Positions 1 through 40,284 of a DNA stretch of 40,284 nucleotides are shown one piece after another; the first letter of the stretch is position 1, and each line of letters begins with the position of its first letter. The position numbers were made by a program, and so were the translations under genes. This DNA comes from an uncultured Acetobacteraceae bacterium (GTDB lineage Bacteria > Pseudomonadota > Alphaproteobacteria > Acetobacterales > Acetobacteraceae), in contig CAIXEA010000226.1 in assembly GCA_903918315.1 (NCBI GenBank), forward strand, positions 1 to 40,284, written 5' to 3'. The notes below the pieces were generated by a model. That model saw only the letters and a list, made by a program, of their open reading frames with translations. It was not told the origin of the DNA and searched no databases.

Positions 1-1
1 C

Positions 2-127
2 CTGCGAGCCATGGCGAACCGCACCGTCGAAACCTTGTGGGCCGCACTCGGGAAGATCGCCGACATGGTTGCGCCCCAAGAGTGCAGCAATTTCATCGCT
101 CATGCCGGATACAGACAGTCAGCCTGA
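2..127 (+). CDS. IS630-family transposase, C-terminal fragment cut by the window edge
   Basis: An open frame enters from the left edge and ends at a TGA at 125-127. The 41 visible residues include ANRTVETLWAALGKI and PQECSNFIAHAGY, which match the typical tail of IS630/Tc1-mariner transposases, where a conserved tryptophan helix is followed by a cysteine and a final HAGY-type motif. The DDE catalytic residues would lie to the left and are not visible, so whether the element is intact cannot be judged. A 14-bp palindrome centred on CTAG (130-143) follows directly and could mark the element end at a TA target. Confidence 0.8.
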   Translation: MRAMANRTVETLWAALGKIADMVAPQECSNFIAHAGYRQSA

Positions 128-138
128 AAATGCTCTAG

Positions 139-174
139 AGCATGTCCGGTGCGCCTGAAAGCACCGGACAGGCT
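139..174. repeat. Palindromic hairpin repeat, copy A
   Basis: TGTCCGGTGC at 143-152 pairs perfectly with GCACCGGACA at 161-170 around the 8-nt loop GCCTGAAA. The stem extends to about 14 pairs with one mismatch. A second copy at 31475-31512 has the same loop and a compensatory base-pair change in the stem. It lies between the transposase fragment and the convergent nitroreductase and could act as a terminator, but it has no T-run. It is more likely a dispersed palindromic element. Confidence 0.75.
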
Positions 175-190
175 GCTAGCCTGTGCTCGT

Positions 191-757
191 TTACGGCCGC
201 CCTGGCCAGACCGATACATGCCGCGCCGCCTCCGGCCGCGGGATGGGGGAGATGCCGCCAACATCGGTGCCGATATAGAGGAAACCCATGATTTCATCCT
301 CGGCGCTGAGTCCCAGGGCGGTTTTCACCTCCGTGTCATAGGCGGCATCGCCGGTTTTCCACATGCCGCCGAAACCGCGCGCATTGGCGGCCAGCAGCAG
401 CGTCTGCGTCGCGGCGGCGGCGGAGGCGATCTGTTCGAAGGCCGGTATCTTGTGGCCGCGATTCACCCGGGCGACGGTGACGATGATCGTCGGCGCGCGC
501 AGTGCCTTGGCCCGCTCCCGCTTCAGCATTTCGGCGGAGGTATCGGGATCGCGGCGCAGGGCGGATTGGGCCAGCAGTTCACCAAACGCCTCCCGCTGTT
601 GGGCGCCGATGACGACGAAGTGCCAGGGACGCAACCGGCCATGATCGGGGGTGCGCACGGCGGCGTCGAACATGGCGTCCAGGTCCGCCTGCGACGGGCC
701 GGGTTCAGCGAGCTTGAGCGCGGTTTCCCGCTTCAGCAACAAGTCGATGGCGTCCAT
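191..757 (-). CDS. Nitroreductase family protein (YdjA-like)
   Basis: This 188-residue protein has the size and order of the compact YdjA-type nitroreductases, FMN flavoproteins that use NAD(P)H to reduce nitro or quinone-like substrates in the cytoplasm. The N-terminal RETALKL segment, the PDHGRLRPWHFVVI motif near residues 37-50 and the GFGGMWKTG loop near 128-136 are the usual FMN-binding elements. ATG at 757 is preceded by a clear AGGAGA ribosome site. It is divergent from the 909-6853 operon, with 151 bp between the starts, so the two may share a control region. No recognisable operator was seen there. The physiological substrate is unknown. Confidence 0.88.
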   Translation of the reverse strand: MDAIDLLLKRETALKLAEPGPSQADLDAMFDAAVRTPDHGRLRPWHFVVIGAQQREAFGELLAQSALRRDPDTSAEMLKRERAKALRAPTIIVTVARVNRGHKIPAFEQIASAAAATQTLLLAANARGFGGMWKTGDAAYDTEVKTALGLSAEDEIMGFLYIGTDVGGISPIPRPEAARHVSVWPGRP

Positions 758-908
758 TCTCAGTCTCCTGTCTTCGGTGGCGGAGTTTAGCGCGGCCGCG
801 GATGGCGCGGCCAGGGGCCTCCATAACTGGGCCTTCCCGGGTGCCTTCCTTGACCCTCGGACGCGGCGATGCGACCGTCACGTTGACCAAGCCAGAGGAA
901 ACCCCGCC

Positions 909-2144
909 ATGAAATTCGGCGTCTTCTATGAGCATCAGCTCCCGCGTCCATGGACCGAGACGAGCGAATACGACCTGTTCCAGAACGGCCTGGCGCAGAT
1001 CGAACTGGCCGACAAGCTTGGCTACGACTTCGCCTGGGAGGTCGAACACCACTTCCTGGAGGAGTATTCCCATTCCTCGGCGCCGGAAGTGTTCCTGGCG
1101 GCGGCGAGCCAGCGGACCAAGACCATCCGGCTTGGCCATGGCATCGTGCAGCTCACGACCAATCAGCCGCATCGCGTGGCGGAAAGGGTCGCGACTCTGG
1201 ACCAGATCTCCGGCGGACGAGTCGAACTCGGCCTGGGCGAGGGCGCGGGCCCGGCGGAGCTTCACCCGTTCGGCGTGCGGGTGCGCGACAAGCGGGAGCG
1301 GTGGGAAGAAGCGGTACAGGCCATTATGCCCATGTTCACAGAGAGCAGTTGGGAATTCCACGGCAAGTATCACGATTTTCCCGCCCGCAATGTCGTGCCG
1401 AAGCCGTTCCAGAAGCCGCACCCGCCGCTCTGGGTCGCATGTTCCAACATCCGCACCATCGGGGAGGCGGGGGAATGGGGCATGGGCGCGCTGGGCTTCA
1501 GCTTCGTGTCCCCCGACGCGGCGCGCGCCTGGGTGCATAAATACTACAACCAATTCCTGCACGCCCCGCGCCGCCTGGGCGCCTATGCCGACAATCCCAA
1601 CGTCGCGATCGTCAACGGCTTCATGTGCGCCCCGACCGATGAGGAAGCGCTGGAGAAAGCCGCCGGCTGGACCTTCTTCATTTTCGCGCTCGGCTATTAC
1701 GGCCGCAAGGGCGTCGACGCGCCGGGCAAAGGCGATCTGTGGCGCGAATATCAGGACTGGCGCCACACCGACAAAGCCCAGGCCGCGCTGCGCAACGGCC
1801 TGATCGGTTCGCCCGACACCATCCGCAAACGCCTGCGCCAATTCGAGGACGCGCATGTCGATCAGGTCATCCTGCTGAATCAGGCCGGCAAGACCACGCA
1901 TAAAGATATCTGCGAAAGCCTGGAACTGTTCGCGAAAGAGGTCATGCCCGAATTCCATGCCCGCCAACCGACGCAGGATGCGTGGAAGGCGGATGTACTG
2001 GCCGGGCGCATCGTGCTGGAGGACCTGGATACCCTGGCCTATGATTTGTATTCACACCAAAATGAGGACATCGTGCGCCTGACGCCCCAGCAGTTGAAAG
2101 CGATGATGGAAGCCAAGGAACGCGCCGCGGTGGCGGGGGAATAG
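909..2144 (+). CDS. LLM-class flavin-dependent monooxygenase (bacterial luciferase-like)
   Basis: First gene of a six-gene operon. It encodes 411 residues of the luciferase-like TIM-barrel family, which use reduced FMN (rarely F420) and oxygen. The opening MKFGVFYEHQLPRPW, the EVEHHFLEEYSHSSAPE segment near 44-60 and the ISGGRVELGLGEG turn near 100-113 resemble the luciferase alpha branch. The open frame extends far upstream, but ATG at 909 is the right start because AGAGGAAA precedes it and homology begins there. A C-terminal extension of about 60 residues, helical and charged, lies beyond the usual barrel. The next gene starts 4 bp after the stop. No flavin reductase is encoded in the window, so reduced flavin must come from elsewhere. 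The substrate is unknown. Confidence 0.88.
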   Translation: MKFGVFYEHQLPRPWTETSEYDLFQNGLAQIELADKLGYDFAWEVEHHFLEEYSHSSAPEVFLAAASQRTKTIRLGHGIVQLTTNQPHRVAERVATLDQISGGRVELGLGEGAGPAELHPFGVRVRDKRERWEEAVQAIMPMFTESSWEFHGKYHDFPARNVVPKPFQKPHPPLWVACSNIRTIGEAGEWGMGALGFSFVSPDAARAWVHKYYNQFLHAPRRLGAYADNPNVAIVNGFMCAPTDEEALEKAAGWTFFIFALGYYGRKGVDAPGKGDLWREYQDWRHTDKAQAALRNGLIGSPDTIRKRLRQFEDAHVDQVILLNQAGKTTHKDICESLELFAKEVMPEFHARQPTQDAWKADVLAGRIVLEDLDTLAYDLYSHQNEDIVRLTPQQLKAMMEAKERAAVAGE

Positions 2145-2148
2145 GGCC

Positions 2149-3018
2149 ATGGACGGCATGCGGAGCGCCCCTTACCGCTTCATCGAAACCCACCCGATCG
2201 CCGGCAGCCTCGGCGCCGGGATTTCCGGCGTGGACCTGTCGCGGGACCTGCCGGAGGCCGTGATCGCAGAGCTGCGCGCGGCTTTGCTGGCGCATCAGGT
2301 GATCTTCTTCCGTGGCCAGGACCTGACCCCGCACCAGCAGCTCGCCTTCGCCAGGCGCTGGGGGGACATCCATCTGCACCCCTTCATGGCCGGCATGGAC
2401 GATTGTCCGGAGGTGCTGGAAATCCGCAAAACCCCCGCCGACAAGCGCAATTTCGGCGGCTCCTGGCACACCGACCAGATGTTTTCACCGCAGCCCGCCA
2501 TGGGCACGATCCTGTATGCGAAACAGGTGCCGTCCGTCGGCGGGGATACGATGTTCTCCAACCAGTATCTGGCCTATGAGGCCCTGTCGGATGGCATGAA
2601 ATCCATGCTGTCGGGCCTGCGCGGGGTTTGCGTGGGGGATAAAAAGCGCGGGGGTATTGCGCGCATGGAATACAACAACGCCACCATCGCGATGAAGACG
2701 GTCGAGCCGCCCAAAGGCCTGCAGACCACATCTTTGCATCCGCTGGTCCGCACCCATCCGGAAACCGGCCGCAAGGCGCTCTATATCGGCAGTCATGTCC
2801 ACACTCTAGAAGGCATGACGGAGGCCGAAAGCGCGCCGCTGATCAGGTTCCTGCGCGACCATTCGGCACGGCCCGAATTTCTGTGCCGTTTCCGCTGGCA
2901 AAACGGGTCATTGGCCTTCTGGGACAATCGCTGCACGCAGCATTTCGCCATCAACGACTACCCCGCCGAAACGCGGATCATGCATCGCGTGACCGTACGC
3001 GGCGATACCCCCTTCTGA
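2149..3018 (+). CDS. TauD/TfdA-family Fe(II)/2-oxoglutarate dioxygenase
   Basis: A 289-residue protein of normal family length. It shows the Fe(II) facial triad: H107 and D109 in SWHTDQMF, and the distal histidine H265 in WDNRCTQH. The 2-oxoglutarate-binding arginine lies in the TRIMHR stretch (R276 or R280). Family members hydroxylate taurine, 2,4-D and related acids, releasing sulfite, phenol or similar groups with succinate and CO2. It starts 4 bp after the luciferase-like gene and ends 13 bp before the NtaA-like gene, so it is almost certainly co-transcribed and part of the same route. ATG at 2149 is chosen; an in-frame ATG three codons later is possible. It is distinct from the second TauD-type gene at 26083. 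Confidence 0.9.
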   Translation: MDGMRSAPYRFIETHPIAGSLGAGISGVDLSRDLPEAVIAELRAALLAHQVIFFRGQDLTPHQQLAFARRWGDIHLHPFMAGMDDCPEVLEIRKTPADKRNFGGSWHTDQMFSPQPAMGTILYAKQVPSVGGDTMFSNQYLAYEALSDGMKSMLSGLRGVCVGDKKRGGIARMEYNNATIAMKTVEPPKGLQTTSLHPLVRTHPETGRKALYIGSHVHTLEGMTEAESAPLIRFLRDHSARPEFLCRFRWQNGSLAFWDNRCTQHFAINDYPAETRIMHRVTVRGDTPF

Positions 3019-3031
3019 CCGGAGCGCGACA

Positions 3032-4372
3032 ATGGACCGCAAAATGGTGATGGTGGGCTTCCTGCAAGCCCAGAACTGCACGAACCTCGTGAGCTCCTGG
3101 CGCCATCCGGAGTCCCGCAAAGACACGTGGAGTCCGGAATATTACGCCGATCTGGGGCGGGTGCTGGAGGCTGGGAAGTTTCAGGTTGCGTTCTTTGATG
3201 ACCGCCTGGCAATGCCCGACCGTTATGGCAACGACCATCGCCACACCGTCGAACACGGCATCCGCTGCGTGAAGATGGACCCGGTCACGGTGATGATGGT
3301 GATGGGCATGGCGACCAAACGCCTCGGCCTCGGATCGACCCGCAGCACGACTTATTACGAACCCTTCGACGTCGCCCGCACTTTCGCGACCATCGATCTG
3401 ATGACCAATGGCCGCGCTGCCTGGAACGTCGTGACATCGATGAACGACGGCGAAGCGCTCAACATGGGCGCGGATCTGCATATGGAGCACGACCGCCGTT
3501 ACGACCGCGCCGAGGAATTCATGCAGGTGGTCATGGGCCACTGGAAGTCCTGGGACGACGACGCCATTCTGCAGAACCGCGATACCCGCGTGTTCGCAGA
3601 CCCGGACAAGGTGCGCCGCATCGACCATAAGGGGGAATTCTTCAGCTCCCGCGGCCCGTTCACCGTGCCGCGTTCGAAACAGGGCCATCCCGTCATCATC
3701 CAGGCCGGCCAGAGCGGTCCGGGAAAACGTTTCGCCGCCAAATGGGGCGAGCTGCTGTTCGTCGGCAGCCCGGTGACGCTGGAACATGGGCGGGAGAACT
3801 ACAAGCAGATCAAGGAAGGCGTCGCCGCGCATGGCCGCGATCCCGCGCATTGCGTGATCTGCCCCTCGGCCTACATCGTCTCGGCCGCAACCAAGATGGA
3901 GGCCGAGGACAAGATGGCCTACATCGAGACCCTCGCGACCGATGAGGACGCATTATCCTTGCTGTCGGAATCGATGAATTTCGATTTCTCGAAAAAAGCC
4001 CTCGATGAGCCGTTCACGGATGAGGAACTGGCCGGCATCTCCGGCACGCAGTCGCAGCGCGACCGCACGGTGCAACTGTCCGGCAGCAAGAACCCGACCC
4101 CGGCCGATTTCATCAAGCACACCCGCCGCGCCCGCCCGAACAAGCCGTTTGTGGGCGGACCGAAGGAAGTGGCGGACGGGCTGGAGGAATGGTTTTCGAC
4201 CGGCGTTTGCGACGGATTTGTCGTCGCGGCGACGCATGTGCCGGGCACCTATATGGAATTCGTGCAGCACGTGATCCCGGAACTGCAACGGCGCGGCCTG
4301 TATCACAAAGACTATGCCGGTGAGACGTTGCGCGAAAACCTCGGTCTGCCCGTCCCGCGGGTTGGCGGCTGA
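3032..4372 (+). CDS. NtaA/SnaA/DszA-family FMN-dependent monooxygenase
   Basis: The 446-residue length is typical of this branch of class C flavin monooxygenases (nitrilotriacetate, pristinamycin IIA and dibenzothiophene-sulfone monooxygenases). Supporting features are FDDRLAMPDRYG near 54-65, the LGSTRSTTYYEPFDVAR segment near 93-109, NGRAAWNVVTS near 126-136 and the flavin-phosphate loop VIIQAGQSGPGKRFAAK near 219-235. GGAG lies 8 nt before the ATG. It sits in the middle of the oxidative operon. Family enzymes cleave C-N or C-S bonds after hydroxylation and need a separate flavin reductase, which is not visible here. The substrate is not predictable. Confidence 0.9.
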   Translation: MDRKMVMVGFLQAQNCTNLVSSWRHPESRKDTWSPEYYADLGRVLEAGKFQVAFFDDRLAMPDRYGNDHRHTVEHGIRCVKMDPVTVMMVMGMATKRLGLGSTRSTTYYEPFDVARTFATIDLMTNGRAAWNVVTSMNDGEALNMGADLHMEHDRRYDRAEEFMQVVMGHWKSWDDDAILQNRDTRVFADPDKVRRIDHKGEFFSSRGPFTVPRSKQGHPVIIQAGQSGPGKRFAAKWGELLFVGSPVTLEHGRENYKQIKEGVAAHGRDPAHCVICPSAYIVSAATKMEAEDKMAYIETLATDEDALSLLSESMNFDFSKKALDEPFTDEELAGISGTQSQRDRTVQLSGSKNPTPADFIKHTRRARPNKPFVGGPKEVADGLEEWFSTGVCDGFVVAATHVPGTYMEFVQHVIPELQRRGLYHKDYAGETLRENLGLPVPRVGG

Positions 4373-4393
4373 ACCACATAAAAGGAAACGAAC

Positions 4394-5029
4394 ATGATCC
4401 ACGAACTGCGCACCTATACGTTCCACCCAGGCAAGATCAACCAATACCTGGACATCGCCCGCACCATCGGCCGCCCGGCGCGCGGTCAGAATTATGGCGT
4501 CAACATGGGCTATTGGACGTCCGAATTCGGCTCCCTCAATCAGATCTGGCACCTCTGGCAATATGAAAGCATGGAGCAGCGGGCGCATCTGCGCACCGAA
4601 CTGTCGAAGAATGAGGCCTGGACCAAAAACTACGTCCCCGCCATCCGCCCGCTGATTCAGCGCCAGGACATCCGCTTCCTGAACCTGGTGCATGGCGTCA
4701 ACACGCCAGAAAAGGAAGGCGGGTTCTACGAATTGCGGATGTACCGCTTCAACCCCGGCATGGCCGGCCCCTGGGCCAACCGCTATCGCGACATCATGCC
4801 GGTGCGCGAAAAATACTCAAAGAATGTCGGCGTGTGGACCGGTGAGGCGCCGCAGCCGAACGAAGTCCTGCATATGTGGAACTACGAAAGCCTGGCCGCC
4901 CGCACCAAGGCCCGTACGGACCTGTTCCAGGACCCGGAATGGCTGGATTTCATCGCCAAGGGCGCCGGCGCCATCGTTGAGATGAACAACGTCATGCTCA
5001 TCCCCACCACCTACAGCCCCATGAAATGA
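4394..5029 (+). CDS. NIPSNAP-family protein with two tandem domains
   Basis: A 211-residue protein made of two NIPSNAP (dimeric alpha/beta barrel) halves. Each half opens with the same signature (ELRTYTFHPG near residue 4, ELRMYRFNPG near 113) and carries a matching W-x-YES helix (LWQYESMEQRAHLRTEL and MWNYESLAARTKARTDL). AAAGGAAAC precedes the ATG. NIPSNAP proteins in bacteria often sit in catabolic operons beside oxygenases, but their biochemical role is poorly defined. The ferredoxin-like barrel resembles that of antibiotic-biosynthesis monooxygenases, so a role as small oxygenase, isomerase or binding protein is inference. The spacing of 21 bp and 4 bp to its neighbours supports operon membership. 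Confidence 0.88.
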   Translation: MIHELRTYTFHPGKINQYLDIARTIGRPARGQNYGVNMGYWTSEFGSLNQIWHLWQYESMEQRAHLRTELSKNEAWTKNYVPAIRPLIQRQDIRFLNLVHGVNTPEKEGGFYELRMYRFNPGMAGPWANRYRDIMPVREKYSKNVGVWTGEAPQPNEVLHMWNYESLAARTKARTDLFQDPEWLDFIAKGAGAIVEMNNVMLIPTTYSPMK

Positions 5030-5033
5030 CCCC

Positions 5034-6077
5034 ATGAAACTCGGCCTCTCGATCGGCTATTCCAAAGCCCATCTCGATATCCCGGTGAAGCTGATCCAGC
5101 GGGCCGAGGAACTTGGTTATGATTCCGTCTGGACGGCGGAGGCCTATGGGTCCGATGCCGTGACGCCGCTCGCTTATCTGGCGGGACTGACGAAACGCAT
5201 CAAACTCGGCACCGGCATCATGCAGCTGGCCGCGCGTACGCCGGCCAATGCCGCGATGTGCGCCGGTACGGTGGACGCGCTCGCCGGTGGCGGGCGCTTC
5301 ATCGCCGGGCTCGGCGTGTCCGGCCCGCAGATCGTCGAGGGCTGGTATGGCGAACCTTGGGGCCGCCCGTACTACCGGCTGAAGGACTATGTCGCGATCA
5401 TGCGCAAGATTTTCGCCCGCGATGAGCCGCTGACGCATGAGGGACGCGAAATCTCCCTGCCCTATACCGGCGAAGGCGCCGCCGGCGTGGGCAAGGCGTT
5501 GAAATCCATCCTGCACATGAACAAATCGATACCGATTTATCTCGCCACCGGCAGCGAATCGACAGTGAAACTGACCGCCGAAATCGCCGATGGCTGGCTG
5601 CCCATGGGCTTCGTTCCCGGCGCGATGGAAGAATACCGCCCCTGGCTGGAAGAAGGTTTTCGGCGGGCTGGCAACGGCAAAACCATGGCGGATTTCGATA
5701 TCCAGGCCTCGGTCCATGTTGAAGTCGCCGAAGACGTAAAAGAAGCGCTGGCGAAACTGAAACCCGAAGTCGCGCTCTATGTCGGTGGCATGGGCCACAA
5801 GGACAAGAACTTCCACAAAGACCAGATGATACGCCGCGGCTTCGGCGAAGCGGCGGACCGGATTCAGGAACTGTATCTCGCGCATCGCAAGGAAGAGGCG
5901 ATCGCCGCCGTTCCTGACGAATGGGTGGATTTGAAATCCCTCGTCGGCCCCCCTGCCCGCATCAAGCAACGCTACCGCGCCTGGGAAGGCACCGGCGCGA
6001 CCGGCATCACCGTGCGCTCCCGCCAGCCCGCTGCGATCGAGGCCATGGCCGAAGCCGCCCGCCTGAACCAGCAATGA
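5034..6077 (+). CDS. LLM-class flavin (or F420)-dependent oxidoreductase
   Basis: A 347-residue luciferase-like TIM-barrel protein, distant from the product of 909-2144. MKLGLSIGYSKA, the ELGYDSVWTAEAYGSDA segment near 23-39, LGTGIMQLAARTPA near 59-72 and the GLGVSGPQIVEGWYGEPW loop near 97-114 resemble the actinobacterial F420-dependent subgroup. In an alphaproteobacterium FMN is the more likely cofactor, but F420 cannot be excluded from sequence. It starts 4 bp after the NIPSNAP stop with no strong ribosome site, which suggests translational coupling. It ends 11 bp before the SDR. As the second of two luciferase-like enzymes in one operon, it may act on a different oxidation step. Confidence 0.87.
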   Translation: MKLGLSIGYSKAHLDIPVKLIQRAEELGYDSVWTAEAYGSDAVTPLAYLAGLTKRIKLGTGIMQLAARTPANAAMCAGTVDALAGGGRFIAGLGVSGPQIVEGWYGEPWGRPYYRLKDYVAIMRKIFARDEPLTHEGREISLPYTGEGAAGVGKALKSILHMNKSIPIYLATGSESTVKLTAEIADGWLPMGFVPGAMEEYRPWLEEGFRRAGNGKTMADFDIQASVHVEVAEDVKEALAKLKPEVALYVGGMGHKDKNFHKDQMIRRGFGEAADRIQELYLAHRKEEAIAAVPDEWVDLKSLVGPPARIKQRYRAWEGTGATGITVRSRQPAAIEAMAEAARLNQQ

Positions 6078-6088
6078 AGGAAGAAACC

Positions 6089-6853
6089 ATGCGTTTCGCG
6101 AACAAAATCGCCCTGATCACCGCCGCCGCCAACGGTATCGGCCGCGCCAGCGCCGGGATCATGGCGCGGGAGGGCGCGACGGTCATCTGCGTCGATAACC
6201 ATCAGGAACGGCTCGATGCCGCGATCGATTCCATCACCAAAGAGGGCGGCATCGCGCATCCTCGCTTGTGTGATGCGATGGATCAGTCCCAGGTCGATGC
6301 GGTTGTCGCCAGCGTCGTGGCAGAGTTTGGCCGGATCGACATCCTGGTCAACGCCGTCGGCGGCAGCACGATCATCGCCCACCCCAGCGCCAATGTCGAA
6401 GAACACTCGCTGGATGACTGGCAGCGGGTGATCAACTTCAATCTGAACGGCACCTTCCTGTTCACCCATGCGGTGGTGCCGATCATGAAGGGGCAAAAAG
6501 CGGGGAAGATCGTGAATTTGGCGTCGATCGCCGGGCGCGGCATGAGCGTGGCCAGCGGTTCGGCCTATGCCGCGGCGAAGGGCGGTATCATCGCCTTCAC
6601 CCGCAAGCTGTCCTTCGAGCTGGGTCCGTTCAATATCAATATCAACGCCATCGCCCCCAGCCTGACCCTGACCGAGCGCATCACCCCGCACTGGAACCAG
6701 CGCGCCCCCGACGCGCAGGCGGCGCAGATCGCCAGCACCCCGCTGCGCCGCGTGGCAACCGCGATGGACCAGGCGAAGGTGCTGTGCTTCCTGGCCTCCT
6801 CGGACGCGGATTTCGTGACCGGGCTGACGATCGACGTGACCGGCGGGCAATAG
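6089..6853 (+). CDS. SDR-family oxidoreductase
   Basis: Last gene of the oxidative operon, 254 residues, a classical short-chain dehydrogenase/reductase. The cofactor loop is TAAANGIG (11-18, a conservative change from TGxxxGIG), followed by NAVG (88-91), catalytic S146, and Y160 with K164 in SAYAAAK. The acidic residue in CVDNH after the second strand favours NAD over NADP. An earlier in-frame ATG at 6074 overlaps the previous stop, but ATG at 6089 has an AAGGAAG ribosome site at the right distance and matches the family start. It probably oxidises or reduces an alcohol/keto intermediate made by the upstream monooxygenases. Confidence 0.9.
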   Translation: MRFANKIALITAAANGIGRASAGIMAREGATVICVDNHQERLDAAIDSITKEGGIAHPRLCDAMDQSQVDAVVASVVAEFGRIDILVNAVGGSTIIAHPSANVEEHSLDDWQRVINFNLNGTFLFTHAVVPIMKGQKAGKIVNLASIAGRGMSVASGSAYAAAKGGIIAFTRKLSFELGPFNININAIAPSLTLTERITPHWNQRAPDAQAAQIASTPLRRVATAMDQAKVLCFLASSDADFVTGLTIDVTGGQ

Positions 6854-6880
6854 GATCAGCATCCGTCCGGATCAATCATC

Positions 6881-8434
6881 GTGCCCGAGCGCCGACGCGG
6901 GCTCGCCGCATGGTTGTTCCTGTGCGCCTTGCTGGCTTTGTGTCTGGCGCATGGGCTGACGGTCACCGACGGCCTCACGGTCCCGCCGGACCTGGATGCG
7001 TTGCGCGACATCGGGTTCACCCAGGGCTTCCTGGACGGCAACTGGTTCGGCGACCCGAGCTATGCCGGCACGGTTCGGTACTATCCGCCGTTGTTCCCCG
7101 CGACGATGGCGCTGCTGGTCCGCCTCGGTGGGATCGGAGACCTGCCGGGCCTGTGGGTGCAGGCCGGGCCGTTCCTCGGCTTGCTGCCCGTTCTGGCGTT
7201 CTTCTTCTTCATGCGGCGCCTGTTCGGACTGACGGAGGCTGCCTGCGGTACCGCCGTGTTCGCGCTGGTCAACGGCGCCTGGAGCGATCCGTGGGTGAGC
7301 GGCGGTTACTCGCCCTGGCTGCTGGTGCCTGTGCTGGGTCAGGCCGCGTTTCTGGCCTCCGCCGCATGGGTCCCGCGGCTGGCGGAGCGACCGGGTTGGG
7401 GCGGTGGCGTTGCGGCGGGGCTGGTGATCGGACTGGTGTTCCTTTTGCACCCGGTGCCTGGAATTCTGCTGGCCGCGATCGCGGCGGTCGGAACCGTTCG
7501 GCGGCGGATCGGGTGGCTGCTGACCGCCGGACTCACGGCCGCGCTGGTCGCGTCCGTCTATTTGCTGCCCATGCTGTTGATGCATCCCGAAGGCATCGTG
7601 CATCGCGCGCCCGGCGGTTGGACCGCCGAAGCCCTGCGGCCCGAGGCCGCGACGGCATTGCTGGCGGTGAACCTGGCCTGGGCCCTGGCGGCGGCCGTGC
7701 TGTGGCGCGGCGGCGGCAGACCCAAAGGCACCTTGGTCCTGCTGGCCTGGATCGCCGTCTGCCTCGCCGGGCTGGGCCGCCATTTCCTCTGCGGGCCGGA
7801 GGCATCGGGCCCCCTGGTCTGCCGCGCCGGCCGGTTGCCGGTGCATCATTTTCATTTGTACTTACAGACCGCCGGCGCTTGCCTGATGGGCGCGGCGCTG
7901 CCGCTGCTGGCACGCCAGATGCGCCCGCTCCTGGCTGGTGCCGGCGCCGTCGCCCTGCTCGGCCTGGGTGTGGCGGCTCTGATGAACCGGTCCTTTGATG
8001 AGCGCGTGCGGGATCTGGCCGTGTTTCACGCTGATACACACGTGATGGATGTGGCCGCGTATCGCTGGATCCGGGACAAGACGCCCCCCGACGCGGTGTT
8101 CGTGACCTTCGAGGCGACCCAGGCCGACGCCCCATTTGACGCCGGCGCCTTTGCCGTGGTCGCGGCGGGGCGGCGCCTGGTGGCGCTGCATGCGCTGTTT
8201 TCCAACCCCTATGCCGACTGGTCCGCGCATGAGGCCGCCCGACGCGCCGCTGCCGGCTGGCTCCTCGGTCAGAGCGCTCTACCTCTGGGTTTGCAAGCAT
8301 CCCATGTTTGGGCGATCGCGCCCGGCACGATCACGCTCGACGCGACGCGGGCGGAGCCGGTGTTCGCGACGCAGGCGCATCGGATCTACGCCCTTCGCTG
8401 CCCAACCCCCGCCGGGTGCGCCGCGTCGCCCTGA
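6881..8434 (+). CDS. Polytopic membrane protein, GT-C glycosyltransferase-like architecture
   Basis: A 517-residue protein with an N-terminal membrane segment (about 9-24), a polar exported loop containing VPPDLDALRD and YYPPLFP, then about nine further hydrophobic helices up to residue 375. A soluble, probably periplasmic, C-terminal part of about 140 residues follows (YRWIRDKTPPDAVFVTFEA). This resembles lipid-linked-sugar GT-C transferases and the uncharacterised 6-pyruvoyl-tetrahydropterin-synthase-related membrane proteins, but no family signature is certain. The start is GTG at 6881; no ATG lies in a suitable place. It follows the SDR by 27 bp on the same strand, so it could be read through from the operon, though its function seems unrelated. 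Confidence 0.75.
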   Translation: MPERRRGLAAWLFLCALLALCLAHGLTVTDGLTVPPDLDALRDIGFTQGFLDGNWFGDPSYAGTVRYYPPLFPATMALLVRLGGIGDLPGLWVQAGPFLGLLPVLAFFFFMRRLFGLTEAACGTAVFALVNGAWSDPWVSGGYSPWLLVPVLGQAAFLASAAWVPRLAERPGWGGGVAAGLVIGLVFLLHPVPGILLAAIAAVGTVRRRIGWLLTAGLTAALVASVYLLPMLLMHPEGIVHRAPGGWTAEALRPEAATALLAVNLAWALAAAVLWRGGGRPKGTLVLLAWIAVCLAGLGRHFLCGPEASGPLVCRAGRLPVHHFHLYLQTAGACLMGAALPLLARQMRPLLAGAGAVALLGLGVAALMNRSFDERVRDLAVFHADTHVMDVAAYRWIRDKTPPDAVFVTFEATQADAPFDAGAFAVVAAGRRLVALHALFSNPYADWSAHEAARRAAAGWLLGQSALPLGLQASHVWAIAPGTITLDATRAEPVFATQAHRIYALRCPTPAGCAASP

Positions 8435-8446
8435 TCCTGGCGACGC
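8423..8446. terminator. Hairpin between convergent genes
   Basis: GCGTCGCC (8423-8430) pairs with GGCGACGC (8439-8446) around an 8-nt loop that contains the stop codon of the membrane protein gene. A short T-rich stretch follows at 8451-8460. It separates the convergent membrane protein and surE genes. The T-run is weak, so intrinsic termination is only plausible. Confidence 0.4.
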
Positions 8447-8473
8447 AACGTCGTTGTTATTCGGCCAGGGCTC

Positions 8474-9244
8474 CTACGGCAGCCGGGGCAATTTCCCGGC
8501 CAGATCCGCGTAGGCATCCTCATCGGTCCGGTCGTAGCGCAAAGGCGTCACCACGATCCGCCCGGCACGGAGGGCGGTATAGTCGCTCTCCGCCCTCTGC
8601 GGGCGGTCGCCGCGGCGGAAATTCAGCCAGTGGTAATCCATGCCGCGCGGGTCTGTGCGGGTTTCGACATTCATCCCCGCGACCATGCCCACGCCCTGGC
8701 GCGCCAGCGTCATCTCCCCCGCATCCGCCGCCGCGCCGGGCGGGAAGTTCACGTTCAGCACCGCATCCTTGCCCCAGCCCATCGCCAGCAGCTTGCGCAC
8801 CACATCGGCGCCCAGCGTGCGCGAGCAGTCCCAGCTCACGTTGCGGCGGTCGTTGTAAGCCTGGCTCATGGCGATGGCCGGAACGCCGAGCAGCATCGCC
8901 GTCATGGCACCGCCGACAGTGCCGGAGAACACCGTCTCCAACCCCAGATTCAAACCGCGATTGACGCCGGACAGCACCAGCTGCGGCAGATTGTCCTTCA
9001 TGATGTGACACAGGCCCATCACCGCGCAGTCGCCGGGCGTGCCGGTCACGCCGAAGCGCCGGGTCCCGTGGTTGCTGACCCGCAGCGCATGGTGCAGGGA
9101 GATCGCGTGCGACTGGCCGCTCTGGTCATGTTCCGGGGCGACGACCCAGACTTCCCGCGCGATCTGGGCGGCGATGGCTTCCATCACCTCCAGCCCCGGG
9201 GCGTCGATGCCATCGTCATTGGTCAGGAGTACGCGATCCAGCAC
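8474..9244 (-). CDS. surE: 5'/3'-nucleotidase SurE
   Basis: A 256-residue protein with the SurE signature at its start: LLTNDDGIDAPG, where D10 and D11 bind the divalent metal, then PEHDQSGQSHAISL near 38-51 and LSGVNRGLNLG near 91-101. SurE removes phosphate from nucleoside 5'- and 3'-monophosphates and short polyphosphate, and is often linked to stationary-phase survival. The open frame runs further upstream, but GTG at 9244 has a GGAG ribosome site and places the conserved strand at the N-terminus as in known SurE proteins. The usual partner gene pcm is not adjacent. Confidence 0.95.
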   Translation of the reverse strand: MLDRVLLTNDDGIDAPGLEVMEAIAAQIAREVWVVAPEHDQSGQSHAISLHHALRVSNHGTRRFGVTGTPGDCAVMGLCHIMKDNLPQLVLSGVNRGLNLGLETVFSGTVGGAMTAMLLGVPAIAMSQAYNDRRNVSWDCSRTLGADVVRKLLAMGWGKDAVLNVNFPPGAAADAGEMTLARQGVGMVAGMNVETRTDPRGMDYHWLNFRRGDRPQRAESDYTALRAGRIVVTPLRYDRTDEDAYADLAGKLPRLP

Positions 9245-9351
9245 GGTCAGGCTCCGTTGTCGTTGCTCGCCCTTGTTTGACCTGTCCAGACGAAGTTGCC
9301 TAGTCCTTGAGATGGCGCGAGTATGATCGGAACGAATGAGGGAACCGAACC

Positions 9352-10167
9352 ATGCTGATCTTCGACGCACAGGTCCATCTTTGGGGCAGCGGGCGGCCGA
9401 GCGACCACCACCGGCAGGTGTCGCTGTATTCAGCGGATGATCTGGTTAAGGAAATGGATGCGGCCGGGGTGAATGGTGCGGTCCTGCACCCGCCGAGCTG
9501 GGATCCCGGCTCCAACGAGATGGCCGACGCGGCCGTGATGCAATACCCGGATAAGTTCTGCACATTAGGCTGGTTCCCGCTGAACGATCCCGCCCAGCGC
9601 GACCGCATCAAAACATGGAAACAGCGCCCCGGCATGGTCGGCCTCCGCTGGTCGCTGACCCGCCCGGGGCAGGAGACCTGGCATAACGACGGCACCATGG
9701 ACTGGCTCTGGCCCGCCGCCGAGGCCGCCGGCACCCCGGTCGCGACCATGGCCTGGCGCTTCCTGAAACAATTCGGGGCGATCGCGGCCCGGCACCCGAA
9801 CCTGAAGCTGATCATCGACCATCTGGGCACGGTGCGCTCGGCCAAGGATGACGCCGCCTATGGCGACCTGACCGATCTGCTGGCGCTGGCGAAATATCCC
9901 AACATCGCGGTCAAGGCGACCGGCGCGCCATCCACCACGTCACAGACATACCCGTTCCGCAATATCAGCGACGGATTGCAGCGCATTTTCGACGCCTTCG
10001 GGCCGGACCGGTATTTCTGGGGCACCGACATCACCCGCATGCCGTGCAGCTACCGCCAATGCGTGACCCATTTCACGGAAGAACTGCCCTGGTTGAAGGG
10101 GGCAGACCTGGAGAAAGTCATGGGCCTGGGGGTGATCAAGTGGCTGGACTGGAAGCGGCCAGGCTGA
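9352..10167 (+). CDS. Amidohydrolase family protein (metal-dependent TIM-barrel hydrolase)
   Basis: A 271-residue amidohydrolase-2 type protein. It opens with MLIFDAQVHLW, where the D-x-x-x-H pattern (D5, H9) stands where many members have HxH. It continues with a histidine in LIIDHLG near 162-168 and the aspartate in FWGTDITRM near 222-230. Such enzymes act as lactonases, decarboxylases or hydratases on small carboxylic acids. GAGGGAA precedes the ATG. It is divergent from surE, with about 107 bp between the starts. The substrate is unknown; there is no operon partner on its strand. Confidence 0.85.
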   Translation: MLIFDAQVHLWGSGRPSDHHRQVSLYSADDLVKEMDAAGVNGAVLHPPSWDPGSNEMADAAVMQYPDKFCTLGWFPLNDPAQRDRIKTWKQRPGMVGLRWSLTRPGQETWHNDGTMDWLWPAAEAAGTPVATMAWRFLKQFGAIAARHPNLKLIIDHLGTVRSAKDDAAYGDLTDLLALAKYPNIAVKATGAPSTTSQTYPFRNISDGLQRIFDAFGPDRYFWGTDITRMPCSYRQCVTHFTEELPWLKGADLEKVMGLGVIKWLDWKRPG

Positions 10168-10178
10168 TCCGGCCATCG

Positions 10179-10625
10179 CTATTTTGATGCGGGTAAGGCG
10201 TAGCAGGACCGGATCCGCCAGATCCCGCCGGCGAGAAACGCCGCAGCCATGCCCAGCAGGCCCCATGACATAGCCGGAGAGGTCGGCTGGTTCATCAGGT
10301 CCGGCCAGGCGCATGTCCCCGGACGCGGCACGACCTCAATCGTCTGACCGGGAGAGACGGTCAGGCTGGATGGCCCCAGCCGCAGATGCGAAAGCTGGCA
10401 GAGGCCAGGGTTGCTCCCCTGTTGGTTCATGAACGAGACCGCGGCGTAGCGCCCGCTGCTTTTGCCCGTTTGCACCCAGGTGCTTTCGATCAGGGCCTGG
10501 GTATGGATGTGTTCGGCCAGCCGCCGATCACGGTCCAGGTTATCGAGCCCCCAGATGGCCAGGATCATGGCGATGCACAGGACGCTGAACCCACGATACA
10601 GCATCGATCCCGGAGACGGGGTCAT
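10179..10625 (-). CDS. Small membrane-anchored protein of unknown function
   Basis: A 148-residue protein with one hydrophobic segment near residues 12-28 (GFSVLCIAMILAIWGL) and a second near 119-137 (WGLLGMAAAFLAGGIW). Between them is a polar domain of about 90 residues, probably on the outer face, with two cysteines (GLCQL and GTCAW). The arrangement is like DUF3592-type proteins, but I am not sure of that family. ATG at 10625 is chosen over a GTG at 10652; the GAAGG before it is somewhat distant. It lies downstream of the two ABC permease genes on the same strand, with a 73-bp gap. Confidence 0.55.
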   Translation of the reverse strand: MTPSPGSMLYRGFSVLCIAMILAIWGLDNLDRDRRLAEHIHTQALIESTWVQTGKSSGRYAAVSFMNQQGSNPGLCQLSHLRLGPSSLTVSPGQTIEVVPRPGTCAWPDLMNQPTSPAMSWGLLGMAAAFLAGGIWRIRSCYALPASK

Positions 10626-10698
10626 GCCATGCGGCCTTCGGCGCGGCCACACGGGCGATTGCGGCGATCAGCCAGCCTGTCCGGACTCGCAGCCACAC

Positions 10699-11532
10699 TC
10701 AGCCCCCTTTCACACCCCCCGCCGTCAGCCCCGCCACGATTTCTTTCTGCATCAGCAGGGTCAGCAGCAGCACCGGCGCCGTCACCACCAGCGCGGCCGC
10801 CGCCAGCGGGCCCCAGCTGATCTGCTCGAACGTCAGCACGTTATAGACCGCCACCGGCAGGGTCCGGGTCGTGCGCCCGGCCAAAACCACGCCGAAGATG
10901 AAGTTATTCCAGCTAAAGATGAATGCAAGGATGGTCGCCACCGTGATCCCCGGCCGCGCCAAGGGCAGCGCGACATGGCGGAAGGCCTGCCAGATGGTGG
11001 CGCCATCGACCAGGGCGGCTTCCTCCAGTTCAGCCGGCAGTCCCTCGAAATAGCCGATCATGATCCAGACGACGATGGGGACGGTGATCACGAGGTGGGT
11101 AATCACCAGCGGTGTCAGGGTGCCGATCATGCCGAGCCACTGGAACAGCAGGAACAGCGGGATGAGATAGGACAGGCCGGGGGTCACCCGGGCGATCAGA
11201 ATCAGCACCGCCGCCTTGGTGGCCTTGGCCTTGGCGATGCCATAGCCGGCTGGCACGCCAAGCAGCAGCGCCAGCCCGGTGGCGCTGAACGATACGATGA
11301 TCGAATTGATGGTGTACGACAGGAAGTCGTTCTTCTCAAACACGTCGATGAAATTGGCCAGCGTCGGCGGATTGGGGATGAAGACCGGCGGGAAGGCGGT
11401 GTTGTCGGACTCATTCTTCAGCGCCAGGGATGCCATCCACAGGAAGAACAGGATCGCCGGTGAGACCAGCATCAGCACCGAGAAATACAGACCCAGCCGC
11501 GCGAAGAAGCGGCGCACGCGATGGCGGTTCAT
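10699..11532 (-). CDS. Carbohydrate ABC transporter permease, MalG type
   Basis: A 277-residue inner-membrane permease of the MalG/LacG type with six predicted helices. The EAA loop that docks on the ATPase is clear: EEAALVDGATIWQAFRHVALP near 174-194. The N-terminal helix is followed by the long periplasmic loop typical of the family (PPVFIPNPPTLANFIDVF near 43-60). Its ATG overlaps the stop of the MalF-type gene by 4 bp (ATGA), so the two are translationally coupled and form a heterodimeric channel. No binding protein or ATPase gene lies beside them, so the pair must borrow these from elsewhere or be a remnant. Confidence 0.9.
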   Translation of the reverse strand: MNRHRVRRFFARLGLYFSVLMLVSPAILFFLWMASLALKNESDNTAFPPVFIPNPPTLANFIDVFEKNDFLSYTINSIIVSFSATGLALLLGVPAGYGIAKAKATKAAVLILIARVTPGLSYLIPLFLLFQWLGMIGTLTPLVITHLVITVPIVVWIMIGYFEGLPAELEEAALVDGATIWQAFRHVALPLARPGITVATILAFIFSWNNFIFGVVLAGRTTRTLPVAVYNVLTFEQISWGPLAAAALVVTAPVLLLTLLMQKEIVAGLTAGGVKGG

Positions 11533-12440
11533 GTCTTCACCTCTGCCCGGCGGGCAACCAGCAGGCCCATGCTGACCAGCAGGATCATCACGAAGAACAC
11601 CACCACCATGGCTGACCCGTAGCCGAGGTCGTAGTAAGCGAAGGCGGTCTGATATAGCAGGATATTGATCGTCTCACTGGCATTGCCGGGCCCGCCGAGG
11701 GTGATGACGTAGATGGTGTCGAAGGCCTTGAGCGCGTCGATCACCCGGATCACCCCGGCCACCACGATGAAGGGGAACACCAGCGGCAGCGTGATGTGGC
11801 GGAACATCTGCCAGGGGCTGGCCCCATCCAGGATCGCAGCCTCATAGGGGTCCGTCGGCAGGCTGGCGATGCCGCCGAGCACGATCAGCATGACCAGCGG
11901 CGTCCACTGCCAGGTCTCCACCATCACCAGCGTCGGGATCACCGTATGGGCGTCATACACCCAGGCGGAGGGCGGGATACCAACGGTGGAGAGCAGATAA
12001 TTCAGCACACCGAGCTGCGGGTGAAACATCATCGTCCAGACCAGCGCGATCGCGACCGGAGTCGCCATCATCGGCAGCACGAAGATGGTCCGTGCAATGC
12101 CCTGAAAGCGGAATTTGGAGGAAAAGCAGACCGCCGCCCAGACGCCCAGGATCATCGGCAGGATCACCGACGCGGCTGTAAAGACGAAGGTGCGAATGGC
12201 GGCCCACTGAAACCGCTCATCGAACAGCATTTTCTTGTAATTGGCGAGGCCGACGAACGGCGTGTCGCCGCTGACCTTCCAGTCATGCACCGACATGAAC
12301 AGGGTAAAAATCCAGGGGAACAGGATCACCGCCGCGACGACCACCGCGGCCGGGGCCGCGAAGACCCAGTAGCGGCGGGCGTAGTTCCGGCCCCGTGTCA
12401 TCATGGCAGCGGCCGATGGTTCGGCTGTGCTCGCGTTCAT
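11529..12440 (-). CDS. Sugar ABC transporter permease, MalF type
   Basis: A 303-residue inner-membrane permease of the MalF/UgpA type. The first helix is near residues 26-46 (VFAAPAAVVVAAVILFPWIF), followed by the family motif FTLFMSVHDWKVSG, and the EAA loop is YEAAILDGASPWQMFRHI near 200-217. ATG at 12440 is preferred over an upstream TTG at 12458. The partner MalG-type gene overlaps its stop. The second gene of such pairs is normally preceded by a solute-binding protein, but upstream there are only 120 bp and then a tiny lipoprotein gene. Substrate unknown; sugars or glycerol derivatives are typical. Confidence 0.9.
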   Translation of the reverse strand: MNASTAEPSAAAMMTRGRNYARRYWVFAAPAAVVVAAVILFPWIFTLFMSVHDWKVSGDTPFVGLANYKKMLFDERFQWAAIRTFVFTAASVILPMILGVWAAVCFSSKFRFQGIARTIFVLPMMATPVAIALVWTMMFHPQLGVLNYLLSTVGIPPSAWVYDAHTVIPTLVMVETWQWTPLVMLIVLGGIASLPTDPYEAAILDGASPWQMFRHITLPLVFPFIVVAGVIRVIDALKAFDTIYVITLGGPGNASETINILLYQTAFAYYDLGYGSAMVVVFFVMILLVSMGLLVARRAEVKT

Positions 12441-12560
12441 ACTGTCGCATCCGGTCAAAGGGTCTGTATCGGCTGGCCCTCGACCTGCCTCTCACGCGCC
12501 CATCATACTGCGCGCGCCCTGATCCGCAAAATCGGATGCGACAGGCCCATGGATCGGGTC

Positions 12561-12746
12561 TTACCAATCGCGATGGTGATGATGCCAACCGCCGCCGTCA
12601 TAGGCGTAGGCCGGACCCCGCCCGTAATAGGGGCGCCCATAACCATATCCGCCGCCGTCCGGATACACGACGCAGCCGCCAAGCAGGGTCAGCACCCCCA
12701 AGGCCGGCAGAAGCAGCAAGCGGCGAAACCGGGTTGTGCGCGCCAT
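12561..12746 (-). CDS. Small Gly/Tyr-rich lipoprotein
   Basis: A 61-residue protein with basic N-terminus (RFRR), a hydrophobic stretch and the lipobox LLGGC with the lipidated cysteine at position 25. The mature part is only about 37 residues, rich in glycine, tyrosine and histidine (GYGYGRPYYGRG and a HHHH run). The longer open frame starts at 12836, but ATG at 12746 has a GGGAG ribosome site 7-8 nt upstream and gives a proper signal peptide. Proteins of this type are common in alphaproteobacteria and have no assigned role. It is divergent from the DUF6600 gene. Confidence 0.7.
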   Translation of the reverse strand: MARTTRFRRLLLLPALGVLTLLGGCVVYPDGGGYGYGRPYYGRGPAYAYDGGGWHHHHRDW

Positions 12747-12899
12747 GATCGTGTCTCCCATCTGGTGGACGATGACAGGGAGTATGATCAGGCTTCGCGG
12801 CCACCTCATGGCGGGGTCACGGCGAAACCGAGGCACGGCGTCTCCGTTTCGCCATCATGAGCGCGCAAAAGACCGCACGCGATCGCCGGAGGCGTTGTC

Positions 12900-14909
12900 A
12901 TGCGCACCCATACCCCGTTGTTCCGCCTGGCCGCGGCCCTGACCGCCGCATCTCTTATGGCGGCCGTTCTGCCCCAAGGGCCGGCCCGCGCCCAAGCCGC
13001 GCCAGACCAGCTTGACCCTCAGGCACCGCAGGCAGATCCACCCGCCCGCGTCGGTCGGCTCGGCCTGGTCAGCGGCACCGTATCCTACCACACCGCCGGT
13101 GAGGCCCAATGGACCCGCGCGGATATGAATTTTCCCGTCGCATCCGGCAGTTCCTTTTGGACCGACCCGCAGGCGGAAGCGGAGTTGCAGCTATCCAGCA
13201 GCCGCCTGAGCCTCGCGGGCGGGACCGAGATCGATATCGCGGCCCTCGATGGCAACGGCTTGCAGGCCACCCTCACGCAGGGCAAGGCGCTGCTGCGGCC
13301 CCGCGACCTGACGACGGGGGAGGTGTGGACCGTGCAGACCCCGCGCGGGACGCTGACCACCGCCCATGCCGGGCATATCCTGATCGCGGCCGGCGACACC
13401 GAATCGCCGACGATCGTATCGGTGCTGGACGGCAATGCCCGCATCACCGGGGCCGGTTTCGATCAGATACTGAACGGCGGGCAGGCCGCGATCATCACCG
13501 GCACGGATTCATTTCAGGTGGTGCTCGGCGCCATCCAGCCCGACGCCTTCGCCCAGGCGGTGATGAACCGGGAGCGCCCGGCGCTTCTGGCGCCCGCGCG
13601 GGCCGGCTCGGTGCCTCCGCCACCGATGGTCGCGGCCTTACCGGGTGGGGAGGACCTGTCCCGCTATGGCGTCTGGTCCAACAGCCCCGACTACGGCGAG
13701 GTCTGGTATCCCAGCGTCGAGGCCGGCTGGGTCCCCTATCGCCAAGGCCATTGGGCCTTCATCGCTCCCTGGGGCTGGACCTGGGTGGACGACGCGCCCT
13801 GGGGCTTCGCCCCGTTCCATTATGGCCGCTGGGTGGAGGTCTACGGCCGCTGGGCCTGGACCCCGGGCTTCGAGCATGAACGCCGGTTCGGCTATCCCGT
13901 CTATGCCCCTGCGCTCGTGACCTTCGTGGGCATCGGCGCCGGTGTCGCCCTGGGCGCGGCCTTCGCCGCCGGCTCCGTTAGCTGGATCCCGCTGGGCCCG
14001 CGGGAGGCTTACCACCCCTGGTACCGCGCCTCCCCCCGCTATCTCGGCGTGATGAACGCCAACCATCCGGTCAGCTTCGCCAATGCCGGTTCAGCGGAGG
14101 GCTTCCGCAACCGTGGCGCCGCGACTATCGCACCGGCGGCCGCGATGGCCGGGTCCAGCCCGCTGCGCGGCGTTGCACGGCCACTCCCTGGTTCGGCCCT
14201 GGCCGGGGCACGGCCGCTGATGGGGCAACAGCCGATCAACCCGAGCTTTGGGGCCGCGGGGCTGACGCCTTCGGCGGCACGCCAGATGGGTATTGCGCCC
14301 AATGCCGGTGGTCCCGCGCATATGGCCGCGCCGGGGCCGGTGATCACCCCACGGGCCGGTTTCGGCGCGGCACCGGCGCTGCGCCCGCCTGGCACGACCA
14401 ACGGCGCCTTTAGCGGGGGAGCGCCAGGCGGCGGAGCGGGCGGCGCTGGGATGACGCGGCCGGGTTTGGGCTTGGGTGTTACCCCGGCGTCCCCGGGGAT
14501 GGCGCAACCGTTCCGGGGCAGCGCCGCGCCCGCCACGCCGCATCCGGGCCAACCGGGCTTTCCCGCCGGGAACCCGGGCACCACGCCGCAGGGCGGAGCG
14601 CCGCTCCAGGGCCCATCACGTTATCCCGCAGGCGGTGGCTCCGCGCCGTTTTCGGGGCATTCCGCGGCACCACCGGTGAACGCGGCGCCATTCCATCCGC
14701 CAGCCTCCGTGCCTTCCCGTGTGACGCCGCCGCCGGTGTCACAGCCTCGTTTCCAGCAACAGGCGCCAACGCGGTTTCAACAGCAGGCGCCCGCGCGGGT
14801 TCAGCAGCAAGCACCGGTGCGCCCTGCCGTGGCACCGCATCCGCCCGCATCCGCACCACCCGCATCGGCGCCGGCCACACAGCAGCGCACACACCCGTTG
14901 GGGCATTAA
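12900..14909 (+). CDS. Secreted FecR-like/DUF6600 domain protein with disordered tail
   Basis: A 669-residue exported protein. A signal peptide ends near residue 31 (PARA-QAA). A FecR-like beta domain follows at about 50-200 (VGRLGLVSGTVSYHTAGE, VQTPRGTLTTAHAGHILIA). The DUF6600 region at about 258-330 carries repeated W-G-x-W motifs (GHWAFIAPWGWTWVDDAPW, YGRWAWTPGFEHE). A hydrophobic Gly/Ala segment lies near 346-360. The remaining 300 residues are low-complexity Pro/Ala/Gly and end in three RFQQQAP repeats. Proteins like this are thought to be surface or periplasmic scaffolds; the function is not established. ATG at 12900 is preceded by CGGAGG. A stem-loop overlaps its stop codon. Confidence 0.85.
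   Translation: MRTHTPLFRLAAALTAASLMAAVLPQGPARAQAAPDQLDPQAPQADPPARVGRLGLVSGTVSYHTAGEAQWTRADMNFPVASGSSFWTDPQAEAELQLSSSRLSLAGGTEIDIAALDGNGLQATLTQGKALLRPRDLTTGEVWTVQTPRGTLTTAHAGHILIAAGDTESPTIVSVLDGNARITGAGFDQILNGGQAAIITGTDSFQVVLGAIQPDAFAQAVMNRERPALLAPARAGSVPPPPMVAALPGGEDLSRYGVWSNSPDYGEVWYPSVEAGWVPYRQGHWAFIAPWGWTWVDDAPWGFAPFHYGRWVEVYGRWAWTPGFEHERRFGYPVYAPALVTFVGIGAGVALGAAFAAGSVSWIPLGPREAYHPWYRASPRYLGVMNANHPVSFANAGSAEGFRNRGAATIAPAAAMAGSSPLRGVARPLPGSALAGARPLMGQQPINPSFGAAGLTPSAARQMGIAPNAGGPAHMAAPGPVITPRAGFGAAPALRPPGTTNGAFSGGAPGGGAGGAGMTRPGLGLGVTPASPGMAQPFRGSAAPATPHPGQPGFPAGNPGTTPQGGAPLQGPSRYPAGGGSAPFSGHSAAPPVNAAPFHPPASVPSRVTPPPVSQPRFQQQAPTRFQQQAPARVQQQAPVRPAVAPHPPASAPPASAPATQQRTHPLGH
14748..14819 (+). 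repeat. Three 24-bp tandem repeats coding for R(F/V)QQQAP(T/A/V)
   Basis: Units at 14748-14771, 14772-14795 and 14796-14819 encode RFQQQAPT, RFQQQAPA and RVQQQAPV (residues 617-640 of the DUF6600 protein). The units differ mainly at synonymous or conservative sites, so the duplication is old and kept in frame. Copy number could vary between strains. Confidence 0.75.
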
Positions 14910-14924
14910 TGGTGCCCCAACGGG
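14894..14924. terminator. Stem-loop overlapping the stop codon of the DUF6600 gene
   Basis: CCCGTTGGGGCA (14894-14905) pairs perfectly with TGCCCCAACGGG (14913-14924), a 12-bp stem with a 7-nt loop holding the TAA stop. It lies between convergent genes and could end transcription from both sides. There is no long T-run on either strand. Confidence 0.6.
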
Positions 14925-14930
14925 CCAACC

Positions 14931-15977
14931 CTAACGGCGCCTGACCCGCGGAATCACCTCGGCCGCGAAGCGCCGCATCTCGGCCTCGAAGGGTTGGAAC
15001 TGGAGCATGAACAGCTCGATCCCGGCGTCATGGAACGCCTGAATCCTGGCTGCCACCTGATCGTAGGAACCGACCAGCCCCGCCGCGGTGCCGCCATTGC
15101 TGCCGACGCGCGGGGTCTTGGCCATGGTCTGCGCCATCACCGACGCCGCGTCGGTATTCGCCTTCTGCACCGCCCGGATCGGTGCATCCTTCGCCGCGAG
15201 GGCGAACAGATGCGCCAGATGGGCCTGGGCTTCGGCCTCCGTCTCCCGCGCGATTACGAAGGCGGACAGGCCATAGCGCAAGGCCGCGCCGGTGCGGGGC
15301 CGGGCGGCCACGTCCTCGATCAGGGCGCGCACGTCTTCCAACGGCTGGCCGTTGATGAACCAGACATCGCCCTTGTCCGCGACCAGCGCTCGGGCCGGCA
15401 TCGACTCGCCGCCGACATAGATCAGCGGGCGCGGGCGATAAGGGTCCGCCGGGCGCAGCATGTAGTCGTCGACCTGGAAGCGTTCACCTTTCCAGGTGAG
15501 CGACTCGCCGCGCAGCAGCGGCTCAAGGACCGAGATCCACTCGCGTCCGTAATCGTAGCGGGCATCGTGCTCGGGAAAGCCGATGCCGGCCTTTTCCAGC
15601 TCCGGCCGGTTCCAGGCGTTGACCAGGTTGATGGCGAAGCGGCCGTGGCTGATGTGCTCGATCCCCAGCGCCATCTTCGCCAGCACCACGGGGTGATACA
15701 GGTAGGGCTTGATGGCGGTGATGATCTCGATCCGATCAGTCAGCGCGGCCAAGGCGGCGGAGGCGGTCCAGGCCTCCAACTGGTCGTTGGGCGCGTGGTG
15801 CGGATTGACCGTGTGCTGCGCCACCAGGGTGCTGTCGAAGCCGAGTTTCTCGGCCTCGATCACCAGCTTGCGGTTGCGATCCCAGGACGCGTCGTACGGC
15901 TCATCGGGGTCCTGCAAGGCCGCCCGGCTCCCATGGACCAGAGCCCAGATGCCGAATCGGATCGGATGGGAGGCCAT
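14931..15977 (-). CDS. LLM-class flavin-dependent monooxygenase, SsuD-like
   Basis: A 348-residue luciferase-like enzyme close to the alkanesulfonate monooxygenase (SsuD) branch. Key segments are AEKLGFDSTLVAQHTVNP near 41-58, EIITAIKPYLYHPVVLAK near 83-100, HGRFAINLVNAWNRPELEK near 111-129 and the flavin-phosphate loop PLIYVGGESMPAR near 182-194. SsuD-type enzymes use FMNH2 to release sulfite from organosulfonates, but many relatives act on other compounds. It ends 21 bp from the DUF6600 stop on the opposite strand. The alpha/beta hydrolase gene lies immediately upstream, 4 bp away, so the two form an operon. No ssuE reductase or sulfonate transporter is nearby. Confidence 0.88.
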   Translation of the reverse strand: MASHPIRFGIWALVHGSRAALQDPDEPYDASWDRNRKLVIEAEKLGFDSTLVAQHTVNPHHAPNDQLEAWTASAALAALTDRIEIITAIKPYLYHPVVLAKMALGIEHISHGRFAINLVNAWNRPELEKAGIGFPEHDARYDYGREWISVLEPLLRGESLTWKGERFQVDDYMLRPADPYRPRPLIYVGGESMPARALVADKGDVWFINGQPLEDVRALIEDVAARPRTGAALRYGLSAFVIARETEAEAQAHLAHLFALAAKDAPIRAVQKANTDAASVMAQTMAKTPRVGSNGGTAAGLVGSYDQVAARIQAFHDAGIELFMLQFQPFEAEMRRFAAEVIPRVRRR

Positions 15978-15981
15978 GCGG

Positions 15982-16677
15982 CTAGGCCCCGCCGAGCAAA
16001 AGCGCGGTGAGCGCGTCCGGCGTGGTCAGCATGGGGTAGTGCCCGGTATCGAGCTCAAACCAGGCCGCGTTCAGACGCGCGGCGGCGCGGCGCTGATGGG
16101 CCTCCCCAGGATGGACCGCCTGACGGCACCAGATCACCGTCGCGTTCCAGTCCATGTCCCAGAAATCACCCAGTTTGACGGGGATTTCCGAGGTCCCGAC
16201 GGGGTGCGGCGTATAGCGGTCCAGCACCCAGGCCAGCGTCGCCGGGTCCAGTTCGGCGAACAGGCCGATCGCCGCTTCCTCCCGGCTGGGGGCGGCGGCC
16301 AAGGGCATCGGGCCGGCTGGGGCGGGGCGTTTGGTGATGTCGCGTGAGCGTTCCCCGTTGAACAGGGCCAAGGCATCGACCAGGACGATCCGGGCGACCC
16401 GATGACGCATCCGCTCCGCCACGCCGCAGACGACCATGCCGCCGGAGCTGGTCCCGACGAGGACGACGTCCCTCAGGTCCTCGAAGAACAGCAGGTCAGC
16501 GACTTCGTTCACAAAGGTGGTGGTATCGATCCCCGGCCGCAGCGCATGGCGGCGTTCGGCGCAACCCTGCATGGTCGGGGTAAAGACGGTATGGCCCTGG
16601 GCGCGCAGGCGAGCGGCCACGGGCTGCCAGATCCAGCCGCCCTGATACGAACCGTGAATGAGAACGAACGTGGACAT
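15982..16677 (-). CDS. Alpha/beta-fold hydrolase (EstC/MES-type esterase-like)
   Basis: A 231-residue alpha/beta hydrolase of the small plant-esterase/pyrethroid-esterase type. The oxyanion motif LIHGSYQGGW is at 6-15, the nucleophile elbow is VGTSSGGM near 74-81 (serine in G-x-S-x-G), and the catalytic histidine is probably in ELDTGHYPML near 206-215. The acid residue is less certain. ATG at 16677 is chosen because MSTFVLIHGS is the canonical start; an upstream ATG at 16698 is less likely. It is 4 bp upstream of the SsuD-like monooxygenase gene, so the hydrolase may open an ester or lactone connected with that oxidation. Confidence 0.87.
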   Translation of the reverse strand: MSTFVLIHGSYQGGWIWQPVAARLRAQGHTVFTPTMQGCAERRHALRPGIDTTTFVNEVADLLFFEDLRDVVLVGTSSGGMVVCGVAERMRHRVARIVLVDALALFNGERSRDITKRPAPAGPMPLAAAPSREEAAIGLFAELDPATLAWVLDRYTPHPVGTSEIPVKLGDFWDMDWNATVIWCRQAVHPGEAHQRRAAARLNAAWFELDTGHYPMLTTPDALTALLLGGA

Positions 16678-16748
16678 CAGCGTTACCCCGCATTGCACCG
16701 GGAGCCTCGCGCAAGCCGGCGTCTCCGTCCAGTGCGGGTGCGCGGTGT

Positions 16749-16919
16749 TCAGCGACGGGACGGATTCTTCCGGCCGCCGCCGTTTTCGGGCTTAGGGGGA
16801 ATTTCCACACCGCCGCCGGGCGCCGCCGGACCGCCGCCATTTCCGGGCTTAGGGGGGATTTCCGCCCCACCCCCCGGGTCCGCCGGACCCGGCGTGTCGT
16901 TGGTTGGCTTTTGTGCCAT
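16749..16919 (-). CDS. Small Pro/Gly-rich protein with a 19-residue internal duplication
   Basis: A 56-residue reading frame starts with ATG at 16919, preceded by GGAAAGGG, and ends with TGA at 16749-16751. Two units, GGGAEIPPKPGNGGG and GGGVEIPPKPENGGG, repeat with a 19-residue (57-bp) period. Differences between the units include several third-position changes (ATC/ATT, AAT/AAC, GGT/GGC), which suggests selection on the protein. There is no signal peptide or membrane segment, and it is probably disordered. I do not recognise the family. It lies 71 bp upstream of the hydrolase gene on the same strand, beside a dispersed repeat. Confidence 0.55.
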   Translation of the reverse strand: MAQKPTNDTPGPADPGGGAEIPPKPGNGGGPAAPGGGVEIPPKPENGGGRKNPSRR

Positions 16920-16957
16920 GGATCAATCCCTTTCCACCTGATCGGCCGTTTCTGGAG

Positions 16958-17009
16958 TGCGATCGGCGGCGGTGGATTCACCGGAGCCGTGAGTCACGCG
17001 ATCAAACAA
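16958..17009. repeat. Dispersed repeat R1, copy A
   Basis: About 51 bp containing CACCGGAGCCGTGA are shared with 31417-31467 and differ at only a handful of positions. It lies 3 bp beyond the stop of the 17013 lipoprotein gene. No open frame or clear hairpin explains it. It may be an end or remnant of a mobile element. Confidence 0.7.
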
Positions 17010-17012
17010 GCC

Positions 17013-18236
17013 CTAGTCATGCGCCCAATCACAAAGCTGGCTCAGGCCACGTCCTTTGTGCACGAGGAACCGGCCACTGCCATCGTCTGCCCAGGTCCCG
17101 GTGACGTTGAAAGCCACCGGCTCATAACCAAACGCCATCGGGCGGTCGAAAACATTGACGAGTTCAATGCCGCGGGCCGTCGCACGGGCATAGGACGTCG
17201 CGATCTGGGCATTGTTTCCGGACGCCTGACTCTTCAGCACATCCTGCAAGGCGGTGATTTTAGCGGCCAGGTCGGCGATTTTCGCATCAGAACTGCCGGC
17301 CGCGGGCGTTCCAGCCTGCGGCTGAGCACTCGCGGTCACGACATTGATGGCCGGAGTCGCGGTGGGGGCCGACAAGCGCGGATTGATCGCCGCTTGCAAC
17401 ATCGCCGCGGTGGTCTGACTGTCATCGATGATGAATTTTATTCCACGCATATAATAGATGCGCCGCATGAGATAGATTTGCGGCTTCGGCCTGGACAGAC
17501 GTTGCGACACGTCTTGCGTCGCCATCCGAACTCGTTCCTCATACAAAGCCTGCTGCAGTTCGACCGATCGGCCGACGAGCCGATTGCCCATGGCTTCATT
17601 CGTCAGCGGTGACGGCGGTGATTTCTGGCTGCAGGCGGAGGCAATGACTTCGGTCATGTCCTGCAACGGTAATTCGGCGAATTCCACGCCTTCGGCTTCA
17701 ACATGCACATAGCGGGTACTGCGCCATCCGAGAGCCGCCAGAAAGCTCTGGAACTGGGCCGGCACAAAAGCCGAGGCGGAGAACTGCTCAACCGAAGCCA
17801 GTGTGTAGGATGGAAAAGCCGCCGTAGCGAGTTGCGCCTGATTGGTCGCGGGATCGCCTTGAACATAACGGGCGGGCGCGTCGGTCGTGCCGCCCAGCCG
17901 TTTGTCGTCGTCCGTTGTGGCCTTGGTCAAAACGAACCGGGTCTTCATCGCCGCCGTGGCCCGGCGCTTCGCCTCCATCGGGGCGGCCAGCACGTCGGTG
18001 AGCAAAATCTCATTGTCCATATAGGGCGCGACGCCCGCCCCGCCCGGATTGGCGGACTGATCGAACAAATATAGACTACCGAGACGTGGCGTTTCCCGTA
18101 ACGGATAAAATGCCCGCACGCCAAGTGTCTGCAGATTCTGCGTCATCTGCTCCCGCAGGTTCAAAGGCTGACGGTCACACCCAGCCAGGAGCAGAACCAT
18201 GCCGGATATTCCGGCTATGTGCCATTTCTTGACCAT
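17013..18236 (-). CDS. Lipoprotein of unknown function
   Basis: A 407-residue protein with a lipoprotein signal (KKWHIAGISGMVLLLAGC), lipidated cysteine at position 20 and aspartate at +2. In E. coli that residue keeps lipoprotein in the inner membrane; whether the rule holds here is uncertain. The mature part has an N-terminal domain (about 25-250), a linker rich in Ala/Pro/Thr/Ser (about 310-340), a short predicted coiled coil (AKIADLAAKITALQDVLKSQ near 340-359) and a C-terminal domain with VFDRPMAFGYEPVAF. A longer open frame exists upstream, but ATG at 18236 has GGGGGG before it and starts the signal peptide. A good promoter lies at 18288-18316. I do not recognise a family. Confidence 0.78.
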   Translation of the reverse strand: MVKKWHIAGISGMVLLLAGCDRQPLNLREQMTQNLQTLGVRAFYPLRETPRLGSLYLFDQSANPGGAGVAPYMDNEILLTDVLAAPMEAKRRATAAMKTRFVLTKATTDDDKRLGGTTDAPARYVQGDPATNQAQLATAAFPSYTLASVEQFSASAFVPAQFQSFLAALGWRSTRYVHVEAEGVEFAELPLQDMTEVIASACSQKSPPSPLTNEAMGNRLVGRSVELQQALYEERVRMATQDVSQRLSRPKPQIYLMRRIYYMRGIKFIIDDSQTTAAMLQAAINPRLSAPTATPAINVVTASAQPQAGTPAAGSSDAKIADLAAKITALQDVLKSQASGNNAQIATSYARATARGIELVNVFDRPMAFGYEPVAFNVTGTWADDGSGRFLVHKGRGLSQLCDWAHD

Positions 18237-18287
18237 ACCATACCCCCCGCGGACCCGATGTGTCCGCCCGGTATTTTTGTCCCCTGC

Positions 18288-18316
18288 AGGATAGGATCCA
18301 ATAATAATCGAGTCAA
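18288..18316 (-). promoter_or_regulatory. Sigma70-type promoter for the lipoprotein gene
   Basis: On the minus strand TTGACT (18316-18311) is separated by exactly 17 bp from TATCCT (18293-18288), about 50 bp before the lipoprotein ATG at 18236. The region is AT-rich compared with its surroundings. The -35 box overlaps the last codons of the upstream DUF2161 gene. Confidence 0.55.
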
Positions 18317-18990
18317 TATTTATTTTTATCATCCCATCGAAGTAACGCCATCACCCCCGGTTCGGCCAGTTTGTAGACGCCACGATCCACCCGCTCGAAC
18401 CATCCGTAAACGTTGCGAAGCAGAATGGCCGCGGCGTCGGGCGCCACCGGTCGCAGCTCACGCGGCCGCTTCGGCCCGTCGCGTAACAACGCGGCGCAGT
18501 CCAGCGCCTGCTGGCGGTAGGCGGTCATGATGGGTTGGCGTGTCGATCCACCCCCGGTCGGATCACCGCGGCGGGTGGTGTGTTCTTTCAGCAGGCGCCG
18601 CCGCTCGTTGTGATTGGGGCGCGGTTTATAGGGCGCCGGCTCGGTCAGGACTTCCACCCGCGCCCGCCCGGCATCCACGGCCAGCAGGCCAAAGCCGAGC
18701 ATGCGGCAAAGCCGGTGCGCCCGTATGTCGCGATCCCGGCCTTTGCGCGTCGTCGCCACGGCCAGCCACACCGCGTCGGCGGACCGCATCCGATCGATGC
18801 CCTGGAGGAGGAGTTCCAGCGTCAGCCCCAGCTTCAGCTCACAGATCACCAGCAACGGCGGCTCATCGCCGCGCACAGCCACCACATCGCAGCCGCGAAT
18901 TTCGCCCTTCACCGTGAAGCCCTGGGCTTCGAGGAAGGCCTTCACGGCGGGGTAGAGGGATGTTTCGAGGGCTGGATTCGGCATGACCAT
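18313..18990 (-). CDS. DUF2161 family protein with PD-(D/E)xK nuclease-like fold
   Basis: About 225 residues. D35 in GCDVVAVRG and the E51-L-K53 triad in VICELKLGL match the PD-(D/E)xK arrangement seen in DUF2161 proteins, which are annotated as putative nucleases or phosphodiesterases of unknown substrate. The segment WLAVATTRKGRDRDIRAHRLCRMLGFGLLAV and the C-terminal helix-turn region (LRNVYGWFERVDRGVYKLAEPG) are also typical. The start is uncertain among ATGs at 18984, 18990 and 19026; none has a strong ribosome site, and 18990 is chosen arbitrarily between close candidates. Such proteins are usually solitary and not part of a recognised defence system. Confidence 0.78.
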   Translation of the reverse strand: MVMPNPALETSLYPAVKAFLEAQGFTVKGEIRGCDVVAVRGDEPPLLVICELKLGLTLELLLQGIDRMRSADAVWLAVATTRKGRDRDIRAHRLCRMLGFGLLAVDAGRARVEVLTEPAPYKPRPNHNERRRLLKEHTTRRGDPTGGGSTRQPIMTAYRQQALDCAALLRDGPKRPRELRPVAPDAAAILLRNVYGWFERVDRGVYKLAEPGVMALLRWDDKNKY

Positions 18991-19055
18991 AGTGGACCCG
19001 ATCCCGGCGGTCCTTGCCATGCACATCGTACACGGCGCAACGGGTACCGTCCTCG

Positions 19056-19769
19056 CTAACGCGGGCTGGCGATCAAACCCATCAATGTATCGACCATCGG
19101 TCCGGTTGCGGCGGCGAGATCCTGCGGCCGCCCGTAGAGCAACCAGGTTATCAGCATATGCGTAATGCTGCCCATCAGGATCGTCGCACTCAGATGCGGG
19201 TCCAAATCGGCACGGAACTCCCCGCGCCGGCTTCCCTCCCGCAACATTGCCACGATAATCCGGCCGAAATCATCCACCGAGCGGCGGACCCGCGCTTCCT
19301 CGATCAGCACACTCGGCCAGATTTCCAAATACAGCAGCCGCGCCCAGTCCGGGTTGTCCCGGGCATGGTCGACCGTCATCGTCAGGAACAGGCGCAGCCG
19401 ATCGCGCATGGTGGGCAGGGGGGCGACCTGTTCGAGAAAGGCGGCGTAAAGATGCGCCAGCCGCTGGATGGGGATCTCGTAGGCCAGTGCCTCCTTGCTC
19501 GGGTAGTAGTCGTAGATCGACGAGACCGCGATCCCTGCTTCTTTCGCCACGTCCGCCATCTTGGCCTTGGCAATCCCATCGCGGGCGAATACCCGCGTCG
19601 CCGCGGCCAGCAACTCCCGCTTGCGCTGGCGGCTGCGCTGCTGCTTGGGGTCGGAGCCCCCGTCCTGGTGCGGCTGGGCCGCCTGTCCAAGGATCTCAAG
19701 CCAGGGGTCGGTGATCGAATCGGGCATCGGCGGCATCGGTTCCAAAGGGCACGCTTGACACTCTGACAT
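19056..19769 (-). CDS. TetR/AcrR-family transcriptional regulator
   Basis: A 237-residue regulator. After an unusual N-terminal tail of about 42 residues comes the TetR DNA-binding domain at about 43-95. It contains KRELLAAATRVFARDGIAK and a recognition helix region AGIAVSSIYDYYPSKEALA. The remaining alpha-helical part would bind the inducer, often an acyl-CoA or aromatic acid in catabolic clusters. Starts at 19769 and 19736 are both possible; neither has a strong ribosome site. It is divergent from the acyl-CoA ligase operon, with a perfect palindrome (19786-19798) between them, so autoregulation and repression of that operon is the likely role. A matching palindrome lies before the bicupin operon at 28005. 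Confidence 0.9.
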   Translation of the reverse strand: MSECQACPLEPMPPMPDSITDPWLEILGQAAQPHQDGGSDPKQQRSRQRKRELLAAATRVFARDGIAKAKMADVAKEAGIAVSSIYDYYPSKEALAYEIPIQRLAHLYAAFLEQVAPLPTMRDRLRLFLTMTVDHARDNPDWARLLYLEIWPSVLIEEARVRRSVDDFGRIIVAMLREGSRRGEFRADLDPHLSATILMGSITHMLITWLLYGRPQDLAAATGPMVDTLMGLIASPR

Positions 19770-19784
19770 GCCCAGCCGTAAAAA
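19755..19784 (+). promoter_or_regulatory. Likely promoter of the acyl-CoA ligase operon
   Basis: TTGACA (19755-19760) is followed after 18 bp by TAAAAA (19779-19784), about 40 bp before the ligase ATG. The palindromic operator starts 1 bp after the -10 box, in the position expected for a repressor. The -10 match is modest. Confidence 0.45.
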
Positions 19785-19785
19785 G

Positions 19786-19798
19786 CGAATATTATTCG
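19786..19798. promoter_or_regulatory. Palindromic operator, probably bound by the adjacent TetR protein
   Basis: CGAATA-T-TATTCG is a perfect inverted repeat with a single central base. It lies between the divergent TetR gene and the ligase operon, just after the likely -10 box. The extended sequence CGAATATTATTCGGAA matches 28006-28021 at all but two positions. A weaker version, CGAATATTATC, occurs at 33019. Confidence 0.7.
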
Positions 19799-19825
19799 GA
19801 ATTGGTCAACGGGAGACCCGAACCC

Positions 19826-21367
19826 ATGCCGCCTTACAGCCGGAGCCTGGCGGACCTTGTGTTCGAACAAGCCGAGCGCTTCCCCTCCCGCCCCGCCGTG
19901 ATCGACGGGGATCAGACCATCACTTACGCCGAACTGGCTGAGCGCGCGTCGCGGGTGGCGGGTGCGCTGCGTGCCCGGGGGATCGGGCGCGGCGACCGGG
20001 TCGGGCTGCTGGTCAACAACCGCGCGGAATGGCTGGACGCTTTCTTCGGCACCATGATCGCTGGCGCCACCGTCGCCGCCTTCAGCACCTGGTCGACCGA
20101 GGACGAGCTCGACTGGCTGATCGGTGATTCAGCCATCTGCCTGCTGATCGCGGTCGATCGCTTCGCCGACAACGACTACGCCGCCTATGCGCAGCGCCTG
20201 GTCCCGAAACACCCGGCGCTAAAGGCGGTCGTGCTGGTCAGCGAATTCGCCGCCCTCCTGACCGCCGAACCAGCCCCCCGCCTCGATCCCGGCCATGGCG
20301 CCAGCGCGGGCGACGCGGCGATCGTGATCTATACGTCTGGTTCCAGCGCGCGCCCGAAATCGGTGCCGCTGACGCATCTTGGCATTATCGAGAACGGCTT
20401 CAATATCGGCGAACGCCAGGGCTATACGCCGGACGACCGGGTGCTGCTGGCGCCGCCGCTGTTCTGGTCCTATGGCAGCGCCAACGCGATGTCGGCCGTG
20501 CTGACGCATGGCGCTGCGCTGGTGCTGCAAGGCAAGTTCGAACCGGGTGAGGCCATCGCCCTGATCGCAAAGCACCGCTGCACCGCGCTTTACACGCTGC
20601 CGGCAATCACCAGCGCCATCATCTCCCACCCCACATTCTTCCGCGACAAGACCCGCAGCCTGCGCACCGGCCTGACCATCGGCGCGCCGCAGGACATCCT
20701 GACCGCCGCGAACGTCCTGGGCGCGGCCGAGATCTGCAACGTTTACGGCCAGACCGAAAGCTACGGCAATTGCGCCGTGACCCCGCATCATTGGCCGCTG
20801 GAACAGCGCGCCGCCTGCCAGGGCCCGCCCTTGCCAGGCGTGACGGTCCGCATCACCGACCCCATGACCGGCGCGGCCCTGCCCCCGGGCGAGGAAGGGC
20901 TGATCGAGGTCCAGGGCTACGTGATGCACGGCTACACCGGATCGAGCGCGGATCAGACGGCGGCGGTGACGACGCCGGACGGGTTCTTCCGGACCGGCGA
21001 CATGGGGCGCTTGCTCCCGGATGGTTCGGTCGCCTTCAGCGGCCGGGTCAGCGAGATGATCAAAAAGGGCGGCATCAACATCTCCCCCGCCGAGGTGGAA
21101 GACGTGCTGATGCGCCATGAAGCCGTCGCTTTGGCCGGCGTCGTGGGCGTGCCCGACGCGACGCAGGGCGAACTGCTGGCAGCGTTCGTGGTGGCCAAAC
21201 CCGGCTTCGATCCGCTTGCAGCCGATCTGGTGGCGCATTGCCGGGCTTTGGCATCACGCTACAAGATCCCCGATTTCATCGAGATCCGGACCGAATTGCC
21301 GGTGACGGTGACGGGCAAGCTGATGCGCCGGGAACTCAAGACCATGGCGGCGAGGCTGCGCAAATGA
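19826..21367 (+). CDS. AMP-dependent acyl-CoA synthetase/ligase
   Basis: A 513-residue class I adenylate-forming enzyme that activates a carboxylic acid to acyl-AMP and then acyl-CoA. Visible core motifs are the phosphate loop IYTSGSSARPKSVPLTH near 168-184 (SSA replacing the usual STG), NVYGQTESYG near 303-312, the hinge region FRTGDMGRLLPDGSVAFSGR near 389-408, and the C-terminal catalytic lysine in TGKLMRREL near 496-504. ATG at 19826 is chosen for the GGGAGA upstream and the family start. First gene of the TetR-controlled operon; its stop overlaps the next start (ATGA). The substrate acid is unknown; fatty, aromatic or alicyclic acids are all possible. Confidence 0.92.
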   Translation: MPPYSRSLADLVFEQAERFPSRPAVIDGDQTITYAELAERASRVAGALRARGIGRGDRVGLLVNNRAEWLDAFFGTMIAGATVAAFSTWSTEDELDWLIGDSAICLLIAVDRFADNDYAAYAQRLVPKHPALKAVVLVSEFAALLTAEPAPRLDPGHGASAGDAAIVIYTSGSSARPKSVPLTHLGIIENGFNIGERQGYTPDDRVLLAPPLFWSYGSANAMSAVLTHGAALVLQGKFEPGEAIALIAKHRCTALYTLPAITSAIISHPTFFRDKTRSLRTGLTIGAPQDILTAANVLGAAEICNVYGQTESYGNCAVTPHHWPLEQRAACQGPPLPGVTVRITDPMTGAALPPGEEGLIEVQGYVMHGYTGSSADQTAAVTTPDGFFRTGDMGRLLPDGSVAFSGRVSEMIKKGGINISPAEVEDVLMRHEAVALAGVVGVPDATQGELLAAFVVAKPGFDPLAADLVAHCRALASRYKIPDFIEIRTELPVTVTGKLMRRELKTMAARLRK

Positions 21368-22239
21368 GCCAGGAAGCCTGGAACCGCTGGGGGCCGGAGG
21401 ACGAGCGCGGCGCGCTCAATCATATCGGCCCGGCGCAGGTACAGCGGGCGGCGGGTCTGGTGCGCTCCGGCCAGGTGCTGTCGCTGGCGCAGCCTTTATC
21501 GGCCCGCACCCCGGTTCCGGCGCATCGCGCGGGGGTTCAGCATTTCCTGGGCCGCGATGGCGGGGACTACGCAGCCGGCGCCCGCCAGCCCGGCGGCTTC
21601 CAGTTCGCCGAGGACACCGCCATCCTGCCGCTGCATATCGGCACGCATATCGATGCCCTCTGCCACGCCTGGTATGGCGATCAGCTCTACAACGGCTTTC
21701 CCGGCAACGGTACCACCAGCACCCGCGGCGCCAGCCGTTGCGGTATCGACAAGATGGGGCCGATCGCCGGGCGCGGGGTGCTGCTGGATATCGCGGCACT
21801 TTATGGGGAACCCTTGAAAGACGGGTTTTCCATTGGCCTGGCCGACATGGAACGCGCCGCGAAGGCGGCCGGCGTTCGACCGGGCAAGGGCGACATCGTG
21901 CTCATCCGCACCGGCTGGGCCGAACGCCAAAGCCGATCGGCTGATATTTCGTTCAACGCCGAACCAGGGATCGACGTCGAAGCCGGACTATGGCTGGCCG
22001 AGGCGGAGATCGCGGTCCTCGGCGCCGATAATTACGCAGTCGAGGTGCTGCCCTTCCCCACCGGCACCGTCTTTCCCGTGCATCAGCGCCTGATCCGCGA
22101 TTACGGCATACCGTTGATCGAAGGTTTGGTGCTGGAGGGTCTGGCCGCCACCGGCCGCAACGAATTTCTGTTCGCCGCCAGCCCGCTGCCGGTTGTCGGC
22201 GGCACCGGCAGCCCGATCAGCCCGATGGTGGTGCTGTGA
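21364..22239 (+). CDS. Cyclase-family protein (kynurenine-formamidase-like metal hydrolase)
   Basis: A 291-residue member of the cyclase family, with the metal-binding signature HIGTHIDALCH at 91-101 (H91, H95, D97, H101; family pattern HxGTHxDxPxH, with leucine-cysteine variants known). Family members hydrolyse formamides, lactones or cyclic amides using Mn or Zn. The start overlaps the ligase stop by 4 bp, so the two are translationally coupled. In the operon it could open a ring or remove a formyl or amide group before or after CoA activation. The 70-bp gap to the next gene contains an AAGGAG ribosome site. Confidence 0.88.
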   Translation: MSQEAWNRWGPEDERGALNHIGPAQVQRAAGLVRSGQVLSLAQPLSARTPVPAHRAGVQHFLGRDGGDYAAGARQPGGFQFAEDTAILPLHIGTHIDALCHAWYGDQLYNGFPGNGTTSTRGASRCGIDKMGPIAGRGVLLDIAALYGEPLKDGFSIGLADMERAAKAAGVRPGKGDIVLIRTGWAERQSRSADISFNAEPGIDVEAGLWLAEAEIAVLGADNYAVEVLPFPTGTVFPVHQRLIRDYGIPLIEGLVLEGLAATGRNEFLFAASPLPVVGGTGSPISPMVVL

Positions 22240-22309
22240 TGGCTGATATGACGCCACCCGCATCGCCCCGCCGACTGCTGTCACCGACACGATCATAAGG
22301 AGCACCATC

Positions 22310-23449
22310 ATGGGTTTACGGGTCCAGCCAGGGATTATCGGCTGCGCGATCCGGCCGGTTATCGCCAGCCGCGATCGCTCGCTTGAGGAAATCATCTACG
22401 AAACCGCGCAACTCGCGTTGAAAGACGCCGGCCTGACCATCAACGATATCGATGGCATCGCGGTGGGCAGCAATGATCAATTCGATGGCCGATCGATCTC
22501 GGTGATGATGGCGTCGGGTTCCGTTGGTGGGGTTGATCGCGACATCATGTCCACGCCCTCGGCCAGTGAGCATGCGTTCATTCTGGGTGCGCTGCGGGTC
22601 GCCACGGGCCAGTTCCGCACCCAGCTGATCGTGTCCTGGAGCCCGACGGAAGTGTCGTCAATGCCGGAGGCGCAGCGGCTTGGCACCGACCCCTATTTCC
22701 ACCGCGCCTTGCCGCTGGACGAGTTGTCGGCGCATGCGCTGCAGGCCTCGGCATTGGAAAGCGTTGTGCCCGGCGCACGCGCGGCGGCGCAAGCCGTGAC
22801 GGCGAAGAACCGGGCGCAGGGTCAGGCTGCCTACCCTGCCCCGCCCATGACACCGGACGCCGGCGCACTCCGTTGGCCACTGACGCCGTCGATGACCTCG
22901 GCCCCGGTGACGGGCGCGGTGGCGATGGTGTTGGCCTGCCCCGAATTCATCGCCGAACGCGGCATCACCAACGTGGCCTGGCTTCAGGGCATGGGTTGGG
23001 CGACGGAGGCCGGGTTCCTCGGCGATCGCGACCTCACCACCGCTCCGGCGCTGGATGCCGCGGTGAAGCAGGCCTATGCGATGGCCGGCATCACCGATCC
23101 GGCCTCCGCCTTCGGGGTGGTGGAAATCACCGATGCCTCCCCCTATGCCGAACTGCTGGCCTATGAAGCGCTCGGCCTTTGCGCCCGCGACGAGTGGGAA
23201 GCGCGGACGACGGACGGCACGTTCAGTGTCGGCGGCAAGCTGCCGATCAATCCGTCGGGGGGGGCGCTGACCTGGAATCCGGTGTTCTGCACCGGCCTGA
23301 TCCGTATCGCGGAGGTCGCGCAGCAGGTGCGCGGCAAGGCTGGCGCGCATCAGGTCCCCCACGTGACCCGTGGCCTCGCCCATGCCGGGAGCGGCTTTGC
23401 CATGATGTATCAGGCCGCGGTTATTCTTGGACAGGAGGCACGGGCATGA
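22310..23449 (+). CDS. Thiolase-fold lipid-transfer-type protein lacking thiolase catalytic residues
   Basis: A 379-residue thiolase-superfamily protein. The nucleophile-loop region (DIMSTPSASEHAFILGALRVA near 79-98) carries no cysteine. The GHP histidine motif is replaced in PSGGALTWNPVFCTG near 314-328, and the C-terminal CxGGGxG is replaced by LAHAGSGFA. It is therefore unlikely to perform ordinary thiolysis. The same losses are known in Ltp2-type partners of DUF35 proteins that cleave side chains by retro-aldol reaction; that role here is inference. Overlaps the next thiolase-like gene by 4 bp, implying a 1:1 complex. Good ribosome site (AAGGAG). Confidence 0.85.
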   Translation: MGLRVQPGIIGCAIRPVIASRDRSLEEIIYETAQLALKDAGLTINDIDGIAVGSNDQFDGRSISVMMASGSVGGVDRDIMSTPSASEHAFILGALRVATGQFRTQLIVSWSPTEVSSMPEAQRLGTDPYFHRALPLDELSAHALQASALESVVPGARAAAQAVTAKNRAQGQAAYPAPPMTPDAGALRWPLTPSMTSAPVTGAVAMVLACPEFIAERGITNVAWLQGMGWATEAGFLGDRDLTTAPALDAAVKQAYAMAGITDPASAFGVVEITDASPYAELLAYEALGLCARDEWEARTTDGTFSVGGKLPINPSGGALTWNPVFCTGLIRIAEVAQQVRGKAGAHQVPHVTRGLAHAGSGFAMMYQAAVILGQEARA

Positions 23450-24627
23450 GCGGCGATCGCGTCGGCATTATCGGTATCGGCCAATCCGCGTTCCGCGCCC
23501 GCCGTGACGATGCCAACTACCCCGAACTGGTGCGCGAAGCCGTGGTCATGGCCATGGCCGACGCCAAGATGGACTTCGACGCCATCCAGGCCGTGGTTTA
23601 CTCCCTGTCCCCCGACGCCATGATCGGTATTGGCAATGCGGAACGTTTAGGCGTCGATGCGGTTGGCGGGCGGAGCAAACCGTTCCTGCGCATCAACACC
23701 GGCGGCGCGACCGGTATTTCGTCCGCCGCCGCTGCTTATTACCATGTCGCCTCCGGCATGTACGACGTCGTGCTGACGGCCGGCGCCGATAAGGTTGGTG
23801 AATGCGGCGACTCCCAGTCCGTTTTGAACAAGATCTGGGATCCCAGCTACGAACGCCCGCTGCCGCTCGGCACCATCAACATGCTGGCGATGTCGGGCCT
23901 GCGCTACATGGATCAGTTCGGCATGACGCAGGAGGACATGGCCTATGTAACGGTCAAAAACCGCCGCCATGCCGCGCTGAACCCGAACGCGCATCTGCGC
24001 AAGGTCGTCACGATTGACGATGTGATGGACAGCCGGATCATTTCCTGGCCCATCAAACTGCTGGATTGCTGTCCGCAATCCACCGGTGGCGCGGCTTTGG
24101 TGATGGCGTCGGAGAAATACATCAAGGACAATCATCTCGACGCGGTGTGGATCACCGGCGTGGCGCACGCGGCGGAGACCTATTGGATGGGCGACCGCAT
24201 GGGCAACAATCCCACCGCGGAACACTCCGGCGCGCATGCCTTGGCCCGTTCGTTCGAGAAATCCTACCGTATGGCGGGAATCAAGGATCCGGCGAAGCAG
24301 GTGCATGTCGCCGAACTCTATGCCCCGTTCAGCAACACCGAATTCCACGCCATCGATTCCGCGAAGCTGGTCGCAAAGCCGGGCGATTCTATCCGGCCAT
24401 TGCTAGACGGGGAGTTTGAACTGGGCGGCCGCATTCCGGTCAATCCGTCCGGCGGCACGCTCTGCACCAATGCGATCGCGGTGACCGCGATGGCGCGCGT
24501 GGCGGAGACGGCGTTGCAGGTCTGGGGACGGGCCGGGGCGCATCAGGTCAAGGGCGCGAAACTGGGCATCGCCAGCGGCAATGGCGGCGACCACCAGATT
24601 TTCGGCACCATGGTTATCGAAGCTTAA
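23446..24627 (+). CDS. Second thiolase-fold protein without canonical catalytic residues
   Basis: A 393-residue thiolase-superfamily protein, clearly different from its neighbour. MSGDRVGIIGIGQSAF is the usual first strand. The nucleophile loop reads NTGGATGISSAAAAYYH near 84-100, with threonine/glycine in place of cysteine. GHP is replaced in NPSGGTLCTNAIAV, and the C-terminal glycine loop reads SGNGGDHQIFG. ATG at 23446 overlaps the previous stop (ATGA) and has AGGAGG upstream. The cysteines in LLDCCPQ near 205 are not in the catalytic position. The pair plus the DUF35 protein resembles heteromeric Ltp/ChsH-type assemblies. Confidence 0.88.
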   Translation: MSGDRVGIIGIGQSAFRARRDDANYPELVREAVVMAMADAKMDFDAIQAVVYSLSPDAMIGIGNAERLGVDAVGGRSKPFLRINTGGATGISSAAAAYYHVASGMYDVVLTAGADKVGECGDSQSVLNKIWDPSYERPLPLGTINMLAMSGLRYMDQFGMTQEDMAYVTVKNRRHAALNPNAHLRKVVTIDDVMDSRIISWPIKLLDCCPQSTGGAALVMASEKYIKDNHLDAVWITGVAHAAETYWMGDRMGNNPTAEHSGAHALARSFEKSYRMAGIKDPAKQVHVAELYAPFSNTEFHAIDSAKLVAKPGDSIRPLLDGEFELGGRIPVNPSGGTLCTNAIAVTAMARVAETALQVWGRAGAHQVKGAKLGIASGNGGDHQIFGTMVIEA

Positions 24628-24639
24628 AGGAATATCGCA

Positions 24640-25095
24640 ATGGAACTGTTGGGCCGCCAGGAAGTCTGGAACATCACCTATGACCACGCGCTCGGCGAAA
24701 CCGCGAGCACGTTCTACACACTGATTCGCGACGAGGCCGCGATCTATGGCCGCCGCATCGCCGGCAGCAACAAGGTCATGGTGCCGCCGCGCTCATTTTC
24801 GGATGAGACTCTGGAACCCACGGGCGAATGGGTCAAAGTCGGCCCGGGCGGGCGGATCGAGGCATTCACGATGGTGTACGAAGCCTTCAAGAACCTGCCG
24901 CCGCCGCCCTATGCATTCGGCTACGTGCTGCTGGATGGCGCGGATACCGCGCTGGGCGGGTTCTTCAAGGGCATCGACCTGACCGATCCGGAAGCAGCCG
25001 CGGCGAAGCTGAAGATCGGCACCCGGGTGGTGGCCACCTTCGCCGCTGAGCGGAAAGGCGAAATGATGGATTTCTGGTTCGAGTTGGAGGGGTAG
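24640..25095 (+). CDS. DUF35/OB-fold acyl-CoA-associated protein without zinc-ribbon cysteines
   Basis: A 151-residue protein of the DUF35 (OB-fold nucleic-acid-binding-like) family that normally partners thiolase-fold enzymes and binds acyl-CoA. The family's N-terminal rubredoxin-like zinc ribbon, usually four cysteines around a PPR motif, is reduced to SNKVMVPPRSFSDE. The whole protein contains no cysteine. The OB-fold part is recognisable from GEWVKVGPGGRIEAFTMVYEAF near 62-83 and PPPPYAFGYVLLDGADTALGGF near 86-107. Last gene of the operon, 12 bp after the second thiolase-like gene, and followed by a strong terminator. Confidence 0.87.
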   Translation: MELLGRQEVWNITYDHALGETASTFYTLIRDEAAIYGRRIAGSNKVMVPPRSFSDETLEPTGEWVKVGPGGRIEAFTMVYEAFKNLPPPPYAFGYVLLDGADTALGGFFKGIDLTDPEAAAAKLKIGTRVVATFAAERKGEMMDFWFELEG

Positions 25096-25100
25096 TTTCC

Positions 25101-25137
25101 CCGTCTCTCCCCCTCCACGCCGGAGGGGGAGAGACGG
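25101..25137. terminator. Strong bidirectional hairpin terminator
   Basis: CCGTCTCTCCCCCTCC (25101-25116) and GGAGGGGGAGAGACGG (25122-25137) form a perfect 16-bp stem with a 5-nt loop, midway between the convergent DUF35 and binding-protein genes. The same CTCTCCCCCTC core recurs in the hairpin at 35311-35343. Confidence 0.75.
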
Positions 25138-25150
25138 TCTCTCTTCCCCG

Positions 25151-26062
25151 CTACGCCTTCACCAACGGGCAGCCGAACAACCCTGCCGGCGGGAACGCCT
25201 CCGGTGACGGCACCGTCGCCAGATTCTCAAACAGGTCCCATTTGTGCTGGCTCTGCGCCGGCGCCTTCACCTGCCAGAGATGCATGGTGTGCGGCACGCA
25301 GCCATTGTCCATGATCTTCACGCCTTTGTTGTAGAAATCGTTCAACGGGATCGCGCGCATCTGCGCCGCAACCGCGTCCGCATCCAGGGTTCCCGCCGCT
25401 TTCACCGCCTTCAGCCAATGCGAGACCGCCGCGTACATGCCGGCGTTATATTCATTCGGTGGCGCGTTCATCTTGGCAATGTAACGCTCACTCCAGGCGC
25501 GGGTTTCCGGGGTCGCATCAAAATAGAACGAATTGGTCAGCACCAGGCCCTGACACACATCCTGGCCCAGCGACAGCACATCGCCCACCCCTTTAGCCAG
25601 CGCATAGGTATCCGCCGCGAACTGAAACCCATACGGCGAGCACTGCTTACCAATAAACGCCGTCGAGGTCGGCGTGCTCATCAAAAACAGCCGCTTCTTT
25701 TCGAGCGCCACCTGCTGGATCGCCAGCCCGGCCGAGGACGCCGCGCCGTCGGCCAGGACATCGACGCCTTTGTTGTCGATCCATTCCCGTGCCAAGGCGC
25801 CAGCGACATCGGCCTTGTTCTGATCATCACCCTGCATGACCTCCAGCGGGCGGCCCAGAACCGATCCGCCGAAATCGGCTACCGCCATTTCAGCGGTCAC
25901 CCGGCTGCCGGGCCCGCCGACATGGCGGTAGGGCCCGGCCACGTCGCTGAGTAAGCCGATGCGGATGGGCACGGATGATGATTGCGCGCGTAATAATCCG
26001 GGGCGCGCCAGCGGGGCAGCCGCCAGAGCCGCGAGAGCCACCCGTCGCGATAGATCAGCCAT
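25151..26062 (-). CDS. ABC transporter substrate-binding protein (branched-chain amino acid type), internally shortened
   Basis: A 303-residue periplasmic binding protein of the Peripla_BP_6/LivJ type with a Tat-like or Sec signal (RRVALAALAAAPLARPGLLRAQ). Normal relatives have about 400 residues. The N-terminal lobe (VPIRIGLLSDVAGPYRHVGG onward) runs normally to DTYALAKGVG near 151-160, then jumps directly to DVLSLGQDVCQGLVLTNSFYF, which in relatives comes about 90-100 residues later. The missing part would carry strands of the second lobe. The frame is intact, so this is a clean in-frame deletion rather than a frameshift. Ligand binding may be lost or altered. Last gene of the bicupin operon. 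No permease or ATPase genes are nearby. Confidence 0.87.
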   Translation of the reverse strand: MADLSRRVALAALAAAPLARPGLLRAQSSSVPIRIGLLSDVAGPYRHVGGPGSRVTAEMAVADFGGSVLGRPLEVMQGDDQNKADVAGALAREWIDNKGVDVLADGAASSAGLAIQQVALEKKRLFLMSTPTSTAFIGKQCSPYGFQFAADTYALAKGVGDVLSLGQDVCQGLVLTNSFYFDATPETRAWSERYIAKMNAPPNEYNAGMYAAVSHWLKAVKAAGTLDADAVAAQMRAIPLNDFYNKGVKIMDNGCVPHTMHLWQVKAPAQSQHKWDLFENLATVPSPEAFPPAGLFGCPLVKA

Positions 26063-26082
26063 GGGCGTTTCCTTTTTATTAT

Positions 26083-26952
26083 TTATGCCGCCAATACCGT
26101 ATCGACACCCGCGATGGTCGTGCGATGCATCACCCGCCGCTCGGTCGGGTCATGCGGCGTCACCTGATGCATCGTGCAACGATTGTCCCATTGCACGATG
26201 TCGTGCGGTTCCCACCGATGCTCGTACACAAACCGCCGTTCCCCCGCCAACCCCGTCAGATCGGCGATCAACTGCCGCGCTTCAGCCTGAGGTATTCCTT
26301 CGATCTCGTCATTGTAGATCGGACTGATATAGAGCGAGGCCCGTTTCGTGACCGGATGCACCCGCACCATCGGCTGCCAGACCGGCGGCATCGCCGCGCG
26401 TTCCTCATCGGTCAAGGGCTTCAGGTCCGCCAGTTTATGCAGATGCCCGAAGTCATGCAGGGCCCGCCGGCCATGGATCCGGCGCTTCAGAGATTCAGGA
26501 AGAGCGTCGTACACGGCGTACATATTGGTGAAATGCGTCTCCCCGCCGGTGCGGCTGATTTCGACCCCATGCAGCAGCGACCCCGTGCAGGGCTTTTCCC
26601 GAAAACTGCTGTCGGTGTGCCAGAACTGCGCCAGCGCCACCTGCTTCACCGTCGCATGCGTGGGCGGCATCAACTCGTTATCGTCATTGACATTCGAAAC
26701 CCGGAAAATCTCCGGCAGAAAGCGCGAACGAATAATCTTTTGGTGATGCACCTCCAGATCGCCGAAGCAACGGGTGAAGGCAACATGCTGTTCGTCGGTG
26801 ATGTCCTGGTCTGGGAACACCAGCACCTGATATTGCATCCAGACATCATGCAGCGCCTGGAACGTCGCCGCATCGGGCACCACGCGCATATCGATACCGC
26901 GTACCTCGGCCCCGAGGGACGGATGCAGCGGACGGACCTGTAAACCGCTCAT
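26083..26952 (-). CDS. TauD/TfdA-family Fe(II)/2-oxoglutarate dioxygenase
   Basis: A 289-residue protein with H112 and D114 in FWHTDSSF, distal H262 in WDNRCTMH, and the 2-oxoglutarate arginine in ERRVMHR (R272/R273 or R277). These are all ligands needed for activity. It resembles the 2,4-D/taurine dioxygenase group and is a distant paralogue of the enzyme at 2149. GGGGGGA precedes the ATG. It lies between the bicupin (14-bp gap) and the binding protein (20-bp gap) in an operon whose upstream region carries the TetR-type palindrome. It probably hydroxylates the pathway substrate or an ether/amine derivative. Confidence 0.9.
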   Translation of the reverse strand: MSGLQVRPLHPSLGAEVRGIDMRVVPDAATFQALHDVWMQYQVLVFPDQDITDEQHVAFTRCFGDLEVHHQKIIRSRFLPEIFRVSNVNDDNELMPPTHATVKQVALAQFWHTDSSFREKPCTGSLLHGVEISRTGGETHFTNMYAVYDALPESLKRRIHGRRALHDFGHLHKLADLKPLTDEERAAMPPVWQPMVRVHPVTKRASLYISPIYNDEIEGIPQAEARQLIADLTGLAGERRFVYEHRWEPHDIVQWDNRCTMHQVTPHDPTERRVMHRTTIAGVDTVLAA

Positions 26953-26966
26953 GGCAATCCCCCCGA

Positions 26967-27923
26967 TCAGACCGGTTGCTCGACGAATTCGAAGCCCATG
27001 GCGCGGGCGTGATAGTAAATCCCGCCATCCTGAATGATCAGGAACAAAGCCCGCTCATTGCCGCCATTGTGGTGGGAGTGGACGGAAACCGGCGGCGTGA
27101 TCGTGGTCGCCCAGGGCGCCCAGTCCTTGCGCTTGCCGTCAATGACGGAAAAGCACCGCTCCCCCTTGATCACCAGTGACACCGCGACCGAATTATGTCG
27201 GTGCGGCCGTTGCACCACCCCGCCCGGCAACGAGTTCATCGCCGCCGTCAAGGTGGGCAGGATATTGCGCGTCGCTTCCTGCCGTTCGGCGGAGAAGATC
27301 AGCGCCGAACCGGCGATCTGCTCGTTGCGGCCGACATCGTAGAGCAGGTCGATCTGCCGATCGATCTCCGCGCCGCGATAGTGCACGACATCGGTCGGGG
27401 CTTCGCCGGGGGCGGGCGCGCGCAGCTTCTCGAACGCCAATTGCGGCTCATTGGTAACGATCCACAACACGGCGTCGGCATCGCCCGCGGTATGCGTCCC
27501 CGGCTCGCCTCCCGGGAGGATGAACAGATCGCCCGGGCCCCAGGCCACGGTCTCCCCCGCGCACAGCGTCTGGCCGGAGCCGGTGATGACATACGCAATC
27601 ACCCCGCTGGCGACGAAATCGGTCGCCAGCGTCTCCCCCGCCCGAATGCGCGCGTAATGCGCCAGGACCAGCGGGGAGGTCGCTGGAAACGCGCAGTCCA
27701 GCATTCCCGAAATATCGCACGTAATCAGCCCCGTCGGTGTCGCCGGGTCCAACGCACGGGCTGGCTCGTCGGTAAACAAATGATCCGGGACCACCGGCAA
27801 TTGCATGTTGAAGGCATTGCCGGTGTTGAAAAAGCGGCCCCGGGCTTGCGCCGGACTGGCCGGGTCTGCCGCCCGCTGGGCCGGCATTTCGGCAATCGTG
27901 TGGGGGCGAAGATCGTCGGGCAT
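26967..27923 (-). CDS. Bicupin protein, gentisate 1,2-dioxygenase-like
   Basis: A 318-residue protein with two cupin domains. The first (about 80-160: RIRAGETLATDFVASGVIAYVITGSG, GPGDLFILPGG) lacks the histidines for metal binding. The second (about 228-310) has PHRHNSVAVSLVIKG with H241 and H243 and VHSHH with H282/H284/H285, a plausible Fe or Mn site. Length and domain order are close to gentisate or salicylate 1,2-dioxygenases, which normally keep the metal in the N-terminal cupin, so the reversed arrangement is notable. ATG at 27923 has a GGGAG ribosome site. First gene of the operon behind the palindrome at 28005-28019. Confidence 0.83.
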   Translation of the reverse strand: MPDDLRPHTIAEMPAQRAADPASPAQARGRFFNTGNAFNMQLPVVPDHLFTDEPARALDPATPTGLITCDISGMLDCAFPATSPLVLAHYARIRAGETLATDFVASGVIAYVITGSGQTLCAGETVAWGPGDLFILPGGEPGTHTAGDADAVLWIVTNEPQLAFEKLRAPAPGEAPTDVVHYRGAEIDRQIDLLYDVGRNEQIAGSALIFSAERQEATRNILPTLTAAMNSLPGGVVQRPHRHNSVAVSLVIKGERCFSVIDGKRKDWAPWATTITPPVSVHSHHNGGNERALFLIIQDGGIYYHARAMGFEFVEQPV

Positions 27924-28004
27924 GGGACGCACTCCCGTTACGCGCGGCTTGGGTACCGCTGCTTGGGAGACCATCCCAACCCGGCGTCAGGCTGTCAAGA
28001 TAAA

Positions 28005-28019
28005 CCGAATAATGTTCGG
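28005..28019. promoter_or_regulatory. Second TetR-type palindrome, upstream of the bicupin operon
   Basis: CCGAATA-A-TGTTCGG is an inverted repeat with one mismatch. Its core and right flank (TTCGGAA) match the operator at 19786. It lies about 80 bp upstream of the bicupin ATG, immediately upstream of a minus-strand TTGACA (27998-27993). No convincing -10 box was found. Both flanks of the 19.8-28.0 kb catabolic block thus carry the same site. Confidence 0.62.
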
Positions 28020-28038
28020 AAAATAGAGGGCGCTCAGA

Positions 28039-28635
28039 TCACCTGCTCAGTCCAAGCAGCGCATTGAGCGTCACACGCACCCCGGACGGCATGACGATAT
28101 CGCCAGGTTCCATGTCGTCGGGGCAGGCGCCGATCCAGCGCGCGTCCTGCACGGAGGTCGCGTCGGTCCGCCCGCTGCGTGTCGGCGGATCGAAATGGGC
28201 GTTGATTTCGCTGCGATAGGCGACGTCGCCCTTGATGGTGAGGACGGCGCGGGCAGTGATTTCGGTGTCTCCGACCCGGCACACGGTCTCAGTGATCAGT
28301 CGCTCGCCGCGTCGATCGGTCTTCTTGACGATGCAATCACCCTCATTGCGGCCCTGGGTGAGGCGAAACAGTGCAGCCTCACTCGCCGCGTCGATGCAGA
28401 TCCGGACTTCGCGGACCGGTTTCCAGACCGAACCGCTCTCGGTCACCATTTTCCACAGTCCGGGTCTGCGCTTGGAGAAGTCGTCGATCCAGGTGCCCGT
28501 CGTGACACAGACGACGAGGCCGAGCACAGCATAGACGCCTATGCGGATCGCGAGTTTCTTGTGGCGCTTCGCCGCTTCCTGCGCCGCCAGCCGGGCGGCC
28601 CATTTGCTCCGCGGTTTACGGGAGGAACGAATCAC
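28039..28635 (-). CDS. DUF3617 domain-containing protein with N-terminal membrane anchor
   Basis: A 198-residue protein. A basic N-terminus is followed by a hydrophobic helix at about 29-48 (AIRIGVYAVLGLVVCVTTG), then the DUF3617 opening RRPGLWKMVTESG at 56-68. The expected later cysteines follow (VRICIDAASEAAL, EGDCIVKK, VCRVGDTE, IGACPDDM). DUF3617 proteins are small exported proteins of unknown function in proteobacteria. The start is GTG at 28635, whose GTGA overlaps the stop of the preceding micro-gene, so translation is probably coupled. It ends 20 bp before the TetR-type palindrome that belongs to the next operon. Confidence 0.82.
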   Translation of the reverse strand: MIRSSRKPRSKWAARLAAQEAAKRHKKLAIRIGVYAVLGLVVCVTTGTWIDDFSKRRPGLWKMVTESGSVWKPVREVRICIDAASEAALFRLTQGRNEGDCIVKKTDRRGERLITETVCRVGDTEITARAVLTIKGDVAYRSEINAHFDPPTRSGRTDATSVQDARWIGACPDDMEPGDIVMPSGVRVTLNALLGLSR

Positions 28636-28817
28636 CGCGGCAGCGGCTCCGGCATCGTTCGGACGGCCCCGAGTTCCTTCTGGAAGCTGATCGGCGCATT
28701 GGTCAGATTTTCGGTGGCGCGCGCGATCCGATCGAGGTGACGCTCGATCCGGGTCAGCAGCACAAGGATCGCATCCGGTGAAATATTTGCGGCCGAGGGC
28801 GTTGTCTCATCAGTCAT
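28632..28817 (-). CDS. 61-residue helical micro-protein of unknown function
   Basis: The frame starts at ATG 28817 (GGAG about 14 nt upstream) and ends in a TGA overlapping the GTG start of the DUF3617 gene. Residues 15-36 (DAILVLLTRIERHLDRIARATE) form a likely amphipathic or coiled-coil helix with hydrophobic residues at heptad spacing. There is no membrane segment and no cysteine. The 4-bp overlap is the main support for it being real. No family is recognised. Confidence 0.55.
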   Translation of the reverse strand: MTDETTPSAANISPDAILVLLTRIERHLDRIARATENLTNAPISFQKELGAVRTMPEPLPR

Positions 28818-28884
28818 GGCGCATGCGGGCTCCAAGAAAGGTCCATGATGGTTGGTGTATTCCCGGACACTTCGTTGAACGGGT

Positions 28885-28961
28885 TGGCGCGCCCTGGTGG
28901 ATTCGAACCACCGACCCACAGCTTAGAAGGCTGTTGCTCTATCCAACTGAGCTAAGGGCGC
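28885..28961 (-). tRNA. tRNA-Arg (anticodon TCT)
   Basis: The minus strand folds as a complete tRNA. The acceptor stem is GCGCCCT/AGGGCGC, the D-arm is around AGCTCAGTTGGATAGAGC, and the anticodon stem ACAGC/GCTGT encloses loop CTTCTAA with anticodon TCT. The T-arm is GGTGG-TTCGAAT-CCACC, and discriminator G is followed by an encoded CCA at 28887-28885. It reads AGA codons, which are rare in GC-rich genomes. tRNA genes are frequent integration sites, but no attachment-site duplicate was seen nearby. Confidence 0.95.
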
Positions 28962-29003
28962 GAAGCGCTATTGTCGCTGAAATGGGGGCTTGCGTGAAGG
29001 GCA

Positions 29004-31388
29004 CTATAGCGCGAGCAACGCCTGCGCGCAGGCATCGAGGATCGCGTCCGTATCCAGCCCGTATGCGTGATAGAGATCCGGCAGGTCGCCGGTCTGCCCG
29101 AACCGGTCCGGACCGAGGGGAATCACCCGCTGCCCCCGCACGGACCCCATCCAGGCATGCGCGGCCGGATGGCCGTCCAGCACCGTCACCAAGGCGGCCC
29201 CTGGCGCCAGGGGTGCCAGGATGCGTTCGATATGGGAGACGGCGCCGCTCGCGCCCGTCCGCCGATCTCGCATCGCCGCCAGCCAGCCGGCGTGCAACCG
29301 ATCGGGGGAGGTGATGGCGAGCAAGCCCGCACCCGGCTCTTCCTGGACCACCTCCGCGAAAGCAGCCTCCACCTCTGGCACGATCGGGCCTTGATAGCCG
29401 AGGGCGATGCGCGCGCCCTCAGCCGGGCGGACGATCCAGTGGGCGCCGGCGATGACCTCCGCGGGGTTGAGCACCCGGTCCTTCTGATCCAGCGTACGGG
29501 TGGACAGGCGCAGCCAGACGGCGGAGCCATCCGGGCGCTGCATATGATCGAAAGCATGGCGCATGAGAATGCCGAGTTCGTCCACATGCGCTGGCTCAAA
29601 GCTCGCCAGACGGTCGGTCGACATGCCGATGAGCGGCGTATTGATCGACTGGTGCTGCCCGTCCTCGGGCGCGAGGGTGATGCCGGACGGCGTCGACACC
29701 AACAGGAACCGCGCATCCTGGTAGCAGGCATAGAGCAAGGCATCGAGACCGCGATTGACGAACGGATCGTAGACCGTGCCGATGGGCAGCACCCGCGCGC
29801 CGGTCATCGCGGGCGCCAGGCCGGCGGCCCCGAGGACCAGAAACAGATTCTGCTCGGCGATCCCGAGCTCCATATGCTGGCCCTCCGGCGACATGCCCCA
29901 GCGCTGGGCGGATGCGAGCTTGGCATCGCGGAACACGTCGTTGCGGGTATGGCGGTCGAAGATGCCGCGCCGGTTCACCCAGGGGCCGAGATTGGTCGAA
30001 ACCGTCACGTCCGGGCTAGTGGTCATGATGTGGTTGGCGAGGTCCTTCAGCGCCCCTTGGCCGCGGCCGATTTCGGCGAGGATGTCGCCGAAGCCGCCCT
30101 GGGTGGACATTTTGCGCCCGGCCAGCTTGGGCATGGGCAACGTGTCGGGCACGAACACCATGGGCGCGGTCAAGGCCCGGCCTTCGGGGGTCAGCGGCGT
30201 CGCGAAGGGTACCGAGGCCAGGAAGGCCCGCAGCTCGGCTTCCGGAACATCCAGGCCTTCGAAAAGGTCCCATTCATGGCCGGGGCGGATGTTCATATCG
30301 CGACGGAATTGCTCCATCTGCTCTTTGCTCATCAGCCCGGCATGGTTATCCTTATGGCCGGCGAAAGGCAGGCCCATGCCTTTGATCGTATAGGCGATGA
30401 AGCAAGTCGGCTGATCGCCTTCGGCATCCGCCGCGCGCATCGCCTCTGTCAGAACTTCGATGTCATGGCCGCCGAGGTTGGTCATCAACGCGGCCAGTTC
30501 GTCGTCGGTATGGGAATCGATGATGGCGCGCGCCTTGCTGCGCCCCAGGTCCGACAGCAGGGTCTGCCGCCAGGCCGCACCACCCTGGAAGGTCAACGCC
30601 GAATAGAGGCTGTTCGGGCAGTCATCGATCCAGGCGCGCAGATCGTCCCCGCCGTCGCGCGCGAAAGCGGCTTGCAGCTTGCGGCCGTGTTTGATGGTGA
30701 CGCAGTTCCAGCCCATATCGCGGAACAGCCCCTCGATCCGGCCGAACAGGCGATCGGGGACGACGGAGTCGAGGCTCTGGCGGTTGTAGTCGATCACCCA
30801 CCAGACATTGCGGACGTCGTGCTTCCAGCCTTCGAGCAAGGCCTCATAGATATTGCCCTCATCCAGTTCGGCGTCGCCGGCAATGGCGATGTGCCGTCCC
30901 GGCGGCAGATCGGTGCGGCCGAGCCCATGCAGCCGCACGTAGTCGGCCATGAGCGCTGCAAAGCTGGTCATCGCCACGCCCAATCCGACGGAGCCGGTGG
31001 AGAAATCAACCTCGGCCCCATCCTTCACCCGAGACGGGTAGGGCTGAATGCCACCCATCTGCCGCAGGCCCTTGAGCTTTTCAGCGGTCTGACGGCCGAA
31101 CAGAGTGTTGATGGCGTGGAACACCGGCCCGGCATGCGGCTTGACCGCGATCCGATCCTGCGGCCGCGCGATTTCCATGTAGAGCGCGGCGAGGATCGAT
31201 ATGCTGGAGGCACAGGACGCCTGATGCCCGCCGACTTTCAGCCCGTCGCGGTTCGGCCGCACGTGATTGGCATGATGGATCGTCCAGGCCGACAGCCACA
31301 GCAGCTTCTTCTCGATCTGCTTCAGGATATGGACGCGGCGATCATCGGTCGGCACGCGCGACGTGGCGGGATTGAGCGGGGCGTTCAT
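29004..31388 (-). CDS. Thiamine-dependent 2-oxo acid dehydrogenase E1 (AceE/MdeB-like)
   Basis: A 794-residue homodimeric-type E1 protein. The thiamine diphosphate motif begins at GDAELDEGN (171-179) and ends at IDYNRQS (199-205). KVGGHQASCASS near 51-62 and VKPHAGPVFHAINTLFG near 82-98 are typical of the AceE N-terminal half. The transketolase-like middle domain contains HMELGIAEQNLFLVLGAAGLAP and the C-terminal domain contains VTVLDGHPAAHAWMGSVRG. It is about 90 residues shorter than AceE and resembles the MdeB-type 2-oxobutyrate or 2-oxoglutarate dehydrogenases. No E2 or E3 gene is nearby, so its complex partners are unknown. GGAGAG lies upstream of ATG at 31388. Confidence 0.85.
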   Translation of the reverse strand: MNAPLNPATSRVPTDDRRVHILKQIEKKLLWLSAWTIHHANHVRPNRDGLKVGGHQASCASSISILAALYMEIARPQDRIAVKPHAGPVFHAINTLFGRQTAEKLKGLRQMGGIQPYPSRVKDGAEVDFSTGSVGLGVAMTSFAALMADYVRLHGLGRTDLPPGRHIAIAGDAELDEGNIYEALLEGWKHDVRNVWWVIDYNRQSLDSVVPDRLFGRIEGLFRDMGWNCVTIKHGRKLQAAFARDGGDDLRAWIDDCPNSLYSALTFQGGAAWRQTLLSDLGRSKARAIIDSHTDDELAALMTNLGGHDIEVLTEAMRAADAEGDQPTCFIAYTIKGMGLPFAGHKDNHAGLMSKEQMEQFRRDMNIRPGHEWDLFEGLDVPEAELRAFLASVPFATPLTPEGRALTAPMVFVPDTLPMPKLAGRKMSTQGGFGDILAEIGRGQGALKDLANHIMTTSPDVTVSTNLGPWVNRRGIFDRHTRNDVFRDAKLASAQRWGMSPEGQHMELGIAEQNLFLVLGAAGLAPAMTGARVLPIGTVYDPFVNRGLDALLYACYQDARFLLVSTPSGITLAPEDGQHQSINTPLIGMSTDRLASFEPAHVDELGILMRHAFDHMQRPDGSAVWLRLSTRTLDQKDRVLNPAEVIAGAHWIVRPAEGARIALGYQGPIVPEVEAAFAEVVQEEPGAGLLAITSPDRLHAGWLAAMRDRRTGASGAVSHIERILAPLAPGAALVTVLDGHPAAHAWMGSVRGQRVIPLGPDRFGQTGDLPDLYHAYGLDTDAILDACAQALLAL

Positions 31389-31416
31389 GCGTGGACTCTC
31401 CGTACCGGACTAGAAC

Positions 31417-31467
31417 GTGATCGGCGGAGGTGGAATCACCGGAGCCGTGAATCACGCGACCAAACAA
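31417..31467. repeat. Dispersed repeat R1, copy B
   Basis: Nearly identical to 16958-17009 and in the same orientation; differences are scattered single bases. It lies between the E1 gene start and the CoA-transferase genes and is followed after 7 bp by hairpin copy B. Together they may mark an old insertion-element remnant. Confidence 0.7.
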
Positions 31468-31474
31468 TCGGTTA

Positions 31475-31512
31475 GAGCATGTCAGGTGCGCCTGAAAGCA
31501 CCTGACATGCTC
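31475..31512. repeat. Palindromic hairpin repeat, copy B
   Basis: GAGCATGTCAGGTGC (31475-31489) pairs perfectly with GCACCTGACATGCTC (31498-31512) around loop GCCTGAAA. Compared with copy A at 139-174, a C-G pair is replaced by A-T, with both sides of the stem changed together. This supports a conserved folded element. It may also terminate the CoA-transferase transcript. Confidence 0.78.
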
Positions 31513-31573
31513 CAGGCGCGTTTCTGTCATGGACTCCCCCTGCCCCGCCAGCCGAGATTTTGCTTGTCTGATC

Positions 31574-32236
31574 TTACCCAGGCATACGCCGCAGAGGCGC
31601 CTCGGTCCGCGCCTGTAGGGCCTCAAAGGTCAGGCCAGGGATCATATCCAACACCACGAAGCCGTCGGGCGTGACGTCCAGCACCGCCAGATCGGTGTAG
31701 ACCCGCCGCACCACGCCCTTCGCCGTCAATGGGTAGGAGCACACCCGGCGGATGCGGGATTCGCCATTGCCCTTGGTGTTGTGCTCCATCGCGACCCAAA
31801 GCCGCTGCGCCCCGACCGCGAGGTCCATCGCCCCGCCCACTTGCTTGACCGGCTCATTGGGGGAGCGCGCCCAGTTGGCGATATCGCCATTTTCCGCGAC
31901 CTCAAACGCGCCAAGCACGCATAGATCGAGATGACCGCCCCGCGCGATCGCGAAACTATCGGCGTGGTGCATATAAGCTCCGCCCGTCCGCAGCGTGATC
32001 GGCGTCACGCCGGCGTTCACCAGATGCGGGTTCACCTGGTCCGGTGCGGGCGCCGGGCCAATCCCGATCACGCCGTTTTCAGCATGAAAAATGACCTCAC
32101 GGCCTTCCGGCACGAAGTCGGACACGCCGGTGGGGATGCCGATCCCGAGATTGACGAACCAGCCTTCGGGAATGTCTCGGGCGATGCGGGCGGCAATGCC
32201 GTTACGGTCGAGGGGCTTGAATGCGGTGTCAGACAT
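31574..32236 (-). CDS. 3-oxoacid CoA-transferase subunit B
   Basis: A 220-residue beta subunit of a family I CoA transferase. The catalytic glutamate is E53 in FHAENGVIGIG, which forms the CoA thioester intermediate. The GGAMDLAVGAQ motif near 136-146 and the C-terminal YTDLAVLDVTPDGFVL-type strand are typical of SCOT/AtoA/PcaJ proteins. AAGGAGG precedes the ATG. The gap to the A-subunit gene is 14 bp. The specific acceptor (acetoacetate, 3-oxoadipate or other) cannot be told from this sequence. The operon lies behind a degenerate copy of the TetR-type palindrome near 33019. Confidence 0.93.
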   Translation of the reverse strand: MSDTAFKPLDRNGIAARIARDIPEGWFVNLGIGIPTGVSDFVPEGREVIFHAENGVIGIGPAPAPDQVNPHLVNAGVTPITLRTGGAYMHHADSFAIARGGHLDLCVLGAFEVAENGDIANWARSPNEPVKQVGGAMDLAVGAQRLWVAMEHNTKGNGESRIRRVCSYPLTAKGVVRRVYTDLAVLDVTPDGFVVLDMIPGLTFEALQARTEAPLRRMPG

Positions 32237-32250
32237 GACCGGGTCCTCCT

Positions 32251-32907
32251 TCAGGCCGGAACGTGCAGCACGCGCTGCACGAACACGCCGGGGGTATGGA
32301 TATGCGCGGGAGGCAGTTCGCCGAGTTCGACGACATGACTTGTCTGCACGATGGTCCGCTTCGCCGCCATCGCCATGATTGGGTTGAAGTTGCGCGCGCT
32401 GTCCTTGTGCGTGAGGTTGCCCCAGCGGTCCGCCTGCCATGCATCGATCAAGGCGACGTCGCCATGGATTGGGTATTCCAGAAGACAATTCCGCCCGTTA
32501 ATGACCCGGGTTTCCCGTCCCTCAGCCAGCAGAGTATCGGCGGCGGTGGGAGTATAGAATGCCTGAATGCCAGCCCCGGCGGCGCGAATGCGCTCGGCCA
32601 GCGTGCCCTGCGGCACGATCTCCAGCTCCAGCTTGCCGGCGGTAAACAGGCGGGCGGCGACGCTGGCCGGGCGGACGAAGCTGCAGATGATCTTGCGCAC
32701 GCGCTCGGTGGCCAGCAATTCCGCGATCGGCCCGTCATCACGCCCACCGGCATTGGCGACCAGTGTCAGGTCGCGGACGCCGCTGGCGATCAATCCTTGC
32801 ACCAGGTGTTCAGGGGTGCCGGGACCGAATCCGGCCAACAAGACGGTCGCACCGTTTTCGAGGTCCTCCATGGCCTCATTTAACGTGCTCACGAATTTGT
32901 TAATCAT
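32251..32907 (-). CDS. 3-oxoacid CoA-transferase subunit A
   Basis: A 218-residue alpha subunit (SCOT/AtoD/PcaI type). It carries the GATVLLAGFGPGTPEHLVQG motif near 19-38, the ANAGG element near 51-55, the VPQGTLAERIRAAGAGI segment near 99-115 and the NFNPIMAMAAKRTIV region near 176-190. It forms an alpha2beta2 enzyme with the downstream product and moves CoA between succinyl-CoA (or another donor) and an oxo acid. GGAGG lies about 14 nt before ATG at 32907. Its promoter region is the AT-rich stretch up to 33030. Confidence 0.93.
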   Translation of the reverse strand: MINKFVSTLNEAMEDLENGATVLLAGFGPGTPEHLVQGLIASGVRDLTLVANAGGRDDGPIAELLATERVRKIICSFVRPASVAARLFTAGKLELEIVPQGTLAERIRAAGAGIQAFYTPTAADTLLAEGRETRVINGRNCLLEYPIHGDVALIDAWQADRWGNLTHKDSARNFNPIMAMAAKRTIVQTSHVVELGELPPAHIHTPGVFVQRVLHVPA

Positions 32908-33016
32908 GATTCTGCATGGTCCTCCGGGCGTTTCGGGTCAAACGGTAGCGGCGCTGGGGCCTTTTGGCCACCCTTTGAGCCAGCAGGGACCGCCTTTAAC
33001 AGATTCCATAATAAAA

Positions 33017-33030
33017 AACGAATATTATCT
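33017..33030. promoter_or_regulatory. Degenerate TetR-type site upstream of the CoA-transferase operon
   Basis: AACGAATATTATCT keeps the left arm and centre of the palindrome at 19786 (CGAATA-T-TAT), but the right arm reads CTC instead of TCG. It lies 112 bp upstream of the CoA-transferase start in a gene-free AT-rich stretch (32908-33211). Only a half-site is convincing. Confidence 0.3.
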
Positions 33031-33098
33031 CATTATAGATTGCCCGCATGGGTTGAAAAAATATCTATACCGTTGTTTTATTTCTATTTTTTATCTTT

Positions 33099-33127
33099 TT
33101 GACCAATCTCATGCCGGATCGTTTTAT
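33099..33127 (+). promoter_or_regulatory. Possible sigma70 promoter of the pilin gene
   Basis: TTGACC (33099-33104) and TTTTAT (33122-33127) are spaced by 17 bp, about 85 bp before the pilin ATG. The AT-rich base composition makes chance matches more likely here than elsewhere in the window. Confidence 0.35.
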
Positions 33128-33211
33128 GTCAGAATTCTTTCAATATCATAATCTCGACAATGACACGGACGCCGCTATATTGAACGACAACAGACAGGGG
33201 CAGAATTTATC

Positions 33212-33382
33212 ATGTATCACTTCATCGCCTACTGGTTAGAATTGAAATATGATCGGCGTGCCGTTACCGCACTGGAATATGGACTGATCGCTGGAATCAT
33301 TGTTGCTGTCATTGCCTTGGGCTTCGGCGTCCTTGGCACAAATCTGTCCAACAAATTCAGCAAAGTCGGCAACAGCCTGTAA
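33212..33382 (+). CDS. Flp/Fap-type pilin (type IVb pilin)
   Basis: A 56-residue protein typical of Flp pilins: a short cytoplasmic leader, then AVTALEYGLIAGIIVAVIAL with the conserved glutamate-tyrosine pair (E22, Y23), and the end FSKVGNSL. In the usual processing site a glycine precedes the mature A-T-A-I-E-Y; here an alanine (A17) stands at that position, which may lower cleavage by the TadV/CpaA prepilin peptidase. CAGGGG precedes the ATG. No tad/cpa assembly genes are in the window, so it is a stand-alone pilin gene. It sits in the most AT-rich stretch of the window, 7 bp from the convergent SDR stop. Confidence 0.85.
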   Translation: MYHFIAYWLELKYDRRAVTALEYGLIAGIIVAVIALGFGVLGTNLSNKFSKVGNSL

Positions 33383-33389
33383 AACGTCT

Positions 33390-34139
33390 TCATAACATGA
33401 CGGTACCGCCATCCACCGCGACTGTCTGTCCTGTGACGAACTGACTCCCATCGCCAAGCAGCCAGGCAACGGTACCGCTCAGGTCTGCCGGGGCCAACGT
33501 GCGCTGAATGGACTGTCCGGTCCGGATCACCTCCAGTCCGCGCTCATATTTATCCCCCAGAAAGGCCACCGTCCCCTCCGTCATCACCGCGCTCGGTGCG
33601 ATCGCATTGACGCGGATGTTGTCACGGCCCAGTTCACGGGCCAATCCGCGGGTGAGGCCGATCACCGCGGCTTTGGATGTGGTGTAGTGCAGGGCGAAGG
33701 GCATGCCGTAGGTCGCGGCCAAAGACGCGATGTTGACGATCGACCCGCCGCCGCCCTGGCGCATAGCCGGGACCACCGCTTTGCAGCAATTCCAGATACC
33801 CTTGACGTTCACCGCCATCGCCGCATCCCAATCGGCTTCCGGAATCGCATTGAACCGCCCGCCACTGAGGGATCCGTAGAGCGCGGCGTTGTTCACAATG
33901 CCGTCGACCCGGCCGAACGCCGCGACCGCCGCGGCGACCATCGCCTCACACGATCCCGGATCCGTCACATCCAGCCTGACACCGATCGATCCGTTGCCGG
34001 CCGCGGAGGCAGCACTGGCGCAATCCGCCACGTCACCCGCCACGATATGGGCGCCTTGCGCACCCAAGGCCTGGGCGTATTCGAAACCCAGGCCGCGCGC
34101 GGCGCCGGTGATCAGCACGACTTTGCCTGAAACGCTCAT
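33390..34139 (-). CDS. SDR-family oxidoreductase
   Basis: A 249-residue classical short-chain dehydrogenase. It has the cofactor loop TGAARGLG near 11-18, aspartate D41 after the second strand favouring NAD, the NNAA motif near 83-86, catalytic serine in VNIASLAATYG, and Y-T-T-S-K in HYTTSKAAVIG. The C-terminal GQTVAVDGGTVML is typical. The reading frame stays open far upstream, but ATG at 34139 has a GAGGAG ribosome site and fits the family. It is divergent from the D-2-hydroxyacid dehydrogenase gene (105 bp between starts). Substrate unknown. Confidence 0.93.
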   Translation of the reverse strand: MSVSGKVVLITGAARGLGFEYAQALGAQGAHIVAGDVADCASAASAAGNGSIGVRLDVTDPGSCEAMVAAAVAAFGRVDGIVNNAALYGSLSGGRFNAIPEADWDAAMAVNVKGIWNCCKAVVPAMRQGGGGSIVNIASLAATYGMPFALHYTTSKAAVIGLTRGLARELGRDNIRVNAIAPSAVMTEGTVAFLGDKYERGLEVIRTGQSIQRTLAPADLSGTVAWLLGDGSQFVTGQTVAVDGGTVML

Positions 34140-34244
34140 AACGGGCTCCTCGGTTCGAGACCGCGGAACGATGCGGCCGGTTGCCGCGCGCTGCAAGCCG
34201 GCATAGGGTCCGCGCTCAATTTTACACTCCAGGAAAGCCCCATC

Positions 34245-35300
34245 ATGGCGCCCAACACCAAGCGCGTGTTCTATGTGAATGCCGTCTCTGCCCAGGTTTA
34301 TATCGACATCCTGGCGGGGCGTCCGGACATCCAGCTGGACAAGCTGGTCAATGAAAGCCCTGACGCCGAAGCGGAACCGATCCTGGCCCAGGCGCACGCC
34401 TATCAGATCGGGTCCTCCCGCCAGGAACTGGCGATGAAGTACCAAGGCTACACACCGTTGCTGCAGCGCTGCCCGAATCTGGTGGTGCTGTCCACCAATG
34501 GAGCCGGCTTCGACACGGTGTCGCTGGCGGATGCGACGGCGGCGGGGGTCGCGGTGGTCAATCAGGCCGGCGGCAATAAAGAAGGGGTGGCCGAACACGC
34601 GCTCGCGATGATGCTGGCGCTGTCGAAGAAGATCATGCTGTCCGATCACCAGATGCGCGCCGGCGGCACCTATAACCGCCGCGACTACATGGGCGACGAC
34701 GTGCAGGGCCGCGCCATCGGTATCGTCGGCCTTGGCAATGTCGGTAGCCGCCTGGCGGAGCTCTGCCGCGGCCTGTTCCGCATGCGCGTCATGACCTACG
34801 ACCCCTATATCAGCGCCGAACAGGCGACCGCGCAGGGTGTGGAGAAAATGGCCTCCCTCGACGACATGCTGCGACAGGCGGACTACGTGTCGATCAACTG
34901 CCCCCATACCGCGGAGACCCGCGGCATGATGGGCGCGGCGCAATTCGCCGCCATGCAGCCGCATGCGTATTTCATCACCACCGCCCGCGGCGGCATCCAT
35001 GACGAGGCCGCTTTGGCCGCCGCCCTGACCGCGAAACAGCTCTCCGGCGCCGGACTGGATGTGTGGGAGGATGAGCCGCCGCCGTCCGACCACCCGCTGC
35101 TGCAATTCGACAATGTGCTGGTCAGCCCGCACACCGCCGGCATCACGCGGCAATCGCGTCACAACATCGCGAAGATCGCGGCCGAACAGATGTTGGATAT
35201 TCTGGACGGGAAAAAGCCGCCCCGGCTGCTGAACCCTGAGGTCTGGCCGGCCTACCGCGAACGCTTTGCGAAGATCCTCGGGTTCATGCCGGACGCGTAA
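34245..35300 (+). CDS. D-isomer-specific 2-hydroxyacid dehydrogenase
   Basis: A 351-residue NAD-dependent enzyme of the D-2-hydroxyacid family. The Rossmann loop GIVGLGNVGSRLAE is near 158-171, and the catalytic arginine (TTARGGIHDE, about 247), glutamate (VWEDEPP, about 276) and histidine (SPHTAG, about 297) are all present. It interconverts a 2-oxo acid and a D-2-hydroxy acid; glycerate, phosphoglycerate and other substrates are possible. AGGAAA precedes the ATG. A hairpin terminator follows between it and the convergent Ldh-family gene. Confidence 0.92.
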   Translation: MAPNTKRVFYVNAVSAQVYIDILAGRPDIQLDKLVNESPDAEAEPILAQAHAYQIGSSRQELAMKYQGYTPLLQRCPNLVVLSTNGAGFDTVSLADATAAGVAVVNQAGGNKEGVAEHALAMMLALSKKIMLSDHQMRAGGTYNRRDYMGDDVQGRAIGIVGLGNVGSRLAELCRGLFRMRVMTYDPYISAEQATAQGVEKMASLDDMLRQADYVSINCPHTAETRGMMGAAQFAAMQPHAYFITTARGGIHDEAALAAALTAKQLSGAGLDVWEDEPPPSDHPLLQFDNVLVSPHTAGITRQSRHNIAKIAAEQMLDILDGKKPPRLLNPEVWPAYRERFAKILGFMPDA

Positions 35301-35310
35301 TTGGCCGCAC

Positions 35311-35343
35311 CCTCTCCCCCTCTCTCAACGGGAGGGGGAGAGG
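35311..35343. terminator. Bidirectional hairpin terminator
   Basis: CCTCTCCCCCTC (35311-35322) pairs perfectly with GAGGGGGAGAGG (35332-35343), a 12-bp stem with a 9-nt loop between two convergent genes. It shares the CTCTCCCCCTC core with the hairpin at 25101-25137. Confidence 0.7.
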
Positions 35344-35355
35344 TGATGCGCAGCC

Positions 35356-36408
35356 TCACCCCAGGCCGAGCCGCTCCGCGATCCCATAGCCCTTCGCCAG
35401 ATCGCCGATCTTGGTCCAGGTCGCGTCTTCCACCGGCACGCCGTTCTTGCGGCGGTCCTGTTCCTTCCGGAACTCGACCTCACCGGGGTAGAACACCTCG
35501 GTAAACCCTTCCGCCAGCGGGGTCGCCTTCAGGTAATGCGCGAAATCCGTCACCTCTTTCTTGAAGGTGTCGAGGGAGCGGAACGCCTCCACGTTGAACA
35601 CCGCCATGAAGCAGCCGTCATTGTGCCGGCCGGTCGGTTCGACGCCGAAGCCCAGCCCGGTCAGCAGCCCGGACAGGATCTCCACGATCACCGCCAGGCC
35701 CGTGCCCTTGTAGCCTTCCGCGCCGCCCAGCGGCAGCAGCGCGCCACCGGCTTTGAGCACCCGCGGATCCGTGGACGGCTTACCGTCTTTGTCGATCAGC
35801 CAGCCGGACGGCACCTGATCGCCACGCGCGGTCGCGACGTTGATCTTGCCGGCGGCGGCGGCGGAGGTCGCCATGTCGAATACCAGCGGGCCATCCAGGT
35901 TGGACGGGATGGCGAAGCACATCGGATTGGTGCCAAGCCGCGCTTGCGCGCCGCCAAACGGCGCAACCGCTTTCGGGCTGCGGCCGGAGTCGGCGGTGAT
36001 CAGGGCAATCATGCCCTCCGCCGCGGCCATCAGCGGATAGCTGGCGAGGCGGCCGATATGGCTCTGGCGAAACACCGTGGTGGCGGCGACGTTCTGTTTC
36101 TTCGCCTTTTCGATCGTGTAGCGCATGGCGCGGTCGCTGACCGCATAGCCAAAGCCCCAGTTACCATCGACGACCGTGGTCGTCGCGGTTTCCTGGGTGA
36201 TGACCCAGGGGGCTTTCGGCACGATGTGGCCGGCCTTGATGCGCTCGATATACTGCGGGATCAGGATGATGCCGTGGGAGTCGTGGCCCACCAGATTGGC
36301 GCCAATATTATACTTGGCGACGACAGCCGCCTCTTCCTCCGACGCGCCGGCCGCGACCAGCAGGCCTTTGGCGATGTCCATCAGTTGTTCGGCGGATACG
36401 TTGGGCAT
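35356..36408 (-). CDS. Ldh family oxidoreductase (malate/L-lactate dehydrogenase type)
   Basis: A 350-residue member of the Ldh/MDH-type-2 family, which reduces 2-oxo acids with NAD(P)H and is unrelated to Rossmann-fold lactate dehydrogenase. The catalytic histidine is H45 in GHDSHGI. TVFRQSHIGRLASYPLMAA near 110-128, RLGTNPMCFAIP near 156-167 and FDMATSAAAAGK near 177-188 are typical. AAGGGGAAA lies before ATG at 36408. Opposite-strand neighbour to a D-2-hydroxyacid dehydrogenase, so the two may handle the two enantiomers of one hydroxy acid; this is inference only. Confidence 0.92.
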   Translation of the reverse strand: MPNVSAEQLMDIAKGLLVAAGASEEEAAVVAKYNIGANLVGHDSHGIILIPQYIERIKAGHIVPKAPWVITQETATTTVVDGNWGFGYAVSDRAMRYTIEKAKKQNVAATTVFRQSHIGRLASYPLMAAAEGMIALITADSGRSPKAVAPFGGAQARLGTNPMCFAIPSNLDGPLVFDMATSAAAAGKINVATARGDQVPSGWLIDKDGKPSTDPRVLKAGGALLPLGGAEGYKGTGLAVIVEILSGLLTGLGFGVEPTGRHNDGCFMAVFNVEAFRSLDTFKKEVTDFAHYLKATPLAEGFTEVFYPGEVEFRKEQDRRKNGVPVEDATWTKIGDLAKGYGIAERLGLG

Positions 36409-36477
36409 GGTCGTTTTCCCCTTGGGTCGGTGAGATTGGCACGACGTTAGGCGATTGGGGGTGGTTGGCCAAGGGCC

Positions 36478-36524
36478 AGACCGGATCCGAGCCCGGATCA
36501 GAGCCCGGGTGAGGGCCCGGATCG
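36478..36524. repeat. Short degenerate 12-bp tandem repeat
   Basis: About four imperfect units of a GAGCCCGGATCA-like sequence (best units 36489-36500, 36501-36512 and 36513-36524) lie in the spacer between divergent genes. Each unit carries CCGG/GGATC palindromic parts. No function is evident. The remainder of the 183-bp spacer holds no recognised element. Confidence 0.5.
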
Positions 36525-36591
36525 CAGGATGTGAGTCGCGATTGAAAATAAGCCCTCTTGAAAACCAGGAATATTAGCCTATGTCACCCCC

Positions 36592-37080
36592 ATGACCGAC
36601 AAAAGCACCACCTGGCAAGCCGAACGTGAAACCCACCGCTACGCCTTGTCCACCCTGCTGGCCTGCCTGCCGCAGCCGCGGGAGACGACTCCCGAAGCGC
36701 TTGAACGGCGTAATGAGGCTGCGATCGCGGCCGTTTTCGCTCTCCAGCCGGCCAATGCCGCCGAGGTGATGCTGGCCATTCAATATGTCGCGACCCATGA
36801 ACAGGCAAAGGAATGCCTGCGCCTGGCCGACAAGCCTGGCATCGATCCGACCATGTGCAGGCAATGGACCGCGCAGGCAGACACGATGCGCCGCGCCGCT
36901 GAGAGCACCGCCCGCATGCTGGCGTCGATGCAGGTCAACCGTCGCAAACGCGGTGCCGAACCAACGCCTCAACCGGCGATCGCGGCCAAACCGCCTGAGG
37001 CGCCGCCCCGGCACCTCGATGACGCCGCCTTACAGGCGCTGATGAACCGCCGTTACCCGGGATCGGACACCGTTCACTGA
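36592..37080 (+). CDS. Protein of unknown function, helical, 162 residues
   Basis: The protein has no signal peptide or membrane helix. Residues 1-120 are predicted mostly helical, with LERRNEAAIAAVFALQPANAAEVMLA near 38-63 and TMRRAAESTARMLASMQVNRRKRG near 97-120. A Pro/Ala linker and a short C-terminal helix (DDAALQALMNRRYPG) follow. Small proteins like this occur in alphaproteobacteria, often near mobile elements, without assigned function. No clear ribosome site is seen before ATG at 36592. It is convergent with pntB. Confidence 0.6.
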   Translation: MTDKSTTWQAERETHRYALSTLLACLPQPRETTPEALERRNEAAIAAVFALQPANAAEVMLAIQYVATHEQAKECLRLADKPGIDPTMCRQWTAQADTMRRAAESTARMLASMQVNRRKRGAEPTPQPAIAAKPPEAPPRHLDDAALQALMNRRYPGSDTVH

Positions 37081-37107
37081 CGGCACCCGGCCTCGGGGAC
37101 CCTGGCC

Positions 37108-38514
37108 TCAGTGTCCCAAGGCCTGAACGATCTCTTCCGTCATCTTCTTCGCATCGCCAAACAGCATCATGGTGTTCGGGCGGAAGAACAACTCGTTGTC
37201 CACGCCCGCATAACCCGACGCCATCGACCGCTTCACAAACAACACCGTCGCCGCCTTTTCCACATCCAGGATCGGCATCCCGTAAATGGCCGAGGTCTTG
37301 TCGGTCTTGGCCGCCGGGTTGGTCACGTCATTGGCGCCGATGACATAGACGACATCCGCGGTGGAGAACTCGTTGTTGATCTCCTCGAGCTCGAAGACCT
37401 CGTCATACGGAACGTTGGCTTCCGCCAGCAGCACGTTCATATGCCCCGGCATGCGGCCGGCGACGGGATGGATGGCGTATTTCACCACCACGCCTTCTTT
37501 CTTCAGCGTGTCGGACATCTCGCGCAGCGCGTGCTGCGCCTGCGCCACCGCCATGCCGTAGCCGGGCACGATGATGACCTTCGAGGCGTTCTTCATAATG
37601 AAGGCCGCGTCCTCCGCATTGCCGCTTTTCACCGTGCGATCGCCCGCCGCGCCGGCGGGCCCGGCGGCGGCGGTATCGGTGCCAAAGCCACCCAGCAGCA
37701 CGTTGAAGATGCTGCGGTTCATGCCTTTGCACATGATGTAGGATAGAATCGCGCCCGACGCCCCCACCAGCGAGCCGGTGATGATCAGCGCCAGATTTTG
37801 AATGGTGAAGCCAATGCCCGCCGCCGCCCAGCCGGAGTAGCTGTTCAGCATCGACACCACCACCGGCATATCCGCGCCGCCGATGGGGATGATGATCAGG
37901 AAGCCCAGCACCAGCGCCAGAATGGCGATCAGCCAGAACAGGATCTGGCTGCCGCCGCTGATGACGAACGCCACCACCAGCACCACCAGCAAAATCCCCA
38001 TCCCCAAATTCAGCTTATGCTGTCCCGGAAACAGGATCGGCGCGCCCTTCATCAAAGCCTGCAACTTGGCAAAGGCAATCAATGAGCCAGAGAAGGTGAT
38101 CGCACCGATCGCCAGGCCGAGCGACATCTCGACCAGGCTTTGCCCATGGATATGGCCGGGCGTGCCGATATTGAACGCCTCTGGCGCATTCAGCGCACCC
38201 GCCGCGACGAACACCGCAGCCAGACCGACCAGGGAGTGAAAGGCCGCGACCAGCTGCGGCAGCGCCGTCATCTGAATGCGCAACGCGACCGCGGTCCCGA
38301 TGCCGCCGCCGATAACGATGCCGAGCGTGATCAGCACGAAGCCCCAGCCGCTCATGCCATGATGCAGCAGCGTGGCGGCGACCGCGACGCCCATGCCGAT
38401 CATGCCGAAGCGGTTGCCCTGGCGGGAGGTGACGGGGGAGGAGAGGCCGCGCAGCGCCAGAATGAACAGGACGGCGGCGACGAGATAGGCGAGCGAGGTG
38501 AGGCTGGCTGACAT
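37108..38514 (-). CDS. pntB: NAD(P) transhydrogenase subunit beta
   Basis: A 468-residue membrane subunit of the proton-translocating transhydrogenase. About nine hydrophobic helices (residues 1-260) form part of the proton channel. The soluble NADP-binding domain III (about 285-468) has the VPGYGMAVAQAQHALREM fingerprint, AGRMPGHMNVLLAEANVPYDEV and VIGANDVTNPAAK segments. The enzyme uses the proton gradient to reduce NADP with NADH, supplying NADPH for biosynthesis and oxygenase or reductase reactions. Third gene of the pnt operon, 10 bp after pntAB. Confidence 0.97.
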   Translation of the reverse strand: MSASLTSLAYLVAAVLFILALRGLSSPVTSRQGNRFGMIGMGVAVAATLLHHGMSGWGFVLITLGIVIGGGIGTAVALRIQMTALPQLVAAFHSLVGLAAVFVAAGALNAPEAFNIGTPGHIHGQSLVEMSLGLAIGAITFSGSLIAFAKLQALMKGAPILFPGQHKLNLGMGILLVVLVVAFVISGGSQILFWLIAILALVLGFLIIIPIGGADMPVVVSMLNSYSGWAAAGIGFTIQNLALIITGSLVGASGAILSYIMCKGMNRSIFNVLLGGFGTDTAAAGPAGAAGDRTVKSGNAEDAAFIMKNASKVIIVPGYGMAVAQAQHALREMSDTLKKEGVVVKYAIHPVAGRMPGHMNVLLAEANVPYDEVFELEEINNEFSTADVVYVIGANDVTNPAAKTDKTSAIYGMPILDVEKAATVLFVKRSMASGYAGVDNELFFRPNTMMLFGDAKKMTEEIVQALGH

Positions 38515-38524
38515 GGTGCGGCCC

Positions 38525-38917
38525 CTACTGCTTCTTCTTGAACATCGAGAGCATGCGCTGCGTGACCACGAAGCCCCCGAATATGTTGATGGAGGCGAGC
38601 GTCACGGCGATGAAGCCGAAGCCCATCGCCCAGCCCGACTCCGCGAGCCCGGTCGCCAGCATGGCACCCACGACGATCACGGAGGAGATGGCATTGGTCA
38701 CCGCCATCAGCGGCGAATGCAGCGCCGGCGTGACGTTCCAGACCACGTAGTAACCGACGAAGCAGGCCATGAGGAACACAGCCAGCAGGAAGATGAAAGG
38801 CTCGACCTCGGGTGCCACGGCACCGACGCTGACGGCGACTGACTGCGCGTGCGCGGCCAACTCATGTGCCCGTTCGGCGAGGCGGGCGGCCTCTTCCGCC
38901 AACTGGGAGGGGTTCAT
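38525..38917 (-). CDS. pntAB: NAD(P) transhydrogenase subunit alpha, membrane part
   Basis: A 130-residue protein with three membrane helices (about 43-60, 63-88 and 91-110). It corresponds to the C-terminal membrane part of E. coli PntA and is encoded separately here, as in Rhodospirillum and other alphaproteobacteria. [21 protein letters not shown] and [22 protein letters not shown] are conserved. It lies 18 bp after pntAA and 10 bp before pntB. Confidence 0.96.
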
Positions 38918-38935
38918 CGTCTCGGTCTCCTGGTC

Positions 38936-40066
38936 TCAGGCGGCTTGGAAGCTGGGATGAACGACGGCACCGCCGCGGGTCAACATGACCCCCTTCACGA
39001 TGTCATCATCCACCGGGAGGTTGGGTTTACCCGCGGCCTTGTCCCAGAACGTCGTCAGGAAGGTCAGCAGATTGCGGGCATAGAGCGAGGACGACGCCAC
39101 AGGAATGCGCCCCGGCCAGTTGTTGAAGCCGAGGATCGTCACCCCGTTCGGCGTCACGATGTGCTGGCCCGGTATGGTCGATTCACAATTGCCGCCGGCG
39201 TCGGACGCGAGATCGACGATCACGCTCCCCGGCCGCATCGCATCGACCATGGGCTTGGTGACGATCGTCGGCGCCTTGCGGCCCATCACCAGCGCGGTGC
39301 AGATGACGATGTCGTTCTTGGCGACGGTGGCGGCCATCAGCTCGGCCTGCTTCTGGCGGAACGCGTCACTCATTTCCCTTGCATAGGCGCCGGTCTGGGC
39401 GGCGGTTTCAGCGTCTTCCACCCCGACATAGGTGGCGCCGAGGGATTTGATTTCCTCTTTGGCGGCGGGGCGCACGTCGGTGGCGGACACGATCGCGCCC
39501 AGCCGGCGGGCGGTGGCGATGGCCTGCAACCCTGCGACGCCGGCGCCGATCACGAAGACCCGCGCCGGGGGGACCGTGCCAGCGGCGGTCATCATCATCG
39601 GAAACCCACGGGCGAAAGCGCCGGCCGCTTCGATGATCGACCGGTAGCCGGCCTGATTGGCCTGGCTGGACAGCACGTCCATGGCTTGCGCGCGGGTGAT
39701 GCGCGGCAGCAATTCCATGGCCGCGGCATCGATCCCGGCGGCGGCAAGGGATGGCACCAGATCGGGATCGCCGAACGCACCGGCGATGCAGACCAGCAAG
39801 GTACCGCGCGGGATCAACGCCCGCTGCTCGGGCAAGGGGGCCTGGACCGCGAAGACGATCTCCGCCCCGGTCAGGGTGGATTCCGGATTGTCCCCGATCC
39901 GCGCCCCGGCCGACAGGAATTCGCTGTCGGGGATGGACGCCGCGGCACCGGCCCCGGTTTCAATCGCAACCTCCAGCCCAAGGGCAATGAGGCGTTTGAC
40001 CGTCTCGGGCGTCGCGGCAACGCGGGTTTCGGCCAAACGACGTTCTCTCAGCACCGCCAGACGCAT
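38936..40066 (-). CDS. pntAA: NAD(P) transhydrogenase subunit alpha, NAD-binding part
   Basis: A 376-residue soluble subunit (domain I) related to alanine dehydrogenase. RLAVLRERRLAETRVAATPETVKRL opens the N-terminal domain. The NAD-binding Rossmann element is RVFVIGAGVAGLQAIATARRLGA near 168-190, followed by the RPAAKEEIKSLGA segment, a mobile-loop region near 220-240, and PGSVIVDLASDAGGNCE near 278-294. GAAGGAAG precedes ATG at 40066. First gene of pntAA-pntAB-pntB, so the promoter should lie in 40067-40240, where no clear box was identified. Confidence 0.97.
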   Translation of the reverse strand: MRLAVLRERRLAETRVAATPETVKRLIALGLEVAIETGAGAAASIPDSEFLSAGARIGDNPESTLTGAEIVFAVQAPLPEQRALIPRGTLLVCIAGAFGDPDLVPSLAAAGIDAAAMELLPRITRAQAMDVLSSQANQAGYRSIIEAAGAFARGFPMMMTAAGTVPPARVFVIGAGVAGLQAIATARRLGAIVSATDVRPAAKEEIKSLGATYVGVEDAETAAQTGAYAREMSDAFRQKQAELMAATVAKNDIVICTALVMGRKAPTIVTKPMVDAMRPGSVIVDLASDAGGNCESTIPGQHIVTPNGVTILGFNNWPGRIPVASSSLYARNLLTFLTTFWDKAAGKPNLPVDDDIVKGVMLTRGGAVVHPSFQAA

Positions 40067-40249
40067 CCACTGCTTCCTTCAATCCGGCCCACGGGTATGT
40101 CAGTGGAGCAATGCACCGCAAGGGCGCAAGCCGCAAGGGGTGGCGCGGCAAATCTGCCCCGCGCGCGGGACCTGCCCGCTTTTAAGGCACGATCGACGGC
40201 CGAACAAAACGCGCCTCCTTTGCCGGCCACCGGTGTCGCTAGCTAATCA

Positions 40250-40283
40250 ATCTGTCCGGTTTATGTAGCTCATGATCTGTCCG
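40250..40283. repeat. Two 9-bp direct repeats, possible insertion-element end
   Basis: ATCTGTCCG occurs at 40250-40258 and again at 40275-40283, 25 bp apart, at the very right edge. Regularly spaced short repeats of this type are known at ends of IS21-like elements. No transposase is visible in the window, so this is a weak call. Apart from this, the stretch after pntAA (40067-40249) shows no gene. Confidence 0.3.
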
Positions 40284-40284
40284 C

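What the first reader, a model, noticed from the sequence alone, without database searches (positions are those of the whole stretch)
19786..28019. Matched palindromes bracket a convergent two-operon catabolic block: a probable TetR regulon
CGAATA-T-TATTCG between the TetR gene and the ligase operon, and CCGAATA-A-TGTTCGG before the bicupin operon, share CGAATA(A/T)T(A/G)TTCGGAA. They are the only good matches I found and lie exactly at the two promoter ends of a block whose operons converge on one strong terminator. This defines one coregulated system: ligase, cyclase, two pseudo-thiolases, DUF35, bicupin, TauD oxygenase and binding protein. I know of no described pathway with this gene set.
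Basis: partly seen in the sequence, partly recalled or inferred. Interest (0 to 1): 0.75.

Follow-up and report, generated by a model that had tools for sequence, protein, structure and literature searches.

The report
TetR switch for an undescribed catabolic block
Two matching DNA palindromes at the two ends of a bacterial gene block are most likely the landing sites of one local TetR-type switch that controls together two sets of genes for breaking down a still unknown compound; related bacteria often keep the genes but use a different switch.

Summary
In detail: CGAATATTATTCG (19786-19798) and CCGAATAATGTTCGG (28005-28019) sit at both promoter ends of a convergent block, and the exact pattern CGAATANTRTTCG occurs nowhere else in the 5.04-Mb genome. 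Comparison supports a local TetR regulon. Eight of 32 genomes searched, the own one included, carry this TetR at >=71% identity. The ligase operator is exact in 6 of their 7 readable ligase promoters and decayed in the seventh; it was not found in ten relatives without this TetR. The bicupin operator is kept in 4 of 6 readable TetR+ genomes, 6 bp before a TTGAC box, also in G156, where the two operons lie on different contigs; it is lost in two. Independently, the two operons co-occur (12 and 9 genomes of 200, 8 with both). Other lineages keep the catabolic genes with other TetR subfamilies and other palindromes, so control has been rewired. The ligase end looks like steric repression; the sign at the bicupin end is unsettled. 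The binding-protein gene has a 309-bp in-frame deletion. In kind it is a common local regulon; my searches of an open-access paper library found no description of the pathway. No binding data exist.

The parts
19056..19727 (-). TetR-family regulator (open frame extends to 19769; start at Met15 more likely)
   Evidence: Pfam TetR_N 51.4 bits; >=71% identity matches in 8 of 32 genomes, own included; start from alignment A4
19755..19783 (+). predicted ligase-operon promoter TTGACA-N17-GTAAAA
   Evidence: read by eye; TTGACA-N17-xTAAAx also in G226, G156, G227, G094 and G228, N18 in G207; the strict consensus scan did not list it
19786..19798 (.). operator 1, CGAATATTATTCG, over the predicted transcription start of the ligase operon
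19826..21367 (+). acyl-CoA ligase (AMP-forming)
   Evidence: Pfam AMP-binding 248 bits
21364..22239 (+). cyclase-family (PF04199) hydrolase-like protein
   Evidence: nearest solved chain 5ibz_A, E 3.6e-48
22310..23449 (+). thiolase-fold protein 1 without the catalytic Cys/His residues
   Evidence: Thiolase_C_1; alignment A1
23446..24627 (+). thiolase-fold protein 2 with catalytic residues replaced
24640..25095 (+). DUF35 (OB-fold) protein, no zinc-ribbon match
   Evidence: PF01796 only
25101..25137 (.). terminator hairpin between the converging operons
25151..26062 (-). periplasmic binding protein with a 309-bp (103-codon) in-frame internal deletion
   Evidence: profile gap; DNA comparison with L038
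26083..26952 (-). TauD/TfdA-family oxygenase
   Evidence: PF02668 216 bits
26967..27923 (-). bicupin with the gentisate/salicylate 1,2-dioxygenase fold (open frame extends to 27974; start at Met18 more likely)
27970..27998 (-). predicted bicupin-operon promoter TTGACA-N17-GATGGT
   Evidence: read by eye; same spacing in G226, G156, G212; not listed by the strict scan
28005..28019 (.). operator 2, CCGAATAATGTTCGG, 6 bp upstream of the bicupin -35 box

Best explanation
The two palindromes are operators of the TetR-family protein encoded at 19056-19727, and together they define a small local regulon of two convergent operons and probably the regulator gene itself. Operator 1 lies just downstream of the -10 box, over the predicted start of ligase transcription and between the divergent tetR and ligase genes, so TetR bound there should block the ligase operon and probably its own gene. 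Operator 2 sits 6 bp upstream of the -35 box of the bicupin promoter, so TetR there either hinders RNA polymerase or, less classically, acts as an activator. Release by a ligand, plausibly a CoA ester made by the ligase, would switch both operons together. The operons form one catabolic module: CoA activation, an aldolase/thiolase-like CoA step by thiolase-fold proteins plus DUF35, a cyclase-family hydrolase, and two probably oxygen-dependent enzymes. Shown here: the sites, their uniqueness, their conservation with TetR, and co-occurrence of the two operons. Inferred: binding, sign, ligand, substrate and pathway order.
For: Exact pattern only at these two places in 5.04 Mb, control 0. This TetR is present at >=71% identity in 8 of 32 genomes searched, own included. 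The ligase operator is exact in 6 of their 7 readable ligase promoters (G000, G226, G156, G207, G227, G094; in G094 the tetR gene is on another contig) and decayed in G228 (GTGAATAAAATTCGG). In ten relatives with the ligase but without this TetR (G202, G205, G208, G077, G026, G035, G105, G108, G109, G167) the fetched loci hold no match; 6/7 against 0/10 gives Fisher p 6e-4, not corrected for kinship. The bicupin operator is present in G000, G226, G156 and G212 with the same 6-bp spacing to TTGAC(A/T), 4 of 6 readable TetR+ genomes. A sequence-only model of the sites, run on the 8 TetR+ genomes, returned 21 rows at E<=10, 20 of them at these two promoters. Motif-blind promoter-promoter comparison: G000 1/500, G226 0/500, G156 0/500 shuffles reach the observed score. 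Thiolase-1 and bicupin orthologues co-occur: of 200 genomes 12 and 9 hold them and 8 hold both, p 8e-11, not corrected for kinship. Both operons lie on one locus in 8 of 46 named loci (10-kb flanks), in convergent, colinear and divergent arrangements.
Against: No binding or expression data. The bicupin site is absent in G227 and decayed in G207, although both keep TetR and bicupin; the motif-blind comparison finds nothing in those two. The model's single-site E-values are weak (0.18-0.99), it was trained on sites it then found, it misses G228, and in each genome only 150 of 538-1050 first-look candidates were scored. Operator 2 lies upstream of the -35 box, an unusual place for a plain repressor. 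Neither promoter passes the strict sigma-70 scan. The TetR model is poor (pLDDT 67) and gave no ligand clue. Many relatives are draft genomes or MAGs, so some absences may be assembly gaps.
Confidence: 0.8

Rival explanations
1. Only operator 1 is a TetR site (a local autoregulated repressor of the ligase operon); the bicupin palindrome is a chance or relict match and the bicupin operon is regulated otherwise.
For: Operator 2 is imperfect, lies upstream of -35, and is absent or decayed in 2 of 6 readable TetR+ genomes.
Against: It is the only other exact match in the genome, is kept at the same spacing in G226, G156 and G212, and the motif-blind comparison finds it in three genomes.
Confidence: 0.13
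2. The bicupin-side palindrome is a weak intrinsic terminator of the upstream DUF3617 gene, which ends 20 bp away, not an operator.
For: The pattern scan lists it as terminator-like (5-pair stem followed by TTTATCTTGA).
Against: The stem is very short. In L101 (G226) the DUF3617 homologue lies about 0.8 kb from the palindrome, and in the G156 and G212 loci no DUF3617 homologue was found, yet the palindrome stays before bicupin. It matches the tetR-ligase palindrome.
Confidence: 0.03
3. A different regulator, not the adjacent TetR, binds both sites.
For: In other lineages the same genes carry other TetR subfamilies with other palindromes, so regulators do get exchanged; in G094 the tetR gene is not beside the ligase operon.
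Against: Site and this TetR co-occur: exact or decayed site in 7 of 7 readable ligase promoters of TetR+ genomes, no match in the loci of ten relatives without it.
Confidence: 0.06
4. At the bicupin end the TetR activates rather than represses, giving opposite signs at the two operators.
For: Operator 2 is centred about 50 bp before the predicted start, with fixed 6-bp spacing to -35 and a weak -10 (GATGGT, GATGCT, AATGCT, GAACCT); a similar -35/-10 pair is seen by eye in bicupin promoters that lack the palindrome, such as G209.
Against: TetR proteins are mostly repressors (established knowledge); a dimer next to -35 can also hinder polymerase; opposite signs would split one pathway.
Confidence: 0.2

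Closest known systems
TetR-family local autoregulators of CoA-ester catabolism (FadR, NCBIfam NF053878; mycobacterial bkaR, PMC3920632, seen only as a search listing with the start of its abstract)
   Same: TetR gene beside the catabolic operon, palindrome in the divergent promoter region; best NCBIfam match of this TetR is FadR (69.9 bits)
   Different: Far below the FadR equivalog cut-off of 200 bits; target genes are not plain beta-oxidation
Ltp2-ChsH2(DUF35) and Sal-Shy side-chain aldolases of steroid degradation (PMC11321319, passages read; roles of the Ltp2 tyrosines recalled)
   Same: Thiolase-fold protein plus DUF35; in thiolase-2 the nucleophilic Cys position is Gly and the HDAF motif is YAPF, with Tyr at the position of Ltp2 Tyr294
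   Different: The Ltp2 Tyr344 position is Ala (in a stretch aligned with low confidence); a second thiolase-fold protein lies in the operon; no MaoC domain matched in the ten proteins scanned
Multi-subunit thiolase/DUF35 complexes (BbsAB benzoylsuccinyl-CoA thiolase, PhlACB acyltransferase; subunit make-up recalled)
   Same: Thiolase-fold proteins encoded next to a DUF35 protein; 7pxp and 5m3k are among the solved sequences matched
   Different: Catalytic residues replaced in both thiolase-fold proteins here; the DUF35 protein shows no zinc-ribbon match
Gentisate/salicylate/5-aminosalicylate 1,2-dioxygenases
   Different: 15% identity to 4fbf; the conserved His pattern (258, 260, 299 or 301) lies in the C-terminal cupin, and the N-terminal cupin has no HxH

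Membership tests
TetR family transcription regulator | TetR_N helix-turn-helix domain at the N-terminus | tested here: met
   PF00440 51.4 bits, cut-off 24
TetR family transcription regulator | helical C-terminal ligand domain | tested here: met
   TetR_C_24, TetR_C_13 and TetR_C_4 above cut-off; nearly all-helical model of low confidence
TetR local regulon | palindrome in the promoter regions of target genes and beside the regulator gene, specific genome-wide and conserved with the regulator | tested here: met
   two exact sites in 5.04 Mb, both at this block; conserved with TetR at the ligase end, in 4 of 6 at the bicupin end
TetR local regulon | regulator binds the operator and is released by a ligand | not testable with these tools
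   needs gel shift with candidate ligands
FadR equivalog (NF053878) | score above the curated cut-off | tested here: not met
   69.9 bits against 200
Catalytic (Cys) thiolase | nucleophilic Cys, catalytic His and the His of the GHP loop | tested here: not met
   thiolase-2 against BbsB: Cys->Gly, His->Tyr, GHP His->Asn; thiolase-1: no Cys between residues 12 and 210, catalytic His->Thr and GHP His->Asn
Ltp2-type retro-aldolase | thiolase fold without Cys; Tyr294 and Tyr344 (roles recalled) | tested here: inconclusive
   the Tyr294 position is Tyr, the Tyr344 position is Ala, in the alignment to 6ok1_A
Gentisate/salicylate 1,2-dioxygenase fold | two cupin barrels in the gentisate-dioxygenase arrangement | tested here: met
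Gentisate 1,2-dioxygenase (TIGR02272) | score above the curated cut-off | tested here: not met
   48.6 bits against 442.1

The most novel reading that the evidence does not exclude
The block encodes an undescribed aerobic CoA-dependent degradation route, built on a retro-aldolase-like complex of two catalytically repurposed thiolase-fold proteins with a DUF35 protein, coupled to a gentisate-fold bicupin with a displaced metal site and a TauD oxygenase. The ligase/thiolase/DUF35 core is spread over alpha- and betaproteobacteria, and its control has been captured by at least three TetR subfamilies with three different operators. In the window's lineage one TetR both represses (ligase end) and activates (bicupin end).
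Probability: 0.25. Interest if true: 0.6.

Novelty: new member of a known kind. Interest (0 to 1): 0.42.

Why it matters
A two-site TetR regulon is ordinary in kind, but it gives a handle on an unknown pathway: the TetR ligand is probably a pathway intermediate, so ligand screening with this regulator could name the substrate. Comparing the same gene module under three TetR/operator pairs offers a natural case of regulatory rewiring of a conserved pathway.

Tried and rejected
Window motif statistics at 3 mismatches are uninformative (32 found, 34 expected). The one-mismatch palindrome at C10:20707 lies inside a receptor-like frame (named by eye). Sixteen genomes without this TetR hold 7 exact sites together, none on the contigs of these operons; three exact sites elsewhere (G099:C42, G201:C136, G207:C87) were looked at and lie inside reading frames; the others were not looked at. 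Strict sigma-70 scans list no promoter at either operator; the -35/-10 boxes were read by eye from relatives. The TetR model was too poor for a fold search.

Promoter-promoter comparison was run on 14 pairs from 13 genomes. Four of the 14 were repeated with 500 dinucleotide shuffles. Of the other ten, judged by 40 simple shuffles each, eight were matched by 5 to 40 of the 40; G227 (2/40) and the second bicupin of G167 (1/40) gave short segments unlike either palindrome, which I set aside.

Rows dropped before counts: G092 (thiolase-1 at 33%), a second 32% match in G010, six bicupin matches at 51-55%, a TetR match of 45% in G010.

Paper searches: (8 papers listed of 8; 15 listed of 53; 1 of 1) list nothing describing this gene set; only titles and abstract starts were seen, apart from passages of PMC11321319. 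One search was too unspecific to say anything about the operator (5,064 papers, 12 listed); one search found no paper with TetR and TACTGATCAGTA; two searches gave nothing on this cluster. The Ltp2 structure paper (PMC6682727) is not held, so its residue roles are recalled.
Full report
WHAT IS THERE. The window lies in a 5.04-Mb genome of 241 contigs; the five nearest named loci are Acetobacteraceae MAGs. Gene order: tetR (-); ligase, PF04199 cyclase-family protein, two thiolase-fold proteins and DUF35 (all +); a hairpin terminator at 25101-25137; then, all on the minus strand and transcribed towards it, bicupin, TauD oxygenase and binding protein. Palindrome 1 (19786-19798) is perfect; palindrome 2 (28005-28019) has one mismatched pair.

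CHANCE. The pattern CGAATANTRTTCG occurs exactly at two places in the genome, these two; the reversed control has none. Allowing one mismatch adds 7 rows at 6 other places, against 8 control rows. The motif was chosen after seeing it, so I also compared the two 200-bp promoters without any motif: the palindrome is the best shared segment in G000 (1 of 500 dinucleotide shuffles as good), in G226 (0 of 500) and in G156 (0 of 500).

CONSERVATION. The TetR was sought in 32 genomes, own included: 9 matched at E<=1e-30, 8 of them at >=71% identity (the ninth, G010, is 45% identical and not counted). Ligase promoters were readable in 7 of these 8. Six hold an exact palindrome directly after TTGACA-N17-xTAAAx (N18 in G207), and G228 holds GTGAATAAAATTCGG at the same place. 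In G212 no ligase was found at E<=1e-120. G094 keeps the site although its tetR lies on another contig. In ten relatives with the ligase but without this TetR the fetched loci hold no match. Bicupin promoters were readable in 6 of the 8: G000, G226, G156 and G212 carry CCGAAY-NN-TATTCGG 6 bp before TTGAC(A/T); G207 shows by eye a decayed remnant at the same spacing; G227 shows none; G228's contig ends too close to tell; G094 has no bicupin hit. In G156 the two operons lie on different contigs, so the shared sites there are not explained by one neighbourhood. A sequence-only model of the sites, run on the 8 TetR+ genomes, lists 21 rows at E<=10, of which 20 are these two promoters; its E-values are individually weak (0.18-0.99), it was trained on these sites, and it lists nothing in G228.

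ONE SYSTEM WITHOUT THE PALINDROMES. Of 200 genomes of the family, own included, 12 hold thiolase-1 orthologues (a thirteenth match, G092 at 33% identity, dropped), 9 hold bicupin at >=66% identity (six matches at 51-55% dropped), and 8 hold both (p 8e-11, not corrected for kinship). Among 46 named loci the bicupin lies on the same locus in 8, in convergent, colinear and divergent order; flanks were at most 10 kb.

HOW IT PROBABLY WORKS. Operator 1 covers the predicted transcription start of the ligase operon and stands between divergent genes: a classical repressor and autoregulation site. Operator 2 is centred about 50 bp before the predicted bicupin start. Both starts are predictions; the strict consensus scans list no promoter. 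A ligand, probably a CoA ester from the pathway, should release TetR; this is inference from the FadR-like best match, which lies far below the FadR cut-off.

REWIRING. Other lineages keep the module with other regulators. Twelve of 30 ligase upstream regions in the named loci hold TACYNNNNRGTA (a shuffled-order control pattern: 0 of 30); over all 761,890 bases of these loci the pattern has 51 sites and the control 35, so the signal is in the promoters, not in the total. Eight of the 12 loci carry a regulator of one family, of which the member scanned is TetR_C_24; five further loci with that regulator have no such site before the ligase, which there follows another gene. L111 and L109 carry a TetR_C_30 regulator, divergent from the ligase or bicupin gene, and in G167 (the genome of L111) the ligase and bicupin promoters share GATTWAA-N4-ACGATTGACT (2 of 500 shuffles). 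On a ligase tree of 28 rows, the 5 window-type rows and the 11 TACY-type rows fall on different sides of well-supported branches; 12 rows belong to neither. The window TetR has no meaningful BLASTP match to the TetR_C_24 regulator tested and 24% identity over 131 residues to the TetR_C_30 one.

VERDICT. In kind it is a common local TetR regulon; its interest lies in the undescribed pathway and in the exchange of regulators.

Noticed in passing
25151-26062: The binding-protein gene lacks 309 bp (103 codons) in frame compared with the full-length gene of G156 (L038), so the protein is probably non-functional here. In the near relative L101 no such gene was found at this place.
   Followed up: partly
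L113, L115-L118, L120, L122, L123, L130, L132, L142, L144 ligase upstream regions: A different palindrome, TACYNNNNRGTA, stands before the same ligase gene in 12 of 30 loci; 8 of the 12 carry a TetR regulator of another subfamily.
   Followed up: yes
L111:2239-2946, L109:3146-4003, L144 about 5100-5784: A third TetR subfamily (TetR_C_30, scanned in L111 and L109; L144 by eye) is encoded beside the module, with a GATTWAA-N4-ACGATTGACT type palindrome in G167 and a similar one in L144.
   Followed up: partly
L106 (record titled Nitrosovibrio sp. Nv4 MAG), L110 and L146 (titled Asaia bogorensis MAG): The module genes in L106 are 70-88% identical to the window; the MAG name may be wrong, or the module was transferred.
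   Followed up: no
L108:13331-14362, also L046, L053, L095, L096, L097: An amidohydrolase gene (PF04909 in L108) lies close to the TauD/bicupin or binding-protein genes in several relatives and may be a further pathway step missing in the window.
   Followed up: no
L123, L124, L137, L144: Flavin monooxygenase genes (that of L144 best matches pentalenolactone D synthase PtlE, below cut-off), a nitronate-monooxygenase-like and an ATP-grasp CoA ligase gene accompany the core operon.
   Followed up: partly
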